A DNA stretch of 64,000 nucleotides from Streptosporangium album (GTDB lineage: Bacteria > Actinomycetota > Actinomycetes > Streptosporangiales > Streptosporangiaceae), in the NCBI RefSeq assembly GCF_014203795.1, contig NZ_JACHJU010000005.1, forward strand, positions 186,001-250,000. Direction: 5' to 3'. Both the position numbers and the translations under genes were made by a program. Of the stretch, positions 1 to 64,000 are shown piece by piece (positions within the stretch are counted from its first letter, which is position 1; every line of letters starts with the position of its first letter). Under the pieces are notes generated by a model. The model ran no database searches, was not told where the DNA came from, and saw nothing but the letters and a program-made list of their open reading frames with translations.

Positions 1-132
1 GCCGGCGCCATCCGCGTGGCGGGGCGGCACTGGCTCGAGCCCGGCAACACCGAATCCTTCGCCACCACCCTGCGCCGCGCCCTGTCTTTCGTCTTCCCCG
101 CCGCGCCGCCCGAAGGCCCGCAGGATCGGTGA
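1..132 (+). CDS. C-terminal end of an unidentified protein (cut by window edge)
   Basis: The first 43 codons are an open frame closed by TGA at 130-132. The codons are strongly G/C-ending as in a real actinomycete gene, and the peptide ends in a short Pro/Ala-rich tail after a helix-like segment (TTLRRALSFVFP). The start lies outside the window. I do not recognise the family from this tail, so no function is given. Confidence 0.55.
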   Translation, partial: AGAIRVAGRHWLEPGNTESFATTLRRALSFVFPAAPPEGPQDR

Positions 133-490
133 CCAGCACGCACAGGCCCGGCGTTTGAGATATCGCCGATTCGGACAGGGCCCCGAAGGGGCGCCGGCGC
201 CATGATGGGGCGTCGGCGGCGCGGCGTTGCCGCATGCTGCGGGTCAGGTCGGTGACCCGGTCGGCCAAGACGGCGGCCTGACGGGGCCGGTGGCGTTGCT
301 CGTGCATCGCGCTGATGGCCTTGACCAGCAGCACCACGGCGACGGCCAGCGGGATCCAGTTGGTGGTGGCCGGGGCCCGCCGGCTGACGTGGGCGATCGC
401 GGTGAAGTCACCACCGCGGTCCATCGTGCCGTTGCGGGTGGGGCGGATTTGGCCGGGGGCCTGGGCCGGCCAGGCCAGCGCGTCACCAGG
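133..490 (-). pseudogene. Relic of a mobilisation- or transfer-type protein with one membrane helix
   Basis: On the minus strand an open frame with very high GC3 runs from about 490 towards the left edge. From an internal ATG at 424 it reads MDRGGDFTAIAHVSRR, then a hydrophobic stretch (WIPLAVAVVLLVKAI), then a charged helix rich in Arg/Gln. This helix-plus-coil layout resembles the C-terminal tail of actinobacterial plasmid relaxase or mobilisation proteins, but that is only a resemblance. The frame then runs into the opposite-strand gene end at 1-132 without a stop, so it is most likely a fragment left by rearrangement. Confidence 0.3.
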
Positions 491-689
491 TATATGCGAG
501 ACGACATGACAGCGACATGACAGGGAACGTGTTCTCTTCGGGCGACGTCAGGCTTGGTGATGACGCCGGTCGGCCCGCTGGCTAGATCTCCGATGTGACA
601 GGGAAGCGCCCGTTCCCTGTCACGTCCACCGCGCTTGATCACATCTCTGACCTGGTCGTACGGGGCTCGCGTGTACCTGGTGACACGCT
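477..689. repeat. Nested inverted repeats
   Basis: The outer arms are 477-500 and 666-689. They are 24 bp each and match at 21 positions when inverted; the three differences are all transitions, and the core is GTCACCAGGTA. Inside them lies a second inverted pair, TGACAGGGAACG at 518-529 and its complement at 611-622. Another TGACAGGGAA at 596-605 forms a perfect 11-bp stem with 613-623 (595-605/613-623, 7-nt loop). The layout suggests recombinase or replication-protein binding sites, or the ends of an old mobile element. Between 690 and 893 I see no convincing gene. Confidence 0.6.
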
Positions 690-893
690 CCTCAACGACA
701 GACCGATTCGTCGCGGTCCGGGCCGCTCCTCGAGGATCGACGAAACCTGACCCGTCCTTTCGTCGTGCAGGCCTCGCCGCCGCGGTGCACGACGAATCCC
801 CGCGCTCTACGTGGCGGGCTCGAAGTCCTTGCCGCAGGCTCCGCAGGAGATCGATCCGCGCTCCCACGGAGTGAGCCGGCCCTTGAGGAATGC

Positions 894-1727
894 TCAGGTG
901 GGGGAGGTGAGCAGGATGATCCCGAGAGTCACGGTCACCGCGGCCGTGACTCGGCGCCATCCGAAGCGTTCGGAGAAGAAGACGGCGCCGATGATTGCGC
1001 CCCACACGACACTGGTTTCGCGCAGGGCGGCGACCTGGGCCAGAGGGCTACGGGTCTGGGCCCACACCACGATGGCGTAGGCGAGCAGGGACACGATGCC
1101 GCCCGCCGCCGGCATCTGCCAGCCGGTGCGCAGCGCGGGGGCGACGGCGCGGCCGCGCACGGCCAGGGCCATGAGGGCGACCACGGATCCCTCCAGGAGG
1201 AACAGCCAGGCGATGTAGGGCAGAGGATGGGAGGTGCGTCGCACGCCGAGCCCGTCCACGACGGTGTAGGCCGCGATCGACAGGCCGGTCAGCAGCGCGG
1301 CGGTGACGGCCGGGCCGGTGACGGCGGTGCGGTGCCGGGCGACGGCGAGTGCGACCAGCCCGCCGCACACCACGACCAGGCCAGCGAGCTGGAGCGGGCT
1401 CAGCCGCTCGCCCAGGACGGCGCCGGCGACGGCGACCAGGAGCGGCGCGCTGCCCCGCGCCAGCGGATAGACCTGGCCGAAGTCGCCGAGGTCATAGGAG
1501 CGGATCAGTAGTGCGGTGTAGGCGACGTGCAGGACCACCGAGGTGAGCAGGAACGGCCAGGCCGGCCCCGCCGGCGGCCCGGCGGCCACCGCGACCGGCA
1601 GGGACACCAGCGCGGAGGCGGCGCCCATCACCACGAACGCGGCGTACCGGTCAGGGACGGCTTTGGCCAGGGCGTTCCAGACAGCGTGCAGAAGCCCGGC
1701 GAACAGGATGGCAAGTGCGGTGACCAT
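894..1727 (-). CDS. EamA/DMT-family transporter
   Basis: A predicted inner-membrane exporter or permease of the drug/metabolite transporter superfamily, about 277 residues with roughly ten hydrophobic segments arranged as two EamA repeats, the usual size. The second repeat ends with the typical motif of a small-residue-rich helix, then ERFGWRR, then a last helix. I chose the ATG at 1727 because it has GGTGAG just upstream and starts directly in the first membrane helix; the frame could extend to 1784 but that would add a non-hydrophobic leader overlapping the neighbour. It is divergent from the DUF5937/ArsR-type gene at 1784, which probably regulates it. The substrate cannot be read from sequence; small metabolites or amino acids are usual. 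Confidence 0.85.
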   Translation of the reverse strand: MVTALAILFAGLLHAVWNALAKAVPDRYAAFVVMGAASALVSLPVAVAAGPPAGPAWPFLLTSVVLHVAYTALLIRSYDLGDFGQVYPLARGSAPLLVAVAGAVLGERLSPLQLAGLVVVCGGLVALAVARHRTAVTGPAVTAALLTGLSIAAYTVVDGLGVRRTSHPLPYIAWLFLLEGSVVALMALAVRGRAVAPALRTGWQMPAAGGIVSLLAYAIVVWAQTRSPLAQVAALRETSVVWGAIIGAVFFSERFGWRRVTAAVTVTLGIILLTSPT

Positions 1728-1783
1728 GGTGCTCACCCCACCGCCGGTCCGGCTGGGCCGACAGTGATTTAGCCTGGGCCTCA

Positions 1784-2749
1784 ATGCACGAGCTGATCCT
1801 GGACGTCGGCGACCTCGCCGAGACCCGCTTCGCCCTCTCCCCGCTGCTGGAGACGGTGCTCAGCCTGCGCATCTGGCACCAGCCCGGCTATTATGTCCGG
1901 CAACGTCCCTGGCTGGCGGTGGCCGCGCGCGGTCTCGGCGACCTCGACATCGCCTTGCTGCTGGCCCTGGTCGGCCCCCGCCGGCTCGTCCCGGACTTCC
2001 TCACCCCGCGCCCGGGGCGTCCGGTCACCGACTTCACCGCCGAACTGGACCGCGCCCGTGCCTGCGACCCCGACCGGGTCGCCGCCGACATCCGCGCCGC
2101 CCATGCCGGCGGCACCCTCCCCGACATGCTGCGCTCCGGGCTACGGCGGCCCGCTCGCCTGCGCGACCGGCTCGCCGACCTGCTGCAGACCTACTGGACC
2201 GCGACGCTTGCCCCGCACTGGCCGCGTCTGCGCGGCGTGCTGGAAGCCGACCTGCGCTACCGGGCCTCCCGCCTGGCCGATGGGGGCGCCGCCCTGCTGT
2301 TCGCCGACCTGGACCCCGCCATCACCTTCCACAACGGGCGTCTGCGCACCCGCCTGAACATCCCCCACACCGACACCCGCACCCCCGTCACCGGTCGCGG
2401 CCTCTGCTTGGTCCCGACCCTGTTCGTCAACGCCCCCGGCACCCCCAACAACCCCGACCACCCACCGATGATCATTTATCCGGCGCGTGGGTCCGCCACC
2501 GCCTGGCAGCCGCCCCCGCCGGCGCCCGCCGTCCTGGCCGCGCTCGTCGGCGCGCCCAAAGCCGCCATCCTGACCGCCCTGGTCCAGCCCCGTTCCACCA
2601 CCGACCTGGCCCACCTGCTCACCGTCACCCCCAGTGCGATCTCCCACCACCTGAAGACGCTGCACGCCGCAGGGCTGGTGGGCCGAGCCCGCGCCGGGCG
2701 CAGCGTCCTATACATCCGCACCGCTCTCGCCGACCAACTCACCCCCTGA
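1784..2749 (+). CDS. DUF5937/ArsR-type winged-helix transcriptional regulator
   Basis: A 321-residue predicted DNA-binding protein. The N-terminal two thirds match the DUF5937 style (VLSLRIWHQPGYY near residues 26-40, then a long helical region). The last 75 residues are an ArsR-like winged helix: a TTDLAHLLTVTPSAISHHL helix-turn-helix around residues 268-287, then the wing (GRARAGRSVLY). This architecture is common in actinomycetes and usually controls an adjacent gene. The start codons of this gene and the EamA transporter are only 56 bp apart and divergent, so the intergenic segment must hold both promoters and any operator. The inducer is unknown. Confidence 0.8.
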   Translation: MHELILDVGDLAETRFALSPLLETVLSLRIWHQPGYYVRQRPWLAVAARGLGDLDIALLLALVGPRRLVPDFLTPRPGRPVTDFTAELDRARACDPDRVAADIRAAHAGGTLPDMLRSGLRRPARLRDRLADLLQTYWTATLAPHWPRLRGVLEADLRYRASRLADGGAALLFADLDPAITFHNGRLRTRLNIPHTDTRTPVTGRGLCLVPTLFVNAPGTPNNPDHPPMIIYPARGSATAWQPPPPAPAVLAALVGAPKAAILTALVQPRSTTDLAHLLTVTPSAISHHLKTLHAAGLVGRARAGRSVLYIRTALADQLTP

Positions 2750-2912
2750 CCATGCCCGTCAACCGGTGCCAAGACCGAGCCAACGGTGCGTAGGTAAGTC
2801 GGGCTTACCGGTGATGGGCCGTCGGCCGGGCCTTGCCGCCCGGTTGGCCTAGGCGGGTCGGCTCCTGGCGGAAGTCTCCGGGGAGGCGGAGTACGCGGAG
2901 GATCTGGCGGAC

Positions 2913-3761
2913 GTGGCGCGTGCCGTTCGCGAGGCGTACACCCAAGTTCGGCGGGTGGATCCGGGAAGCCTGGAGGCGGCCGTCGGCCTCGCCGTGCTGG
3001 GTGGTGCCGAGCTCCGCGGCCACATGGTCAACCGCGTGGACACGGGCTGGTGGGAGGAGGACTGGAAGCCCACCGCCCAGATCCCGCCAGATGACGGCGT
3101 CGGCCGCGCTCTCGTCGACGAGGCGGTCCGTGCGGCCCGTCATGTCCTGTCCCTCGACCCGACCAACAACCTCGCCGCCTACCTCGAAGGGCTGGCCCAC
3201 GAGTGCGGTGGCGCGCGCGAGCAGGCGTTGGGCGGCTACCTGCGGGCGCTGGAGCTCGACCGGTGGGACGAGGGTGCGCTGACCCGCGCGAACGCGCTCG
3301 ACGATGAGTACGTCGCCGCACCCGCCGAGGGACCGGAGCCGAACCCGCACTCACGGCACTTCTGGCTGCTCCGCAGCAGTGAGCTGATCAGCAACTCCGG
3401 TGACGAGCGGGTGGTGTACCGGCGCCTCAGCGACTCGGCCGACGTGCGGTACGCGATCGAGTCGGTGCTGGTGGAGGTCAAGGCACGTAACCCCGACCTG
3501 GAGTCGGCCTGGGGGACCGACGAGTACTCCGACTGCCAGGACGGTGGCTTTGACCTGAGCACGTACGCCCCGGGACGGCCGCCGAGCGGATTCGACGTGT
3601 ACGACGCGCTCCGCCGGACGCCCTCCGGGGAGCTCATGGTGGACTGGGCGGCCGTGGACCTTGACGAGCCGCCGTCCGGCAAGCGCCTACCACCCGGACA
3701 ACCGGTACGTGTCGACGGCCGCACGCACTTTGACGGTCAGCACGAACCCGTGGAGGAGTGA
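2913..3761 (+). CDS. Hypothetical protein with TPR-like helices
   Basis: A 282-residue soluble protein from the GTG at 2913. The frame is already open from 2853, just after an in-frame TAG at 2850, and the 20 codons upstream look coding, so the true N-terminus may have been lost. Residues 40-130 have the spacing of a tetratricopeptide-like helix pair (VRAARHVLSLDPTNNLAAYL, then EQALGGYLRALELD). The C-terminal half has conserved-looking acidic and aromatic segments (WGTDEYSDCQDGGFDLSTY). No signal peptide or membrane segment is visible. No family is recognised. It lies in a stretch with other decayed genes, so it may itself be 5'-truncated. Confidence 0.5.
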   Translation: MARAVREAYTQVRRVDPGSLEAAVGLAVLGGAELRGHMVNRVDTGWWEEDWKPTAQIPPDDGVGRALVDEAVRAARHVLSLDPTNNLAAYLEGLAHECGGAREQALGGYLRALELDRWDEGALTRANALDDEYVAAPAEGPEPNPHSRHFWLLRSSELISNSGDERVVYRRLSDSADVRYAIESVLVEVKARNPDLESAWGTDEYSDCQDGGFDLSTYAPGRPPSGFDVYDALRRTPSGELMVDWAAVDLDEPPSGKRLPPGQPVRVDGRTHFDGQHEPVEE

Positions 3762-3784
3762 GGGTCGTTCGGGACGTGGGGTGT

Positions 3785-4111
3785 CGGTAAGGCTCGATCC
3801 ACCAGCCGCAAACGACCGGACCCGAACAGTCTCGGGAAGCCTCCATCGCTGTGGCCCGACGCGCCGTCGACCTGGGCGTCACGCTGATCGACACCGCGCA
3901 CCTGTACGGGTGGGGTGCCAACGAGGAACTCCTCGCCGAGGCGCTGCACCCCTATCCGGATGACCTGCTCATCGCGACAAAGGTCGGGGTCGCCCCGCCG
4001 AACCCCCCGCACGATGCGGCGATCTGCGGTCGGCCGGATTTCCTGCGGGATCAGGTCGAGCAGGGCCTGCGCCGACTCCGGGGCGAACGGCTCGATCGGG
4101 TCCAGCCGTGA
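3785..4111 (+). pseudogene. Aldo/keto reductase fragment
   Basis: The frame encodes the start of an aldo/keto reductase barrel: REASIAVARRAVDLGVTLID (catalytic Asp), then the TAHLYG segment with the catalytic Tyr, then NEELLAEALH, then DLLIATKVG. The first about 45 residues of the family are missing: an in-frame TAA lies at 3788-3790, with only a degenerate sequence after it. The frame stops at TGA 4109-4111 just where the strand after LRRLRGERLD should continue, so about two thirds of the barrel is absent. It cannot make an active oxidoreductase. The relic sits between an uncertain hypothetical gene and the ArsR operon and marks local decay. Confidence 0.75.
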
Positions 4112-4274
4112 TGAGCCCCCCGAGGACCGGCCCCTACTCCTCCGGAGCGATCAGGCTTCGGCGGCGGTGTGTTCGTCGGCCCAGAACGCGATCAGCTCTT
4201 CGGAGGTGAGCTGATCGGCCGGGCGGTTGGGGGATCCCATCCGGCGGGGCTACCGCGTAGACCGACGGAAAGTT

Positions 4275-4286
4275 TTGTCTTGACAA
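4275..4286. promoter_or_regulatory. Operator-like palindrome overlapping a TTGACA box
   Basis: TTGTC-TT-GACAA is a perfect 5-bp inverted repeat with a 2-nt centre, and it overlaps TTGACA at 4280-4285, a consensus -35 hexamer. Another TTGTC follows at 4293. It lies 30 bp upstream of the ArsR-like start at 4316, the expected place for autoregulation. The matching -10 box is weak, so the promoter assignment is tentative. Confidence 0.45.
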
Positions 4287-4315
4287 GAAGAGTTGTCGCT
4301 GAGAGGCTTTTTGGC

Positions 4316-4969
4316 ATGTGGGAAGTGGCGGTGATCGAGGACGCGGCGGCGGCGGGAGTCACGCTGGATCCGATCCGGGCGCGGTTGTTGGCCGAGCTGG
4401 TCCAGCCTGGTTCGGCGAGCAGCCTGGCGGCCCGGGTCGGGCAGCCCCGGCAGAAGGTGAACTACCACCTCCGGGAGCTGGAGCGGCACGGCCTGCTCGA
4501 GCTGGTCGAGGAGCGGCGCAAGGGCAACATGACCGAGCGGGTGCTCCAGGCGACGGCGTCGTCGTACGTCATCTCGCCGGCGGCGCTGGCCGCGGTTGAG
4601 CCAGACCCGGCGCGGTCGCCGGACCGGCTCTCGGCGCGCTGGCTGCTGGCGGTGGGCGCTCGGCTGGTGCGCGACGTCGGCGCGCTCATCACCGGGGCGA
4701 CCAAGGCCGGTAAGCGGGTCGCGACCTACGCGCTCGACGGGGAGGTGCGGTTCGCCACGGCGCACGACCGTGCCGCCTTCGCGGAGGAGCTCACCAACGC
4801 GGTGACCGGACTGGTCGCCAAGTACCACGACGAGAAGGCGGCCGGCGGCCGGACGTACCGGGTCATCATGGCCGTCCACCCGTCGATCCCCCCGACCGCA
4901 AGCGACGACACAAAGGCCACCGAGACAGCAGCCAGCGAGCTACCGGCCAACGAGAGGAAAGAGTCCTGA
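4316..4969 (+). CDS. ArsR-family winged-helix regulator
   Basis: A 217-residue regulator. The N-terminal winged helix (residues about 12-75) contains LLAELVQPGSASSLAARVG then RQKVNYHLRELERHGLLEL, the classic recognition helix and wing. It has no visible metal-binding Cys pair, so it is an ArsR-fold regulator rather than a metal sensor. The C-terminal about 130 residues probably form dimerisation and effector parts. The start at ATG 4316 was chosen because the frame upstream lacks coding character and a promoter-like box lies just before it. It is the first gene of a three-gene operon with the SRPBCC gene (1-bp gap) and a DHFR-like gene, a set found widely in actinomycetes. Confidence 0.85.
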   Translation: MWEVAVIEDAAAAGVTLDPIRARLLAELVQPGSASSLAARVGQPRQKVNYHLRELERHGLLELVEERRKGNMTERVLQATASSYVISPAALAAVEPDPARSPDRLSARWLLAVGARLVRDVGALITGATKAGKRVATYALDGEVRFATAHDRAAFAEELTNAVTGLVAKYHDEKAAGGRTYRVIMAVHPSIPPTASDDTKATETAASELPANERKES

Positions 4970-4970
4970 C

Positions 4971-5717
4971 GTGGGCCACCACTGGGAGCAGCGCGACGAG
5001 GCAACGGTCGAAGCGAGTGTCGAGGAGGTGTGGGAGGCCATCGCCACCGGCCCGGGAATCGACTCGTGGTTCATGGGTCGCAACGAGGTGGACCCCGGCC
5101 CGGACGGCGCGGTCCGCACGTCGACGGGATCGTTCACAATGGACTCCGCCATCACCGGGTGGGAGCCGCTGCACCGGTTCGCGCACCGCGGCACCGATGG
5201 CCCGGACGGACGGTTCATCGCGTACGAGTACCTCATCGAGGGGCGCGATCAGGGCAGCACTGTGCTGCGCATGGTGGCGAACGGTTTCCTGCCCGGCGAC
5301 GACTGGGAGACCGAGTTCGAGGCCATGAGCCTCGGCGGCGCGATGTACTTCGCGACGCTCGTCGCGTACCTCAACCACTTCGCCGGACGGACCGGGCAAC
5401 CGATCAACGTGTCGGGGCCGCCCGTGACCGACTGGCCGACCGCCTGGGCCGAACTGCACCAGGCCCTGGGTCTCTCCGCCTCGCCCCGGGTCGGAGACCC
5501 GGCCCGGGCCACCGTGCCCGGGTTGCCGGCCGTCGAGGGAGTCGTCGACTTCGTCAACCCGCACGCCATCGGCATTCGGACGCCCGATGCGCTCTACCGC
5601 TTCATCCGGGGCTACTTCGGCTCGATCGTCCTGGGGCACCACATTTTCAAGCAAGACGACACCGGCACCGACACCGCGCAGGCGTGGCGGACCTGGCTCA
5701 ACGGCCTGCCCGCCTGA
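4971..5717 (+). CDS. SRPBCC / AHSA1-like domain protein
   Basis: A 248-residue cytosolic protein with a GTG start immediately after the ArsR gene, so translation is probably coupled. The N-terminal half has the SRPBCC (START-like, Hsp90-activator AHSA1-like) pattern: EATVEASVEEVWEAIAT, GIDSWFMG, then strands with the W-x-P and VLRMVANGF motifs. Such proteins bind hydrophobic ligands, and many are linked with ArsR regulators like the one here. The C-terminal about 90 residues (VGDPARATVPGLPAVEGVVD onwards) form a second domain without a recognised name. Its ligand is unknown. The same operon carries the DHFR-like reductase. Confidence 0.8.
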   Translation: MGHHWEQRDEATVEASVEEVWEAIATGPGIDSWFMGRNEVDPGPDGAVRTSTGSFTMDSAITGWEPLHRFAHRGTDGPDGRFIAYEYLIEGRDQGSTVLRMVANGFLPGDDWETEFEAMSLGGAMYFATLVAYLNHFAGRTGQPINVSGPPVTDWPTAWAELHQALGLSASPRVGDPARATVPGLPAVEGVVDFVNPHAIGIRTPDALYRFIRGYFGSIVLGHHIFKQDDTGTDTAQAWRTWLNGLPA

Positions 5718-5735
5718 CACCCAAGGAGAACTGAC

Positions 5736-6272
5736 ATGGGAAGCATCAAGTCCGGCCTGTTCATCTCGCTCGACGGCGTGACCGAGGCCCCGGACACGTG
5801 GCACTTCGGCTACTTCAACGAGGAGATGGGCAACGCGGTCGGCTCGCTCATGGGCGGCAACGACGCCATGCTGCTCGGCCGCCGCACGTACGACGAGTTC
5901 GCGGGCTACTGGCCGAACGCGGACGCCAACGACCCGATGACCAAGCAGATGAACGGCACCCGGAAGTACGTGGTGTCGAACACGCTGACCCAGGCCGACT
6001 GGGAAAACACCACAGTGGTCGGTGGCGACGACGTGTATGACCAGTTGCGCGCTCTGAAGGCCGATCAGAACCTGGGCATCACCGGCAGCGGGACGCTGGT
6101 GCGATCGCTGCTGGCGGAGGGGCTGCTTGACGAGCTGCACCTGTTGGTGCACCCCGTCGTGCTCGGCGCCGGCCAGCGGCTGTTCGAGGGTTCGGCCAAG
6201 GTCCCGCTGAAGCTGGTGAGCTCGGCGACGTTCAGCACGGGCGTGCTGCACCTGGTCTACGCGAACGAGTAA
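5736..6272 (+). CDS. Dihydrofolate reductase-like (RibD C-terminal) reductase
   Basis: A 178-residue protein of the RibD_C/DHFR-like fold, the usual length. The signature parts are SLDGVTEAPDTWHFGYF near the N-terminus, MLLGRRTYDEFAGYWP (NADPH-contacting helix), KYVVSNTL, GSGTLVRSLLAEGLLDELHL and HPVVLGAGQRLF. Members bind NADPH and reduce small molecules; most are not folate enzymes. An AAGGAGAAC ribosome site precedes the ATG. It is the last gene of the ArsR-SRPBCC operon and ends at a strong hairpin (6286-6315). A paralogue of the same superfamily lies at 61432-61995. Confidence 0.85.
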   Translation: MGSIKSGLFISLDGVTEAPDTWHFGYFNEEMGNAVGSLMGGNDAMLLGRRTYDEFAGYWPNADANDPMTKQMNGTRKYVVSNTLTQADWENTTVVGGDDVYDQLRALKADQNLGITGSGTLVRSLLAEGLLDELHLLVHPVVLGAGQRLFEGSAKVPLKLVSSATFSTGVLHLVYANE

Positions 6273-6285
6273 CGAAGAGGACGCG

Positions 6286-6315
6286 AGCGCGCGCCGGGGC
6301 CTTCCGGCGCGCGCT
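6286..6315. terminator. Hairpin between convergent genes
   Basis: AGCGCGCGCCGG pairs perfectly with CCGGCGCGCGCT (12 bp, 6-nt loop). It sits between the convergent DHFR-like gene (ends 6272) and the LacI gene (ends 6328), so it can serve both directions. No U-run follows, as is normal in high-GC actinomycetes. Confidence 0.75.
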
Positions 6316-6327
6316 TCCGTTCGACGG

Positions 6328-7383
6328 CTACGGCCATCGTGGTTGATGACGGCGGCGAGGCGGCCGGCCGATCGTCCGGTCGCTCGAATCGCGCACGACC
6401 AGTTCTGGATCGAAGACGACCTGGCGGTGCTGATGGCCGCTGTCCTCGGTCGTCTCCTCGATGAGCAGCTCCGCGGCGGTCCGCCCGAGCAGCTGCCGGG
6501 GCTGGCGCACCGAGGTGAGCGGCACCGCGGCGGCGGCCGCGAAGTCGATGTCGTCGTAGCCGACGATCGCCACGTCCTGCGGGATCCGCACGCGGCGGCG
6601 GGTCATCTCCTGCAGCACGCCGAGAGCGAGGAGGTCGTTGGCGCAGAAAACGGCGGTCGGTCTGGGCGTCGCCCCGGCGAGGCGGGCGGTGGCGTCCCGG
6701 CCGGCGGCGACGTTGAGCGCGGTGCTTTCGACGACGTGCAGTTCGGCGGCGTCACGGCCCGCGGCCCGCATCGCCTGGACGGCGCCCTGGTAGCGATCCT
6801 GGACCTGCCGGATGGTCAAGGCGCCGACGAACGCCAGGTGCTCGTGCCCTTGCGCGAGGAGGTGAGCCACGGCCAGTTCCCCGCCGAGGACGTCGTCCAC
6901 GGCGACCGAGCATTGCGCGTCCTCGGTCGCCCGGCGGTCGAGCAGCACGATCGGGGTGCCGCGCCTGCGCAGGCGCTCCAATCGATTGTTGGTCGCGGTG
7001 ACCGGTGTGACCAGGATTCCCTGCACCCGCTGCTCTTCGAGGAGGTCGAGGTAACGGGACTCCTTGGCCGGGTTGTCATCGCTGTTGCAGAGGATGACCA
7101 CGAGACCGGCGTCATTGGCGGCGTCTTCCACACCTCGTGCGACGTCGGTGAAGAAGGGGTTGGCGACATCGAGGACGACCAGCCCGACCGTGCGGCTGTG
7201 GCCGGCGCGCAGGTGCCGGGCCGACTCGTTGCGGACGAAGCCGAGATCGCGGATCGCGTCGAGGACCCGTCGGCGCGTCGATTCGGCGACGACGTCGGGT
7301 CTGTTGAGGACGTTGGAGACCGTGCCGACGGAGACGCGGGCCATGTTCGCGACGTCACGGATGCTCACGGGGTGTCGGCTCAT
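6328..7383 (-). CDS. LacI-family transcriptional regulator
   Basis: A 351-residue LacI/GalR regulator. The N-terminal helix-turn-helix is at residues 5-25 (VSIRDVANMARVSVGTVSNV) with the hinge helix following. The periplasmic-binding-protein-like ligand domain contains GLVVLDVANPFFTDVARG, FCANDLLALGVLQ and VAIVGYDDIDFA. I chose the ATG at 7383, which has a GAGGGAG ribosome site; the frame extends 18 codons further without one. It is divergent from the secreted GH43-like/GH78 operon. Two near-identical LacI-type operators (7473-7485 and 7655-7666) lie in the intergenic region, so it probably represses both itself and the glycosidase operon. Its ligand is likely a sugar from rhamnose- or galactose-containing plant polymers. 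It is clearly related to the LacI at 32370. Confidence 0.9.
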   Translation of the reverse strand: MSRHPVSIRDVANMARVSVGTVSNVLNRPDVVAESTRRRVLDAIRDLGFVRNESARHLRAGHSRTVGLVVLDVANPFFTDVARGVEDAANDAGLVVILCNSDDNPAKESRYLDLLEEQRVQGILVTPVTATNNRLERLRRRGTPIVLLDRRATEDAQCSVAVDDVLGGELAVAHLLAQGHEHLAFVGALTIRQVQDRYQGAVQAMRAAGRDAAELHVVESTALNVAAGRDATARLAGATPRPTAVFCANDLLALGVLQEMTRRRVRIPQDVAIVGYDDIDFAAAAAVPLTSVRQPRQLLGRTAAELLIEETTEDSGHQHRQVVFDPELVVRDSSDRTIGRPPRRRHQPRWP

Positions 7384-7472
7384 GTCTCCCTCGTCTCGTC
7401 GGCTCCTGCCTTTACCGGACTGACCCGGGTTCGGCATTGGTTCATGGGCGTTGCTTCACAGCGTATCCGCCG

Positions 7473-7485
7473 TTAAAACGATTCA
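7473..7485. promoter_or_regulatory. LacI-type operator 1
   Basis: TTAAAACGATTCA, a near-palindrome with the CG centre typical of LacI/GalR sites. It lies about 90 bp upstream of the LacI start (minus strand) and matches the second site at 7655 in 11 of 12 core positions. It is likely autoregulatory. The rest of the intergenic stretch 7384-7684 shows no gene. Confidence 0.6.
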
Positions 7486-7654
7486 CCACCTCCCTTTATG
7501 CCGTTGGCCGGGTCCCGGACGAGCCCTTCGGCCACGACCGCCCGGGATCCGGCCGGCATGGGCGCGAAGACCGTGAAAATCGCCGCGCAGGCCTGCGACG
7601 GAGGAAATCCGTTAACAGCCCCTTCACGGCTTGGGCACCAGCTCGTAATCTGCT

Positions 7655-7666
7655 TGAAACGATTCA
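7655..7666. promoter_or_regulatory. LacI-type operator 2 before the glycosidase operon
   Basis: TGAAACGATTCA, a 12-bp LacI-type palindrome (TGAA...TTCA around a CG centre), 18 bp upstream of the ATG at 7685 and just before a GGAGG ribosome site (7673-7677). A repressor here would block transcription start or elongation of the secreted enzyme operon. Confidence 0.65.
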
Positions 7667-7684
7667 TTATCTGGAGGTTAGGCC

Positions 7685-10564
7685 ATGGGTTTACGGTGGT
7701 GGAGCATGCATGCCCTGCAGGCGACCGCGACCGTCTGCGCGGCGCTCGTGCTGGCGGCAGGCTTCGCGGTCACATGGTCACAGCCCGCGCTGGCGGACGT
7801 CACGGCGAGCGTGACGAACTTTGCCGCTGATGGTCGCCAGCAGGTGCGTTTCGACACCGCCGGCGACGCGGTCGACGCGCACGACGGCCAGATCGCCCAG
7901 TTCGGTGACGCCTACTACCTCTACGGCACCAGCTACGACTGCGGCTACCAGTGGAAAGTCAACAGCGACTTCTGCGGGTTCAAGGTCTACTCCTCGCCCG
8001 ACCTGACGAACTGGACCGATCGCGGCTACGTCGTGCCGCCCCGGGACTGCACGTACTGCTTCCGGCCGCATGTCGTCTTCAACCGCGCCACCGGCCGCTA
8101 TGTCATGTGGGTCAACGACCAGGACGCCCTGGACAACTTCCGGGTCTTCACCAGTGACCGTCCGACCGGACCGTTCACCGAGCAGCCCGTGCCCGACCTG
8201 CCGTCGACAACCCCCTGCACCGCCGACCTGGGGCTGTTCGTCGACCACGACAATGCCGGCTACCTCACCTGCAGCAACGCGGGCTGGCACGTGGCCGTGC
8301 TGCGACTCAGCGCCGACTATCTCCAGCCGACCGACACCTACAGCGTGCTCGGCGTGACCAAGGTCGAGGCGCCCGCGCTGTTCGAACGCAACGGCACCTA
8401 CTATCTCACGATGTCCGATCCGAACTGCGGCTACTGCACCGGCACCGGCACCGCCTACGTCAGCGCGCCGACCCCGCTCGGGCCCTGGACCGGCGTCGAC
8501 GCCTGGACGGTGCGGGATGGTGTGCTGGACGTGGCCGGCGGACTCTACGGGCTCTCGGCGCGCAGCGACGACTGGACGGACTACACCTTCTCGTTCGACA
8601 CCGCGCCGATGGCGAAAACAGACGGAGTCGGTTCGCAGGCCGGTTGGTCGGTGCGGATGAAGACGCCGGACAAGGGTTATCTGTTCCTGCTGTCCGGATC
8701 GGGGGAGACCGCGGGCAAACTCACCGTGCTGGAGCGTAACGGCGCGACCGTCAACAGCCACGCGGTGACGCTGCCATATCCGGTCCACCCCGGCGAGTGG
8801 CACCGCGTCTCGGTGACCGTCGCCGGCCAACGCATCACCACGACGCTGGACGGCGTCCAGGTCGACAGCTTCACCGACGCCACCTACACCGCGGGCGGTG
8901 TCGGCTTCCGCGAATGGAACGGCGCGAACCTGGAGTCGGCCCGCTTCGACAACGTGAAGGTCGTCGCGGCGGACGGCACGGTGCTGCTCGCCGACGACTT
9001 CTCCTCGTCCGACCTGGCGCAATGGGTGCCGCCGCTGGCCGGCCGCAAAATCAGCGGTGACTCCTGCGGCGGCCAGCCAGCCCACGTCACGACGTTGACC
9101 GGGGCCGACGGCCAGCCCGTGTACCTGTACTTCAGCGACCTCTGGGACTTTCACACCAACGAGGCGCTCGCCAACTACCACTGGGAGCCGCTGCGCTTCG
9201 ACGCCGCGGGCACCATCCAGCCGCTGCGCTGCGATAACAGCGTGGTGGCATTGGCCTCCGGGCACCCCGGCCATCCCGACCCGGTGCCCGGCCTGGACCA
9301 GTCCAGTGAGTCCGGTGCGTTCTCCCACGCCTGCCCGGTCACGCTCGGCGCGCGCTACGGGCAGACGTTCACCGTCGGCCGGTCGGGCCCACTGAGGTCG
9401 GTCGCCGTGACCGTCTTCAAAGACGGGACGGAGAGCGGACGGGTCCTGCGCAATCCGCCGACCGGACCACTCGACGTGCGTCTCACGACGCTCACCTCCG
9501 ACGGCGTTCCCGACCGGACCCTGTGGTCGACCTCGATCCGCCCCGAACGGATCGGCTGGTCGCCGCGTCAACTCGTCCTCGAATCGGGAATCAAGGTGGT
9601 CAAGGGGCAGCGCCTCGCGCTCGTACTGTCCATGGGCAGCCAGCAGGGTTGCTACGGCGTCGAACGTGACCCCGGCGACCCGTACGCGGGTGGCGTGGCG
9701 CTCTCCGGCGACGACCAGACGCTCGCGCCGGTCGCGGACACCGACATCAAATTCCGCACGGTCATCGGCGCACCCGCCGCCAAACCCGTGAAACTGAAGC
9801 CCACCGCCACGACCACCGTGCTCGCACCGCAGCCCGGTGTGCCGGTGCTGCCCGGACAACCGACCAGGGCGGTGTTCCGGGTGGCGAATCTCACCGACCA
9901 CGCGGTGCGCGTACCGGTTGAGGTCGAGGCGCCGGACGGCTATTCGGCCGTCCCGGAGACCAGCACCATCGACATCGGGGTTGGCGAGACGGTGCCGGTG
10001 GTCGTAGCGGTGAACCGGGCCGTCACCGATCCTGACGCGGGAGACATCAGGGTCCGCGCCGGGGCCGGGTCGGTCACCGCCCCGGTCACCCCGACCGAGA
10101 ACGTGCTGCGTACCGCGGTGGTGAGCGCATCGAGCACGTACGACGGCTGGCGCCCGAGCCGGGTCAACGACGGCCAGATCCAGGCACAGCACTCATACTC
10201 GCTCTGGAACGGCGGCGCCGGCTGGAACGACAACGACAAGAGCGTTTTCCCAGACACCCTCACCGCGACCTGGGACGCGCCCACTCGGCTGGGCAGCGTG
10301 CGGGTGCGCACACTCGACGCGCCCGAACAGCCGGCGGAACAGTACAGCGTGCGCGACTTCGAGGTGCGTGCGCTGATCGGTGGGGCATGGCAGGTGGTCG
10401 GGCGCGTCTCCGGCAACGTCGCAGGCACCGTGGACGTCACGTTCCCGCAGGTGGCGACCGATGCGCTCCGCCTGGTGGTCACCGGCTCCAACGACCGCGG
10501 CTACAGCCGGATCGTGGAGCTGGAGGGCTACACCGCCGAGCCTCCCCCCTCCGCTACCCGCTGA
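7685..10564 (+). CDS. Secreted multidomain GH43-like glycosidase
   Basis: A 959-residue exported protein. The signal peptide (residues 1-38) ends in PALA before DVTAS. Residues about 55-290 look like a GH43-type five-bladed propeller: AHDGQIAQFGDAYYLYGTSY, then SSPDLTNWTDRGYV, then RPHVVFNRATGRYVMWVND. This is closest in style to the exo-beta-1,3-galactanase branch. A LamG/DUF1080-like beta-sandwich (about 290-430) follows, inserted before the propeller closes. A NEW3-type domain (about 715-805) and a terminal F5/8 type C carbohydrate-binding module (about 815-955) complete it. It is the first gene of a two-gene operon with the rhamnosidase and has a good GGAGG site and a LacI operator upstream. 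The exact substrate is an inference; galactan or arabinogalactan side chains are likely. Confidence 0.75.
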   Translation: MGLRWWSMHALQATATVCAALVLAAGFAVTWSQPALADVTASVTNFAADGRQQVRFDTAGDAVDAHDGQIAQFGDAYYLYGTSYDCGYQWKVNSDFCGFKVYSSPDLTNWTDRGYVVPPRDCTYCFRPHVVFNRATGRYVMWVNDQDALDNFRVFTSDRPTGPFTEQPVPDLPSTTPCTADLGLFVDHDNAGYLTCSNAGWHVAVLRLSADYLQPTDTYSVLGVTKVEAPALFERNGTYYLTMSDPNCGYCTGTGTAYVSAPTPLGPWTGVDAWTVRDGVLDVAGGLYGLSARSDDWTDYTFSFDTAPMAKTDGVGSQAGWSVRMKTPDKGYLFLLSGSGETAGKLTVLERNGATVNSHAVTLPYPVHPGEWHRVSVTVAGQRITTTLDGVQVDSFTDATYTAGGVGFREWNGANLESARFDNVKVVAADGTVLLADDFSSSDLAQWVPPLAGRKISGDSCGGQPAHVTTLTGADGQPVYLYFSDLWDFHTNEALANYHWEPLRFDAAGTIQPLRCDNSVVALASGHPGHPDPVPGLDQSSESGAFSHACPVTLGARYGQTFTVGRSGPLRSVAVTVFKDGTESGRVLRNPPTGPLDVRLTTLTSDGVPDRTLWSTSIRPERIGWSPRQLVLESGIKVVKGQRLALVLSMGSQQGCYGVERDPGDPYAGGVALSGDDQTLAPVADTDIKFRTVIGAPAAKPVKLKPTATTTVLAPQPGVPVLPGQPTRAVFRVANLTDHAVRVPVEVEAPDGYSAVPETSTIDIGVGETVPVVVAVNRAVTDPDAGDIRVRAGAGSVTAPVTPTENVLRTAVVSASSTYDGWRPSRVNDGQIQAQHSYSLWNGGAGWNDNDKSVFPDTLTATWDAPTRLGSVRVRTLDAPEQPAEQYSVRDFEVRALIGGAWQVVGRVSGNVAGTVDVTFPQVATDALRLVVTGSNDRGYSRIVELEGYTAEPPPSATR

Positions 10565-10613
10565 ACCAGCCCGCACTCTGAACCAGTCCCATCCGGCCCA
10601 GGAGGTCCCCCCG

Positions 10614-13600
10614 ATGGCATCCCGATTTCCCGCGGCACACCAGCCGCCAACGGCCTTGGCGCCACCCGGCATACCCACCACAGCGACGTGGGCCAGTCGG
10701 ATGAGCCCCGTCACGGCAACGAGGCGGGTCATGGCCACGCTGGTCGCCGGCACCCTGCTCGCGCTGTACGCGGCCGTGCCTTCCGCGGCGGCCGCAGCGG
10801 CCACCGCGGGGGACACCACCGTGGGGGAGCTGCGGGTCGACGCGCTCGTCGACCCGCTCGGGATCGACGACGCCAGCCCCAGCTTGAGCTGGGAGATGGT
10901 CTCGGCCCGCCGGTCCGTGACGCAGACCGCCTACGAAGTGCGTGCCGCCACGTCGGCGGAGCGGCTCGACCATCCGGACCTGTGGCAGTCCGGCCGGGTC
11001 AACTCCGACCAGTCGATCGGCGTGCCCTGGGGCGGCGTGGACCTGCGCTCGCGCCAGCACGTCGTCTGGCAGGTCCGGGTCTGGGACTCCGCCGGCCGGG
11101 TGTCCCGCTGGAGCAAGTCGGCCTCGTGGGAAATGGGGCTGCTCGATGCGAGCGACTGGTCGGCTCGCTGGATCGCCAACCCTGACTGGCTCGACCGCAA
11201 GCCCCAGCCGGTCGTGGTGACGGTGCCACCGCAGGACGCCCGGTACGTCCGTATCACCACCACCAAGCTCGGCCTGCCGCTCAAGGAGGGAAGTTCGCTG
11301 CTCTACCGGCTCCAGCTCGCCGAGGTGGCCGTCCAGAACGGCGTGGACGGTGACAACCTGGCGCGCGGCGCGGGGATCAGCTCCAGCGACCCGAAGACCT
11401 ACCCGGGCAAGTGGGAGCCAAAGTTCGCCACCGACGGGGAGCTCACCACCAACCAGCAGCCTTTCGGGTATTCCAGCGCCGGCTACTCCGGCCCGGTGCC
11501 CACCAAGCCGATCAGCCTGACCGTCGACCTCGGCCAGGTCCGCCACCTCGACCGTGTGCTGCTCTACCCGCGGACCGACACGGTGACCGACGACGGGCAC
11601 ACCCCGAACGCCCCGGCCGACTTCACCGTGGAGACGGCGGGTGAGGACGGGACGGACTTCGCCACCGGGGCCACGGTGACGGGCCAGGTGGCACCGCCTC
11701 CGTTCAACCTCGACTTCCCGGCGATGCCGCTGTTCGCCAAGCAGTTCACGCTCGACGCCCCCCTACGCAGCGCCCGCCTCTACGCCACCGGTCTCGGTAT
11801 CTATGACGCGCGCGTCAACGGCCGGGCGGTGAGCAAAGCGGTGCTGCAGCCGCCGAACACCGACTACCACGAGCGCCTGGTGTACTCAACGACCGATGTC
11901 ACCGGTCTGCTCAAGCAGGGCGAGAACGCGCTGTCGATGCGACTCGGAGCCGGCACCTCGATCGTTCCGGACACCCCTGACCGCTACACGAAGTGGTCCG
12001 GGGTGCTGGGGCCGCCGAAGCTTCTCGCCCAGCTCGAGCTCACCTACGCCGACGGCCGGGTCGAGCGGATCGCCTCCGACCAGACCTGGCGCACCGCGCT
12101 CGGGCCAACGACCTTCACGCAGTGGTACGGCGGCGAGGACGCCGACGCCCGGCTGGAGCAGCCCGGCTGGGACCGGCCCGACGCCGACCTTTCCGGGTGG
12201 AAGGCGGCCGGAGAGACCGACGCACCCACGCCCGGCCTGCGGCTCACCGCGCAGATGGCGCCGCCGATCCAGCAGGTGGACCGGGTTTCCACCGTGAAGA
12301 TAACTCAGCCCGAGGCCGGCACATACCTGTTCGACCTCGGGCTGAACATCGCCGGCTGGCCGGAGCTGCGCGTCAGCGGCCCGGCCGGCACCACCGTGAC
12401 GCTGAAGCCGGGCGAGCGGCTCGGCGCCGACGGCCTGGTCGACCAGTCCACGATGATCCGCGGCGGAGCCACCTACCCGCCGATCCTCGACCACTACACG
12501 CTGGCCGGTCGGGGCGAGGAGGTCTGGCATCCCAACTTCGTCTACCACGGGTTCCGCTATGTGCAGATCACCGGCCTGCCCTCGGCGCCTACCCCGAAGA
12601 CTCTGAGTGGCATCGTGCTGCGCGCCGCGAACGAGGAGTCGGGGTCGTTCTCCTCATCCAGCGCCCTGCTGGATGGCATCCACAGCATTATCAACCGGGC
12701 CATCCAGGGCAACATGTACAGCATTCTCACTGACTGCCCCGACCGGGAAAAACTCGGCTGGCTGGAGGAGACCCACCTCGTCTTCGGCGCGGTGAGCCGC
12801 AATTACGACGTGGCGGCCTACTACCGCGAGCTCGTGCGGAACATGGTCGAGGCGCAGGAACCGAGCGGGCTCGTCCCCGACATCGCCCCGCAGTACGTGG
12901 TGTTCTCCGGCGACGTCCATGATGAGCCGAACTGGGGCAGCGCCGTCATCCTGGCGCCCTGGCAGATGTACCGCGCGTACGGTGACATCGACACCCTGCG
13001 TTTCGCCTATGACGCGATGCGGCATTACTTCGATTACCTGTCGACAAAGGCCAAGGGCGACCTGCTCGACTACGGTCTCGGCGACTGGGCTGCGATCGAC
13101 AAGAGCACACCCGACGGGATGACGGCGACCTTCGCCTACCACCGCGACGCCGTGACGCTCGCGAAGATCGCCCGCCTGCTCGGCCACGACGACGACGCGG
13201 CGCGTTACGACGCGGTCGCCGAGCGGGTCGCGGCGGCGTTCAACACCGCATTCCTGCACGCGGACACCGGCACCTACGCCACCGGTAGCCAGGCCAGCGA
13301 TGCTCTCGCCCTGGACATGGGCGTCGTGCCGGAAGAACTGCGCGGCCGCGTCTTGGAGCACCTCGTCCAGAGCGTCCGTGCCGCCGGCAACCACGTCACG
13401 GTCGGTGAGGTCGCGCTGCCATCGCTGCTGCGGGTCCTCTCGGTGGCCGGCCGCGACGATGTCGTCTACGACATCGCCAGCCAGACCTCGAACCCGAGCT
13501 ACGGCTACCAGGTCGTCCACGGCGCCACCGCGCTCGCCGAATACTGGGACGGCCCGACCGGCTACGGCTCGCAGAACCACTTCATGCTGGGGGCGCTGGA

Positions 13601-14687
13601 CGAGTGGTTCACCGCGGGCATCGGTGGCATCCGGCAAGCCGAGGATTCGGTCGGCTTCCGCCAGTTGGAGATACGCCCGAGCGTGGTCGGGCGCCTCACG
13701 CATGCCGAGTCCTCCTACCGCACACCGTACGGCGAGGTGCGCACCGAGTGGCGGCGCACGGGCACCACCTTCCACCTCGACGTCGACGTGCCGCCCGGCA
13801 CGACGGCGAGCGTCGAGGTGCCCCTGTGGGCGGGTCACGGGGGCGCGACGGCGACCGCCGGCGCCCGCCCGGTGCGGACCACCGAGGACAGCGCCGTCTA
13901 CGAGGTCGGCTCGGGAACCTGGTCGTTCGTCTCGCACACCGACGGTGTGGTTCCGGAGGACCGGGAGCAACTGGCCGTCGACGCCCCGGCGGCGCAGGTG
14001 CCTGTGCTCCCCGGTGAGGCGGCCACCGCCACGTTCACCGTGCACAACCTGATGGACGATCCGGTCACCGTACGGGTCGGCGTCGAGGCCAGCACCGGCT
14101 TCACGGCGACCGCCAAGCCGAGTACGCGTACCATTCCGCCGCACACCACGGTTGCCGTCCCGGTCCAGGTGGAGCGGACCGACGCTTCGGCGGCATCCGG
14201 GCAGGTGAAGCTGACCGCTGGTGACAGTGCCGCGAGCGCACCGGTCACCGCCACCGACAACTGGGCGCGGGGTGCGACGATGAGCGCCTCAAGTGCCCAC
14301 TCGGGGTCGTCGGCGGAGTTCACCAACGACGGGGTCACCGACTCGGGGGTCTGGAGCAACGGCGTCGGCGGCTGGAACGACGACACCTCGAAGGTATTCC
14401 CGGACACGCTCACCGCGACGTGGAGCCATCCGGTGACGCTGTCCCGCGTGCGCCTCTTCACGCTCGACAGTGCCCAGTATCCGGCGGCCCGCGTCGGCGT
14501 GCGCGACGCCACGGTCGAGGCATCGGTCGACGGCAGCTGGCGTCCGGTCGCGACGATCGCCGGCAACACGGCCGGCGTTGTCGAGCGCACCTTCGCACCA
14601 GTGGAGGCGACCGCGCTGCGGCTCGTCGTCACGGACTCCAACGACCACACGTTCAGCCGTGTCCTGGAACTGGAGGCCTACGCTTGA
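10614..14687 (+). CDS. Secreted GH78 alpha-L-rhamnosidase, multidomain
   Basis: A 1357-residue exported enzyme predicted to release terminal L-rhamnose from plant polysaccharides or glycosides. ATG 10614 is preceded by AGGAGGT; a signal peptide with a hydrophobic core ends near residue 60 (SAAAAAATAG). In order: a fibronectin-like N domain (about 68-180), an inserted F5/8C-like discoidin module (about 200-350), the Bac_rhamnosid_N sandwich (YATGLGIYDARVNGR), then the (alpha/alpha)6 catalytic domain from about 660. That domain carries the GH78 signature DCPDREKLGWLEE near residues 706-718, which holds the general acid. After it come the C-terminal sandwich, a NEW3 domain and a final F5/8C module. 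It is 49 bp downstream of the GH43-like gene, and the two share closely similar last two domains. Confidence 0.9.
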   Translation: MASRFPAAHQPPTALAPPGIPTTATWASRMSPVTATRRVMATLVAGTLLALYAAVPSAAAAAATAGDTTVGELRVDALVDPLGIDDASPSLSWEMVSARRSVTQTAYEVRAATSAERLDHPDLWQSGRVNSDQSIGVPWGGVDLRSRQHVVWQVRVWDSAGRVSRWSKSASWEMGLLDASDWSARWIANPDWLDRKPQPVVVTVPPQDARYVRITTTKLGLPLKEGSSLLYRLQLAEVAVQNGVDGDNLARGAGISSSDPKTYPGKWEPKFATDGELTTNQQPFGYSSAGYSGPVPTKPISLTVDLGQVRHLDRVLLYPRTDTVTDDGHTPNAPADFTVETAGEDGTDFATGATVTGQVAPPPFNLDFPAMPLFAKQFTLDAPLRSARLYATGLGIYDARVNGRAVSKAVLQPPNTDYHERLVYSTTDVTGLLKQGENALSMRLGAGTSIVPDTPDRYTKWSGVLGPPKLLAQLELTYADGRVERIASDQTWRTALGPTTFTQWYGGEDADARLEQPGWDRPDADLSGWKAAGETDAPTPGLRLTAQMAPPIQQVDRVSTVKITQPEAGTYLFDLGLNIAGWPELRVSGPAGTTVTLKPGERLGADGLVDQSTMIRGGATYPPILDHYTLAGRGEEVWHPNFVYHGFRYVQITGLPSAPTPKTLSGIVLRAANEESGSFSSSSALLDGIHSIINRAIQGNMYSILTDCPDREKLGWLEETHLVFGAVSRNYDVAAYYRELVRNMVEAQEPSGLVPDIAPQYVVFSGDVHDEPNWGSAVILAPWQMYRAYGDIDTLRFAYDAMRHYFDYLSTKAKGDLLDYGLGDWAAIDKSTPDGMTATFAYHRDAVTLAKIARLLGHDDDAARYDAVAERVAAAFNTAFLHADTGTYATGSQASDALALDMGVVPEELRGRVLEHLVQSVRAAGNHVTVGEVALPSLLRVLSVAGRDDVVYDIASQTSNPSYGYQVVHGATALAEYWDGPTGYGSQNHFMLGALDEWFTAGIGGIRQAEDSVGFRQLEIRPSVVGRLTHAESSYRTPYGEVRTEWRRTGTTFHLDVDVPPGTTASVEVPLWAGHGGATATAGARPVRTTEDSAVYEVGSGTWSFVSHTDGVVPEDREQLAVDAPAAQVPVLPGEAATATFTVHNLMDDPVTVRVGVEASTGFTATAKPSTRTIPPHTTVAVPVQVERTDASAASGQVKLTAGDSAASAPVTATDNWARGATMSASSAHSGSSAEFTNDGVTDSGVWSNGVGGWNDDTSKVFPDTLTATWSHPVTLSRVRLFTLDSAQYPAARVGVRDATVEASVDGSWRPVATIAGNTAGVVERTFAPVEATALRLVVTDSNDHTFSRVLELEAYA

Positions 14688-14873
14688 TCTCACGCACCCC
14701 ATCGACACCTCCGACGCGGTGCCTACCCCGGGCATCCCCGACACGCTGCATCCCAACCGGCTCCTACTCCGGAACCCGGCAGTGCGGAGCCCAGGTCACG
14801 GCAGCCCCTCGATCGGTTCGCCTGGATGAATGAGTCCAAGGGATCCCTGCGGAAATAGGGCGAGAGTGCTCAG

Positions 14874-15528
14874 CTTGCGATTTAAGCGGCTTTCTTGATC
14901 ACTTGCTGGCGGGCGTGCCGAGTTTCGCGCGGAGTCGGCGAAAGCCGAGTCGGACCCGGTAAGGGCTGAGGGGCTTGCCGGGTCCGGGGCGCGCCTGCGG
15001 GGTGACATCGATCGCGAACATCGGCGGCTCGCCCACCCGGGCCGCCGATGACACCCCCAGCGGCAGACGACGCAGCCCACTCGGGTCGATCCGGCCCTTG
15101 GCCGACGCGTCGTACACCGAGCCGTGCCTGCGGTGGAATTCCGGCTCCATCGACAGATCTACCGGTGAACGAACAGGACTTTGAGCACACAGCACCGCAT
15201 CGGTGAGCTCGAACAACGCATCGGCCCGCCGCCGGCACACGGTGTGGAACCGCTTACGGAAAGCGATCAGCCGCTCAAGATCTGGCCGACCAGATGTCCC
15301 GACATTCCCCGCCGGCGCGGTCACTGCTGAGATGGTTAACACCTGCGGCCACCTTTCTCTCCGGGGTCTTCTCAACACCGAAGATGAGGGGTGGCCGCTT
15401 GACATCGTGACGACACGCCGCATCCATACGGACACAGTCCGATACAACCCGCTACGCGGTAAGACGGCAGCATTTCATCCGACATCGGCCTTCAAATGCG
15501 CCGCTGTCAGAATCCGCTTAAATCGCAA
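14874..15528 (-). mobile_element. Internally deleted copy of the IS found at 54.2 kb
   Basis: The left end CTTGCGATTTAAGCGG (14874-14889) and right end CCGCTTAAATCGCAA (15514-15528) are inverted repeats. They match the ends of the full-length element at 54232-55890 (CTTGCGATTTAA inward). This copy is only about 655 bp, against 1659 bp. The missing part is the middle of the transposase gene, and both ends are kept, so it could be a non-autonomous element movable by the full-length transposase. It lies 186 bp after the rhamnosidase stop; 14688-14873 shows nothing else. Confidence 0.85.
14899..15342 (-). pseudogene. Transposase with an in-frame internal deletion
   Basis: From the GTG at 15342 (equivalent to the ATG of the full copy) the frame encodes about 147 residues. 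The N-terminal part (ADALFELTDAVLCAQSPVRS, then MEPEFHRRHGSVYDA) runs to MFAIDVTPQARP and then continues directly with the extreme C-terminal region (PLSPYRVRLGFRRLRAKLGT). About 290 residues containing the catalytic core of the 484-residue homologue are absent, yet the reading frame is preserved. The join lies where both sides read Arg-Pro, suggesting deletion at a short repeat. It cannot be an active DDE enzyme. Confidence 0.8.
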
Positions 15529-15546
15529 AGGGAGAGGCGCTCAAGC

Positions 15547-15972
15547 TCACGGGCCTGATCCCATGACGCCGGCCCTTGTCTTGAATCTGGCATCGGCGCC
15601 CTGCGGGTCGCGCAGGGTGAGTGTCCACGGCTCGTCGCTGAAGGGAATCCCGCTCAGGATGTTGCGCAGCGCGTCAGCCCAGGAGAGTCCGGTTCCCCTC
15701 CCGAGGATCTCGCCGTCGCGGTCGCGGTGGACCTCGGCGATCCAGGGGAAGCCGGTGTCGCGCTCTGTCTCTGCCACGGCGGGTGAGGTAGCGCGCTCCT
15801 CAACCAAGTGGCCGAGCGCAAGCAGGAGGAGGTCGCCGCTGGACCAGTCCGCGCGATCGTCCTTCTCCAACTCGATCGCGAGATCGACGGCGGTGTCGCG
15901 GTCGAAGCCGAGAGCGTCCGCGACGCGGCGGGCGGCGTGCAGAAGGTCGTGCTGCTTGGGGCGGCTTATCAG
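15547..15972 (-). CDS. Small hypothetical protein, probable CTG start
   Basis: About 141 residues. The frame reads well from RPKQHDLLHAARRVADALGF through DDRADWSSGDLLLLALGHLV to a basic C-terminus. No ATG, GTG or TTG lies near the start of the coding-looking part. A CTG at 15972 overlaps the TGA of the upstream gene (CTGA) and has GGAGAGGA seven bases ahead, so coupled initiation at CTG is the simplest reading. The acidic, helical N-terminal half suggests a small cytosolic protein; I do not recognise the family. It is second in a two-gene operon. Confidence 0.5.
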   Translation of the reverse strand: MISRPKQHDLLHAARRVADALGFDRDTAVDLAIELEKDDRADWSSGDLLLLALGHLVEERATSPAVAETERDTGFPWIAEVHRDRDGEILGRGTGLSWADALRNILSGIPFSDEPWTLTLRDPQGADARFKTRAGVMGSGP

Positions 15973-16190
15973 GAGGTGTCCTCTCCGGTGGTGAGCCGGG
16001 CGGCCGGGCAGGTGTCGGAGACCGGCTTGCCTCGCCGCACGACGACGGTGTGCCCCTCCGGCGGCGTGACCACGCCGGAGGAGTCCCACAGGGAGACGCC
16101 TCCGCACGTCCCACACGCGGTGGTCGGCGCATACCCGGCCGAGGGGGTGGTGGGAAAGCTGCTCAGGGCTACGGCCATGGCACTCATCAT
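15969..16190 (-). CDS. Small hypothetical protein with a CxxC motif
   Basis: About 73 residues from ATG 16190, or about 69 from the in-frame ATG at 16178. It contains one CGTCGG pair (CxxC), a Trp and a later single Cys (SDTCPAARL), so it could be a small zinc-binding or redox peptide; only three Cys are present. Its TGA overlaps the CTG proposed to start the downstream gene. The start lies back to back with the relic at 16191, so rearrangement may have set its 5' boundary. Function unknown. Confidence 0.45.
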   Translation of the reverse strand: MMSAMAVALSSFPTTPSAGYAPTTACGTCGGVSLWDSSGVVTPPEGHTVVVRRGKPVSDTCPAARLTTGEDTS

Positions 16191-16653
16191 CCTCTACCGA
16201 TCGGCCGAGATCGCCGACTGCTTCGCCGAAGGCGTCCATAACCTCGTCGCGCAGGGAAAGCCGGTCGCGATCACCGAGTTCGGCGCGGCCGGCTACCAGG
16301 GTGCCGGCGAGAGGGGCGCTCTCGGTCTGGAGATCGTCGAGTACGACAAGGACACCCGTGCACCTGTCCGGTTGAAGGGTGAGTACGCCCGCGACGAGGC
16401 CGGTCAGGCCGCGTATCTGCGCGAGCTGCTGGAGGCCTTCGAAGCCGGAGGCATCGACGGCACCTTCGTGTTCACCTTCGCGCTGTACGACCACCTGCAC
16501 CGCCCCGGCGGCGACCCCCGCGAGGACCTGGACCTGGCCAGCTACGGCATCGTCAAGGTCTACGGGGGCCGCCCCGGAGCCACCTACCCCGACATGCCAT
16601 GGGAACCCAAGGCCGCGTTCGCCGCCCTCGCCGACTACTACCGGGAGCACTGA
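16191..16653 (+). pseudogene. C-terminal fragment of a glycosidase-like (TIM-barrel) protein
   Basis: From LYRSAEIADCF to the TGA at 16651-16653 the frame encodes about 150 residues. They have the look of the last third of an actinobacterial TIM-barrel protein often annotated as abortive-infection- or hydrolase-like: PVAITEFGAAGYQGAGERG (Glu at a strand end, as in a glycosidase nucleophile), TFVFTFALYDHLHRPGGDPR, then YPDMPWEPKAAFAALADYYR. The N-terminal two thirds are missing, because upstream sequence belongs to the opposite-strand genes. It is a relic, presumably trimmed by the same events that left the deleted IS nearby. Confidence 0.65.
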
Positions 16654-17001
16654 GACAGCGAAAGCAGTCTTGAGTGGGTCGTGGTCCTCGTGCACCTCAG
16701 CTAGCGATCCGCTGTCGGGCACATCGTGGACCCCGCTGGGGGCCTGCCGGAAGAGGGTGTCGCGCATGCGCAGGGACCGGTAGCCGGTAGGGCCGACCTC
16801 GGCACCGTCCTGCCCCCCGCGACGTCCACGATCGACGCCGGGCATCCGTCGCAGCTCAGGGTAGGGGCCGGCGGGGGCGAAGTGCGAGAGCATCGTGGTT
16901 TTCGATGCTCAGGGTCGCAAAGCGTTCACGGGTCTTGGGGTCGTGTTCTCCGGTCGTCAGCATTTGTTCACCCACGCACGACGAACGACCAGGAGACATC
17001 A
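16654..17001. other. Intergenic region before the peptide transporter operon
   Basis: 348 bp with no gene I can support. A minus-strand frame here (around RMRDTLFRQAPSGVHD) has some coding flavour but no start, stop or family. The right end must hold the promoter of the transporter operon; an AGGAG ribosome site is at 16991-16995. Confidence 0.4.
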
Positions 17002-18849
17002 ATGGGGACAGGCAACTCGCGACGCAGGCTGGCCTTGGCCGCCTGCGCGCTGAGCGGTTCGCTGCTGGCCGGTGCCGGCACCTTCGCCGCCGCATCCGCC
17101 GCGTCCGCGCCGCAGGAGACCACGCTGCGGGTGAAGATGTCGGGCTCGGGCGTCGACACGCTCAACCCGTTCCTCGCCTTCTTTGACGGCGCGTACGACG
17201 TCTTCGCCTCGATCTACCCCACGCTGAACTCGCTGGACGAGAACGGCAAGCCGGGCCCGTACCTGGCGGAGTCGTGGACGCCGTCGGAGGACAAGCTCAC
17301 CTGGACCTTCAAGCTCAGGGACGGTCTGAAGTGGGGCGACGGCAAGCCGCTCACGGCTGAGGACGCCGCCTGGACCCTCAACCTGATCATGACCGACGCG
17401 GTCGCGGGTACCGCCAACGGCTCGCTGGTCAGCAACTTCGAGTCGGTCACCGCGACCGACCCCACGACGCTGGTCATCAAGACCAAGGCGCCGCAGGCCA
17501 ACGTCACCTACGTGAGCATCCCCCGCAGCGGCATCCCGATCGTGCCGAAGCACATCTGGGAGCCGCAGGCCAAGAACCTCAAGGACATCAAGAACGACAC
17601 CTTCCCCGTCGTCGGCTACGGCCCGTGGACGCTCACGGAGTACAAGCCCGAGCAGTACGCGAAGTTCGATGCCAACAAGGACTTCATCCTCGGCAGGCCC
17701 GGCTTCGACCACATGGTCCAGCAGAGCTTCAAGTCGACCGACGCCGCCGTCGCCGCGCTGCGCAGCGGCCAGCTGGACTACATCAACGGCGTGAACCCGA
17801 CCCAGTTCAAGGCGCTGCAGGCGGACAAGAGCCTGCTGACCGCCCAGGAGGTCGGCAACGGCTGGACCGGTGTCGAGGTCAACCACAACGCCCGCACCCG
17901 CACCGGCAAGAAGATCGGCACCGGCCACCCCGCGCTCGGCGACCCGGTGCTGCGCCGCGCGATCGCGCTGGCCACCGACAGGAAGACGCTGGTCACCAAG
18001 GTGCTCGACGGCATGGGCATGGTCGGCTCCGGCTACCTGCCCCCGGCCTGGCCACAGTGGAGCTGGAAGCCGGCCGCGGGCCAGGAGACGCCGTTCGACC
18101 TCGCCCAGGCCGGCAAGATCCTCGACGAGGCCGGCTACACCAAGGGCGCCGACGGCGTCCGCGTCGACCCCAAGAGCGGCAAGTCGCTGGAGCTGCGCCT
18201 CGGCATCCACTCCGACGACACGTACGACGCGGGCATCTCCAGCTACCTCAAGGGCTGGCTGGAGACGATCGGCGTCAAGCTCAAGATCCAGACGCTGAGC
18301 ATGAGCGCGCTCAACAGCGACCTGGCCAAGGGCGACTGGGACCTGCTGATGGACGGCTGGACCACCGGCCCCGACCCGACCTTCCTGCTCGGCATCCAGA
18401 CCTGCGCCACGCTGCCCAAGGACGACGGCACCGGCGGCAACACCGACGCCTTCTTCTGCGACAAGGCCTACGACGAGCTGTTCAAGAAGCAGCTCACCAC
18501 GTTCGACCAGGACGAGCGGGCCAAGGTCGTCGCCGAGATGCAGGACATCCTGTACAAGGCCGACGTCGACCAGATCCACTTCTACGCCACCACCCTCGAC
18601 GTGGCCCGCACCGACACCGTGACCGGCCTGATCACCGGGCAGCCGGACGCGCAGGGCATGTACCCGGCGCAGACCACGTTCTGGAGCTACCTCAAGGCCG
18701 CGCCGCCCGCCGCCAAGACGGCGGCGGCCTCGGCCGAGGAGGAGGGCGGCGGCGGTCCGCTGTGGATCGGCGGCGGCGTCCTGCTCCTCGCGATCGTCGG
18801 CGGCGGGATCGTGCTCAGGCGCCGCTCGGGCGCGGGCGACCGTGAGTAG
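17002..18849 (+). CDS. Peptide ABC transporter substrate-binding protein (SBP_bac_5) with a C-terminal membrane anchor
   Basis: A 615-residue extracellular binding protein of the oligopeptide/dipeptide class. It has a twin-arginine-like export signal (SRRRLALA), an Ala-rich cleavage region, then the family body: LNPFLAFFDGAYDVFASIYP, AESWTPSEDKLTWTFKLRDG, KPLTAEDAAWTLNLI and GIPIVPKHIW. ATG 17002 has AGGAGA six bases upstream. Unusually, it ends with a Gly-rich linker, one hydrophobic helix (GVLLLAIVGGGIVL) and RRRSG. It therefore seems tethered by its C-terminus instead of by an N-terminal lipid; the only early LAAC follows too short a hydrophobic core to be a convincing lipobox. It is first in a six-gene operon. 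Confidence 0.9.
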   Translation: MGTGNSRRRLALAACALSGSLLAGAGTFAAASAASAPQETTLRVKMSGSGVDTLNPFLAFFDGAYDVFASIYPTLNSLDENGKPGPYLAESWTPSEDKLTWTFKLRDGLKWGDGKPLTAEDAAWTLNLIMTDAVAGTANGSLVSNFESVTATDPTTLVIKTKAPQANVTYVSIPRSGIPIVPKHIWEPQAKNLKDIKNDTFPVVGYGPWTLTEYKPEQYAKFDANKDFILGRPGFDHMVQQSFKSTDAAVAALRSGQLDYINGVNPTQFKALQADKSLLTAQEVGNGWTGVEVNHNARTRTGKKIGTGHPALGDPVLRRAIALATDRKTLVTKVLDGMGMVGSGYLPPAWPQWSWKPAAGQETPFDLAQAGKILDEAGYTKGADGVRVDPKSGKSLELRLGIHSDDTYDAGISSYLKGWLETIGVKLKIQTLSMSALNSDLAKGDWDLLMDGWTTGPDPTFLLGIQTCATLPKDDGTGGNTDAFFCDKAYDELFKKQLTTFDQDERAKVVAEMQDILYKADVDQIHFYATTLDVARTDTVTGLITGQPDAQGMYPAQTTFWSYLKAAPPAAKTAAASAEEEGGGGPLWIGGGVLLLAIVGGGIVLRRRSGAGDRE

Positions 18850-19882
18850 CCTCACCGCCCCGGGCCCGGCCAAGGTCAAGGGGCAGGGGGTCAAGCGGTC
18901 GGATCTTCTGCCCTACCTGGGCTCGAAGCTGGTCGCGGCCCTGGTCAGCTTCTTCGTCACGCTGGTCATCGGCTTCGTGATCTTCAGTCTGATGCCGGCC
19001 GACCCGGTCCGCACCCTGACCAGGGGCCGCCCCACGAGCGAGGCCCAGCTCGCCCAGATCCGCGTCCAGCTCGGCCTGGACGACCCGGTCTGGGAGCGGT
19101 TCCTCACCTTCGTCGGCAACACGCTCAAGGGCGAGCTCGGCTACTCCTGGCAGTTCCAGCAGTCGGTCTCGTCGCTGGTGGCCGACCGGCTCGGGCCGAC
19201 CCTGCTGCTCATGGGCACGGCCGCGGTCCTGTCGATCGCGCTCGGCCTGTGGCTGGGCATCCGCAGCGGCTGGCGGCACGGCAGCCTGTTCGACCGGATC
19301 GCCTCCAGCGCCTCGCTCACGCTGTGGTCGGTGCCGACGTTCTGGCTCGGCATGATCCTGCTGGTCACCTTCAGCGTGGGCATCGGCCCGATCCCGAGCC
19401 TGTTCCCCGCGGGCGGGATGGCCGACCCCTCGCTGCCGCAGGAGGGCTGGACCCACGTCGTCGACGTGGCCAGGCACCTGGTACTGCCCTGCCTGACCAT
19501 GGTGCTGGTGGTCTTCGCCCAGTACGTCACGGTGATGCGCACCTCGATCATCGACGAGATGGGCAGCCCCTACCTGCTGACCGCCAGGGCCAAGGGCCTG
19601 ACCGACGACGCCGTACGACGGCGCCACGCGGTGCCGAACGCACTGCTGCCCTCGGTCACGATGATCTTCATGCACCTCGGCATCCTGGTCAGCGGCGCGA
19701 TCACGGTCGAGGCCGTCTACTCCTGGCCAGGCCTCGGCTACCTGACCTACGAGGCGCTCAAGATCCCCGACCTGCCCCTGCTCCAGGGCACCTTCATCGT
19801 CTTCAGCGCGAGTGTGATCATCATGAACCTCCTGGCGGATGTGGTCTACCGCTTCCTCGACCCGAGAGTGCGAGCCCAATGA
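18842..19882 (+). CDS. Peptide ABC transporter permease (DppB/OppB type)
   Basis: A 346-residue inner-membrane permease with six predicted helices. The GTG start at 18842 overlaps the end of the binding-protein gene by 8 bp. It shows the DppB-type features: VIFSLMPADPVRTLTRGR after helix 1, LGLDDPVWERFLTFV, the GELGYSW segment, then the EAA loop YLLTARAKGLTDDAV, which contacts the ATPase, and the final AVYSWPGLGYL motif. It pairs with the permease at 19908. The long soluble N-terminus (about 25 residues) is slightly more than usual. Confidence 0.9.
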   Translation: MSSLTAPGPAKVKGQGVKRSDLLPYLGSKLVAALVSFFVTLVIGFVIFSLMPADPVRTLTRGRPTSEAQLAQIRVQLGLDDPVWERFLTFVGNTLKGELGYSWQFQQSVSSLVADRLGPTLLLMGTAAVLSIALGLWLGIRSGWRHGSLFDRIASSASLTLWSVPTFWLGMILLVTFSVGIGPIPSLFPAGGMADPSLPQEGWTHVVDVARHLVLPCLTMVLVVFAQYVTVMRTSIIDEMGSPYLLTARAKGLTDDAVRRRHAVPNALLPSVTMIFMHLGILVSGAITVEAVYSWPGLGYLTYEALKIPDLPLLQGTFIVFSASVIIMNLLADVVYRFLDPRVRAQ

Positions 19883-19907
19883 AGTGCCTTCACCCGGGCG
19901 GTGTCCG

Positions 19908-20807
19908 ATGACCGCCGCCACACACGCCCCGGCCGCTCTCGAAGTCCCACGCCACCATGCGTTCGGCCGGTTCTGCCGCGCCTACGCCAAGCGGCCCGCC
20001 GGCCTGGCCGGGCTCGGCCTGCTCGTCGCCTTCGGCGTGCTGGCCCTGGTCGCGCCGCTGTTCATCGGCGACGACCAGCTCAACGTGATCAAGGTGGACG
20101 GCCCGCAGCTCTCGCCGCCCGTCGACGGCTACCCGCTCGGCACCGACCAGGCGGGCCGCTCGGTCCTGCTGCTGGTCATCTGGGGCGCACGCGAGTCGCT
20201 CAGCATCGGCATCATCGCCACCGCGCTCACCGTGGTCCTCGGCAGCGCGGTCGGCCTGCTGGCCGGGCACTACCAGGGCCGGATCGGCCAGAGCCTGATG
20301 CACGTGACCGACTGGTTCATCGCGCTGCCCAGCCTGCCGCTGGCCATCTCGCTGTCGGCCGTGCTCGGCCAGGGCGCGGCGTCGATCACGATCGCCATCG
20401 CGGTCACCTCGTGGACCGCGACCGCCCGCCTCGTGCGCGCCCAGACGCTCGCCGTCGAGGCGAGGCCCTTCATCGAGCGGGCCAAGGTGCTGGGCGCGGG
20501 CAACACGCAGATCATGATCAGGCACGTGCTGCCCAACGTCATGCCGCTGATCCTGGTCTCCAGCACGCTCACCGTCGCCTCGGCGATCCTGTCGGAGGCC
20601 ACGCTGACCTTCCTCGGCCTCGGCGATCCGACCAGCGTGACCTGGGGTTCGATGCTCCAGGCGGCGTTCGCGGGCGGCGCGGTCACCGCGGGCGCGTGGT
20701 GGTACCTCCTACCGCCGGGCATCGCGATCCTCATCGTCGTGCTCGGCTTCACGCTCGTCGGCCGCGCCGTCGAGCACGTGCTCAACCCGAGGATGGTGGG
20801 CCGATGA
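19908..20807 (+). CDS. Peptide ABC transporter permease (DppC/OppC type)
   Basis: A 299-residue membrane protein, second half of the heterodimeric channel. Diagnostic parts are YPLGTDQAGRSVLLLVIWGA (the family GTDxxGRD-like loop, here with Ser after Arg), TDWFIALPSLPLAISLSAVL, the EAA loop FIERAKVLGAGNTQIMIRHV and LSEATLTFLGLGDP. I chose ATG 19908, 25 bp after the DppB stop; the open frame extends upstream only over the end of that gene. Its TGA overlaps the ATG of the next ATPase gene. Confidence 0.9.
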   Translation: MTAATHAPAALEVPRHHAFGRFCRAYAKRPAGLAGLGLLVAFGVLALVAPLFIGDDQLNVIKVDGPQLSPPVDGYPLGTDQAGRSVLLLVIWGARESLSIGIIATALTVVLGSAVGLLAGHYQGRIGQSLMHVTDWFIALPSLPLAISLSAVLGQGAASITIAIAVTSWTATARLVRAQTLAVEARPFIERAKVLGAGNTQIMIRHVLPNVMPLILVSSTLTVASAILSEATLTFLGLGDPTSVTWGSMLQAAFAGGAVTAGAWWYLLPPGIAILIVVLGFTLVGRAVEHVLNPRMVGR

Positions 20808-21835
20808 CGGCGAGGGACCAGACCCAGGCGCCGGAGGGGCAGGCCAGGGTTCCGATGCTCGATGTGCGAGACCTGCGGGTGACCTACCGCAACGGCGAGC
20901 GCACCGTGCCCGCCGTACGCGGCGTGAGCTTCACCCTCGACCGCGGCCAGACCCTCGGCGTCGCGGGGGAGTCGGGCTCGGGCAAGTCCACGATGGCGCT
21001 CAGCCTGCTGCGGCTGCTGGCCCCCTCCGCCCAGGTGAGCGGCGAGGTGCTGTTCGAGGGCGAGGACCTGCTGACCGCCAGGTGGGCGCGGCTGCGCGCG
21101 GTGCGCTGGTCGGCGGCCTCCGTGGTGTTCCAGGGCGCGATGAGCGCGCTCAATCCGGTGCGCACGATCTGCGAGCAGATCTGCGAGCCCATCCTGCTGC
21201 ACGAGAAGATCGGGCAGAAGGCGGCACGCAAGCGGGCGGCCGAGCTGCTCGACAGCGTCGGCGTGCCGTCGCGGAGGTCCGGCTCCTACCCGCACGAGTT
21301 CTCCGGCGGCCAGCGCCAGCGCATCATGATCGCGATGTCGCTGGCCTGCCGGCCCGACCTGATCATCGCCGACGAGCCGACCACCGCGCTCGACGTCATG
21401 GTCCAGGCGCAGGTGCTGGAGCTGCTCGGCGAGCTGGTGCGCGAGTCGGGCATCGGCGTCATCATGATCAGCCACGACCTGTCGGTGCTGTCGCACATGT
21501 GCGAGCGACTGGCCGTCATGTACGCGGGACAGATCGCCGAGATCGGCCCGTCCAAGCAGCTCATCGCCGAGCCGCGGCACCCCTACACGCGGGCGCTCGG
21601 CCGGGCCTTCCCGACGATCGGCGACCCGGCCTCGCGGCTCGCGCCCGCCGGGCTGCCCGGCGATCCACCCACCCCGCCCGAGCTGGCCAGGCTCAGCGAG
21701 GGCAGGGGCTGCGCCTTCGAGCCGCGCTGCCCCGAGGCCGTGGCGGCCTGCCGTACCGAGACCGTGGAGCTGTGGCCGAGCGGCCCGCAACGCGAGGCCG
21801 CATGCCTGCGCGTGCTGGAAGGGAGCGGGGCATGA
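20804..21835 (+). CDS. Peptide ABC transporter ATP-binding protein (DppD/OppD type)
   Basis: A 343-residue cytosolic ATPase that drives the importer. Walker A GESGSGKST is at about residues 55-63, the Q-loop in VVFQGAMSALNP, signature FSGGQRQR near 166, Walker B LIIADEPTTALD near 187 and the switch His in MISHDLSVL. The C-terminal oligopeptide-transporter domain has the four-Cys cluster characteristic of the family (CAFEPRCPEAVAAC and a last Cys), which can hold an Fe-S centre. The start ATG overlaps the previous stop (ATGA). Confidence 0.93.
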   Translation: MTARDQTQAPEGQARVPMLDVRDLRVTYRNGERTVPAVRGVSFTLDRGQTLGVAGESGSGKSTMALSLLRLLAPSAQVSGEVLFEGEDLLTARWARLRAVRWSAASVVFQGAMSALNPVRTICEQICEPILLHEKIGQKAARKRAAELLDSVGVPSRRSGSYPHEFSGGQRQRIMIAMSLACRPDLIIADEPTTALDVMVQAQVLELLGELVRESGIGVIMISHDLSVLSHMCERLAVMYAGQIAEIGPSKQLIAEPRHPYTRALGRAFPTIGDPASRLAPAGLPGDPPTPPELARLSEGRGCAFEPRCPEAVAACRTETVELWPSGPQREAACLRVLEGSGA

Positions 21836-22785
21836 AACCCGTGCTCGAAGTCCGCGACCTGATGGTCACCTACCCGGCGCGCAGGGGCGCCGCGCCCGCG
21901 CACGCCGTCGACGGGGTGAATCTGCAGGTAGGGCAGGGCGAGATCGTCGCGCTCGTCGGCGAGTCGGGATGCGGCAAGTCCACACTGGCCAGAGCCCTGG
22001 TCGGGCTGGTCAAGCCGACCAGCGGCCAGGTGCTGAGCGACGGCGAGCCCCTCGGCTACTCCGCCGCCGCGCTGAAGGCCTACCGCCGCCACACCCAGCT
22101 CGTCCTGCAGGACCCGGGCGGCGCGCTCAACCCCAGGCAGAACGTCTTCGACGCCGTCGCCGAAGGGCCCAGGCTGCACGGCCTGACCGATCGGCTCGGC
22201 GAGCGGGTGCACACGGCGCTGGCCAAGGCCGGGCTGCGGCCGCCCGAGGAGTTCGCGGGACGTTTCCCGCACGAGATGTCCGGCGGCCAGCAGCAGCGCG
22301 TCGTCATCGCGGGGGCGCTCGCGCTCGAACCTTCGGTCATCGTCGCCGACGAGCCGGTGGCCTCGCTCGACGCCTCGGTCAGGGGCGAGATCCTCAAGCT
22401 GATCCTGGAGCTGCGGGACTCGCTCGGCCTGTCCGCGCTGATCGTCAGCCACGACCTCGGCCTGGCCTGGAACATCGCCGACAGGGTCGCGGTCATGTAC
22501 CTCGGCAGGATCGTCGAGACCGGCACGGTCGAGGAGGTCCTGCTGCGCCCCAAGCACCCCTACACCAGGGCGCTACTGTCGGTGCTGCCCGAGTCGGGGG
22601 AGCCGCCCGTGTTGCTCACCGGTGAGCCGCCGGATCCGACCTCCGTCCCCGGCGGCTGCCGCTTCCACCCCCGATGCCCGCTCAGGGCGGCAGAGCAGGA
22701 CGCGCTGTGCGACAGCCGCGACCTGCCCGTCCTGACCGGCGACCCGTCGCCCTCCAGCCTTGCCGCCTGCCACCTCGTCCACTGA
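21832..22785 (+). CDS. Peptide ABC transporter ATP-binding protein (DppF/OppF type)
   Basis: A 317-residue partner ATPase. It has Walker A GESGCGKST near residues 43-51, a Q-loop (LVLQDPGGALNPR), signature MSGGQQQRVVIA near 149, Walker B VIVADEPVASLD near 168 and switch ISH-like VSHDLGLAW. The C-terminal domain again carries clustered cysteines (CRFHPRCPL, then two more). ATGA overlap with the upstream gene and a 12-bp gap to the LD-carboxypeptidase show one operon. Two distinct ATPases plus two permeases is the normal Dpp/Opp arrangement. Confidence 0.93.
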   Translation: MKPVLEVRDLMVTYPARRGAAPAHAVDGVNLQVGQGEIVALVGESGCGKSTLARALVGLVKPTSGQVLSDGEPLGYSAAALKAYRRHTQLVLQDPGGALNPRQNVFDAVAEGPRLHGLTDRLGERVHTALAKAGLRPPEEFAGRFPHEMSGGQQQRVVIAGALALEPSVIVADEPVASLDASVRGEILKLILELRDSLGLSALIVSHDLGLAWNIADRVAVMYLGRIVETGTVEEVLLRPKHPYTRALLSVLPESGEPPVLLTGEPPDPTSVPGGCRFHPRCPLRAAEQDALCDSRDLPVLTGDPSPSSLAACHLVH

Positions 22786-22797
22786 AGGAGTTCTTCG

Positions 22798-23730
22798 ATG
22801 ACCGCTTTCCTCCGTCCGCCCGCCCTGCGACCCGGCGCCCGCGTCGCCGTCATCGCCGCCAGCAGCCCGCCCAACCAGGCCAATCTGGACCGCGGCCTGG
22901 TGGCGATGGAAGAGGTCGGCCTCAAGCCCGAGGTGTTCGCCTCCTCACGGGTCGGCGGGACCGAGTACGACTACCTGGCGGGCGACGACGTCCTGCGGGC
23001 GAGCGACCTGACCAGGGCGCTCGGCGACCCGGCCTTCGACGCGGTCTTCTGCGCCGGCGGCGGGTACGGCATGCAGCGCACGCTGGAACTGGTCGACTGG
23101 TCGAAGATCGACGCGGCCAGGCCGAAGGTCGTGGTGGGCTACTCCGATGTGACCGCGCTGCTGGAGGCGATCGCCGTCAAGCTCGGCTGGGCGTCGCTGT
23201 TCGGGCCCATGGTCGCCTGCGACGGCTTCTACGAGGGGCCGGGCGAGTATGACTTCGACGAGCTGATGAAGCTGCTCTTCCGCCCGGAGACGGTGACCGA
23301 GCTGGTCTTCCCCGACGCCAGGACCGTCGTACCCGGCGTCGCGGAGGGACACACGCTGGGCGGCACGGCCACGCTGCTGGCCGCCTCGCTCGGCACCGAC
23401 ACCTCGCTGCCCGCCCGGGGGGCGATCCTCTTCCTTGAGGACGTGGACGAGGAGCTGTTCCGGATGGACCGCTACATCACCCAGCTCCGCCGAGCCACCT
23501 ACAGCGACGGTGTGGCCGGGATCCTGCTCGGCACGTTCACCAACTGCGGCGAGCCGCGCGACGTGGAGCGCATGCTGGTGGAGCGGCTGAGCGACCTCGG
23601 GGTGCCGGTCCTCGCCGGGGCCGACATCGGGCACGGGATCTCGATGCAGACCTACCCGATCGGGGTCAGGGCCCAGCTCGACACTGAGGCGGGCAGGCTG
23701 CGCTTCCTGGAACCGGTGCTCACGCCCTGA
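22798..23730 (+). CDS. S66-family muramoyltetrapeptide (LD-) carboxypeptidase
   Basis: A 310-residue cytosolic peptidase predicted to cut the L-Lys/DAP-D-Ala bond in recycled murein tetrapeptides. The Ser-Glu-His triad is visible: GYSDVTALL with Ser near residue 115, FLEDVDEELFRMDRYITQL with Glu near 212, and GADIGHGISMQTYPIG with His near 277. The N-terminal GARVAVIAASSPP and the GGGYGMQRTLELVDW segment are also typical. It is last in the peptide-importer operon (ribosome site AAGGAG, 12-bp gap). This supports uptake of cell-wall peptides by the transporter, though general peptide uptake is possible. A perfect hairpin terminator follows. Confidence 0.92.
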   Translation: MTAFLRPPALRPGARVAVIAASSPPNQANLDRGLVAMEEVGLKPEVFASSRVGGTEYDYLAGDDVLRASDLTRALGDPAFDAVFCAGGGYGMQRTLELVDWSKIDAARPKVVVGYSDVTALLEAIAVKLGWASLFGPMVACDGFYEGPGEYDFDELMKLLFRPETVTELVFPDARTVVPGVAEGHTLGGTATLLAASLGTDTSLPARGAILFLEDVDEELFRMDRYITQLRRATYSDGVAGILLGTFTNCGEPRDVERMLVERLSDLGVPVLAGADIGHGISMQTYPIGVRAQLDTEAGRLRFLEPVLTP

Positions 23731-23765
23731 GGGCCATGACGGCGCACGGTGGATCACGCACCGTC

Positions 23766-23789
23766 AGGACCCCGGCCCCCCGGGGTCCT
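23766..23789 (+). terminator. Terminator of the peptide transporter operon
   Basis: AGGACCCCGG and CCGGGGTCCT form a perfect 10-bp stem with a CCCC loop, 35 bp after the LD-carboxypeptidase stop, ending with TT. Confidence 0.8.
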
Positions 23790-23809
23790 TCCCAAATGCC
23801 CCGGAAACA

Positions 23810-24180
23810 TTGCTCACAAGCCAGATGGGGAGTGCCGGTCACCGACTTGCCGTCGGTGGTCGTAATGGGCTCTGGGTCCGGCCGCTTTGAGGGAAGCGAA
23901 CGCCCACACGTAGCCGGCGGCGGCCAGCCGCTGGTTCTTGACCTTACGGTGGCCGACCATGGGTGGGCTTGCCGGAGGCGCGGGTGATCGGCGCAGCTCC
24001 GGCGTATGCCTTCAGAGCACGGGCGTCGGCGAACCGGTCGCGGTCATCGCCGATCTCGGCCAGCACCCGGGCCCCGGTCAGATCGGCCAGACCCGGGAAG
24101 CTGGTGATGATGGCGGCGATCGTGAGGGGGTGGCGGCGCTCGCCGCGATCGCCATACGGCTTGATCCAACAAACCACCGC
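23810..24180 (-). pseudogene. IS110-family transposase C-terminal relic
   Basis: On the minus strand, ITSFPGLADLTGARVLAEIG then DRFADARALKAYAGAAPITR is the conserved C-terminal (Transposase_20) domain of IS110-type transposases. The frame stops at 23944 and resumes in another frame as KNQRLAAAGYVWAFASLKAA then RAHYDHRRQ, so at least one frameshift is present. The upstream half is cut off exactly where the IS630 element begins (TA at 24181), and the matching half is not on its other side. Confidence 0.75.
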
Positions 24181-25402
24181 TAGTGCTTCGTTCCTCTTTG
24201 CATGGGTAGGTTTTGTTCCCAAAGGGTGCTGACCTGCTGTGTGGAGGCGAGCACGGTGCCGAAGTTTCTGCGGGCCCGTCCGCTGCAAGACGAGGCGGAG
24301 GCCAAGAAGGTTCATCAGCTCGCTCGGGCCCGGCATGCCCCGGCCGATTGGATCGAGCGAGCCCGGATCATCACGCTGAGCTGGGACGGACTGGGAGTCC
24401 CGGCGATCGCAGCCGAGATCGGCTGCCATGAAAAGAAGGTGCGCCGCTGGCTGCACCGGTTCAACGCCGACGGCCTCGATGGACTGGGTGACCGTCCCGG
24501 AGTGGGGCGCAAGCGGCGGATCACCGAAGAGCAGCGCTCGGCCATCATCGCGCTGGCCCGGTCGGCGCCGCCCGGGCGCCTGGTCCGCGATGCGGCCGGG
24601 GAGCTGTCAGCCGCCGATGAGGACAAGCCGGCGGAGTGGACCTTGGACACCCTCACCCAGGCGGCCCAGGAGGCCGGGATCGAGGTGCATCGCAGCCAGG
24701 TACGGCGCATCCTGCTGGCCGAGGGGGTGCGCTGGCGCCATACCCGCAGCTGGGTGACCAGCCGGGATCCGGAATTCGCCCCAAAAGGACGGCCATCGTG
24801 GAGCTCTACACCGCCCCGCCGGAGGGCTCCACGGTGATCTGCGCCGACGAACTCGGACCGGTGATCCCGCGCACCTTCCCACCCTCGCCCGCCTGGTCGC
24901 CCGACGGCCATCGGATCAAAGCCGAGCTGGACTACTCGCGCGGCCCGGAGAAGACCTGGGTCTATGGCGGGCTCCGCGTCGCCGACGGCGCCGCGGTCAC
25001 CATGACCGCCGCCTCCCGCAACAGCGACCACTACCAACGGTTTCTCCAGCAGGTGGAAGAGGCCAACCCGCACGGCCAGATCGTCGTCATCACCGACAAC
25101 CTCTCCAGTCACAACAGCGTCTCCACCCGCACGTGGCTGATCGACCACCCCCGCATCCGGCAGGTGTTCATCCCGGTCGGCGCGTGCTGGCTCAACCTGC
25201 AAGAGGGCTGGTGGCGCCTGTTCCGCAAGACCGCTCTGGCCGGGACCTCCTTCGCCGATCCCGATGAGATCGACCACGCCACCCGCGTTGCCACCGCCCA
25301 GCTCAACGCCCGCGCCCGCCCCTGGATCTGGGGACGCCTCCAGCCCACACCTCGCTCATACCGCCGCCACTTCGTGTACACCCTTTGAGGAACGCAGCAC
25401 TA
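24181..25402 (+). mobile_element. IS630-family element, copy 1 of a tandem pair
   Basis: The unit is 1220 bp, starts TAGTGCTTCGTTCCTC and ends GAGGAACGCAGCACTA: 16-bp inverted ends with one mismatch, and TA at the outer edges as expected for TA-targeting IS630/mariner-type elements. The element carries one transposase split in two frames. It is inserted in an IS110 relic. The final TA (25401-25402) is shared with the next copy. Confidence 0.9.
24256..25388 (+). CDS. IS630-family DDE transposase, made by -1 frameshift
   Basis: The GTG at 24256 has TGGAGG eight bases upstream. ORF A (N-terminal helix-turn-helix: GVPAIAAEIGCHEKKVRRWL, then winged-helix DNA-binding domains) runs to 24837. ORF B, which encodes the DDE domain, is in the -1 frame. 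The overlap contains C-CCA-AAA at 24780-24786 in the correct phase for X-XXY-YYZ slippage. A shift there gives a continuous protein of about 377 residues continuing AGG-ACG. The catalytic motifs are in ORF B: ICADELGPV, VVITDNLSSHNS and WLNLQEGWWRLF. The identical second copy suggests recent activity. Confidence 0.85.
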
Positions 25403-26622
25403 GTGCTTCGTTCCTCTTTGCATGGGTAGGTTTTGTTCCCAAAGGGTGCTGACCTGCTGTGTGGAGGCGAGCACGGTGCCGAAGTTTCTGCGGGCCCGTC
25501 CGCTGCAAGACGAGGCGGAGGCCAAGAAGGTTCATCAGCTCGCTCGGGCCCGGCATGCCCCGGCCGATTGGATCGAGCGAGCCCGGATCATCACGCTGAG
25601 CTGGGACGGACTGGGAGTCCCGGCGATCGCAGCCGAGATCGGCTGCCATGAAAAGAAGGTGCGCCGCTGGCTGCACCGGTTCAACGCCGACGGCCTCGAT
25701 GGACTGGGTGACCGTCCCGGAGTGGGGCGCAAGCGGCGGATCACCGAAGAGCAGCGCTCGGCCATCATCGCGCTGGCCCGGTCGGCGCCGCCCGGGCGCC
25801 TGGTCCGCGATGCGGCCGGGGAGCTGTCAGCCGCCGATGAGGACAAGCCGGCGGAGTGGACCTTGGACACCCTCACCCAGGCGGCCCAGGAGGCCGGGAT
25901 CGAGGTGCATCGCAGCCAGGTACGGCGCATCCTGCTGGCCGAGGGGGTGCGCTGGCGCCATACCCGCAGCTGGGTGACCAGCCGGGATCCGGAATTCGCC
26001 CCAAAAGGACGGCCATCGTGGAGCTCTACACCGCCCCGCCGGAGGGCTCCACGGTGATCTGCGCCGACGAACTCGGACCGGTGATCCCGCGCACCTTCCC
26101 ACCCTCGCCCGCCTGGTCGCCCGACGGCCATCGGATCAAAGCCGAGCTGGACTACTCGCGCGGCCCGGAGAAGACCTGGGTCTATGGCGGGCTCCGCGTC
26201 GCCGACGGCGCCGCGGTCACCATGACCGCCGCCTCCCGCAACAGCGACCACTACCAACGGTTTCTCCAGCAGGTGGAAGAGGCCAACCCGCACGGCCAGA
26301 TCGTCGTCATCACCGACAACCTCTCCAGTCACAACAGCGTCTCCACCCGCACGTGGCTGATCGACCACCCCCGCATCCGGCAGGTGTTCATCCCGGTCGG
26401 CGCGTGCTGGCTCAACCTGCAAGAGGGCTGGTGGCGCCTGTTCCGCAAGACCGCTCTGGCCGGGACCTCCTTCGCCGATCCCGATGAGATCGACCACGCC
26501 ACCCGCGTTGCCACCGCCCAGCTCAACGCCCGCGCCCGCCCCTGGATCTGGGGACGCCTCCAGCCCACACCTCGCTCATACCGCCGCCACTTCGTGTACA
26601 CCCTTTGAGGAACGCAGCACTA
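25401..26622 (+). mobile_element. IS630-family element, copy 2 of a tandem pair
   Basis: As far as I can read it is base-for-base identical to copy 1, in the same orientation, displaced by exactly 1220 bp. The two copies are separated only by the TA that both use as terminal dinucleotide. The right flank resumes at 26623 with GGTGTGGCC. Confidence 0.9.
25476..26608 (+). CDS. IS630-family DDE transposase, second identical copy
   Basis: Same gene as in copy 1, with GTG start at 25476, slippery C-CCA-AAA at 26000-26006 and stop at 26606-26608. No inactivating change is visible relative to copy 1. The downstream inverted repeat of copy 1 faces the upstream repeat of this copy across 2 bp, an arrangement that could create a strong hybrid promoter or an active junction. 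Confidence 0.85.
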
Positions 26623-26644
26623 GGTGTGGCCGGCTGCCCTGCCT

Positions 26645-27199
26645 TCAGGGTGGTGGCGGTCGGGTGGGGAAGAGGATGGGGCTGAGTAGGTATGGCGCGC
26701 GACCAGGGATGGGTTGGTTGTCGAGGCAGGGCCGCAGGGTCGCGAGCAGTTCCCCGAGCAGCCTGTTGAGTTCGTCCGGGCTGAGCCAGAGAGTGCCTTG
26801 GCGGTAGGACACCGAGTCGGCGGTGGGGTTCGCGCCGTCGCGGTCGAGGTAGGCGTTGAACTCGGCGATGAGCACGGCCATGGCGGCGGCGAAGCCGCGG
26901 CGGTGGTCGTCCAGGGACATGGCCGCGGCGGCGTCGCCGTCGATCGTGGGGCGGTCCCGGCGCAGCCGGTAGCGCCGTTCGACCACGTTGCGCACCCGGT
27001 GTTCCTCGGCCACTTCGAGGAAGCCGGCCTCGGCCAGCAGGGCGACGTGCCGGTACATGGTCACCTTCGCCACCTCGGGTATCCGGGCGCACAGCTCGGC
27101 GGTGGTGAGCTCGCACCCACCGGCTAGGGCGTGCACCACGCGCAGGCGAACCGGGTGCAGCAGCAAGTCAGCGGTGTCCACGCCATCATTATTCCACAT
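26645..27199 (-). CDS. Helix-turn-helix regulator, ArsR-like
   Basis: A 184-residue protein with an N-terminal winged helix: LLHPVRLRVVHALAGGCELT, then ELCARIPEVAKVTMYRHVAL (recognition helix) and FLEVAEEHRVRNVVERRYRL (wing). The C-terminal half (HRRGFAAAMAVLIAEFNAYL onward) is helical and likely dimerises or binds ligand. The start may be ATG 27199 or the GTG six codons in. It is divergent from the alpha/beta hydrolase at 27246 with only 46 bp between starts, so it very probably controls that gene and itself through the palindrome at 27202-27213. Confidence 0.8.
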   Translation of the reverse strand: MWNNDGVDTADLLLHPVRLRVVHALAGGCELTTAELCARIPEVAKVTMYRHVALLAEAGFLEVAEEHRVRNVVERRYRLRRDRPTIDGDAAAAMSLDDHRRGFAAAMAVLIAEFNAYLDRDGANPTADSVSYRQGTLWLSPDELNRLLGELLATLRPCLDNQPIPGRAPYLLSPILFPTRPPPP

Positions 27200-27213
27200 G
27201 TGATACCGTTATC
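27196..27213. promoter_or_regulatory. Palindromic operator candidate in a divergent promoter
   Basis: GATACCGTTATC (27202-27213) is a palindrome except at two inner positions, and CACATGTG (27197-27204) directly before it is a perfect one. The site overlaps the start of the regulator gene and lies about 33 bp before the hydrolase ATG. The local sequence is the most AT-rich in this part of the window, as expected for a promoter. Confidence 0.45.
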
Positions 27214-27245
27214 GAAATTGAAAATATGAACCTGCGGAGGCGGGT

Positions 27246-28109
27246 ATGAGACAGGCGACGGGGCGGCACGTGCCGGTGAACGGGCGGACTGTTTATGTGG
27301 AGGAGTCCGGTCGGGGCGCCGGCTGGGTTGTCTTCGAGGCCGGCTCCGGACAGGGCCGCACCGGCTGGGACCCGGTCCTGCCGCACCTGGCCGGCCGGGC
27401 GCGGCTGGTCGCCTACGATCGTGCCGGGTTCGGCCGCAGCGGCCGGACCAAACAGCAGTCGGGCATCGACGACATGGCCACCGACCTAGCTGCCCTGGTC
27501 GAGACGGTGGTACCCGCCCAGGCTCCGCTGGTGGTCGTCGCGCACAGCATGGGCGGCCTCGTCGCCCGCCGCGCCGCAGAGATGCTGGGGCCGCGGCTGG
27601 GCGGGTTGCTGCTGCTGGACCCGACCCCGGAGAGCGCGCCGGTCTACGACGCCTTCGACAAGACCGCCAGGCAGGTCGACCGCTCCCTGGCCATTGGGCA
27701 GGCGCTGATCTGGCTCCCCCTGCTAGCACGCATGTCCACCGGGAACGTCCGCCGGATCTACCCGGCGGACACCTACCGGGCCATGCTCGCCGAGGACTTC
27801 ACCCCGGCCGGCATCGCGCAGACCCGCAAGGAGTTCAAGGCCGTGGCCGCGGCCATCCACCAGTTCCGCGCCCAGCCGCCCGCCCCGCCGGCCTGCCCGA
27901 CCGTCCTGCTGTCGGCGTCCCGGCCCCTGCGGCGCGGGGGGAACCAGCAGGCCATCGCCGAGCATCAGCGCCGGTGGGTCCAGACACTGCCCGACGGGCA
28001 CTTCGAACTCGTCGACTCCAGCCACTTCATCCAGGCCGGACAGCCAAGGCTCGTTGCCGACCGAGTCCACCACCTCCTCGACCGGGCCGGCGCGCCCGCG
28101 TCGGCCTGA
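27246..28109 (+). CDS. Alpha/beta hydrolase
   Basis: A 287-residue cytosolic alpha/beta-hydrolase-fold enzyme. It has an oxyanion-hole region (VFEAGSGQGRTGWDPV), the YDRAGFGRSGR motif, the nucleophile elbow VVAHSMGGLVARRA with Ser near residue 101, and a likely catalytic His in DSSHFIQ near residue 258. ATG 27246 is preceded by GGAGGCGG. The substrate is unknown; esterase or C-C hydrolase activity is possible. The divergent regulator probably represses it. After the stop there is no gene until 28468. Confidence 0.85.
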   Translation: MRQATGRHVPVNGRTVYVEESGRGAGWVVFEAGSGQGRTGWDPVLPHLAGRARLVAYDRAGFGRSGRTKQQSGIDDMATDLAALVETVVPAQAPLVVVAHSMGGLVARRAAEMLGPRLGGLLLLDPTPESAPVYDAFDKTARQVDRSLAIGQALIWLPLLARMSTGNVRRIYPADTYRAMLAEDFTPAGIAQTRKEFKAVAAAIHQFRAQPPAPPACPTVLLSASRPLRRGGNQQAIAEHQRRWVQTLPDGHFELVDSSHFIQAGQPRLVADRVHHLLDRAGAPASA

Positions 28110-28467
28110 CCGCTCCCCACCACCACACAGAGCGCCACGGCACCCACCACGCCGATGAAACTCACAAGACCGCTTCTGCTGCTGGTCGCGTGCTGACGTC
28201 CTCATTCTTGGCCGCTGGAGCGCAGGCTGGTCCGGCCAGCTTCTGTGGCGGCGAGTGCGGTGTTGCGGCCTACCGGGAGCCGGGTTGTCGCTCGCGGAGG
28301 CCGGCAGCATCATCGCCCGCCGACAGCGCACCGAGCCGGGGGCGGGGGTCGGCTCGGTCCTTGTCTCCAGGACGCCGATCCGTAACCAGTGCCTCAGGTG
28401 AGCAGTTCGACCGTGCCGTGTTCGCCGTCCACCCGGATGCGATCGCCCCCGCGGCTGCTGCCCGGGC
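28110..28467. other. Gene-free stretch with a small relic
   Basis: 358 bp between convergent genes. At 28394-28450 on the minus strand, GGDRIRVDGEHGTVELLT followed by TGA looks like the last residues of a PEP-utilising swivelling (phosphohistidine) domain, as at the end of PEP synthase or rifampicin phosphotransferase. Nothing upstream continues it, so it is a remnant. I see no other coding signal. Confidence 0.4.
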
Positions 28468-29562
28468 TCAGCGGTCGCACATCGCGGTGATGAAGGCGTT
28501 GATCAGGTGCTGCCGATTCTTGGGGACGCCTGTGGTGTAGACGGTGGCGGCGCGCCCGGCCCGGTTGCGGCCGCTGAACACCGCGGCTCCCGGCATGTCG
28601 CCGGCGGCGAAGTAGGCGTCGCCGCAGCTCGTCTTCATCCGGACCACGCCGTAGCCGTAGCGGGCGCCTGCAGGCCAGCCTTCCTGCTCGACCTTCACCG
28701 TCCTGGCCATCATCGTGCTCAGCGGGGCCTGACTCCAGAACCGGTTGAGGTCTTCGGGGGTGGAGACCAGGCCGCCGCTGGCCCCGAACGCGTAGGTGGG
28801 CAGCTGGTCGGTCAGGTCCACCTCGCCGCCCTGCGGACGGGCGGGGTGCACACCGTAGGTGTGGGCGTGAGGGCCGCGGATGCCCTCGTCTCGCTTGGTC
28901 GGCCAGTACGTGTCCCGCATCCCGTACGGCTTGAGGATCAGCTCCCGGCTCGCCTGCCGGAAGTCCTTGCCGGTCACCTTGGTCACGATCATGCCGAGGA
29001 CCAGGTAGTTGGTGTTGGAGTAGGAGAAGGAGCCGCGGGGCGTGGGCTTGAGCCTCAGCGCCACCTGCAGGAAGTCAGGGAAGGGTTTCTTCCAGTCGAT
29101 CGCGTTGAGGTATTCGGGCATGCCGCTGGTCTGCTGCAACAGCATCCGGACGGTGACCTTCCGGCCGTCGATCCCGGCGCCGCTGCCGGTGCCGCGCAGC
29201 ACCCCGGGCAGGTAACGCTCCACCGGCGCGGCCAGGTCGATCTTCTTCTGATCGGCCAGCCGCAGCACGGTGGCGGCAATGATCGGCTTGCTCCCGCTGG
29301 CGATCCTGAACCGGCCCTCGGGCCCGATCATCGGCTTCCCACTCCCCCGCTGCGCGGTACCGGAGCGCCGGGTCACGCTCGCCCCGCCCGGACTGCGCAC
29401 CTGGCTCAACGCGCCCGCCATACCGTCTGCGGTGGTGAGCACCTCAAGGCGGGACTGCGGCGAGGGAGTTGCGGTGGCGGCGTAGGCGGGAGTTACAGGG
29501 GCGAGGACCAGGCAACCGGCGGCAAGAGAACCAGCGACAGCAGCAGCGAGCAATTCCGTCAT
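28468..29562 (-). CDS. Secreted serine hydrolase, beta-lactamase/D-Ala-D-Ala carboxypeptidase family
   Basis: A 364-residue exported serine hydrolase (class C beta-lactamase-like, Pfam Beta-lactamase type). The signal sequence ends near AYAATATP; its N-region lacks Lys/Arg, which is odd, and an in-frame TGA eight codons upstream of the ATG rules out a longer start. Catalytic motif 1, SGSK (Ser-x-x-Lys), is near residue 89 in FRIASGSKPIIAATVLR. Motif 2 is YSN in FSYSNTNYLVLG near 181. LLQQTSGMPEYL is also typical. Substrates may be peptidoglycan peptides or esters. It is convergent with the hydrolase. Confidence 0.85.
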   Translation of the reverse strand: MTELLAAAVAGSLAAGCLVLAPVTPAYAATATPSPQSRLEVLTTADGMAGALSQVRSPGGASVTRRSGTAQRGSGKPMIGPEGRFRIASGSKPIIAATVLRLADQKKIDLAAPVERYLPGVLRGTGSGAGIDGRKVTVRMLLQQTSGMPEYLNAIDWKKPFPDFLQVALRLKPTPRGSFSYSNTNYLVLGMIVTKVTGKDFRQASRELILKPYGMRDTYWPTKRDEGIRGPHAHTYGVHPARPQGGEVDLTDQLPTYAFGASGGLVSTPEDLNRFWSQAPLSTMMARTVKVEQEGWPAGARYGYGVVRMKTSCGDAYFAAGDMPGAAVFSGRNRAGRAATVYTTGVPKNRQHLINAFITAMCDR

Positions 29563-29869
29563 GCGTCCAATGTCGCGGGAATCTCACTCAAGATCAGTCA
29601 CGCCTGCATGCCTGTTGGGGTGGGGTCTTCCCTATCATTGAGATGATCGCCAAGCGGCGCATCCGCCCACGCCACCCGCCGCGCGCAGCTGAACGCCACT
29701 CTCCATCGCCGATGGGCCACTCGCGCAGTTTCATCCCTGCTCTTCGGTGCCGCTGCCTGGCGGGCCGCCGGAACCGCGTGCCGTGGATGCGACATGCCTT
29801 CAGCGCCAGTCAACGTGCCTGACGTGCCAGACAAGATCATATTGCTCTGACCTGCGGGAAAGGCTGTGA

Positions 29870-30137
29870 ACCCAAGATAATTCGGGGATACTGGTGGAAG
29901 GCCTCGCTGGTGGCTTCTGCGAGATCGTCGGCGGCCTGGCAGGCGGCGCCCAACTGCAGCAACAGCGCCTTGGTCTGCGTACCGAATGGACCAGCTCGGA
30001 GTCGGCCGGCATGGGCAGGCGGCGTCAACGCGCAGGATGCTCGCCAACGTCATCGCATCGGCGTGGTCGGACTTGGCACGGGCGACGCTATGGCGCTCCC
30101 GGTACCGGGCGACCGAGAGGGGATTGATCGCATACAC
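29870..30137 (-). pseudogene. IS110-family transposase N-terminal fragment
   Basis: The minus strand encodes YAINPLSVARYRERHSVARA then KSDHADAMTLASILR, the conserved N-terminal (DEDD_Tnp_IS110) region with its Asp residues. It then drifts through frameshifts (PADSELVHS, TKALLLQLGAA). Its start is missing and it is fused in frame to the IstB fragment upstream. Confidence 0.7.
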
Positions 30138-30400
30138 CGTGCGGCCGGTGGCCACGACGATGCTGTGATGCAGCAGCCGGTCCAGCAGGCTGACGGCGGT
30201 GGTGTGCTCGGACAGGAAACGCCCCCACTGATCGAACGGCCAGTGCGAGCCGATCCCCAGCGCGCGGCGCTCGTAGGCAGCCGCGACGAACCGGAACAGC
30301 AGCTGAGCACCGGTATCGTCCAGCGGAGCGAACCCCACCTCGTCGATGACGACCAGATCAGCACGCAGCAGGTTCTCGATCACGCGGCCGACGGAGTTGT
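30138..30400 (-). pseudogene. IS21-type IstB ATPase fragment
   Basis: ADLVVIDEVGFAPLDDTGAQ (Walker B-like region) then LFRFVAAAYERRALGIGSHW, then TTAVSLLDRLLHHSIVVATG is the C-terminal half of IstB, the ATP-dependent helper of IS21 transposition. Walker A is missing. The fragment is joined directly to an IstA piece on one side and an IS110 piece on the other. Confidence 0.75.
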
Positions 30401-30774
30401 CGGCCAGACCCCCCGATCAAGGCCGCGGGCACCGAGTAGCGGGCTGAGCCGAACCGCACGCACGACAGCTTGTCGACCTTGCGCGTGGCCGGCGCCTTGC
30501 CGGTCGCGGGCCGCAGCGACGGCAGCGCGCTCAGCAGGTCGCGCTTGGCGTAGCCAACGAGGTTCTCCACGATCCCCTTCGATTCGGGATCGGCCGCCTG
30601 GCGCCAGTCGGGCCGAAAAGAGTAGTGGGTGGCGGCGCGCTGGTTGTCGGCGAAGCGGACGAACCGCACGCGTGACCAGACGCCGGTGAGGCGGTCGCCA
30701 GCCCTGAACCGACACGACGTTTCAACGCTCGCGTCGAGCAATCCTGCCTCGTGCCGATAGCGCGATACGTCCAA
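30401..30774 (-). pseudogene. IS21-type IstA transposase fragment
   Basis: VRFVRFADNQRAATHYSFRP then ADPESKGIVENLVGYAKRDL is the end of the IstA DDE domain (with the Glu), followed by the C-terminal beta-barrel strand KVDKLSCVRFGSARYSVPAA. It breaks off into the IstB fragment. Both ends of the IS21 element are missing. 29580-29870 around this wreckage holds no gene I can support. Confidence 0.75.
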
Positions 30775-30787
30775 GCTGACTTATGCT

Positions 30788-30801
30788 GTGGAAGGTTCCA
30801 C
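30788..30801. promoter_or_regulatory. LacI-type operator before the sugar island
   Basis: GTGGAAGGTTCCAC, symmetric except for the central GG, lies 15 bp before the ATG at 30817 and right after TATGCT (30782-30787), a possible -10 box. It is the expected site for the LacI encoded by the second gene of this operon. Confidence 0.5.
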
Positions 30802-30816
30802 GAATGAAGGGCGACA

Positions 30817-32373
30817 ATGACGTACACACTTCGAGACCGTGTCCTGGGATGCTGGGTCGGCAAGGCGGTAGGGGGCACCCTCGGTCAGACGTTCGAGGGG
30901 CTAGAAGGCCCGCTCGAGGCCGATTTCTACACCCCGGTGCCGACGGAGATGGTCCCCAACGACGATCTCGACCTCCAAGTCGTGTTCGCGGCGGTCCTGT
31001 CAGGCATGGACGAGCCGCGTGTCGACCGGCACCTCCTTGCCGAGGCCTGGAGGAAGCACGTCGGCTTCCCGTGGAACGAGTACGGAGTCGCGCTGAGGAA
31101 CCTTGCGGAAGGCATCCATCCGCCGCACACGGGCTCGTTCGACAACTGGTTCACCTGCGGTGAGGGTGCCGCTATCCGAAGCGAGCTCTGGGCTTGCCTG
31201 GCCGCGGGCGATCCGGACCGAGCCGCAGCGTACGCCTACGAGGACGCCTGTTTCGACCACGCGGGAGACGGCATCGTCGCAGCGCAGTTCTTAGCGCGGC
31301 TCGAGTCGTACGCGTTCGTCGAGAGCGACTGCGACCAACTGCTGGACGTCGCGTTGGAGGGCGTTCCCTTCGGCAGCGGCATTCGCGACGTCGTTCAGGA
31401 CACCCGAGCCTGGGTTGCCGAGGGCCTCCATTGGACTGAGGTGCGCAGCAGGATCATGGCGAAGTACGGACGCTCCGACTTCACCGATGTCCGACCGAAC
31501 ACCGGGTTCGTCATCCTCGGCTGGCTGGCCGGCCGCGACTTCTCGGAGCGGATCCTCATCTGCAACAACTGCGGTGAGGACGCCGACAGCTCCACCGCAT
31601 CGCTCGGGGCGCTGCTCGGGATCCTCGACCCCGGCTCGATCGACGCGAGGTGGGTCGAGCCGATCGGTCACGACCTCGTCCTCAACGACGACATCTACGA
31701 CCTCGATGCGCCACCGACGATCGAGGGCTTCACCGATCTCGTGCTGGCGTTGCGCGACCGGCTCCCGTCCGAGCGGCCCTCGACCGCAGAGAGCGAGTTC
31801 GATCCCGCGGCGTTCAGCATCCCGGTGCGGATCGGATGGATGAACACGCTCAGCGGTCGTTGGGACATCCGCGATCAGACGGAGCTGCCACCGGTCGGCA
31901 CGGTCCCCGACCTCTCCGCCGTCGAGTTCGTGGACGGCAGCCTTCCTGGCACGTGGTTCTCGTGGGAGCGCAGCGCGTTCGAGGACCGGATCCTGCTGGT
32001 CCGGCTCACGCTCGATGCCGGCGACGCCGAGACCATCCACCTGATGGTGCACTCGAGCGAGCACTTCAGGGTCTGGCTCGATGGCGAGTACCTGTTCGGC
32101 GGCCAAGGCACGCAGTACGCCTTCCCCGCCCCGCACATGGCGCCCGTCGGACAGTTCACCGACATCGGTATCGGCCAGGGTGCGCACGACCTCGTCGTCG
32201 CCATCAAACGGCCGCCGTCGACGAGGTCGCGAGCCGAGATCGTGCTCGCCGCGACGACCGTCCCCGATGCACACTGGATCCCCCACGCGTTCCGCCCTGG
32301 CCGCCGGCCCATCCCGGCGGAGGCCCTCGGATGGAGTCGGGGAATCGTCGAACTCACGGAAGGTGGTCGGTGA
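30817..32373 (+). CDS. ADP-ribosylglycohydrolase-family protein with an extra C-terminal domain
   Basis: A 518-residue cytosolic protein. The first about 310 residues follow the ADP-ribosylglycohydrolase (DraG-like) all-helical fold: RVLGCWVGKAVGGTLGQTFE, NDDLDLQVVFAAVL (metal-binding Asp cluster), the DACFDHAGDGIVAAQFLA motif, and NNCGEDADSSTASLGALLGI (the second metal site). The C-terminal 200 residues form a beta-rich domain without a recognised name (WFSWERSAFEDRILLVRLTL). In sugar loci, family members often act on N- or O-glycosidic sugar derivatives rather than ADP-ribosylated proteins; with a LacI regulator overlapping its stop, a carbohydrate role is more likely than a protein-modification one. 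ATG 30817 has an AAGGG site. Confidence 0.8.
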   Translation: MTYTLRDRVLGCWVGKAVGGTLGQTFEGLEGPLEADFYTPVPTEMVPNDDLDLQVVFAAVLSGMDEPRVDRHLLAEAWRKHVGFPWNEYGVALRNLAEGIHPPHTGSFDNWFTCGEGAAIRSELWACLAAGDPDRAAAYAYEDACFDHAGDGIVAAQFLARLESYAFVESDCDQLLDVALEGVPFGSGIRDVVQDTRAWVAEGLHWTEVRSRIMAKYGRSDFTDVRPNTGFVILGWLAGRDFSERILICNNCGEDADSSTASLGALLGILDPGSIDARWVEPIGHDLVLNDDIYDLDAPPTIEGFTDLVLALRDRLPSERPSTAESEFDPAAFSIPVRIGWMNTLSGRWDIRDQTELPPVGTVPDLSAVEFVDGSLPGTWFSWERSAFEDRILLVRLTLDAGDAETIHLMVHSSEHFRVWLDGEYLFGGQGTQYAFPAPHMAPVGQFTDIGIGQGAHDLVVAIKRPPSTRSRAEIVLAATTVPDAHWIPHAFRPGRRPIPAEALGWSRGIVELTEGGR

Positions 32374-33398
32374 AGCCGAGCCTGATAGATGTCGCCGCGC
32401 GTGCCGGCGTTTCCAAGAGCACGGTCTCGAACGTGCTCCAAGGGCGGCAGTCGGTCTCCCCGGAGATCCGCGAACGGGTGCAGCGCACCATCGAGGAGCT
32501 CGGCTACGTTCGCAACGAGTCCGCCCGCCTGCTGCGTGCCGGTCACAGTCGGACTGTCGGCCTGGTCGTCCACGACACCGCCAACCCCTACTTCACCGAC
32601 GTCGCCCGCGGCATCCAGGAAGAGCTCTCCCGGCACGGGCTGCTCGTCATGCTCTGCAATGCCGACAGCAACCCCGTGCAGGAGAGCGCTTACTTGGATG
32701 CGCTCGAGCAGATGCGGTTTCGCGGGGTAATCCTCGCTCCCGTGCTCGATCCGTCGCACGAACGGATCCGCGCGCTGCGCGACCGGGGGACGTCGATTGT
32801 GTTGATCGAGCGGGACTCCGCACTTCGCGACATCTCCACAGCGGCCTGTGACGACGTCGCCGGCGGGAGCATCGCGATGCGTCACCTGCTCGATCTCGGA
32901 CATCGTGACATCGGCTATGTGACGGGTCCGCTGCAGCTCAAACCCTATCGCGATCGACTCGCCGGCGCCGAGGCGGAAATCGCGTCGCGTGGCGTCGAGG
33001 TCCGATTGCGCGTCTTCGAGAGCGAGCGTTTCGAGGATGACGGACGGAGCGCCGCGATGTCGGTGATCGCCGCAGAAGAGCGACCGACGGCGGTGTTCTG
33101 CGGGAACGACCTCATCGCGGTGAACGTACAACGCGCCGCGACCGGGGCAGAACTCCGTTTGCCCGACCAGCTGTCGATCGTCGGGTACGACGACATCACG
33201 CTCGCCGACCAGGTTGCCGCGTCCCTCACCACCGTGCGACAGCCTCGCCACGCGCTCGGGGTTGAAGCCGCAAGGCTTCTTCTCGCCGATGCCGCAGATC
33301 CAACGAGCAACCAGACGGTACTCCTCGCGCCCGAACTGGTCCGACGGTCGAGCACGTCCACAGCTGCACCTCGCCTCGGGGGCGAGGTCGTTTCGTAA
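32370..33398 (+). CDS. LacI-family transcriptional regulator
   Basis: A 342-residue regulator. The GTG start overlaps the previous stop (GTGA). The helix-turn-helix is at residues 4-24 (LIDVAARAGVSKSTVSNVLQ), the hinge follows, then the sugar-binding domain with GLVVHDTANPYFTDVARG, FCGNDLIAVNVQRA and LSIVGYDDITLADQ. It closely resembles the LacI at 6328-7383, including RAGHSRTVGLVV and LCNAD-NPVQES segments, so the two are paralogues or came from related loci. It probably acts on the palindrome at 30788 and perhaps on the convergent GH5 operon. A hairpin follows at 33433-33470. Confidence 0.9.
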   Translation: MKPSLIDVAARAGVSKSTVSNVLQGRQSVSPEIRERVQRTIEELGYVRNESARLLRAGHSRTVGLVVHDTANPYFTDVARGIQEELSRHGLLVMLCNADSNPVQESAYLDALEQMRFRGVILAPVLDPSHERIRALRDRGTSIVLIERDSALRDISTAACDDVAGGSIAMRHLLDLGHRDIGYVTGPLQLKPYRDRLAGAEAEIASRGVEVRLRVFESERFEDDGRSAAMSVIAAEERPTAVFCGNDLIAVNVQRAATGAELRLPDQLSIVGYDDITLADQVAASLTTVRQPRHALGVEAARLLLADAADPTSNQTVLLAPELVRRSSTSTAAPRLGGEVVS

Positions 33399-33432
33399 GT
33401 CGGGCTTTCAGTTACGGAGCAGGTGACGCAGA

Positions 33433-33470
33433 GACCGGGGCGCCGGACCCCTTCGGTCCGACCCCCGGTC
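33433..33470. terminator. Bidirectional terminator between LacI and the GH5 gene
   Basis: GACCGGGG ... CCCCGGTC encloses an inner stem GGACC-CCTTC-GGTCC. It lies between the LacI stop (33398) and the probable true end of the GH5 gene (33481), serving both convergent operons. Confidence 0.75.
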
Positions 33471-33480
33471 ATCACCCTGG

Positions 33481-33680
33481 CTACTGGCGCACGAAGAGAA
33501 GTCGAAGACTCCGACCGATGACGTGAGGGTGTTCACTGCGGCCGTACGAGACGAGCACGACGTGCAGACCACGTGACGGCTTCGGCAGGTCGGTCGTCAC
33601 GGCGCTGTGCACGAGCTCACCCGTGTAGGTCGCACCGTCAACCCGCACCGTCACCGGCCAGGTCGCGGCGGCCCCGCCGG
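33481..33680 (-). pseudogene. Frameshifted C-terminal tail of the GH5 gene
   Basis: Just past the point where the GH5 frame turns into an Arg-rich stretch and stops at 33638, a neighbouring frame reads TWPVTVRVDGATYTGELVHS, then RGLHVVLVSYGRSEHPHVIG, ending at TAG 33481-33483. This has normal codon bias, continues the beta-sandwich character of the protein, and ends just before the terminator. The simplest view is a one-base indel near 33670-33682 that moved the last about 60 residues out of frame, in the genome or in the assembly. Confidence 0.6.
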
Positions 33681-35593
33681 ACCGTCACGACGACCCCCTT
33701 GCCTGCCTCCCTCGCTCCCGCCGAATCGATCGAGCGATAGCCGATGAGGTAGACGCCCGGCTCCGTGAGCGTCACCCCCTCCGGTGCGACGGTCTGCCAC
33801 TGCTCCGCCGCTCCCACAACCCGATACTCCGTCCGGTCGATCGACTTACCTGCGTCGGCAACGGCGTCGAACTCCAGGTGAGCTGACCTGCCGCCTCGTG
33901 CGTTTGTCACGGTGACCGAGGTGGTGGGCGGGAGGACGACGACCTCCGGCCCGAGATCGATCAGTTCGACATCCTTGACAGCGAACTGAGCTGGCGTGTT
34001 GGACCAGAATCGCACGCTGATCTTGGTGGTTCCGGGAGCAGGGACGAAGTCCAGCTGCTTCACGACGAACTCGCCGTCCGTCTGATCGACATCGGACACG
34101 ATGCCGCTTCCCGCGAAGCCGTAGGTGCTCGTGACCCCGTAGTGCCAGAAACGCACCTGCCCCTGGTCAACCCGGATCTTCGCCTGTAACCGGTAGCGGT
34201 TCTCTCCCGAGACCGTCATCCACTCCTGGTCGATCCCACGCTGGTAGCTCGCCGTCACCGCGACCTGCTGGGCGTGCCCCTCCGCTTCGATGATGGAGGT
34301 TTGCGCGTTGGCTCCCTTGATCCAACTGTCCGCCAAGCCGTCACTGTCGGCGTCCTTCGCGAAGTCGCCGTTCCTGATCAGGTTCGCCGGAGGGCGTGGG
34401 CTGTCCAACGGCTGCACGAACTGGTTCCGGCTGAAGTACGACTTCAGGGTCAGTTCCCGATCAGTCGGCTCCGAGGCGATGGCGGACGCACTGTTCGCGT
34501 CGCTGGTCATCGTCTCCGTGTAGTCGACCTGCCAGCCGTGCCAGTCACGGAACGAGTGATACGTCCAGCTCCAGCCGAGTTTCTCGAACATCTCGATCGA
34601 ATCACGGATGTACTGTGATGCACCGGGTGCCCACCGGATGGCACTGAACTCGCCGACATAGATCGGTACGTCGTACTTCTTCTGGAAGTCGACGACCGGG
34701 CGCATCAGCTCCCGCAAGGTCTCCTTGTCCCAGTGCACGCCGTCGTTCGTACCCGGATAGACCATCTTGTCCGGCCAGTCCTCGGTGACCGGACTCCCGT
34801 TGTGGTAGCCGATCCCTTGGTGCGTGTAGCTGTGGAGCTCGTACCAGTGCACGCTGTAGATGACGTTGTCGTCGTCCAGGAGCTGGAAGTCGCCCTGGTA
34901 CTTGACGGGATATCCCGGACCGGCGTCGATCCACTCGTTCTCGATGAAGCCCCTGGGCAGTGCCCCCGGACTGGCCTCATAGATGATGGGGGTCGTCTGA
35001 TCGAGTGTCCGAATCGTGTCCGTCAGCTGTTGGGCCCACGCGTGCCATTTCGAGGCTCCGAGCGGCAGCTCGGCCGTGTTGTACGGCTCGTTCAGCAGGT
35101 CGTAGCCCCAGATGTAGTCGCGGTACGGCGCCAGCCGCTGGACGATCTCCTCCCAGCACGAGATCAGGACACCCAGCGTGGCGTCGTCGTTCCAGAACTC
35201 CGGCGCGTTCTTGGACCCGGGGATCGGAACCGAGTGGAGGTCGACGACCGTCATGAGCCCTTGCCGCGCCGCCTCCTGCAGTCCCTGCTCCGTCACGTCT
35301 AGCATGTCGTCCCACGCTTGGGAGAGCGAGACGTTGTGCTGCTGCGCGTAGTTCTGCGGATGGATCTGCAGTCTGACGACGTTCGCGCCGTATTCGTTGC
35401 GCAGCTCATCGACGTTCTGCTCGGTCATGGCCGCACCGTAGGTGTTGAATCCGCGCACCGTCTCGGGTCGCTCGACAACCGAACCGGGCGACGTCTGTTC
35501 GGATGCCGCGGCGCTGCCGCCGAAGCACGATAACAACATCGAGGCCAACAGCACGGGAACGAGCCCGTATTTGAGTACAACCGGCCTTCTCAT
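33638..35593 (-). CDS. Secreted or lipid-anchored GH5 glycanase
   Basis: About 651 residues as read. ATG 35593 has AGGAAGAG upstream. The signal peptide has a hydrophobic core ending LLSC-FGG, which may be a lipobox (with Leu at -2, less usual). The GH5 TIM barrel spans residues about 45-400: VRLQIHPQNY, the general acid/base in GYDLLNEPYN near residue 170, VHWYELHSYTHQG, and the nucleophile in IYVGEFSA near 315. A carbohydrate-binding-like beta-sandwich (LIRNGDFAKDADSDGLADSW) and an Ig-like domain follow. The reading frame ends early because of a probable frameshift (see 33481-33680). It is the last gene of the ABC importer operon and likely cuts a beta-glycan or mannan outside the cell. Confidence 0.85.
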   Translation of the reverse strand: MRRPVVLKYGLVPVLLASMLLSCFGGSAAASEQTSPGSVVERPETVRGFNTYGAAMTEQNVDELRNEYGANVVRLQIHPQNYAQQHNVSLSQAWDDMLDVTEQGLQEAARQGLMTVVDLHSVPIPGSKNAPEFWNDDATLGVLISCWEEIVQRLAPYRDYIWGYDLLNEPYNTAELPLGASKWHAWAQQLTDTIRTLDQTTPIIYEASPGALPRGFIENEWIDAGPGYPVKYQGDFQLLDDDNVIYSVHWYELHSYTHQGIGYHNGSPVTEDWPDKMVYPGTNDGVHWDKETLRELMRPVVDFQKKYDVPIYVGEFSAIRWAPGASQYIRDSIEMFEKLGWSWTYHSFRDWHGWQVDYTETMTSDANSASAIASEPTDRELTLKSYFSRNQFVQPLDSPRPPANLIRNGDFAKDADSDGLADSWIKGANAQTSIIEAEGHAQQVAVTASYQRGIDQEWMTVSGENRYRLQAKIRVDQGQVRFWHYGVTSTYGFAGSGIVSDVDQTDGEFVVKQLDFVPAPGTTKISVRFWSNTPAQFAVKDVELIDLGPEVVVLPPTTSVTVTNARGGRSAHLEFDAVADAGKSIDRTEYRVVGAAEQWQTVAPEGVTLTEPGVYLIGYRSIDSAGAREAGKGVVVTVRRGRRDLAGDGAG

Positions 35594-35778
35594 CTCTTCC
35601 TTCTCTCTAGCCTGCTTCGCGGTAGGTTCCTGCGATCTCCTTGAAGGTCTTCTCCGCTCATGAGCACTCGATCGACGGCGCTCTCCGCAGACGACCTGGA
35701 ATGAGTCCGGACATGCACGAGTAGGGCCGCGGCACACTCGATGGCGTGCGCGGGTTCGCAGACTCGCCCTGGCGAGGG

Positions 35779-36600
35779 TCAGCCCTTGATCGCGCCCTGC
35801 GTGATTCCGGCGACGAAGCTGCGCTGGAAGATCAGGTAGACGACGACCACTGGCGCGATCACGATGAGCGAGGCCGCGGCCAGCAGGGGGATGTCGGTTC
35901 CGTACTCGCCGACGAAGTACCCCAGGCCGGCCACAGCGGTCCGCCGGGTCGGGCTCTGCATCAGGACGAGAACGAGCAGGAACTGGTTCCACGCCCAGAT
36001 GGACAGCAGGACGACCAGCGTCGTCAACGCCGCCTTGGAGATCGGCAGCAGGAGCTCCCGGAGAATCCGCCAGTCGCTGGCACCATCGATCCTCCCGGAC
36101 TCGATCAGCGCCCGCGGCACTCCGCTGAAGTGCGTATGCATCCAGTAGACGCTGAACGGCAGGAACAGGGCGACCTCAGCCAAGGCGACGCCCATGTAGT
36201 TGTTCGTGAAGCCGACGGAATCGAGGTTGTAGTACAGGGAGATGATCACGAGCTCCGTCGGCAGCGTCAGCCCGATGACGAAGGTTGTCATGATCGCGCT
36301 GTGTCCCATGGGCCGAAGCACGGCCAGGCCGTACCCCGCCAGTGTCGCCAAGACGAGGGTCGAGGGGACGACGATCGCTCCTACGATGACGCTCGAGAGC
36401 ATCAGGTCCGAGAACCTCCCCTGCTCCCAGGCGATCGCGAAGTTCTGCAGCGTCCAGGTGTGCGGGAGCTGGAATCCGCCCGTCTCCGAATCTCCACGGA
36501 GCGCGGCCAGGACAATACCGACGAACGGGATCAGGAATGCGACCGCGAACAGGATGAGCACGATGTGGCGGGCGAGGAGCACCGCTGGTGACGATTTCAT
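35779..36600 (-). CDS. Carbohydrate ABC transporter permease (MalG type)
   Basis: A 273-residue inner-membrane permease with six helices. The EAA loop ALIESGRIDGASDWRILREL lies near residues 165-185, with PISKAALTTLVVLLSIWAWN after it and the usual basic-Gly C-terminus (FVAGITQGAIKG). The start codon ATG 36600 overlaps the stop of the MalF-type gene. With the permease at 36597 and the lipoprotein at 37526 it forms an oligosaccharide importer. No ATPase is encoded here, so it must borrow a shared MsiK-like ATPase, as is normal in actinomycetes. Confidence 0.9.
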   Translation of the reverse strand: MKSSPAVLLARHIVLILFAVAFLIPFVGIVLAALRGDSETGGFQLPHTWTLQNFAIAWEQGRFSDLMLSSVIVGAIVVPSTLVLATLAGYGLAVLRPMGHSAIMTTFVIGLTLPTELVIISLYYNLDSVGFTNNYMGVALAEVALFLPFSVYWMHTHFSGVPRALIESGRIDGASDWRILRELLLPISKAALTTLVVLLSIWAWNQFLLVLVLMQSPTRRTAVAGLGYFVGEYGTDIPLLAAASLIVIAPVVVVYLIFQRSFVAGITQGAIKG

Positions 36601-37526
36601 GCCTTCTCCTTGGTGAGCCGGCGGATCACGGAGACGAAGATCAAGATCAGCACCGTGAGGACGATCGCGAGTGCTGCCGCGTGGCCGATCCGCTCGTAGG
36701 TGAAGGCGAGCCGGTAGACGAGCAGGCCGGGAACGGTCGTCGCGCTCTCCGGGCCACCACTCGTGGTCACGTAGACGAGGTCGAAGCTGGACAGCGCGGC
36801 GATCGTCGTGATGACCGCAGCGATCGAGATCTCGCCGCGGAGACCCGGCAAGGTGACACTGACGAATCGGCGGATCGGGCCGGCGCCGTCCATCGCCGCA
36901 GCCTCGTACAGCGACGAGTCAATCTTCTGCGCACCGCTGACGAACAGCATCATGCACAGACCGGACATGCCCCAGGTGCCCACGAGCCCGAGCGCGATCA
37001 GAGCGGTGTCCGTTCCTGCCAACCAGGGCGCTGCGAGAGCACCCAGGCCGATCGTCTCCAGGAACTCGTTCAGGGGGCCGTTCTCCGCGTAGAGCCAGCG
37101 CCAGGCGATGCCGACCGCGACGAGCGGGATCACCTGCGGGAGGAAGTAGATCACGCGGAACGCGGACAGGCCGCGCGTGCCCGATCCCATCAGCAGGCCT
37201 GCCAGCAGGAGGCCGAGCCCGATGGGCAGCACCGCGAAGAAGAACACGAGAACGAGACTGTGCAGGATCGAGTTGAACAGCTCTGGCTCGGTGAACACCT
37301 TCGCGTAGTTCTCGAACCCGACCCATTCGGCGGCGTTCAGGCCGTCCCAGTCGAGCATCGAGTAGTACAGCGTGTTGAACGCGGGCCAGATGCTGAAGGC
37401 CAGATAGATCAGCAGCGCTGGTGCGACGAACGCGATCGCGCCGAAGTGGCGACGCGGCGACAGGGATCGGGTGGATGGGCGCGGCTTGGCGGTACGCCCA
37501 TCCGCTCGGAGGTTGAGCAGAGCCAT
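36597..37526 (-). CDS. Carbohydrate ABC transporter permease (MalF type)
   Basis: A 309-residue permease. After a basic N-terminus (PSTRSLSPRRHFGAIAFVAP), helix 1 is followed by the family loop YSMLDWDGLNAAEWVGFENY. The EAA loop SSLYEAAAMDGAGPIRRFVS is near residue 210, and VYVTTSGGPESATTVPGLLV is typical of MalF-type proteins. Its ATG shares bases with the TAA of the binding-protein gene, so the three transporter genes are translationally coupled. Confidence 0.9.
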   Translation of the reverse strand: MALLNLRADGRTAKPRPSTRSLSPRRHFGAIAFVAPALLIYLAFSIWPAFNTLYYSMLDWDGLNAAEWVGFENYAKVFTEPELFNSILHSLVLVFFFAVLPIGLGLLLAGLLMGSGTRGLSAFRVIYFLPQVIPLVAVGIAWRWLYAENGPLNEFLETIGLGALAAPWLAGTDTALIALGLVGTWGMSGLCMMLFVSGAQKIDSSLYEAAAMDGAGPIRRFVSVTLPGLRGEISIAAVITTIAALSSFDLVYVTTSGGPESATTVPGLLVYRLAFTYERIGHAAALAIVLTVLILIFVSVIRRLTKEKA

Positions 37527-38830
37527 TAGCGCTTGCTTTCCCAGTCGGCCTGCAGCGACTGGATGAAGGCCTTGGGCGTCTTGTTGCCGCTGATCACGCC
37601 CTGGATTCCGGCCGTGAGCGGGTCGATGATCGAGCTGGTGGCCCAGTTGGCGAACGGAGTGATACCGCCGCCGTCGACCACCGCCTTGTAGGCGCCCACG
37701 AATTCGCCCTTCACCTTGTCGGGGTCGCCGTCGATTGGCTGGATCGGGATGAATCCGCCGTCGTATACCCCCTGCGCAGCCTTCTCGCTGATGATGTAGT
37801 TCAGGAAGGCGGCAGCGACGTCCTTGTTCTTGGACTTCGCCGAGATCGAGTACGGGAAGCCGGAACCGGTCGCCAGGGCGGGCTGGTCGGCAGTCTCACC
37901 CGGGAGCGGGAAGAAGCCCAGGTCGTCGCCCAACTTCTCGGAGAGCTCCTTCGCGTTCCAGTTGCCGGAGAGGAAGTAGCCGCGCTGCCCGCTCGTGAGC
38001 TCGGTGATGGCGTCCGGGTCCGCGACAGCGCTGACCCCTTTGGCCATGTAGCCGGAGTCGGCCCACTTCTTGACGGTGGCTGCGGCCTTCTCGAAGCCGG
38101 GGTCGTTCAGGAGCGTCGCGCCGGGCTCGCCGTAGACCCAGGAGCTGAACACCTTGGGGTCGGCCATGACGTTGGAGAGCGCGCCCCACAGCTGGAAACC
38201 ACCCGTGGCCAGGGCGGGCACCGCGAGCGGAGTCACACCTTTGGCCTTGACCGTCGCCAGGTCGTCCTCGAACTCGGCAAGGCTCTTCGGCTCATCGGTG
38301 ATCCCCGCAGCTTCGGTGACGGCCTTGTTGTAGAAGACGCCGACCATCTGCACCGCACCGGGCAACGCGTACAGGTTGCCCGTGCCGTACTGGGTCGCGT
38401 CCTTGTTGGACGTGAGGATCCCCAGCAGCGACGGCGACACCTGATCGCGCCAGCCGTACGCCTTGGCGTAGTCGTCGAGTGGGAGGACGAGTCCGGCCGG
38501 GACGATGGCGCGCATCGGCGCAGGGCTGTACTGCACGATGTCGGGTGAGTCGTTAGACGACATCGCCAGCTTGAGGCTGGTCTGGTAGTCGGCGAAGGGT
38601 GTCTCGATCAGGTCGAAGGTGACGTTCGGGTGGAGCTTCGTGAACCCCTCGGCGAGCGGGGTGATCGGCTGCACGCTGGCATAGGACAGCTTGAGCTTGA
38701 CCGGCTTGCCCGTGAGCTCGGTGCTCACCGCCGAAGATCCGGAAGGCTTGCCTGACTTGCCGCCGGTTCCGCAGCCGGCGAGCGCGACAGTCAAGACGAT
38801 TGCACCGACGAGAGCAACATTGCGCTTCAT
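37526..38830 (-). CDS. Carbohydrate ABC transporter substrate-binding lipoprotein
   Basis: A 434-residue extracellular binding protein of the SBP_bac_1 class. The lipobox LAGC lies at about residues 17-20 (VALAGCGTGG), then the mature body with VTFDLIETPFADYQTSLKLA, SNDSPDIVQYSPAPM and GSGFPYSISAKSKNKDVAAA. ATG 38830 was chosen over a TTG two codons earlier because AAGGGA is correctly spaced from it. It delivers oligosaccharides to the MalF/MalG pair. It is 35 bp downstream of the dehydratase gene, so all are probably one transcript. It is related to the binding protein at 49296. Confidence 0.9.
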   Translation of the reverse strand: MKRNVALVGAIVLTVALAGCGTGGKSGKPSGSSAVSTELTGKPVKLKLSYASVQPITPLAEGFTKLHPNVTFDLIETPFADYQTSLKLAMSSNDSPDIVQYSPAPMRAIVPAGLVLPLDDYAKAYGWRDQVSPSLLGILTSNKDATQYGTGNLYALPGAVQMVGVFYNKAVTEAAGITDEPKSLAEFEDDLATVKAKGVTPLAVPALATGGFQLWGALSNVMADPKVFSSWVYGEPGATLLNDPGFEKAAATVKKWADSGYMAKGVSAVADPDAITELTSGQRGYFLSGNWNAKELSEKLGDDLGFFPLPGETADQPALATGSGFPYSISAKSKNKDVAAAFLNYIISEKAAQGVYDGGFIPIQPIDGDPDKVKGEFVGAYKAVVDGGGITPFANWATSSIIDPLTAGIQGVISGNKTPKAFIQSLQADWESKR

Positions 38831-38865
38831 TGCCAATTCCCTTCTTCATGGGGTTCTGAGAGGCA

Positions 38866-40179
38866 CTATGGCCGCTGGATTGTGCCGTCTGGTCGACGCA
38901 CCCGGCTGTAGTGCCAGTTGGACATCGGGGACACCGGGGGATGCCTCGCCGCTTCGCGTTCATCGAAACCGATGCCGAGGCCAGGGGCGCCGGAGGGCTC
39001 CAGTACGCCGTTCCGGGTCACGGGCGTTCCCGGGAAGACGGATCTGGCCTGGTCGGAGAACTCGAAGTGCTCGTGGATGCCGAACGCGGGAGATGCCAGG
39101 TCCATGGCGAGGTTCGCCATGTGCCCGATCGGAGAGACATCGCGAGGGCCGTGCCAAGCAGTGCGCACGCCGTGGACCTCCGCGAGCATCGCCAGGCGCC
39201 AGGCCGGGGTGATGCCGCCGAGCGCTGAGACGTGGCATCGGATGAAATCGACGAGCCGCTCCGTCACGAGCGCGTTGAAGCTGCGCATGTCCGTCAGGAG
39301 TTCACCCAACGCGAGCGGCGTGATCGTCTGCTTGCGGATCGTGCGCATCCAGTCGAGGTCCTCAGGCGCGACGGGGTCCTCTGCGAACAACAGTCCGAAC
39401 GGCTCGAGCGCACGGAGGAGTCTGATCGCGTCCGCGGGATCGACGCGCTCGTGGATGTCGTGCAGGAAACGCACTCGGCCGTCGAAGCGCGCGGTCAGCT
39501 CCTCGAACACACCGGGGATGAACCGGACGTACTGCTCCGGATCCCAGCTGATGTGCGAGTCGCTCTGTTGAGCCGCGCCGTAGGTCGAGGTCCCCGGGAC
39601 GGTGATCTGACAGCGAACGACCTGATATCCGGCCGCGGCACATGCTTCGACCTCGTCCATGAGCTCCGCGACATCACGACCGGAGGCGTGCACGTACGTC
39701 GCCACCGAGCGGCGCACCCTTCCCCCGAGGAGCTGCCACACCGGCAGCCCGGCAGTCTTGCCCGTGATGTCCCACAGAGCCATGTCCACCCCGGCCAGTG
39801 CGCTGTTCAGCACCGGCCCGCCCCGCCAGTAGCTGTCGACCTGGCTGCTGTTCCAGATGTCGGTGATCTCCTGGGCGGACCGCCCGACGAGCCGCGGAGC
39901 CAGATACTCGTCGACGGCGCACTTCACGGCATCGGCGCGCTGATGAAACGTTGCGCAACCCAGCCCCTCGAGTCCGTCGACACTTGTCCGCACGCGGACG
40001 ACCACGAGGTTCACACCCTCGGGAGCCGTGATGATCGCCTCGACCGACGTGATGCGGACATCCTCGTCGTTCCCCCAGGGGACGGTGTGATCCACCGCCT
40101 TCGGCGCGTAGGCCGGCGCGATGCGGCGGCGATCGGCGACGTCCGCGGCGCCTTCGCTGAGCTGGTCGATGTCCTTCAC
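38866..40179 (-). CDS. Enolase-superfamily dehydratase, D-mannonate dehydratase (ManD)-like
   Basis: A 437-residue mandelate racemase/enolase-superfamily enzyme of the ManD/RspA branch. The N-terminal capping domain starts ITSVEAIITAPEGVNLVVV. Barrel residues visible are FLHDIHERVDPADAIRLL (metal Asp and following His), LLFAEDPV (metal Glu), LALGELLTD (third metal ligand) and AWHGPRDVSPIGHMANLAMD (catalytic His). The C-terminus ends WHYSRVRRPDGTIQRP, as in ManD proteins (R-x-x-DGT). Members dehydrate acid sugars such as D-mannonate or D-gluconate, but many have weak or unknown activity. GTG 40179 has AAAGGGGA. It is first in the minus-strand operon with the importer and GH5. Confidence 0.88.
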   Translation of the reverse strand: MKDIDQLSEGAADVADRRRIAPAYAPKAVDHTVPWGNDEDVRITSVEAIITAPEGVNLVVVRVRTSVDGLEGLGCATFHQRADAVKCAVDEYLAPRLVGRSAQEITDIWNSSQVDSYWRGGPVLNSALAGVDMALWDITGKTAGLPVWQLLGGRVRRSVATYVHASGRDVAELMDEVEACAAAGYQVVRCQITVPGTSTYGAAQQSDSHISWDPEQYVRFIPGVFEELTARFDGRVRFLHDIHERVDPADAIRLLRALEPFGLLFAEDPVAPEDLDWMRTIRKQTITPLALGELLTDMRSFNALVTERLVDFIRCHVSALGGITPAWRLAMLAEVHGVRTAWHGPRDVSPIGHMANLAMDLASPAFGIHEHFEFSDQARSVFPGTPVTRNGVLEPSGAPGLGIGFDEREAARHPPVSPMSNWHYSRVRRPDGTIQRP

Positions 40180-40223
40180 GTGTCCCCTTTGGCAGGTGTG
40201 CGGGCCACGTTAGGGAGAGAATC

Positions 40224-40283
40224 CATATACGGCAATGATGGATCCGATGGTGCAACTACCGCCTAGCTTTGTTGTCGTATATG
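40224..40283. promoter_or_regulatory. Inverted operator pair in the divergent promoter region
   Basis: CATATACGGCAA (40224-40235) and TTGTCGTATATG (40272-40283) are inverted copies with one mismatch, about 48 bp apart. They lie between the divergent ManD-like and DUF6259-type operons. This is the natural target of the IclR regulator encoded at 43082; one dimer at each site could switch both operons. Confidence 0.55.
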
Positions 40284-40292
40284 CAACTTTAT

Positions 40293-40320
40293 TGAGCCAT
40301 ATGCACCGCGATCCTATGAT
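40293..40320 (+). promoter_or_regulatory. Promoter giving a leaderless transcript
   Basis: TTGAGC (40293-40298), 16 bp, then TATGAT (40315-40320). Transcription would begin at or next to the ATG at 40327, so the message would have no leader. This agrees with the lack of a ribosome site before 40327. Confidence 0.55.
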
Positions 40321-40326
40321 CGCGGC

Positions 40327-42255
40327 ATGACTAGCGAAGAAGACCACACACTCGCGGCAGGGTCCCTGTCCTTCGGTCTCGATTCGGTTGGCACGCGCGC
40401 TTCCCTCACGGGAGGCCGCTTCACGACCAGTGCGCGTGGGCGGTTCTGGTCGCTATCCGTGATGATCGGCGACCAACGCGATGTCGCAGTGCATTCGGAG
40501 CAGCAGCGCTCGACCGTGGTTCGGCACGACGACACGCTCGTCATCTCCTACGACACGTTGACCACGGTCGCCGGAGCGACCATCGACGTGGATCTCGTCA
40601 TCGTGGTCTCCGCAGGAGTGGACGAGCTCTCGTTCCGCGCGACCGGCGAGGCCGGGACCGGGATCACGCTGCGCGAGATGTCGCTGCCGATCGTCGAGCT
40701 CGCACCCGGCCCCGCCTCGCAGCACGAGGCGCTCTACCGGTCGGAGGGACTCGGTAGGAAGATCGAGAGGCCGCGTACTCGACTTGCGCGTGCACATTCC
40801 GAGTACATGCGCGACGACTCGGCCGGCATCTGGGAGCAATCCGCGTACCCCGGCGAGATGAGCATGCCGTGGCAGGGACTGGAGTCGGGCGACCGGTTCC
40901 TCTACCTGGCCCGCCACGATCCGGACTTCCGTGGGGCCCTCTTCAGCGCCGGGATCCCGGCTCGCGGCACGGAGGGCGAGCTCTGGTTGTCCGTCGTGAC
41001 CCCGCTCGACCGAAGCTCGATCGACACCGGGGAGATCGTCGTCGCGCTGCTCGCAGGAGGCTGGCGTGCAGGAGCACGGCGATACCGGGAGTGGGCCGAC
41101 AGCTGGTACCACGGCCCGCCGGCGTCGCGGAGCAAGCTCAAGGGGTGGCAGCGGATCATCATGCGGCATCAGTTCGGCGCCGAGCAGTTCCACTACGACG
41201 ACCTGGTGCCCATCTTCGAGCTCGGCCGCGAACACGGACTGGATGGGATCCTCCTGTTCGGGTGGTGGAAGGCCGGCTTCGATCGCGGCTACCCGATCTA
41301 CGAGGCGGACGAGGAGCTGGGCGGTGCGGAGGCCCTGGCTCGGGCGATCAAGACGATCAACGATCGCGGCGGATTCATCTCGCTCTACGCCAACGGCAAC
41401 ATCATCGACAGGACGACGCAGTACTACTCCGACCACGCCGACGAGGTCACCAAGAAGGACTCCCGCGGCCTGGACTACGTCGCCGGCTACGACTTCGCCG
41501 GAGAGTCGTTGACCATGCGCTACTTCGCGGCACCGTCGTTCGTCGCCGCCTGCCACGGCGCGCCGCGGTGGCGGGATCAGATGGCATCCGTCGCTGCTAC
41601 CCAGGCATCGCTCGGCGCCCGCTCCGTGTTCTTCGACCAGACCGGGTTCCACCTGACCGCCTGGCCCTGCTACGACGAGCGCCACGAGCACGGCGAGCGC
41701 ACGAACCTGGAGACCGCGTACCGGGCGCAGACCTTCAAGCAGATCCGGGAGGCAGCGGATGGCGCGGCGGTCGGTTCGGAGGGCATGGTCGACAATCTCA
41801 TCCCGCTCCTCGACTTCAACCACGGCCTCGGATTCGCGTTCCAGTACCAGGACGAGGCGTTCCCCGGCCTGTTCCGCACGGCCTTCCCCGAGCCGGTCGT
41901 CTCGAACCGCTTCATCCACGACGAACGACCGGGCTGGGAGGACCAGCTCAACTTCGCGTTCGCGTACAACCTCGCATTCGACGTCGCGATCCATCGTGCA
42001 CGGCGCACGATCGACTCCGCGCCCGCCTACGCGGACCGGATCAGGCGTCTGGTCGGTCTGCGCCGCGAGCACGCGCGGATCTTCGACGACGGTTCGTTCG
42101 AGCTGATCGACGACGGCACGCTCCTGCACACGCGCTACTCGCTCGAAGATGACCAGGTCGACATCTACTGGAACCGCGGCAGTCTGCCGGCCGAACTCGA
42201 CGAGGGCCTGCAGGTGCATCCCAGCGACGTGGTCGTCAGTGCGGGGCGCCGCTGA
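40327..42255 (+). CDS. DUF6259-type protein, predicted intracellular glycoside hydrolase
   Basis: A 642-residue protein without a signal peptide. The N-terminal about 240 residues are beta-rich and resemble the super-sandwich that precedes many TIM-barrel glycosidases (YPGEMSMPWQGLESGDRFLY). The barrel-like region contains HYDDLVPIFELGREHGLDGI, LLFGWWKAGFDRGYPIYEAD, SVFFDQTGFH (Asp at a strand end, a nucleophile candidate) and VGSEGMVDNLIPLLDF (Glu candidate). The overall look is that of DUF6259 and clan GH-D-like enzymes. It starts the plus-strand operon from a probably leaderless promoter and overlaps the next gene by 1 bp. It likely breaks down imported oligosaccharides; the substrate is unknown. 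Confidence 0.7.
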   Translation: MTSEEDHTLAAGSLSFGLDSVGTRASLTGGRFTTSARGRFWSLSVMIGDQRDVAVHSEQQRSTVVRHDDTLVISYDTLTTVAGATIDVDLVIVVSAGVDELSFRATGEAGTGITLREMSLPIVELAPGPASQHEALYRSEGLGRKIERPRTRLARAHSEYMRDDSAGIWEQSAYPGEMSMPWQGLESGDRFLYLARHDPDFRGALFSAGIPARGTEGELWLSVVTPLDRSSIDTGEIVVALLAGGWRAGARRYREWADSWYHGPPASRSKLKGWQRIIMRHQFGAEQFHYDDLVPIFELGREHGLDGILLFGWWKAGFDRGYPIYEADEELGGAEALARAIKTINDRGGFISLYANGNIIDRTTQYYSDHADEVTKKDSRGLDYVAGYDFAGESLTMRYFAAPSFVAACHGAPRWRDQMASVAATQASLGARSVFFDQTGFHLTAWPCYDERHEHGERTNLETAYRAQTFKQIREAADGAAVGSEGMVDNLIPLLDFNHGLGFAFQYQDEAFPGLFRTAFPEPVVSNRFIHDERPGWEDQLNFAFAYNLAFDVAIHRARRTIDSAPAYADRIRRLVGLRREHARIFDDGSFELIDDGTLLHTRYSLEDDQVDIYWNRGSLPAELDEGLQVHPSDVVVSAGRR

Positions 42256-43085
42256 TGCGAAAGCTCCTGATCACGGGCGGCGCCGGCGCCATCGGCTCGG
42301 GCTACGCGGAGTGGGCGCGCGATCGCTATCAGGTCACGCTCCTCGACCTGCCGGGACAGTTCGACGACCGGCACGCGCACCTCGGGCGACTGGTCGAAGC
42401 CGACCTCAGGCAACTGGATGAGATCCGTGAAGCGTTCGACGGCGTCGACACCGTCCTCCATCTCGGCGGTGAACGCCACCCCTGGGCGACGTGGTCGAGC
42501 CTGCTGCCGGCGAACATCGTGGGGACGTACAACGTGATCGCCGCGGCCGTGGCAGCGGCCTGCCGGAGAGTCGTCTACGCATCCTCCGTCCACGCCGTCT
42601 CCGGCTACCCGCCGGGCTCGGGTGTCACCGAGGACGACCCAGTCCACCCGGGGGATCTGTACGGCGTCACGAAGGCCTTCGGTGAGGCGCTCGGCAGCTT
42701 CGTCGCCAGCACCGAGCAGCTGTCGTTCGTTGCGCTCCGCATTGGCGCGTTCCAGGATCCGCGGGTCATCGACGCTCCCGAAACCGGCTGGATGCTGCAG
42801 GACTACACCGCACCGACCGACCTGTACCGTCTGATCGACACCGTGATCGACGCCGAACCCCTGCGCTTCGAGATCTACAACGCGGTGAGCGGGAACACCT
42901 TCACGCGTCTGCCGATGAACAAAGCCCGCGAAGACTTCGGCTACGTACCCGACTACGATTCGTTCCAGCTGTCGACCCCGTTCCGTGAGGCCATCCGCGC
43001 GGTGGGCGGGGTCGCCGACCGCGCGATGGAGTCGGGAATGCGCGAGGAGATCGAATCCTCGACCCGCCGAAAGGAGATCGCGTGA
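42255..43085 (+). CDS. Extended SDR, uronate dehydrogenase-like
   Basis: A 276-residue NAD(P)-dependent enzyme. The Rossmann motif GGAGAIGSGYAEW is at residues 8-20. Other key parts are DLRQLDEIREAFDGVDTVLH, the catalytic Ser region YASSVHAVSGYP and the YxxxK pair in GDLYGVTKAFGEALG. Size and the HPGDLYGVTK and RIGAF segments resemble uronate dehydrogenase (Udh), which oxidises glucuronate or galacturonate to the aldarolactone. A UDP-sugar epimerase role is less likely because the C-terminal domain is short. TGATG overlap with the previous gene and 4-bp overlap with the IclR gene place it firmly in this operon. Confidence 0.8.
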   Translation: MRKLLITGGAGAIGSGYAEWARDRYQVTLLDLPGQFDDRHAHLGRLVEADLRQLDEIREAFDGVDTVLHLGGERHPWATWSSLLPANIVGTYNVIAAAVAAACRRVVYASSVHAVSGYPPGSGVTEDDPVHPGDLYGVTKAFGEALGSFVASTEQLSFVALRIGAFQDPRVIDAPETGWMLQDYTAPTDLYRLIDTVIDAEPLRFEIYNAVSGNTFTRLPMNKAREDFGYVPDYDSFQLSTPFREAIRAVGGVADRAMESGMREEIESSTRRKEIA

Positions 43086-43858
43086 CGGAGGAGGCTCGCC
43101 ACCGCGCACTGGCGCGCGGGTTGCGGATCCTGGAAGCCGTCGCAGACGGCCGCGGAGGTTTGACCGTGACCGAACTGGCCGAGCTCACCGGAACGGACAA
43201 GAGTTCCGTCTCCCGGCTCGTCGCCACGCTGGTCGACCTGGGATTCCTCGCCCGCCTCGGCAACAGGCGCGTCGTCCTGACCGGCCGGGTCCTGAGTCTC
43301 GCGAAAGGATTCCAGAAGCAGTACAACCTGAGCGAGATCGCCCGGCCCTACCTCAAAGAACTCTGCGATGTGGTCGGCGAGACCGTGATCCTCACAATCC
43401 GGCAAGGCGACTACACCGTCAGCATAGAGCAGATCGATCCGGAGCAACCGTTCCGGATGGTCCCGCACATCGGGAACCTCGCCCCGTTGCACGCAACCGC
43501 CGCGGGCCGCGCCATCCTCTTCGCCCTTCCAGTCGTCGAGCAGCACCGCATCCTCGACAACCTCCGCGACGCACCGGTCGAGCATCCCGAAGTCCGGCTC
43601 GACCGCGAGAGCTGGGCACGCGAGTTGGAGCTCGCCCGATCACGGGGGTACGTCTGGATCCCGCGAACCGACGACGTCGAACGCGTCGCAGCGCTCGCCC
43701 AGGACCGGAACGGCCTCCCGCTCGCGGCCGTGTCCGTCTACGGCCCGAAATACCGCATGCAGAGCCGCGTCACCGAGCTCGGACGCGAAGCGCGCGCGAC
43801 CGCGGCGAAGATGTCACGCGCGGCATACGGGATCCGCGCACGCGAGCACGGCCAGTGA
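43082..43858 (+). CDS. IclR-family transcriptional regulator
   Basis: A 258-residue regulator. The N-terminal winged helix at residues about 8-65 reads RGLRILEAVADGRGGLTVTE, then LAELTGTDKSSVSRLVATLV. The effector domain has YLKELCDVVGETVILTIRQG, the AAGRAILFALP segment and the RSRGYVW motif. GTG start with a 4-bp overlap into the SDR gene. Its likely operators are the CATATACG/CGTATATG pair at 40224-40283, and its ligand is probably an acid sugar or an intermediate of the pathway encoded here. Confidence 0.9.
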   Translation: MTEEARHRALARGLRILEAVADGRGGLTVTELAELTGTDKSSVSRLVATLVDLGFLARLGNRRVVLTGRVLSLAKGFQKQYNLSEIARPYLKELCDVVGETVILTIRQGDYTVSIEQIDPEQPFRMVPHIGNLAPLHATAAGRAILFALPVVEQHRILDNLRDAPVEHPEVRLDRESWARELELARSRGYVWIPRTDDVERVAALAQDRNGLPLAAVSVYGPKYRMQSRVTELGREARATAAKMSRAAYGIRAREHGQ

Positions 43859-44763
43859 CCGCTGCTGAACCCGCCACCATCGCGTGGGGCGGCACCCGCG
43901 CCACCGTCGATCCCATCGGTGCCACCCTCACCGGGCTCCGGCTCGGCGACGAGTCGATCCTGGCCGGCCCCGGCCGGGTCGCGCCAGCACTGGGCCACCA
44001 CGGCGCGGTGCTCACCCCCTGGCCCAACCGCCTCGCCGACGGCAGGTACGAGTTCGCGGGGCGCGCCCATCAACTCCCGATCAACGATCCGGCGTACGGC
44101 CACGCCCTGCACGGCCTCGCGTTCGACCAGCTATGGGCCCTGGAGCGCCGGAGCACATCGTCGGTCTCGTTCGGCCGCATCGTAGGAGGGGTCGACGGGT
44201 ATCCGTTCCTTGTGGCCGTGACCGTCACCTACACGGTCACGGCCACGGGTTTGCACTGCGACGCAGCGTGGGTCAACATCGGTGATCGGATCGCTCCGTT
44301 CGGCATCGGGTTCCACCCCTACTTCAGACCGGGACCGTCGCCGCTGACGGATTGGATCCTGAAGCTCACCGCGCCGAGCTACCTCGAGACCGACCCGCTC
44401 TCGGCTCTCCCGACCCGACTGCGTCTCGTGGACAACTCCGGGTTCGATTTTCGAGAGGGCCGCGCGCTCGGTCCAGATCGGTTCAGCGTTGCGTACGCGG
44501 TGGCTCCCACAGAGGATGCAGGAGACGTCACACTCTCTGATCCGGCCGGTTTGACCCTCACGATCCGCACCTCCCCGGCATTCCGCTGGGTCCAGGTGTT
44601 CTCAGGCGACCTCCCGAGCAAGCACCTCACCCGCACCGGTGTCGGGATCGAACCACAGACCTGCCCGCCGAACGCTTTTGCGACGGGAACGGATCTGATT
44701 GTGCTCCAACCCGGCGAGTCCGGCTCGGCGGCATGGTCTGTGGATGGAGCGCCGTCGGACTGA
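43855..44763 (+). CDS. Aldose 1-epimerase family protein
   Basis: A 302-residue mutarotase-like protein (galactose mutarotase fold). GTG 43855 overlaps the IclR stop (GTGA). Motifs: LTPWPNRLADGRYEFAG (substrate Arg), INDPAYGHALHGLAF (catalytic His), AWVNIGDRIAPFGIGFHPYF (second His), and WVQVFSGD then VGIEPQTCPPNAFATG (catalytic Glu). These are the residues used to interconvert alpha and beta anomers of aldoses. As the last gene of the island operon it would feed the correct anomer to the SDR. A strong hairpin follows at 44863-44895. Confidence 0.9.
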   Translation: MTAAEPATIAWGGTRATVDPIGATLTGLRLGDESILAGPGRVAPALGHHGAVLTPWPNRLADGRYEFAGRAHQLPINDPAYGHALHGLAFDQLWALERRSTSSVSFGRIVGGVDGYPFLVAVTVTYTVTATGLHCDAAWVNIGDRIAPFGIGFHPYFRPGPSPLTDWILKLTAPSYLETDPLSALPTRLRLVDNSGFDFREGRALGPDRFSVAYAVAPTEDAGDVTLSDPAGLTLTIRTSPAFRWVQVFSGDLPSKHLTRTGVGIEPQTCPPNAFATGTDLIVLQPGESGSAAWSVDGAPSD

Positions 44764-44862
44764 TTCGCCCGCCTGACCCCGGCTTCCCGATAACCAACGA
44801 AGATCGAGCCACCGTTTACTGGACAGATCCGGCCGGGCCAGATATCCCAAGTCCGGAGCAGG

Positions 44863-44895
44863 ACGGGCCGGAACGCGATCAGCGTTCCGGCCCGT
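44863..44895. terminator. Strong hairpin between convergent operons
   Basis: ACGGGCCGGAACGC pairs perfectly with GCGTTCCGGCCCGT (14 bp, 5-nt loop). It separates the aldose epimerase (plus strand) from the PIG-L deacetylase gene (minus strand, stop at 44901). Confidence 0.85.
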
Positions 44896-44900
44896 GCCCG

Positions 44901-47579
44901 TCAACGCACGCGGGTCTGGGATGCCAGCGTGCCCCCGGCAGAGGCCTCCCACCCGGCCACCACCCACGGGTGGGCGCCCGTGGTGCGCGTCAGCGGCACC
45001 CTCACGGTCGTGGTGCCGCTCCTGGAGACGGTGACGACTCGGCTGCCCGCCGTACCCTGGTCATCGCGCACGAACAGGTGTGCCTTGCCGGCGGCCTTGG
45101 CGCGCAGCGTCACCTCCACGACGTTCTGGCCGCTCACGGCGGAGGTGACCGACCCGCTCTGGGACGCCTTCGCCGCGGGACCGCCCGCGAGCGGGAGGTG
45201 GATGCGGACCGCCTGCTCCAGCGACTGCGGCGAGTCCAGGCTGGACAGGCCGGTGTCGGGGATCACCGGGTCGGGCGGAGTGGTCGGCCGTCCCGCCGGA
45301 GGCTGGTACCCCGGCAGCGTCGCGATGCCCCACCGGTACGGGTCGCCCTGCACGCCACCCCACGTTGACCAGCCGATCCGGGTCTGGCCGGTCTTGTCCT
45401 GGGTGTCGGAGTCGTACACCAGGATGTTCATCCCGAGATGCTCGGGATCGACCGCGCCCGGTAGGATCCCCATCGGGATGGCCATCTCCACCGCGTACCC
45501 TCCGGAGGAGACCTTCGAGGCCACCCGCATGCCCGGAGCGGTCTGCTCGCCAGGTCCCTGACGGTTGTCGGCGTCCCGTTCGAAGCACGGCGGGCCCTCG
45601 GCGGTCACCGGCAGCACCGCGGCCTTGAACGTCGTGGAGGTGTTCTCCGACGTGCCGCGCGGGTCGAAGGTCACCTCGACAGAGTCGGTACGCCAGTGCC
45701 GTTTGCAGTCCGACGTGGGCAGGCGGGTGCCGGCCACGTCGTCCTTCACCTGGACCAGCAGGAACAGCGTGTCGTCATGCCAGGTGACCTTGGCCGTGCC
45801 CGAGCAGTCTGCCGCCGACGAGCACGCGGTGCCCTCCCACAGGCGGGAGATGTCCAGGGAGGGGCTGGTGTACTCGCCTGCGCCCTCGACGCCGTCGACG
45901 GCCGGCGCCGACGCGGCCTGCGGGATGGATGTCGCCGGGACCAGTTCGAGCGCGGGCTTGCTCACGCTGGACCCGTCCGAGCTGGTGGTGGTGATGGTGT
46001 AGGCGTAGTCGCCGCCCTCGTTCGAGGTCTTCAGCGAGGCGTCGGAGTTGTCGACAGTGAACGGCACGGTCATCGAGGCCCCGGCCGCCAGGCCGCTGTA
46101 GCTCGACTCGGCACGGTCGGCGGTGAAGCCCGCGGGCAGGTCCAGGCGTACGGTTCCGGACTGGGTGGTGTCGCTTACGTTGGTGACCACGACGCCCAGC
46201 TGGCGGGAGCCGCCGGACGGGAGGGTGAGCACGGGCGTGACCAGGCTGCGAAGCTGAGGCACGTTGAGTTCCGCAGCCCACTTCTCGTACTGGCCGACCT
46301 GGGGAAGCAGCTGCTGCCCCCCTCGTACGGCCGGGCTGACCTCGACCTGCCGGTCGGTGTAGCCGCGGCCCCGTTCGGTGGTCAGCGTCGCCGCGACGCG
46401 CGCCCGGTCACCCGGGGCCGAGCTCTGCGGTGGCGTCACCGTGAACATCGCCGATCCGGTACGTCCCGGAGCCAGCCTGTCGAGCTCGCCAGATCCGCTG
46501 ACCTGCCAGCCCTCGGGGACGCGCAGCGCCACGGCCGATCGGCCCAGCGGCTCGCGCGACGGCGCGGTCGCGGTGACCTTGACGGTGAACGGCGTCCCCG
46601 GGCGCACGTCGAACGTGCTGGGACGCAGGTCGAGCAGAGTGCCGAGCGGGACGGCGCCCGATGCCCTGACCAGTGCGCCGTCGAGGACCGCCGTGGGCGC
46701 GGCGGCCGCCGCGGTGCCCGGCTCGGGGAACGGCACCCGCGAGTCCACCTGGGTGAAGAAGTCGCAGCCGAGCTGGGCGGGGTCGGACGGTACGTCGGGG
46801 AAGACGGCCCAGCCCTGGGAGGCGTACGCGCGCTGCGCGTCGCGCTCGATGGCCGCCCAGGCTCTGCCCTGGCTCTGGGAAGCGCGCCCGCTCCACACGC
46901 CGTACACGTTCTGCGCCGGGTTGTCGGGGCGGAACGTCGAGGCGCAGTCGGGGCCGTTCTGGGAGGTGCCGCGCGCCCGGCCGAGGAGCACGCGGGCGGG
47001 CGCGAAGGGGCGCAGCCCTTCACGGGTGATCTGCTCGGGGAACGCCTTGGGGTCGGCCGCCGCGTAGAACGCCTCGACGGCCAGCCGTGCCGCCTGCTGG
47101 TGGTTTCCGTGGTTGCCGGGGGAGGGGGCCGGATCCATGGTCAGCAGGACCTCGGGCCGGGTCTGGCGGACGATCCGCACGACCTTCCCGAGCGTGTCGC
47201 CTCCCCAGATCTGGTCGGTCAGCGGGGCGCTTACGGTGTAGTAGAAGTCGACGTCGTCGAGGTTGAACACGTCCCGCACGCCGGCCTTGGCGACAGCCGT
47301 ACGCTCCTCGGCCTCCCGCAGCAGGCCGAGCGCCGGGCCTTCCTCGGGCCCGACGGCGTTGCCGCCTCCCTCGCCCCTGGTGACGGTGACGACGCCGGTG
47401 CGGATGTCGTGGTCCTCGTTCCACTGTCCGAGCGTCGACAGGCTGAAGGCCTCGTCGTCGGGATGGGCGCCGACGAACAGCGCATCGAGATCGGCGGGAG
47501 CCTTCTCGGCCGACGCGGGAAGGACGGTGGGCACGAGGGCGAGCACGGACGCCAGGAGCAGCGTCAAGGGTGTGCGCAT
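44901..47579 (-). CDS. Secreted PIG-L/LmbE-family deacetylase with NEW3-like and CBM9-like domains
   Basis: An 892-residue exported protein. The signal peptide ends LPASAEKAP; ATG 47579 has GGAGG upstream. The PIG-L zinc domain occupies residues about 30-290: GAHPDDEAFS (metal-binding His-Pro-Asp-Asp at 39-42) and SPGNHGNHQQAARLA near 155 (third ligand). It should remove an N-acetyl group from a GlcNAc-type sugar. Two NEW3-like beta-sandwiches (about 330-520), a CBM9-like domain (about 560-760, VDGVEGAGEYTSPSLD to GIATLPGYQPP) and a small terminal domain follow. It is the last gene of the sugar importer operon, which ties an extracellular deacetylation step to the imported sugar. Confidence 0.85.
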   Translation of the reverse strand: MRTPLTLLLASVLALVPTVLPASAEKAPADLDALFVGAHPDDEAFSLSTLGQWNEDHDIRTGVVTVTRGEGGGNAVGPEEGPALGLLREAEERTAVAKAGVRDVFNLDDVDFYYTVSAPLTDQIWGGDTLGKVVRIVRQTRPEVLLTMDPAPSPGNHGNHQQAARLAVEAFYAAADPKAFPEQITREGLRPFAPARVLLGRARGTSQNGPDCASTFRPDNPAQNVYGVWSGRASQSQGRAWAAIERDAQRAYASQGWAVFPDVPSDPAQLGCDFFTQVDSRVPFPEPGTAAAAAPTAVLDGALVRASGAVPLGTLLDLRPSTFDVRPGTPFTVKVTATAPSREPLGRSAVALRVPEGWQVSGSGELDRLAPGRTGSAMFTVTPPQSSAPGDRARVAATLTTERGRGYTDRQVEVSPAVRGGQQLLPQVGQYEKWAAELNVPQLRSLVTPVLTLPSGGSRQLGVVVTNVSDTTQSGTVRLDLPAGFTADRAESSYSGLAAGASMTVPFTVDNSDASLKTSNEGGDYAYTITTTSSDGSSVSKPALELVPATSIPQAASAPAVDGVEGAGEYTSPSLDISRLWEGTACSSAADCSGTAKVTWHDDTLFLLVQVKDDVAGTRLPTSDCKRHWRTDSVEVTFDPRGTSENTSTTFKAAVLPVTAEGPPCFERDADNRQGPGEQTAPGMRVASKVSSGGYAVEMAIPMGILPGAVDPEHLGMNILVYDSDTQDKTGQTRIGWSTWGGVQGDPYRWGIATLPGYQPPAGRPTTPPDPVIPDTGLSSLDSPQSLEQAVRIHLPLAGGPAAKASQSGSVTSAVSGQNVVEVTLRAKAAGKAHLFVRDDQGTAGSRVVTVSRSGTTTVRVPLTRTTGAHPWVVAGWEASAGGTLASQTRVR

Positions 47580-47593
47580 GGAGCCTCCGGGAG

Positions 47594-48421
47594 TTACTCG
47601 CGGACCGCCCCCTGGAGCAGTCCGCGGATGAAGTGACGTTGGAGGAACAGATAGAAGATCACAACCGGGGTTGCGACGATGACGGATCCGGCCGCGAGGA
47701 GGGTGAAGCCGGAGGTGTACTGGCCCTGGAAGAAGGCCAGTCCCAGTGGTGCGGTGCGCAGCGACTCGTCGGTCACCATGATCAGCGGGATGAGGAACTC
47801 GTTCCACGTCCACATGAAGACCAGGACGGTCAGGGTGACGATGGCGGGCCGGGCGGGAGGCACCAGCACCTGCCACAGGATGCGCCAGACCGAGGCGCCG
47901 TCGATGCGGGCGGCCTCGACGATGGCGCGGCTGCTGGCGCGGAAGTAGGCCCGCATCCAGAAGGTGCCGAACGCCACCGACAGCGCCACCTGCGGCAGCG
48001 CGACCGACCAGAACGTGTCGATCATGCCGAGAGTGCGCAGGTCGAAGTAGAGCGGCACCGCGATGGCCTCGCTCGGCATCATGATCCCGAGCAGGAACAG
48101 ATAGAACAGCACGGATTGGCCGCGGAAGCGCATGGTGCCGAACGCGTACCCGCTCATGATCGACAATACGACGCTGACGACCACGACGAACAACGACACC
48201 GCCAGGCTGCTCCGCAGATAGGTGCCGAACCGCCCGATCTCCCACGCCGCCGCGAAGTTGCCCATGTGCAGTCCGGCCACGCTGAACCCCTGCCGGGCCG
48301 GGCCGGCGCTGTCGTCGGGACCGAGCGCGGCCAGCAGGATCGTCAGGATGGGGAACAGCGCGAACGCGGCGAACGCCGTCAGGATCACGTAGTTGGCCAG
48401 TCGCTCAGAGCGAGAGATCAC
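47594..48421 (-). CDS. Carbohydrate ABC transporter permease (MalG type)
   Basis: A 275-residue six-helix permease. The EAA loop AIVEAARIDGASVWRILWQV lies near residues 165-185, followed by LTVLVFMWTWNEFLIPLIMV, and the C-terminus is FIRGLLQGAVRE. Its start overlaps the stop of the partner gene (ATGA); the deacetylase starts 14 bp downstream of its stop. No dedicated ATPase is present; a shared one elsewhere is expected. It is only moderately similar to the permease at 35779, so this is an independent importer. Confidence 0.9.
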   Translation of the reverse strand: MISRSERLANYVILTAFAAFALFPILTILLAALGPDDSAGPARQGFSVAGLHMGNFAAAWEIGRFGTYLRSSLAVSLFVVVVSVVLSIMSGYAFGTMRFRGQSVLFYLFLLGIMMPSEAIAVPLYFDLRTLGMIDTFWSVALPQVALSVAFGTFWMRAYFRASSRAIVEAARIDGASVWRILWQVLVPPARPAIVTLTVLVFMWTWNEFLIPLIMVTDESLRTAPLGLAFFQGQYTSGFTLLAAGSVIVATPVVIFYLFLQRHFIRGLLQGAVRE

Positions 48422-49299
48422 GAGACGCCCCTGTCGGCGAAGCGGTTGATCACGAACGAGATCGCGAAGATGGCGACGGTCAGGGTGACGCCGATCGCCG
48501 CCGCCGAGCCGACCTGGCCGAGCCCGAAGGCCCGATGGTAGACCTCGTACGACGGCACCGAGGTCGAGTCACCAGGACCGCCTCGCGTGGTGATGTACAC
48601 CAGGTCGAACGTCCGCAGCGCGGCGATCACCGTCAGTGTCAACGCCACGGCGATCTCCCCTCGCACCGAGGGCAGCGTGACCGCGAAGAACTCCCTGAGC
48701 GCGCCCGCCCCGTCGAGCCGGGCCGCCTCGTACAGCTCCGTCGGGATGCGGCTCATCCCGGCGAGCAGCAGCACGGTGACCAGGCCGGTCTCAAACCATG
48801 TGCCGACCACGCCGACCGCCGGCAGGGCGAAGGTGTAGTCGCCCAGCCAGCCCCTCGTGAGCGAGTCGAGCCCGACCGCGCCGAGCAGGTCGTTGAGTGT
48901 GCCGTCCGGGGCGTACACGCGCCGCCAGGCGACGGCCACCACGACCATGGCGACCACCTGCGGCAGGAACACCACCGTACGGAAGAAGCCGAGCCCGCGC
49001 ACCTTCGCGTGGTTGAGTATCGCGGCCAGTGTCAGCCCGATGGCCAGCGGCGCCAGCGCATAGAACGCCATGAGAACCAGGGCGTGGCCGAACGCGGCTC
49101 GCAATCTCTCGTCCGCGACGATCGCGGCGTAGTTGGCCAGCCCCACCCACCGGCCGAGGCTCAGCCCGTCCCAGTCGTACAACGACAGGTGCACCGCGCG
49201 GCCGATCGGATAGAGCAGGAACGCCGCGTAGACGAGGAAAGCCGGCAGCAGGAAGAGATAGGCGACGCGGCGGGGCTCACCGGGAGGACGGCCGATCAT
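48418..49299 (-). CDS. Carbohydrate ABC transporter permease (MalF type)
   Basis: A 293-residue permease. The N-terminal helix is followed by HLSLYDWDGLSLGRWVGLAN; the EAA loop TELYEAARLDGAGALREFFA sits near residue 200; LVYITTRGGPGDSTSVPSYE is the family signature before the last helix. It partners the MalG-type protein at 47594 and receives sugar from the lipoprotein at 49296; both junctions are 4-bp overlaps. Confidence 0.9.
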   Translation of the reverse strand: MIGRPPGEPRRVAYLFLLPAFLVYAAFLLYPIGRAVHLSLYDWDGLSLGRWVGLANYAAIVADERLRAAFGHALVLMAFYALAPLAIGLTLAAILNHAKVRGLGFFRTVVFLPQVVAMVVVAVAWRRVYAPDGTLNDLLGAVGLDSLTRGWLGDYTFALPAVGVVGTWFETGLVTVLLLAGMSRIPTELYEAARLDGAGALREFFAVTLPSVRGEIAVALTLTVIAALRTFDLVYITTRGGPGDSTSVPSYEVYHRAFGLGQVGSAAAIGVTLTVAIFAISFVINRFADRGVS

Positions 49300-50699
49300 T
49301 CGTTGCTTTCCGCGAAAGACTGGTAATCCTTCTCCAGCGTGGCCAGGAACTCCTGCGGAGTGGACTTCTTGGCCAGCAGGTCCTGCACCGCCGCGCCCAG
49401 CGTGTCGGCGAAGGTGGGGGTGGCGTAGTCGAGGTAGGGCACCAGGCCGTCCTGCTTGGTGACGGTGCCGAACGCCGTGAACATGTCCTGCTGCGAGCCG
49501 GCCTTCACGCTCTGCTGATCGGTGTCGGCGATCGGCAGGAGGCCGTTGGTGGTGAGCACTTTCATGGCGTCGGCGTTGGCGATGAAGTCGATGTACGCGG
49601 CCGCGGCGTCGGGGTTGGGGCTCTTGGCCGTGATGGCGAACGGCAGGCCCGTGCCGCCGGTCGCGACGGGTGCGGCTGCTTGCGTGGTGCCGGGCGGGAG
49701 GATGAAGCCCAGGTTCTTGCCCATGGACTTCTCCAGGTCGGTGATCAGCCAGGTGCCCCCGATCAGGAAGACCCCTTCACCCTTGCCGAACGCCTGCCAC
49801 GCCGGGTCGTAGCCTTGGCCGTTGAAGCCCTTGTTGAAATAGCCCTTGTCGACCCAGTCCACGATCTGCTCGGCGGCCTTGGTGTTTTCCGGCGTGGTCC
49901 ACGAGGCGCCCTTGCGGCCGAAGGCCAGCGTGGTGATCTGATCGGCTGGGACGTGCCGTCCCTGTACGGTGCCGAAGACGTGGATGCCCGGCCACTTGTC
50001 GAGGTTGCCGAGCTGCATCGGCACCTCGCCGGCAGCCTTGGCCTTGGCCAGTGCGGTCTGGAACTCCTCCCAGGTCTTCGGCGGCTGCAGGCCGAGCTTG
50101 GTCAGTTTGGCGGCGTTGTAGAGGATGCCGACGACCTCGCCGACCTGGGGCATGCCGTACAGGTTGCCCTTGCCGAACACCTTGCCGTCGGCACTGTAGC
50201 TCACGTACTGCAGGACAGACCGCGGATAGCGCTTCTTCCACCCGTACGCGTCGGCGTAGGCGTCCAGCGGGCGGAGGTGGCCGGCCTTGACGAACGCACC
50301 CATCTGGGGCCGGCCGTTGTTGGCCTGCACCACGTCCGGTGGCTCATTACTGCTCAACGCCAGGCGCAGGGTGGTGTTGAGGTCGTCGAAGGAGCGCGAC
50401 ACGCGCTTAAGCTTGATGTTGGGGTACTTCGCCTCGAACGCGGCGTTGAGCTGCTTCATCTGGGCGTTCTGTCCGCCGCGCACCTCCTGGTCCCAGATGG
50501 TGAGGGTCACGTTGCCGAGGGCGGCGGCGTCGGTGCGCACCGCCGAGGCGCTGGGCTGTGCCGAGGACGCCGCGGGCGGAGCCGAGGATCCGGGCGCGCA
50601 CGCCGACGCGGCGAGGGCAACGAGACCGGCGGCGAGTGCGGCGCGGGTCCGGGCGTGCCGCATGTTCCGCGGCCAGCCCTTTCGCGTCGAGGCGATCAT
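49296..50699 (-). CDS. Carbohydrate ABC transporter substrate-binding lipoprotein
   Basis: A 467-residue extracellular binding protein. ATG 50699 follows AGGAGT. The signal peptide (RHARTRAALAAGLVALAASAC) ends in an ASAC lipobox. Body motifs: VTLTIWDQEVRGGQNAQMKQ, YPNIKLKRVSRSFDDLNTTL, SNEPPDVVQANNGRPQMG and GTGLPFAITAKSPNPDAAAA. It resembles the binding protein at 37526 in layout. The PfkB gene ends 5 bp upstream, so kinase, importer and deacetylase are one transcript. Confidence 0.9.
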   Translation of the reverse strand: MIASTRKGWPRNMRHARTRAALAAGLVALAASACAPGSSAPPAASSAQPSASAVRTDAAALGNVTLTIWDQEVRGGQNAQMKQLNAAFEAKYPNIKLKRVSRSFDDLNTTLRLALSSNEPPDVVQANNGRPQMGAFVKAGHLRPLDAYADAYGWKKRYPRSVLQYVSYSADGKVFGKGNLYGMPQVGEVVGILYNAAKLTKLGLQPPKTWEEFQTALAKAKAAGEVPMQLGNLDKWPGIHVFGTVQGRHVPADQITTLAFGRKGASWTTPENTKAAEQIVDWVDKGYFNKGFNGQGYDPAWQAFGKGEGVFLIGGTWLITDLEKSMGKNLGFILPPGTTQAAAPVATGGTGLPFAITAKSPNPDAAAAYIDFIANADAMKVLTTNGLLPIADTDQQSVKAGSQQDMFTAFGTVTKQDGLVPYLDYATPTFADTLGAAVQDLLAKKSTPQEFLATLEKDYQSFAESNE

Positions 50700-50703
50700 G
50701 GTG

Positions 50704-51921
50704 TTACTCCTTCTGGGCAGGCACGCGGGTCTTGTCCGGGTCCTCGGTGTCGGTGACGGTGGTGGCGGCGGCCTTGACCGGTGGCTCCTCCACTGCCTGG
50801 GAGGCCATTCCCAGGTCGGCGTACCGGGCGATGGTGGCCGCCGCCCGGTGTACCGCGCCCACCGGGACGGTGGGGACCAGCCTGTCGAGGAAGGCGTACC
50901 GGCGGGCCAGCGAGTCGGCGTAGGCGCCGGTGTGACCGGCCGCCGCCCGCACCCCATGCCACCAGTCGGCGATGTCCCCCCACCCGGGCGCGGCCAGCGA
51001 TCCGCCGAACTGCTGTACGGCCAGCGCCGAGCAGACCTCGGCGAACGCGAGCCGGTCGGCCAGCGGCCAGCCACAGAGGGTGCCGAGCACGATGCCCGCA
51101 CCGAAGACGTCCCCCGCGCCGGTCGGGTCGAGCGCCGTCACCCGCGGGGCGGGGACGAACGCCTCCTCGCCGGTCATGGAGTCGATGGCCATGGCGCCGT
51201 TGGCCCCATCGGTGACCACGGCGAGGGGAACCCGGTCGGCGAGCGTGTACAGCGCGTCGCGGGGGGTGTCGGTGCCGGTATAGGCCATGGCCTCGACCGC
51301 GTTGGGCATGAACGCGTGGCAGACCGAGAGCTGGTCCAGCAGTTCGGGCGACCAGGTGCCCGACGGGTCCCAGCCCACGTCGGCGAAGAGGAGCGCGCCG
51401 TCCTGGCGCGCCAACTCGGCCCAGTTGCACGGGTTGGTTCCGCCGAGTGGCTCCTCGGCGGAGAGTGCCAGGATCACGGCCCTGGATCGCGGCGGGGAAC
51501 CGATCATCTCCGACGCCGACATGGGAGCGGGGTGGCCGTGGGTGACCATGCTGCGGTCGCGGTCGACGGCCATCGAGACCGTCACCGGTGAGTGCCAGTG
51601 CTCGAAGCGCCGTGATTTGGACAGGTCGACCGATTCCTGCTCCGCGAGCGTGCGCCAGCAGAAGTCACCGTAGTCGTCGTCACTGAACGCGGCGGCCAGC
51701 GAGGTGCGCAGTCCGAGCCGGCTGGTCGCGATGGCGAGGTTGGCGATCCCGCCCGGGCACGAGCCCATGCCCTCCGCCCACGCCTCAGTGCCTGCGGCGG
51801 GCATCGCCGCCAGGCCGGTGAAGACGATGTCGAGGAAGACGGTGCCCGCCAGGAAGACATCGAACTGCGGCCCTTCCGGGGTCCGCTGATCGGCGAGAGG
51901 GTCGTATGCCTGAGCAGACAC
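50704..51921 (-). CDS. PfkB-family sugar kinase
   Basis: A 405-residue ribokinase-fold enzyme that should phosphorylate the imported sugar. GTG 51921 was chosen for the AGGAAGGA site nine bases upstream; an upstream ATG lacks one. N-terminal FDVFLAGTVFLDIVFTGL and GSCPGGIANLAIATSRLGLR are the PfkB signature 1 region. TALDPTGAGDVFGAGIVLG near residues 262-280 is signature 2 with the catalytic Asp. The protein has about 90 residues beyond the usual end, of low complexity towards the C-terminus. It is the first gene of the minus-strand operon, divergent from the DeoR regulator. Confidence 0.88.
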   Translation of the reverse strand: MSAQAYDPLADQRTPEGPQFDVFLAGTVFLDIVFTGLAAMPAAGTEAWAEGMGSCPGGIANLAIATSRLGLRTSLAAAFSDDDYGDFCWRTLAEQESVDLSKSRRFEHWHSPVTVSMAVDRDRSMVTHGHPAPMSASEMIGSPPRSRAVILALSAEEPLGGTNPCNWAELARQDGALLFADVGWDPSGTWSPELLDQLSVCHAFMPNAVEAMAYTGTDTPRDALYTLADRVPLAVVTDGANGAMAIDSMTGEEAFVPAPRVTALDPTGAGDVFGAGIVLGTLCGWPLADRLAFAEVCSALAVQQFGGSLAAPGWGDIADWWHGVRAAAGHTGAYADSLARRYAFLDRLVPTVPVGAVHRAAATIARYADLGMASQAVEEPPVKAAATTVTDTEDPDKTRVPAQKE

Positions 51922-51950
51922 AGGGATGAGTCCTTCCTCAACAGACAGGT

Positions 51951-51966
51951 GTGCGTAATTTTGCAC
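51951..51966. promoter_or_regulatory. DeoR-type operator candidate
   Basis: GTGCGTAATTTTGCAC has symmetric GTGC...GCAC arms and a central AATT. It lies 30 bp before the PfkB start, in the 131-bp divergent region with the DeoR gene. The region also holds TTGCGTACGTACC, a second partial match. Confidence 0.5.
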
Positions 51967-52052
51967 GTTTAGGCGCGTATATCAAGGGCCTTGCGTACGT
52001 ACCTGGTGTATCCTGCTCGCTTATGCGTGGAGATGACTGATAGAGTCCGACT

Positions 52053-52811
52053 GTGCTTCAGCGCCTTCGGCATGCAGAGATCATGCGCCGGGTCCGCCTC
52101 TCAGGCGCCACCAGCGTCAGCGACCTCGCCAGACAGCTCGGTGTGAGCCCATCGACCATCCGCCGGGACCTCGAGGTGCTCGACCGCGACGGCACGCTGA
52201 GGCGCGTGCGCGGGGGCGCGTTCGCCAGCGTCGACGCCGACGACGACCTGCCCTTCGCCGAAGTGGCGGCCCTCGACGAGCAGGACAAGGAGGCCGTGGC
52301 CGTCCGCGCCGCGCAGCTCGTGCGCGACGGCGACGTGATCCTGCTCGACATCGGTACGACGACGATGCGCCTGGCCCGTCAGCTTCGCGGCCGCCGCGTC
52401 ACCGTGATCACCTCCAGTCTCGCCGTATTCGATGTGCTGCGCAGCGACCCTGCGATCGAGCTGCTGCTGCTCGGCGGCATGGTCCGACGGACCTACCACT
52501 CGCTGGTCGGGGTGCTGACCGAGGAGGCGCTGCGCCAGGTGTGCGCCGACCGCGTGTTCCTGGGCACGAGCGGCGTCCGGCCGGACGGCCAGCTTGTCGA
52601 CAGCACGCTCGCCGAGGTGCCGGTGAAGCGGGCGATGATCGCGGCAGCGGGGCAGGTGGTACTGCTGGCCGACCGGCACAAGTTCCCCGGCACCGGTGCC
52701 CTGCGAGTGTGCGGCCCCGAGGACATCGACGTCATCGTCACGAACCAGGGCACCGACGAGACGACGCTGCGTAACTGCGCGGCAGCGGGCGCGGAGGTGC
52801 TGCTCGCGTGA
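52053..52811 (+). CDS. DeoR-family transcriptional regulator
   Basis: A 252-residue regulator. The N-terminal DeoR helix-turn-helix (residues 6-60) contains SVSDLARQLGVSPSTIRRDL, then LDRDGTLRRVRGGAF. The C-terminal DeoRC sugar-phosphate sensor has VILLDIGTTTMRLARQL, VTVITSSLAVFDVL, DRVFLGTSGVRP and VLLADRHKF. GTG start at 52053. It is divergent from the PfkB-importer-deacetylase operon and 67 bp upstream of the GH4 gene. The natural inducer would be the phosphorylated sugar made by the PfkB kinase. Confidence 0.9.
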   Translation: MLQRLRHAEIMRRVRLSGATSVSDLARQLGVSPSTIRRDLEVLDRDGTLRRVRGGAFASVDADDDLPFAEVAALDEQDKEAVAVRAAQLVRDGDVILLDIGTTTMRLARQLRGRRVTVITSSLAVFDVLRSDPAIELLLLGGMVRRTYHSLVGVLTEEALRQVCADRVFLGTSGVRPDGQLVDSTLAEVPVKRAMIAAAGQVVLLADRHKFPGTGALRVCGPEDIDVIVTNQGTDETTLRNCAAAGAEVLLA

Positions 52812-52878
52812 GCGCCGCTCGCACAGTCAGGGCCTGTGAGCAGAACGAGACAGCTATCAGGGAAGGCAGAGGGCTGCG

Positions 52879-54231
52879 ATGAAACTGGCCGTTCTCGGAG
52901 GCGGAGGCTTCCGGGTCCCGCTCGTGTACGGCGCGCTTCTGCGCGACACCGCCAAGCCGCGCGTGGAGGAGGTGGTGCTGTACGACGTGTCGGCGGAGCG
53001 GCTCGCGGCCATCCGCCATGTGCTGGACCAGCTCGCCGCCGACTACGACCTCCCGCCCAGGGTGCGGACCACCACGGACCTGGACACCGCGCTGCGCGAC
53101 GCCGACTTCGTCTTTTCGGCGATCCGAGTGGGCGGTCTGGCGGGACGCACCGCGGACGAGCGGGTCGCGCTGGAGCTGGGCCTTCTCGGCCAGGAGACAA
53201 CCGGACCCGGCGGCATCGCCTTCGGTCTGCGCACCGTCCCGGTGGCCGTGCGCGTGGCCGAGCGAGTGGCCGCCCTCGCGCCCCGGGCCTGGGTCATCAA
53301 CTTCACCAACCCGGCCGGCATGATCACTGAGGCCATGCAGAGCGTGCTCGGCGACCGCGTGGTCGGTATCTGCGACTCGCCGATCGGGCTGATCCGGCGG
53401 GCCGCCGCCGCCCTCGGGCTCGATCCGGCGCGCGTGTCGCCGGATTACGTGGGGCTGAACCACCTCGGCTGGCTGCGCGGGCTCACCCACCAGGGCCGCG
53501 ACGTGCTGCCTGACCTGCTCGCCGACGACGCGGCGCTGCGCCAAATCGAGGAGGCCCGGATCTTCGGCGGCGACTGGGTGCGGACCCTTGGCGCACTGCC
53601 CAACGAATATCTCTACTACTACTACTTCACCCGCGAATCCGTCGCCGCGATCAGCGGCGCCGAGCACACCCGCGGTGAGTCCCTGCTCGGGCAGCAGGAC
53701 CGGTTCTACGCGTCCGTACGAGAGCGGCCCGAACACGCACTCGCCGAGTGGGGCAGGGCACGCAAGGAACGCGACGCGACGTACATGGCCGAGACCCGCG
53801 ACATCGCCGACGCAGGCGAACGCGACGCCGCCGACATGGAGGCGGGCGGGTACGAAGGCATCGCACTCGCCCTCATGGCCGCCATCGCCCGTGGAGAGTC
53901 CACCACCATGATCCTCAACGTCCGCAACGGCACCGCGGTGCCCGGCCTGCCCGCGGAGGCGGTTGTCGAGATCCCCTGCGTGGTGAACGGCTCCGGAATC
54001 CGGCCGCTGGCCACCCGCCCACTCCCCGGCCGCTTCCTCGGCCTCGTGGAACAGGTCAAGGCGGTCGAACAGACGACCATCGCAGCCGCCCTGTCGGGCT
54101 CGTCCCGCCTGGCCATCGAGGCATTCGCCCTGCACCCCCTGGTCGACTCGGTCAGCACCGCGCGCAAGCTGCTCGACGGCTACCGCGCCCGCATCCCGGA
54201 GCTGGCCACCGTCCTCCACGGCACCCCTTAG
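52879..54231 (+). CDS. GH4-family NAD-dependent glycosidase
   Basis: A 450-residue GH4 enzyme (6-phospho-beta-glucosidase/alpha-galactosidase type), which cleaves glycosides by an NAD- and Mn-dependent redox mechanism. N-terminal KLAVLGGGGFRVPLV binds NAD. Also visible are FSAIRVGGLAGRTADE, INFTNPAGMITEA, the metal-binding Cys in GICDSPIGLI near residue 163 and the His in VGLNHLGW near 194. ATG 52879 follows GGAAGGCAGAGGG. Since the locus has an ABC importer and a kinase but no PTS, its substrate may be unphosphorylated or phosphorylated after entry. An IS starts on the base after its stop codon. Confidence 0.9.
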   Translation: MKLAVLGGGGFRVPLVYGALLRDTAKPRVEEVVLYDVSAERLAAIRHVLDQLAADYDLPPRVRTTTDLDTALRDADFVFSAIRVGGLAGRTADERVALELGLLGQETTGPGGIAFGLRTVPVAVRVAERVAALAPRAWVINFTNPAGMITEAMQSVLGDRVVGICDSPIGLIRRAAAALGLDPARVSPDYVGLNHLGWLRGLTHQGRDVLPDLLADDAALRQIEEARIFGGDWVRTLGALPNEYLYYYYFTRESVAAISGAEHTRGESLLGQQDRFYASVRERPEHALAEWGRARKERDATYMAETRDIADAGERDAADMEAGGYEGIALALMAAIARGESTTMILNVRNGTAVPGLPAEAVVEIPCVVNGSGIRPLATRPLPGRFLGLVEQVKAVEQTTIAAALSGSSRLAIEAFALHPLVDSVSTARKLLDGYRARIPELATVLHGTP

Positions 54232-55890
54232 CTTGCGATTTAACGTCACTCTCGGTGTTCGTTGCCGGTCGTTACGGTCTTTCGGTAGGGCGGACGCTTG
54301 TCCTTCGGCCGGTTCCTTGATCCTTTTGGGCGTCCGGGTCCGGGTCGGGTGAGTTTCGGCGAGCCGGCGGGCGTCCCCAATTTCGCACGGAGACGGCGAA
54401 AGCCGAGGCGGACCCGGTACGGGCTGAGCGGCCTTCCCGGTTCGGGGCGTGGATGCCAGGGGCGGCGCAGGTCATCGACGTGCGGGCTGGCCAGCCGGAG
54501 TTGGGCGTAGGCGGCCATGATCAGATGCATCCAGCGGTCGGTGGCCTGCGCGGAGGAAAGGTGGGCGCGGGCCATACCCAGGTAGACCTTGGCGAACCGG
54601 TGGAAATGCTCTTGGTCGAAACGACGCAGGTAGGCCTTCCACAGCAGATCCACCAGATCCAGATCGACCTCGACGGGCCCGGCATGCCACAGCCAGAGAT
54701 CTTTGGTGGGCTTGCGGCCGTCGGGCAGCCGGTCCACGACGATCTGCAGGACGGTACCGCGCACGATGGGCAGCCGCTCATCGGCGGGGTGACCGGCCCA
54801 GCGACCGGTGCGGGTGAGCTTTTGATGCAGGCCCTTCCACGCGCGTACCCTCACGGTGCCGTACCGGGCCGATCCTGCGCTCAGGTCGATGTCCGGGGCA
54901 TACCGCTTGGCCGCATCCGAGCAGGAGAACTCCTGGCCGTGACGCTTACCCGCGCCCATTTCGCCAGGTCGCCGGGGTTCGGGGTCGGCGTAGAAGACGC
55001 GGGTGGCGCGCAGCCGAACCAGGACCTGAACGTGCCGACCGGTCAGCGCGTGGGAGATGTCGGTGGCGTAGTTCCCGGCGTCCAGCATGATCAGCGGCGG
55101 CGGATCGCCCCCGGTGAGCCGGCCGGTCGACTCCAGGTCCGCCAGCAGGCCGGTGATCTGCTCGATGGTGACATCGGTGTGCTCCTGGCTCGGCCGCAGC
55201 CGGCGCGCCTCGATCGGGTCCACCCATGAGGAGTCTCCCCACTGCACACCCACCAGCAGGCTGTAGGGCCAGCCGGGCAGGAACTTGTCGCCGCCCTTGC
55301 CGCGTACCTGCACCATCACCCGCTCGTCGGCATATTCGGCGTCGGGCCGCGCGTCCGGCGTGATGTCCAGCGCGAACATCAACGGCTCGCCCGGCCGGGC
55401 CGCGGCAGATACCCCGAGCAGCAGGCGCCGCAGCCCGCCCGCGTCGATCCGGCCCTGATCCAAAGCGGCGTAGACCGAGCCGTGCCCGCGGCGGAACTCC
55501 GGCTCCATCGACAACTCCACCGGCGAGCGCACCGGCCCCTGCGCGCACAGCAACGCATCGGTGAGCTCGAACAACGCGTCCGCCCGGCGCCACAAGAGCC
55601 GGTGGAGGCCGGCCCGGAAATCGATCAGGGGACGAAGATGTGACCGACCGGATGCCCCAATGTGCTCCGTCACCTCGCGCGCTGCTGCGATAGTCGGCAT
55701 CTGCGGCCACCTCTCGGGTCTCCGGCGTCTTGACAACACCGAAGATGGAGATGGTGGCCGCTCTCTTGGGCGCGACACGCCGTACCACGACGGTTACATT
55801 CCGGTGCATCCCGCCATGTCGCGATAGTCCTACTATCGGCCGCTATCTGCCCCAGACTGCACCAACATCCGGACCTGCTTAAATCGCAAG
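54232..55890 (-). mobile_element. Full-length insertion sequence (parent type of the deleted copy at 14.9 kb)
   Basis: 1659 bp bounded by CTTGCGATTTAA and its inverted copy TTAAATCGCAAG. It has one transposase gene on the minus strand. It abuts the GH4 stop codon on the left and a truncated reading frame on the right. No clear target duplication is visible (TTA occurs near both flanks but offset by one base). Confidence 0.85.
54246..55700 (-). CDS. DDE transposase (IS701/IS4-like, NF041680-type)
   Basis: About 484 residues from ATG 55700; the frame is open to 55778. N-terminal ADALFELTDALLCAQGPVRS, then LSMEPEFRRGHGSVYAAL. DDE-like positions are MFALDITPDARPDAEYAD (Asp after a strand), PLIMLDAGNYATDISHAL (second Asp) and the C-terminal YLRRFDQEHFHRFAKVYLG (Glu). 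The very basic tail (RPKGSRNRPKDKRPPYRK) probably binds DNA. I assign the family from these features and memory of actinobacterial transposases. It could mobilise the deleted copy in trans. Confidence 0.75.
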   Translation of the reverse strand: MPTIAAAREVTEHIGASGRSHLRPLIDFRAGLHRLLWRRADALFELTDALLCAQGPVRSPVELSMEPEFRRGHGSVYAALDQGRIDAGGLRRLLLGVSAAARPGEPLMFALDITPDARPDAEYADERVMVQVRGKGGDKFLPGWPYSLLVGVQWGDSSWVDPIEARRLRPSQEHTDVTIEQITGLLADLESTGRLTGGDPPPLIMLDAGNYATDISHALTGRHVQVLVRLRATRVFYADPEPRRPGEMGAGKRHGQEFSCSDAAKRYAPDIDLSAGSARYGTVRVRAWKGLHQKLTRTGRWAGHPADERLPIVRGTVLQIVVDRLPDGRKPTKDLWLWHAGPVEVDLDLVDLLWKAYLRRFDQEHFHRFAKVYLGMARAHLSSAQATDRWMHLIMAAYAQLRLASPHVDDLRRPWHPRPEPGRPLSPYRVRLGFRRLRAKLGTPAGSPKLTRPGPGRPKGSRNRPKDKRPPYRKTVTTGNEHRE

Positions 55891-56035
55891 TTATGTATTC
55901 AGCGGCAAAACCTCGCACACCTCCGTGGGCTGCGCGACCGACGCCCTCCGCTACTACGGCCCGTCGGCGATCGTCCAATGCCGCAACGTAGGCACCTTCC
56001 CGACCAACCATTACGAACTATGGGTAAAGCCGTAG
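55891..56035 (+). pseudogene. 3' fragment of a gene truncated by the IS
   Basis: Immediately right of the IS, a plus frame gives 47 residues (YVFSGKTSHTSVGCATDALR, then YYGPSAIVQCRNVGTFPTNH) to TAG 56033-56035. Two Cys 16 residues apart and aromatic-rich strands suggest the end of a small secreted protein. The 5' part is absent on the other side of the IS, where the GH4 gene stands, so a deletion accompanied the insertion. Confidence 0.5.
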
Positions 56036-56120
56036 CAACACGCCACGGCCTCTAGTTCGGCCGTCCCGCCGAACCTGCGAACACTTTCGACTCCTCGGTC
56101 AGCTCCAGAGGCTACGGGAG

Positions 56121-56154
56121 GGCCCCTGTCCCCTGCGGGCGGCGGGGGCCTTTT
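56121..56154 (+). terminator. Rho-independent-type terminator
   Basis: GGCCCC... pairs with ...GGGGCC (56121-56150, with a further GTCCCC/GGGCGGC inner region), directly followed by TTTT. It would end transcription of the truncated gene. From 56155 to 56384 I see no gene apart from a doubtful short frame ending MDLYVQVTGRTASGNNEIA at 56320. Confidence 0.6.
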
Positions 56155-56316
56155 GCGTACGGGGGTCCAGGACCTTCGAAGGCTTCCGGTCGCGATCATC
56201 GGCGGTCAAACCGATGCTCACCAGGACCCGGGTTCGACAGATCATCGGGCTTTCGGGGACATTATGGATCTGTACGTGCAGGTCACAGGCCGCACGGCTA
56301 GCGGAAACAACGAAAT

Positions 56317-58171
56317 CGCCTAGTGACACGCTTTCGCTCTAAGACGGCTATTTACGCGGGGATATAGCGGTATCGTCTAGTGGCATGTACGTGAAGACTG
56401 CGACCCGGCGGACCAAGGATGGCCAGGAGATCCGCTACCTCCAACTGGCCCACAACGAGTGGGACGCCGACGCGCAGCGGTCCCGGACCAAGGTGCTGCA
56501 CTCCTTCGGCCGCGCCGACCAGTTGGACCGGGCCGCGATCGAGCGGCTGGTCGTGTCGCTAGGCCGACTGCTCGATCCGGACCGTGCCGCAGTGTTGAGC
56601 GCCCCGGCGGGACTGGAATTCCTGGAGGCACGCCCGCTGGGCGGCACCCACATGCTCGACGGGCTGTGGCGACGGCTGGGCATCGACGCCACGATGAAGC
56701 GGCTGCTGGCCGGGCGGCGGATGGACGCCCGAGCCGAGCGGACGCTGTTCGCGCTGGTCGCCAACCGGGCGCTCGCGCCGTCGTCCAAGCCGGCCGCGAC
56801 CGAGTGGATCAACTCCGACGTGCACATCGACGGCCTGACCGTCATCGACGAGCAGGCCTGCCACCGGGCAATGGACTGGCTGGCCGAGATCGAACCCGTC
56901 CTGGCCAAGGACGTGTACTTCCAGGTCACCGACCTGCTGAACCTCGAAGTCGACTTGATCTTCTTCGATACGACCAGCACGTATTTCGAGACCGATCAGG
57001 CCGATGAGCCCGTCGCTCGCGACGAGCGAGGCCGCCTCCTCGACCAGCCCGCCGGCCCGTCCGCCACCGGCGACGACAACCCAGACGGCGCCGGGGAGAA
57101 GGTGAAGCTGCGCGGGTTCCGCTCCTACGGCAAGAGCAAGGACTCACGGCCTGATCTCCCGCAGGTCGTGGTCGGCATGGCGGTGACCCGCGACGGCATT
57201 CCGGTGCGGGTCTGGTCCTGGCCGGGCGCTACCGGCGATTCGGCCCTCATCCGCCAGGTCCGCGACGACCTGCGCGAATGGACGCTGTCCAAGGTCATCT
57301 ACGTGGCCGATCGAGGCTTCTCCTCCGCCACGAACCGCAAGGCTCTGATGCAAGGGGGCACCGGCTACATCATCGGCGAGAAGCTCCGCTCGGGCACCGC
57401 CGAGGCCAAGACGGCCCTGTCCCGGCAGGGCCGCTATGCCACCGTCGCCGACAACCTGCAGGTCAAAGAGGTGAAGATCGGATCGGCTGACCGCTTCATC
57501 ATCTGCTATAACCCCGATCAGGCCGTCCGCGATGCCGCCGTCCGTGAGCAACTCATCTCCCAGCTGACCGAGATGATCGACGGCACCGACACCCTTAGCC
57601 GCACCAAACGAGCCGATCTCGCCGGAGTCATCTCCACCAAGCCAGGCCTGCACCGTTTCCTACGCCAGACGCCCGGTGGACTACTCCGCGTCGACCGCGC
57701 GAAGATCGAACGCGAGACGAACCTGGACGGCAAGTACCTGCTGCGCTGCAGCGACCCCAGCCTGAGCCCCGAGGATGTCGCGCTTGGATACAAGCAACTC
57801 CTGCAGGTGGAACGAGGCTGGCGCGACATGAAATCGATCATCGACCTGCGGCCCGTCTACCACCGCCGCGAAGACCGCATCCGCGCCCATGTCCTGCTCT
57901 GCTGGCTCGCCCTGCTGCTGATCCGCGTCGCCGAGAACGCCACCGGCCAGACCTGGACCACGCTGCGCGCCGAACTGCAGCGCCTGCACGTCATCGCCTA
58001 CACCGGCCCCTCGGGCGCCTTCCGCCAGTCCACCGAGCTCACCAAGCCCCAGCGCGACCTGTTCATCGCCCTCGACGTCCCCGCGCCCAAGAAAATCCTC
58101 GATCTGGCCGTCGCCGACTGACCGCCGGCCCGAGTCCCGCCTCGCGACCACCTGCACGCCTAGTGACACGC
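56317..58171 (+). mobile_element. IS1634-family element with 15-bp flanking direct repeats
   Basis: CGCCTAGTGACACGC occurs at 56317-56331 and again in the same orientation at 58157-58171, enclosing the IS1634-family transposase gene. IS1634 and relatives are known for variable, sometimes long, target duplications, so these may be the duplicated target. I could not find matching terminal inverted repeats just inside, so the exact element ends are uncertain. Confidence 0.65.
56385..58121 (+). CDS. IS1634-family transposase
   Basis: A 578-residue DDE transposase. N-terminal MYVKTATRRTKDGQEIRYLQ, then VLHSFGRADQLDRAAIERLV is the typical start. The catalytic core has LEVDLIFFDTTSTYFE (first Asp), KVIYVADRGFSSATN (second Asp) and YKQLLQVERGWRDMKSIIDL (Glu), then RPVYHRREDRIRAHVLLCWL. 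The gene looks intact. The start at ATG 56385 follows an AT-richer leader (GATATAGCGGTAT) that may hold its promoter. Confidence 0.92.
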   Translation: MYVKTATRRTKDGQEIRYLQLAHNEWDADAQRSRTKVLHSFGRADQLDRAAIERLVVSLGRLLDPDRAAVLSAPAGLEFLEARPLGGTHMLDGLWRRLGIDATMKRLLAGRRMDARAERTLFALVANRALAPSSKPAATEWINSDVHIDGLTVIDEQACHRAMDWLAEIEPVLAKDVYFQVTDLLNLEVDLIFFDTTSTYFETDQADEPVARDERGRLLDQPAGPSATGDDNPDGAGEKVKLRGFRSYGKSKDSRPDLPQVVVGMAVTRDGIPVRVWSWPGATGDSALIRQVRDDLREWTLSKVIYVADRGFSSATNRKALMQGGTGYIIGEKLRSGTAEAKTALSRQGRYATVADNLQVKEVKIGSADRFIICYNPDQAVRDAAVREQLISQLTEMIDGTDTLSRTKRADLAGVISTKPGLHRFLRQTPGGLLRVDRAKIERETNLDGKYLLRCSDPSLSPEDVALGYKQLLQVERGWRDMKSIIDLRPVYHRREDRIRAHVLLCWLALLLIRVAENATGQTWTTLRAELQRLHVIAYTGPSGAFRQSTELTKPQRDLFIALDVPAPKKILDLAVAD

Positions 58172-58193
58172 CCTTCCGGCGCGTCCTAGGCGT
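58157..58193. repeat. Imperfect hairpin overlapping the right direct repeat
   Basis: CGCCTAGTGACACGC is followed after about 6 bases by GGCGCGTCCTAGGCG, giving an outer 7-bp stem (CGCCTAG/CTAGGCG) and an inner GAC-CGC-rich stem. It may act as a terminator for the transposase gene or be the duplicated target feature itself. No gene is seen up to 58329. Confidence 0.4.
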
Positions 58194-58329
58194 TTCCGCT
58201 GTTCAGGCAGGCATTGATGCCCCTAGTAGAACAATCATCTGTCGAACCCGGGCAGGACAATGCTTAGCGCACGATCCGGTTCCGATGTTCCTCGGACCCC
58301 AGGACAACCATGGCCCGCCCGGTAGCGTC

Positions 58330-59394
58330 TCAGGTGACTTGCCTGGCGTGCTTGATCTCGGCGGCTGGAAACGGCGTCCGCTTGCTCGTGTTGAGCAGGC
58401 GGTGGTGGAACTCGTTCAAGACGATGGCCGCCGGGGCGTGCCGGTCGATGATCGCGGCAGTCGCGGGCGGGACGTCATCGGGCTGTCGCCCTGCGATCCA
58501 TTCCCGCAGGAACGCCTGCTGGTCGAGGTCGCCGCGCAGGTCGTCGAGCAGGTGGTGGTGCAGCAAATGGCCCGTGGTGTAGCAGTGGTCATAGTCGAGA
58601 TGTTCGGACAGGAACGCGGCCTCGGCCACGGTGAGCTCGAAGCCGGAACTCAGGGCAAGTCCGAAGTCGGCGAAGTAGAGCCGCTGGCCGTCGGTCAGGA
58701 TGTTGACGAAATGGGCGTCGAAGTGGACGAGCCCGCGAGAGCTCATGAAGGCGCTTCCACGTGCCAGAGCCTCCTCCACCCAGGGGTACGGCGAGCCTTC
58801 TCCGCTGCCCGGCGCGGCCTTCCGCGAGTCGGCCAGCCAGGCGGCGAGAGTCTGCGGCACGTGTTCCAAGAAGAGCACCAGGCTGGATGTTGAGCGGCCG
58901 ACGGCCTCCAGGCGTTCACGGACGGCCGACGAGCCCTCCCAGTGCGCGACCGCCCCATCGATGCCGCCGAATTCGTCGACGAACCCCTCGGGTGGGGAGT
59001 CGGGCAGCACCCGCCAGTGGTACATCAGCGGAAAGCCCTCATACTCCCGCCCGAGGACCCAGTTGGTGGTCATGGTGTGTACGGCCAGCTCACGCCAGCC
59101 TCCGAACCCGGCCGAGCCCACCCCGTACTGGTAGAATAACGGCAGCCCGAACAGGTTCGCCGTCGAGCGCACGTTCTCCGGCCGCAGCTCGATGTCGGTC
59201 AGCGGGATCCGTTTGATGAAGACCCGCCTCCCGCTGATGTCCATCTCCGCCGATCTGCCGCCGATGCCGGACCCGAGCGCAGTGGCTTCCGTCACGGCTT
59301 GGCTGAGTCGGCGGTCGCTCAGCAGCGACAGCCGGGTGGAGACCGCTCCGTAGGCGGCCAGGCGCGCGGCGTACCGCGAGTCTGGGTTGGGCAT
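58330..59394 (-). CDS. Protein-kinase-fold hypothetical protein (APH-like)
   Basis: About 354 residues from ATG 59394 (AGGAG 11 bases upstream). RRVFIKRIPLTDIELRPEN carries a Lys as in a kinase N-lobe, followed by VLFLEHVPQTLAAWL (hinge-like). The C-lobe has GLVHFDAHFVNILTDGQRLY (HxD with Asn, a catalytic loop) and FADFGLAL (DFG). These are the essential kinase/aminoglycoside-phosphotransferase features, with HFDAHFVNI replacing the usual HGDLHxxNI. The substrate is unknown. It stands alone between mobile elements, so transfer is possible. Confidence 0.7.
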   Translation of the reverse strand: MPNPDSRYAARLAAYGAVSTRLSLLSDRRLSQAVTEATALGSGIGGRSAEMDISGRRVFIKRIPLTDIELRPENVRSTANLFGLPLFYQYGVGSAGFGGWRELAVHTMTTNWVLGREYEGFPLMYHWRVLPDSPPEGFVDEFGGIDGAVAHWEGSSAVRERLEAVGRSTSSLVLFLEHVPQTLAAWLADSRKAAPGSGEGSPYPWVEEALARGSAFMSSRGLVHFDAHFVNILTDGQRLYFADFGLALSSGFELTVAEAAFLSEHLDYDHCYTTGHLLHHHLLDDLRGDLDQQAFLREWIAGRQPDDVPPATAAIIDRHAPAAIVLNEFHHRLLNTSKRTPFPAAEIKHARQVT

Positions 59395-59557
59395 CAGTGG
59401 TGGCTCCTGAGTCTCCCCGCCAGACGTTGGCGAGCTATCGGCGTGATCGGCCCTATTCGACAAGGCCAGCATGCTCTCACAAACGCTCCATTCCCGGAGG
59501 AAGATCAATCGGACATCGCGGTGACCGTCTGGATCACCAATCCCTTTTCACAACTCG

Positions 59558-59594
59558 TTCTCACTCAAAAAGCGAGACCCACCCCTTGTGAGAA
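59558..59594. promoter_or_regulatory. Inverted repeat upstream of the recombinase
   Basis: TTCTCAC (59558-59564) and GTGAGAA (59588-59594), perfect 7-bp arms 23 bp apart, end 15 bp before the ATG at 59609. It could be an operator or part of a resolvase binding site. The segment is noticeably less GC-rich. Confidence 0.35.
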
Positions 59595-59608
59595 ATGTTT
59601 GTGACACG

Positions 59609-60586
59609 ATGCGAGGTGTGGCCGACCTCCCCGCATCCTCCGTGCCCCCTGCCGACCGCGACGCCGACGACGTCGAGCACCACCCGTGCCCGCGCTGCGG
59701 CGTGGCGGCGGGCTCGCCGTGCCGATCCCGTTCCGGCGCCGTCGCCGGGACCTACCACACCGGCCGCTTCACCAAGGTCGGCCGGCTGGCAAAGCTGCTG
59801 CGGGTACAGACCCCTGCCGATCGCGGTCCGGGACAGCCGTGGCGGCCCGGCACCCCGCCACCGGCCCCACTCGCCACGGATGCGCCCACCGCTGACATCC
59901 GGATCGGATACGCCCGTTGCAGCTCGCTGACCCAGGAACTGCAGTCACAGCTGGATGCCCTCGCGGCCCACGGCATCGATCGCGACAAGATCTTCTCCGA
60001 GAAGATCTCGACCCGGGTCCGGGTCCGCCCCCAGTTCGAGGCCGCGCTCACCCTGGCCCGCCAGATCAAGGCACACGCCCCGCACTGCCGCGTCATCCTG
60101 ACCGTGTACGAAATGAAACGGCTCGGCCGCGACGCCGCCGAACTCACCGCACTGGCCGACCACCTGGTCGCGCACGGCCTGGTCCTGGAGATGCTCGGCG
60201 GGCCGCTGGCGGGCCTGTACGACCCATCCGGCCCAGGCCGGATGCTGTTCGCCTTCTTCACCGCGATGGCCGAAACCGAACGCGAAGCCATACGGGAGGC
60301 GACCCTGGAGGGCCTGGACGCCGCCGCCCGCAAGGGCAACCACGGCGGACGGCCCGCCGTCATCACCGAGGACATGCTGCACACCGTGCTGCGCCGCAGG
60401 GCCGCTGGCGAGTCCGTCGAGACCATCCGAGCCGACCTGATCATCCCCACCGGGAAACGCAAGGGCCGCAACCCCAGCCTGGCCAGCATCTACCGCGCCC
60501 TGGCCGAGCACGACAAGGCGCAGGCCTACCCCGACGCGGTCGCCCAGGCCCACTCAGAGTTCGCCGAGCTCACAACAGGAACCTGA
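59609..60586 (+). CDS. Serine recombinase (resolvase/invertase type) with N-terminal zinc motif
   Basis: About 325 residues from ATG 59609 (GTG 59588 is an alternative; neither has a strong ribosome site). Residues 27-50 hold CPRC...PC...H, a zinc-ribbon-like motif common in actinomycete plasmid and phage proteins. The catalytic domain begins near 97: IRIGYARCSSLTQELQSQLD with the active Ser at 105, then YEMKRLGRDAAELTALADHL and FFTAMAETEREAIREATLEG (E-helix). The C-terminal helix-turn-helix (PAVITEDMLHTVLRRRAAGE to NPSLASIYRALAEHD) binds DNA. It acts on short crossover sites to resolve or invert DNA. It ends 48 bp before the first repeat of the inverted CRISPR array. Confidence 0.85.
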   Translation: MRGVADLPASSVPPADRDADDVEHHPCPRCGVAAGSPCRSRSGAVAGTYHTGRFTKVGRLAKLLRVQTPADRGPGQPWRPGTPPPAPLATDAPTADIRIGYARCSSLTQELQSQLDALAAHGIDRDKIFSEKISTRVRVRPQFEAALTLARQIKAHAPHCRVILTVYEMKRLGRDAAELTALADHLVAHGLVLEMLGGPLAGLYDPSGPGRMLFAFFTAMAETEREAIREATLEGLDAAARKGNHGGRPAVITEDMLHTVLRRRAAGESVETIRADLIIPTGKRKGRNPSLASIYRALAEHDKAQAYPDAVAQAHSEFAELTTGT

Positions 60587-60634
60587 CCACACCGCCGCAG
60601 GTCAGAGCTATATGTGTTGGATTCTTCGACAGGA

Positions 60635-61026
60635 CTACCGGGACCCCGTGCGTGGGGAGGACTCCGCCGCGAGGACGAGAACGGCGAGTACTGGCGGCTC
60701 ACCCCCACGTGCGTGGGGAGGACGGTTGCGGCGACCAGGGCGTTGGCGCCACCGACGGCTCACACCCACGTGCGTGGGGAGGACTCCACCACGGGCTCCT
60801 GGTGGACGAACACGCCCGGCTCACCCCCACGTGCGTGGGGAGGACCTCCACGCGGAGGCGGAGGTCGCTCGCGCGAACGGCTCACCCCCACGTGGGGGTG
60901 AGCCGCCCGAGTGCGGTCCGGTGAGCTCACCGCCACCGTCCTCCCCACGCACGTGGGGTGAGCCGACCGCATCAAAGCCGCCCTCAGCCCTCGCAGCGTC
61001 CTCCCCACGCACGTGGGGGTGAGCCG
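60635..61026. CRISPR. Orphan type I-E-like CRISPR array with an internal orientation switch
   Basis: There are seven repeats (60635-60662, 60695-60723, 60756-60784, 60817-60845, 60878-60905, 60938-60965, 60998-61026) and six spacers of exactly 32 nt. Repeats 2-4 begin CGGCTCACCCCCACG and end CGTGGGGAGGAC (29 nt, one mismatch in repeat 3). Repeats 6-7 are the reverse complement (GTCCTCCCCACG...GTGAGCCG; repeat 6 lacks one G). Repeat 5 is a perfect 28-bp palindrome joining two GTGAGCCG-side halves. Repeat 1 is degenerate in its outer half, as in leader-distal ends. The GTCCTCCCC...GAGCCG strand is the usual I-E crRNA strand, so both arms would read outward. No leader and no cas genes are seen. 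Confidence 0.93.
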
Positions 61027-61431
61027 CTGCGTGATCATCGGGTCACCTCCGGACGGACGTCCTGTCGGCGCTGTAGCTGTGGGACCAGGCGTTCGGGGAC
61101 CCAGATCGCTCACACTCCTGCTCGCGCAGCGAGCGCGTCGAGCGCTACCGCAACGCCTCTGCGAAAGTAGACAGCCTCTGTTGCAGGTGGCCGTGGAAGG
61201 CCTTCCCGTCCGGGCAGACGGCAGCAGCGGTCGGGGAGAGCTGGCCATGGGTGCGCCGCTGCCCGTGCGAGGGTGAAGTCGAGATCCGGTGGGTGGTGCT
61301 CGAGCCCGCCGGGTACGCCGTGCTGAGTCCGGAACCCGGGGGACTATCTGCGGACGCAGATCGCGCACCGATTAGGTTTCCGCGCCGCGCCCGTCTGTAC
61401 GTGTGAGATCGACTCACGAGAGGTTGGCACG
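61027..61431. other. Gene-free stretch right of the CRISPR array
   Basis: About 400 bp without a supportable gene. Several frames are open but none has a start, ribosome site and family together. There is no AT-rich leader-like segment next to the last repeat. The right end holds GAGAGGTTGGCACG, the ribosome site region of the gene at 61432. Confidence 0.45.
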
Positions 61432-61995
61432 ATGCGGAAACTGATCTTCGGCATGAACCTGAGCCTGGACGGCTACATCGCCGCGCCCGGCGACGACCTC
61501 GGCTGGAGCGTACCGAGCGACGAGCTGTTCCAGTGGTGGTCCGACCGGGTGGGGGCGACCGGCCTGGCGCTGTACGGGCGCAAACTGTGGGAGACGATGA
61601 GCTCCCACTGGCCGACCGCCGACCAGCAGCCCGGCGCCACACCGGCGGAGATCGAGTACGCCCGCCGCTGGCGGGACATGCCGAAGGTGGTGTTCTCCTC
61701 GACGACCAGCACGGTCGACTGGAACACCCGCCTGGTCACCGGCGACGCGGTCACCGAGATCACCCGGCTCAAGGCCGAAGACGGCGGCCCGATGGACATC
61801 GGCGGCGCCACGCTCGCCGGGGCGGCCATGCGGGCCGGGCTGATCGACGAGTACGTGCTGGTCACCGCACCGGCCTTGCTGGGCGGCGGCACGCCGTTCT
61901 TCACGGCCCTGGACAGCTGGGTGAACCTGAACCTGGTGGAGACGCGGACGTTTCCCGGCGGCGTGGTGCTGACCCGATACGAGACGAGGCGATGA
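61432..61995 (+). CDS. Dihydrofolate reductase-like (RibD C-terminal) reductase
   Basis: A 187-residue protein. MRKLIFGMNLSLDGYIAAPG then DDLGWSVPSDELFQWW is the N-terminal part; LALYGRKLWETMSSHWPTAD contacts NADPH; KVVFSSTTSTVDWNTRLVTG, GGATLAGAAMRAGLIDEYVL and PALLGGGTPFF follow. Same superfamily as 5736-6272 but of a different branch, so not a recent duplicate. It probably reduces a small metabolite with NADPH. It stands alone; a perfect hairpin lies downstream at 62175-62199. Confidence 0.88.
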   Translation: MRKLIFGMNLSLDGYIAAPGDDLGWSVPSDELFQWWSDRVGATGLALYGRKLWETMSSHWPTADQQPGATPAEIEYARRWRDMPKVVFSSTTSTVDWNTRLVTGDAVTEITRLKAEDGGPMDIGGATLAGAAMRAGLIDEYVLVTAPALLGGGTPFFTALDSWVNLNLVETRTFPGGVVLTRYETRR

Positions 61996-62174
61996 GCACG
62001 GGCCAAATGCTCGGCTCGTGAGACCAGGTCCAAATCCTTCCTGGCGTGCTCACCGTGACCCTCGGCTATGAGGGAACCTTCCCCGGGCCCTTCCTTGCGT
62101 TCCGAGTGAGCTGTTGACCGACTCGCTGGAGATGAGGACGACGGCGTCGTTGATCATGACGATGTTCTTCGGAT

Positions 62175-62199
62175 GCCCCGCCGGCAACGCCGGCGGGGC
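62175..62199. terminator. Hairpin between convergent genes
   Basis: GCCCCGCCGGC and GCCGGCGGGGC form a perfect 11-bp stem with a 3-nt AAC loop. It lies in the 317-bp gap (61996-62312) between the reductase and the convergent sigma factor gene; no gene is seen in the rest of the gap. Confidence 0.75.
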
Positions 62200-62312
62200 G
62201 GTGGTGTTCGAGTTGTCGCGTTGGTGTTCAGCTGGTCGGGGTGCTCATTCCGCGGTGACTTCGGTGACGGCGGCCCGTGCGCTGGATTCGTCGACGATGG
62301 GGACTTGTCTGA

Positions 62313-63326
62313 TCACAGTGTCGGGGGCAGGCCCAGCCATGGTTTGTCGGTGGCGTCGAATCCGGTGAGCTCGGCGATCTTCCCGTCGACGATGTGCAGG
62401 ACCGCGATGGTAAATAGCCGGTACTCCGGGTCGTCGGGGGTGCGGAGGTACAGCGCGGCGGCAGGCATGCGGTTGACCGTCGTGGTGATACAGCGCCAGT
62501 CGTCGTAGCCGCGCTGGAAGAGCCCAGCGGAGACCCAGCCGTCCACCGCGTCTTTGGCCGTCATGATCAAGGTGCCCGGCTCGGGCAGCATCGCGAAGCG
62601 CAGGTCGTCGCGCAGTAGGGACATCAGCCCGTCGAGGTCGTTGCGCTCATGGGCGTCGATATACGACTTCACCACGCCGCGCTCGTCATTCGACAGCTCG
62701 TGGGTGGCGGGGCTCCGCCAGTCGAGGCGGCGGTCGGGTAGCTGCTCGCGCATCGTCACGCGCGCCCGCTGCAGTGCGCTGGTTACCGATGCGACGGTCA
62801 GTTCGAGGGCGTCGGCGGCTTTCGACGCCGGCCAGCCGAGGACGTCGCGCAGGATGAACGCCGCCCGCTGCCGCGGCGGCAGGTGCTGGACGGCGACGAT
62901 GAACGCCAGCTCGATCGTTTCCCGCGCCACCACCGATTCCTGCGGGTCCTCGGGGAGCATCCGGTCGGGGTAGGGCTGCAGGTACAGCACCTCGGAGCCG
63001 GGGTCCGGCAGCTCGGATGGTACGGGTGTGCGGTCGTTGCGCTTCTCCAGGAAGTCGAGGCAGGCGTTCGTCGCGATTCGGTACAGCCAGGTCCGCAGGG
63101 CCGCGTGGCCCTTGAACGACTTCCGCTTGTTCCACGCTCGCAGGAACGTCTCCTGCGTCATGTCCTGGGCGTCCTCGTAGTTCGCGAGCATCCGGTAGCA
63201 GTGCACCTGCAGCTCACGGCGGTGGCGCTCCGTGATGAGTGCGAATCTCGCCGTGTCGTCTGAGCGGACCGCCGCGAGGAACGTGGCCTCGTCGGCGCCC
63301 AGCGGTCTGGTGTCGGTCATGGTCAT
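62313..63326 (-). CDS. ECF-type RNA polymerase sigma factor with SnoaL-like C-terminal domain
   Basis: A 337-residue sigma factor of the SigG/SigJ-like long ECF type. Region 2 reads ELQVHCYRMLANYEDAQDMT, then QETFLRAWNKRKSFKGHAAL and RTWLYRIATNACLDFLEKR. Region 4 reads LPPRQRAAFILRDVLGWPAS, then ALELTVASVTSALQRARVTM. The last about 130 residues are a SnoaL-like fold (VVKSYIDAHERNDLDGLMSL to FTIAVLHIVDGKIAELTGFD), which in this group replaces an anti-sigma factor as the regulatory module. ATG 63326 or 63320 both follow GGAAGGA. Target promoters are unknown. Confidence 0.9.
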   Translation of the reverse strand: MTMTDTRPLGADEATFLAAVRSDDTARFALITERHRRELQVHCYRMLANYEDAQDMTQETFLRAWNKRKSFKGHAALRTWLYRIATNACLDFLEKRNDRTPVPSELPDPGSEVLYLQPYPDRMLPEDPQESVVARETIELAFIVAVQHLPPRQRAAFILRDVLGWPASKAADALELTVASVTSALQRARVTMREQLPDRRLDWRSPATHELSNDERGVVKSYIDAHERNDLDGLMSLLRDDLRFAMLPEPGTLIMTAKDAVDGWVSAGLFQRGYDDWRCITTTVNRMPAAALYLRTPDDPEYRLFTIAVLHIVDGKIAELTGFDATDKPWLGLPPTL

Positions 63327-63496
63327 CAATCCTTCCACCGGTGCGAGGGGCTACCAGAACTGACGACGTGGCGGAGGATTTCTGATCGGTGAAGCCGCTG
63401 ACACCAGGCCGTTCGTCAGGCCGGGTGGGTCGGGTCGATCCAGGGGACGTGCTCCGGGTCGGGCACACCCTCGATGTCGAGGTGGGGTCCCCGTGG

Positions 63497-64000
63497 TCAA
63501 GGCGCCGCCGGCTCGGTGAGCCGGGCTTCCAGGTCGGAGATCATCTGGGTCAGCAGGCTGGTGTTCTCGCGCCGGACCGCCTGCGGGCCGACCGTGTCGA
63601 TGCCGGCGACCTTCGTGATGCACTCATCGGCGGCCTGGGCCATCGTCGCGAACTCGCTGCGGGCGATCGAGCGGGGGTTGCCGGCCTCGAACGTGGTGGC
63701 GCGGTGCATATCCTTCACCGACGTCATCGCCGCTCGTGCGGCCGACATCGCGTCGCGGGCGCTGAACTCGTCACCGTGCCCGCGGCGCATGTAGCGGGTG
63801 ACCCAGACCCGGCGCCGGGCAGGGTCGGTGCAGGGCATGAACCGTTCCAGGCGGTCGCCCCGGTTGGCCGCGACCACGCGGGCGACCTTGACGGCCCGCC
63901 GCAGGCGGGCGCCATCCTTGATGCCGACGCGGGCGGCGATGTCGGCGTAGCTGACCTCGCGGCCGTGGTTGCTGCGCAGCCAGATCATCACTTCTGCGAC
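63497..64000 (-). CDS. Unidentified protein, possibly DNA-binding, 5' end at window edge
   Basis: The frame is open from the right edge of the window to TGA at 63497. A GTG-ATG pair at 63986-63991 could be the start, but the three codons before it are also open, so the gene may begin outside. The N-terminal part, VSYADIAARVGIKDGARLRR then AVKVARVVAANRGDRLERFM, looks like a winged-helix segment. The rest is helical, with a long predicted coil towards the C-terminus (ENTSLLTQMISDLEARL). I do not recognise the family; replication- or plasmid-associated proteins have similar layouts. Confidence 0.5.
   Translation of the reverse strand, partial: VAEVMIWLRSNHGREVSYADIAARVGIKDGARLRRAVKVARVVAANRGDRLERFMPCTDPARRRVWVTRYMRRGHGDEFSARDAMSAARAAMTSVKDMHRATTFEAGNPRSIARSEFATMAQAADECITKVAGIDTVGPQAVRRENTSLLTQMISDLEARLTEPAAP

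Follow-up and report, generated by a model that had tools for sequence, protein, structure and literature searches.

How does a CRISPR array come to reverse its strand midway, and is such an array still a working one? This question is raised by a stretch of Streptosporangium album DNA of 64,000 nt (the window), which carries a type I-E-like array at 60648–61026 with 29-bp repeats and six spacers. Read letter by letter, the repeats switch strand at a perfect 28-bp palindrome (60878–60905). Each half of this junction unit consists of repeat positions 16–29 and the unit is its own reverse complement, so that two repeat 3′ halves meet there in inverted orientation. The initial annotation of the locus had described both the flip at a perfectly palindromic repeat and a length of exactly 32 nt for all six spacers, and our reading confirms the two observations.

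The left arm lies on the minus strand. It comprises half repeat R1 (60648–60662; repeat positions 1–15) and repeats R2 (60695–60723; 29 nt), R3 (60756–60784; one mismatch) and R4 (60817–60845), separated by 32-nt spacers at 60663–60694, 60724–60755 and 60785–60816. A further 32-nt spacer (60846–60877) is the left neighbour of the junction. On the plus strand, the right neighbour of the junction is a 32-nt spacer (60906–60937), followed by repeat R6 (60938–60965; one G short), a 32-nt spacer (60966–60997) and repeat R7 (60998–61026). Direct reading suggests a possible seventh spacer of 32 nt together with a highly degenerate last repeat that keeps only GTCCT (61027–61087, plus strand), but this extension is uncertain.

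Repeats 1–4 and 6–7 had been assigned to opposite strands, and these strands are correct; the minus-strand "repeat 1", however, is only a half repeat, and the letters before 60648, formerly counted as array, are instead the end of a terminal repeat (60610–60647, minus strand) of a transposon-like element. This element abuts and truncates the left arm, and the remainder of R1 is missing beside it. Copies of the terminal repeat (94–98%) are found in G000:C4 (G000 being the window genome) and G004:C47, and their common part ends at GGGACCCC. We take the element ending at 60647 to be Tn3-like. Its end meets R1 exactly at repeat position 15|16 (60647/60648), which is also the position of the junction and may be a coincidence. 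The region to the left of the array (54246–60586) contains two transposase genes (DDE_5 and DDE_Tnp_1) together with a resolvase that carries a zinc-finger domain of phage type.

The 32-nt spacers directly adjoin the junction unit on both sides and no leader is present between the arms, which bears out the earlier reading of two outward-pointing arms that lack a leader at their inner ends. Spacers and repeat 3′ ends (GTGAGCCG) are preserved on both sides of the junction. The 29-bp, partly palindromic repeats and the 32-nt spacers are those of a type I-E array, and in relatives the same repeat family adjoins a type I-E cas operon; both repeat variants occur in the arrays of G007. Even when up to 3 mismatches are allowed, the full-length repeat has no match elsewhere in the 9.0-Mb genome. 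We considered an inverted duplication and rejected it, since the two arms have no spacers in common. No reciprocal 5′-5′ unit was found within the window, where the left end of the array is lost beside the transposon-like element. With the array region as a whole as query, phages gave one weak match (E 0.5). In a plasmid search, each of the best 20 of 127 matches falls within the resolvase portion of the query, and a second plasmid search returned 24 records, all of them weak matches. Rfam returned only two microRNA models, far under their gathering scores, and we took both as chance.

The junction is not peculiar to the window. When the array region was compared by BLAST with 16 genomes of the genus, nine had a match, and among the loci read we found head-to-head arrays in G006, G009 and G011 as well as in the window genome. 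A first scar pattern, defined as two repeat 3′ halves with 0–14 free bases between them, gave matches in 8 of the 341 family genomes. After this first count, a relaxed pattern was applied and gave matches in 27 of the 341, many of them not CRISPR; those in G231, G003 and seven more loci look unrelated, and the pattern contributed the scars of G018, G024, G316 and G040. Counted from matches read in context, with G096:C30 and G239:C63 outside that reading, there are 11 two-armed head-to-head units in 11 separate genomes (the window genome and ten others of the family).

Nine of the two-armed units are 28 bp long (G000, G006, G011, G211, G229, G239, G018, G024 and G316). The G009 junction is a perfect 36-bp palindrome derived from repeats with a GCCC core, and the G040 unit is an asymmetric 32-bp one whose arms consist of one degenerate repeat each, on a contig read only to its end. 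Perfect palindromes make up 8 of the 11 units. Two others, in G011 and G024, are hybrids: their halves come from two repeat types and end differently, matching the repeats of their respective arms. In 10 of the 11 units, including nine of the ten in other genomes, both halves are joined at one and the same repeat position, which yields 28 or 36 bp.

Three one-armed units (G020, 28 bp; G203 and G308, 32 bp each) and three lone hairpins (28 bp at G194:C2:718479; 32 bp each at G179:C55:91894 and G239:C3:10449) were left out of this count. The lone hairpins have the same core and no arms, and possibly reflect an extreme deletion or possibly are ordinary terminators. A wider contig scan covered 12 loci; at eight of them, no array is seen in the roughly 140 bp read to either side.

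A BLAST comparison with repeats masked (E up to 0.05) revealed no spacers common to different genomes among the eleven arrays, and the repeat types also vary between scarred arrays. Spacers beside a joint should be irreplaceable by acquisition once leader and cas genes are gone, and a common origin should therefore have left common spacers. Since the eleven arrays have none, the joints look like independent events as judged from their sequences.

Two other arrangements are worth recording. Streptomyces sp. NWU339 has two complete repeats that face each other across exactly 33 nt at each of two loci (L074 4338–4428 and L078 2934–3024), as would be expected if a single prespacer had been inserted between two arrays, and that genome has two Cse1 matches. 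In G006 (L061 9984–11051), the right arm starts with two identical spacers, and its last spacer agrees with the first one of the left arm at 27 of 32 positions.

Intact loci of the clade suggest where the two arms came from. All nine comparison loci with arrays read on both strands (G007, G213, G018, G159, G027, G215, G162, G177 and G341:C85) have the order minus-strand array, interval with Cse1, plus-strand array. The interval measures 8.1–9.9 kb in the first seven (the ends in G213 are approximate), about 11 kb in G177, where there is an extra minus-strand array, and about 10.5 kb in G341:C85. The stretches of G157 and G341:C100 have arrays of one strand only. In G007, the opposite-strand arrays are 9,042 bp apart and enclose the full type I-E operon cas3-cse1-cse2-cas7-cas5-cas6e-cas1-cas2. 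A closely similar leader end, GCAGGTCnnnAAGTGTCC, precedes both arrays in G007, G215 and G027, and looser versions of it are found in G162, G159 and G018. A Streptomyces avermitilis paper states that most actinomycete I-E systems have two arrays transcribed in opposite directions (PMC4762764). Another paper reports I-E array pairs as almost exclusively in the same orientation, by a convention of its own (PMC12814883).

To relate scarred to intact loci, we compared their flanks with the arrays masked. The right flank of G009 resembles the left outer flank of G007 in pieces over about 6.5 kb (73–81%), and its left flank resembles the right outer flank of G007 over 127 bp. The flanks of G211 match two different intact loci, G215 on the left and G213 on the right. 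The right flank of G011 matches G215, and the left flank of G020 matches G018 (95%). The window array has a transposon-like left flank, and its right flank has a single 41-bp match to G004 (E 0.007). Because these flanks are without convincing synteny to an intact locus, we infer the deletion here by analogy with the relatives, in which it is well supported.

By that analogy, the window array is very probably the scar of a deletion between divergent arrays flanking cas genes. The ancestor would have had the usual layout of the clade, with the type I-E cas genes in the centre, leader 1 and the minus-strand array 1 on one side, and leader 2 and the plus-strand array 2 on the other. A deletion running from within a repeat of array 1 to within a repeat of array 2 would have taken out the cas genes together with both leaders and joined the 3′ halves of the two repeats to form the palindrome. 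What remained would be a frozen array with two outward arms, devoid of leader and cas genes, which the transposon-like element would later have cut on its left.

Absence of cas genes accompanies the scar. The window genome has no match to Cas1, Cas6e or Cse1; in intact relatives, the operon is situated between the two divergent arrays. The models used are of limited reach: those for Cas6e and Cse1 gave matches in 2 of 14 control genomes and none in the E. coli control, and G008 has Cas6e and Cse1 matches and no Cas1 match, so that a missing match may be a false negative. Of the 16 genus genomes, 6 have a Cas1 match and 5 a Cas6e match, and none of the four scarred genomes belongs to either set. 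Across the family, Cse1 was matched in 143 of 341 genomes and in none of the eight genomes of the first scar search.

The repeat is found in 46 genomes. The 35 with at least three copies were tabulated for Cse1, and the 11 with one or two copies, including G020 and G024, were left out; G308, which is one-armed and has Cse1, was counted as unscarred. Cse1 is present in 1 of 9 scarred genomes versus 25 of 26 others (Fisher p = 3.3e-6, shared ancestry ignored). The scarred genome with Cse1 is G018, which has an intact I-E locus elsewhere in addition to its scar, and the lone unscarred genome without Cse1 is G157, the array of which lies near a contig end. Before the relaxed pattern was run, the same table had Cse1 missing in all 7 scarred genomes and in 2 of the 28 unscarred ones. 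How and how often CRISPR-Cas systems are lost is usually judged from absence alone; a joint that records each loss offers something to count. Since 8 of the 9 family genomes with at least three repeat copies and no Cse1 match carry the joint, this may be a main route by which the system is lost.

We then consider how the ends were joined. The repeat folds into a hairpin with a 6-bp stem and a 4-nt loop at positions 12–15, which is no more stable than shuffled sequences (z about −0.9). The joints are located at the two edges of the loop, 15|16 for the 28-bp units and 11|12 for the 36-bp unit of G009, within the ambiguity given by microhomology. Only 8 of the 104 products detectable by the first pattern are palindromic, and 10 same-position joints among 11 would have a p of about 7e-11 under the crude model that all products are equally likely. 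As the breakpoints coincide with the loop edges, we infer hairpin-directed breakage and joining, in which the repeat hairpin would be cleaved at the edges of its loop before end joining. Ku/LigD can join ends. We regard this predicted joining step as quite possible, short of probable.

The same deletion could also have occurred by ordinary microhomology-mediated end joining or replication slippage, with no involvement of hairpins, and we put the likelihood of this alternative slightly under even. In GCAC-type repeats, to which the window belongs, CACGTG provides 6 bp of microhomology at the 28-bp joint, and the window alone therefore cannot separate the joining models. The best direct microhomology is 7 bp and would give 32-bp units, as found in G040. 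This length is seen in 1 of 11 two-armed units and in 4 of 6 one-armed or lone ones (G203, G308, G179 and G239:C3:10449). The one-armed and lone units, mostly of 32 bp, thus fit plain microhomology better, and those of 32 bp may be scars too or ordinary hairpins. On the other hand, the two 7-bp products explain only 1 of the 11 two-armed units, and with the consensus GCCC-type repeat (G009, G229 and G239) the 28-bp and 36-bp joints have just 2 bp of microhomology, whereas 18 other products have more. These GCCC-type cases favour a process led by structure.

It is improbable that the window junction arose when part of one array was inverted through its near-palindromic repeat cores. The initial annotation had proposed that an inversion or strand switch within this core joined two arrays or two parts of one. 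The joining stands, but a deletion is more likely than an inversion in view of the flank synteny of G009 and G211 and of a 5′-5′ partner at only 1 of 15 loci scanned. That one locus, in the Sphaerisporangium genome G239 (TRM90804; L072 7095–7184), is what speaks for inversion: one spacer makes up its whole left arm and is followed by a 5′-5′ palindrome, and the 30-bp 5′-5′ and 28-bp 3′-3′ units around this spacer sum to 58 bp, or 2 × 29 bp, as expected from a conservative inversion. However, one pattern, applied within the stretches scanned, found no 5′-5′ partner at the other 14 loci, which represent 13 further genomes. Moreover, both flanks of G009 and of G211 match intact two-array loci, and the joints of G011 and G024 combine halves of different repeat types. 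In G239 a single-spacer inversion is possible, and we retain inversion for that genome only.

A bidirectional array, as considered in the initial annotation, would give crRNAs from both strands, and Cas proteins might use these in trans. The spacers and repeat 3′ ends kept on both sides of the junction would suit such a function, and scars do occur alongside cas genes: G018 combines a two-armed scar with Cse1, and a full-length Cas1, but no Cse1, is found in the two-armed G229 and the one-armed G020. Nevertheless, this function is not supported and is very unlikely in the window, given a genome with no Cas1, Cas6e or Cse1 match, arms with no leader between them and an R1 reduced to a half repeat beside the transposon-like end. 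By analogy with the relatives, the array is a leaderless, cas-less relic and not a working bidirectional array. Palindromes and short repeats are prone to misassembly, but an assembly error, including the assembly inversion considered at the outset, has a negligible chance of explaining eleven two-armed units with the same context and different spacers in eleven separate genomes, some of them assembled into few contigs (G011 in 1, G006 in 3), and was rejected.

Returning to deletion at the hairpin, we tentatively suggest, with somewhat less assurance than for the joining step itself, that type I-E repeats may be recurrent site-specific break-and-join points, at which a DNA hairpin would be cut at its loop edges; two divergent arrays both cut in this way would lose the leader-cas-leader cassette in one step and keep a palindromic scar. 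If true, CRISPR systems would possess a built-in route to self-deletion, and the scar would be a countable record of each loss. The position of the two-armed joints at the hairpin loop edges makes the mechanism testable at the bench.

The proposed ancestor resembles the divergent two-array type I-E loci of the kind reported for S. avermitilis (PMC4762764), which share opposite transcription around the cas genes and near-palindromic 29-bp repeats; in contrast to these loci, the window is without leaders and cas genes, and its arrays are fused. Loss of a whole CRISPR-cas system by deletion is also known from Staphylococcus epidermidis escapers, but that report ascribes the deletions to transposons, homologous regions and SCCmec excision rather than to repeats of inverted arrays (PMC3784566). 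The predicted breakage at a DNA hairpin has a parallel in SbcCD cleavage at DNA palindromes. That work used a 460-bp palindrome (PMC4245961), whereas the 6-bp stem of the repeat hairpin is far smaller and its cleavage hypothetical. The "inverted CRISPR" described in PMC10883916 is a laboratory construct.

The statement that head-to-head arrays have no common description agrees with our search of the open-licence PMC literature, in which none of the matches listed describes such arrays with a palindromic repeat as their joint. Orphan or remnant CRISPR arrays persist after cas loss, and the window array is like them in that the cas genes are gone and a short array of a known I-E repeat type remains. 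It differs from them in its head-to-head arms, in a palindromic joint within the repeat and in the independent recurrence of that joint. The recurrent head-to-head joint is best read as a variant of the orphan-array kind.
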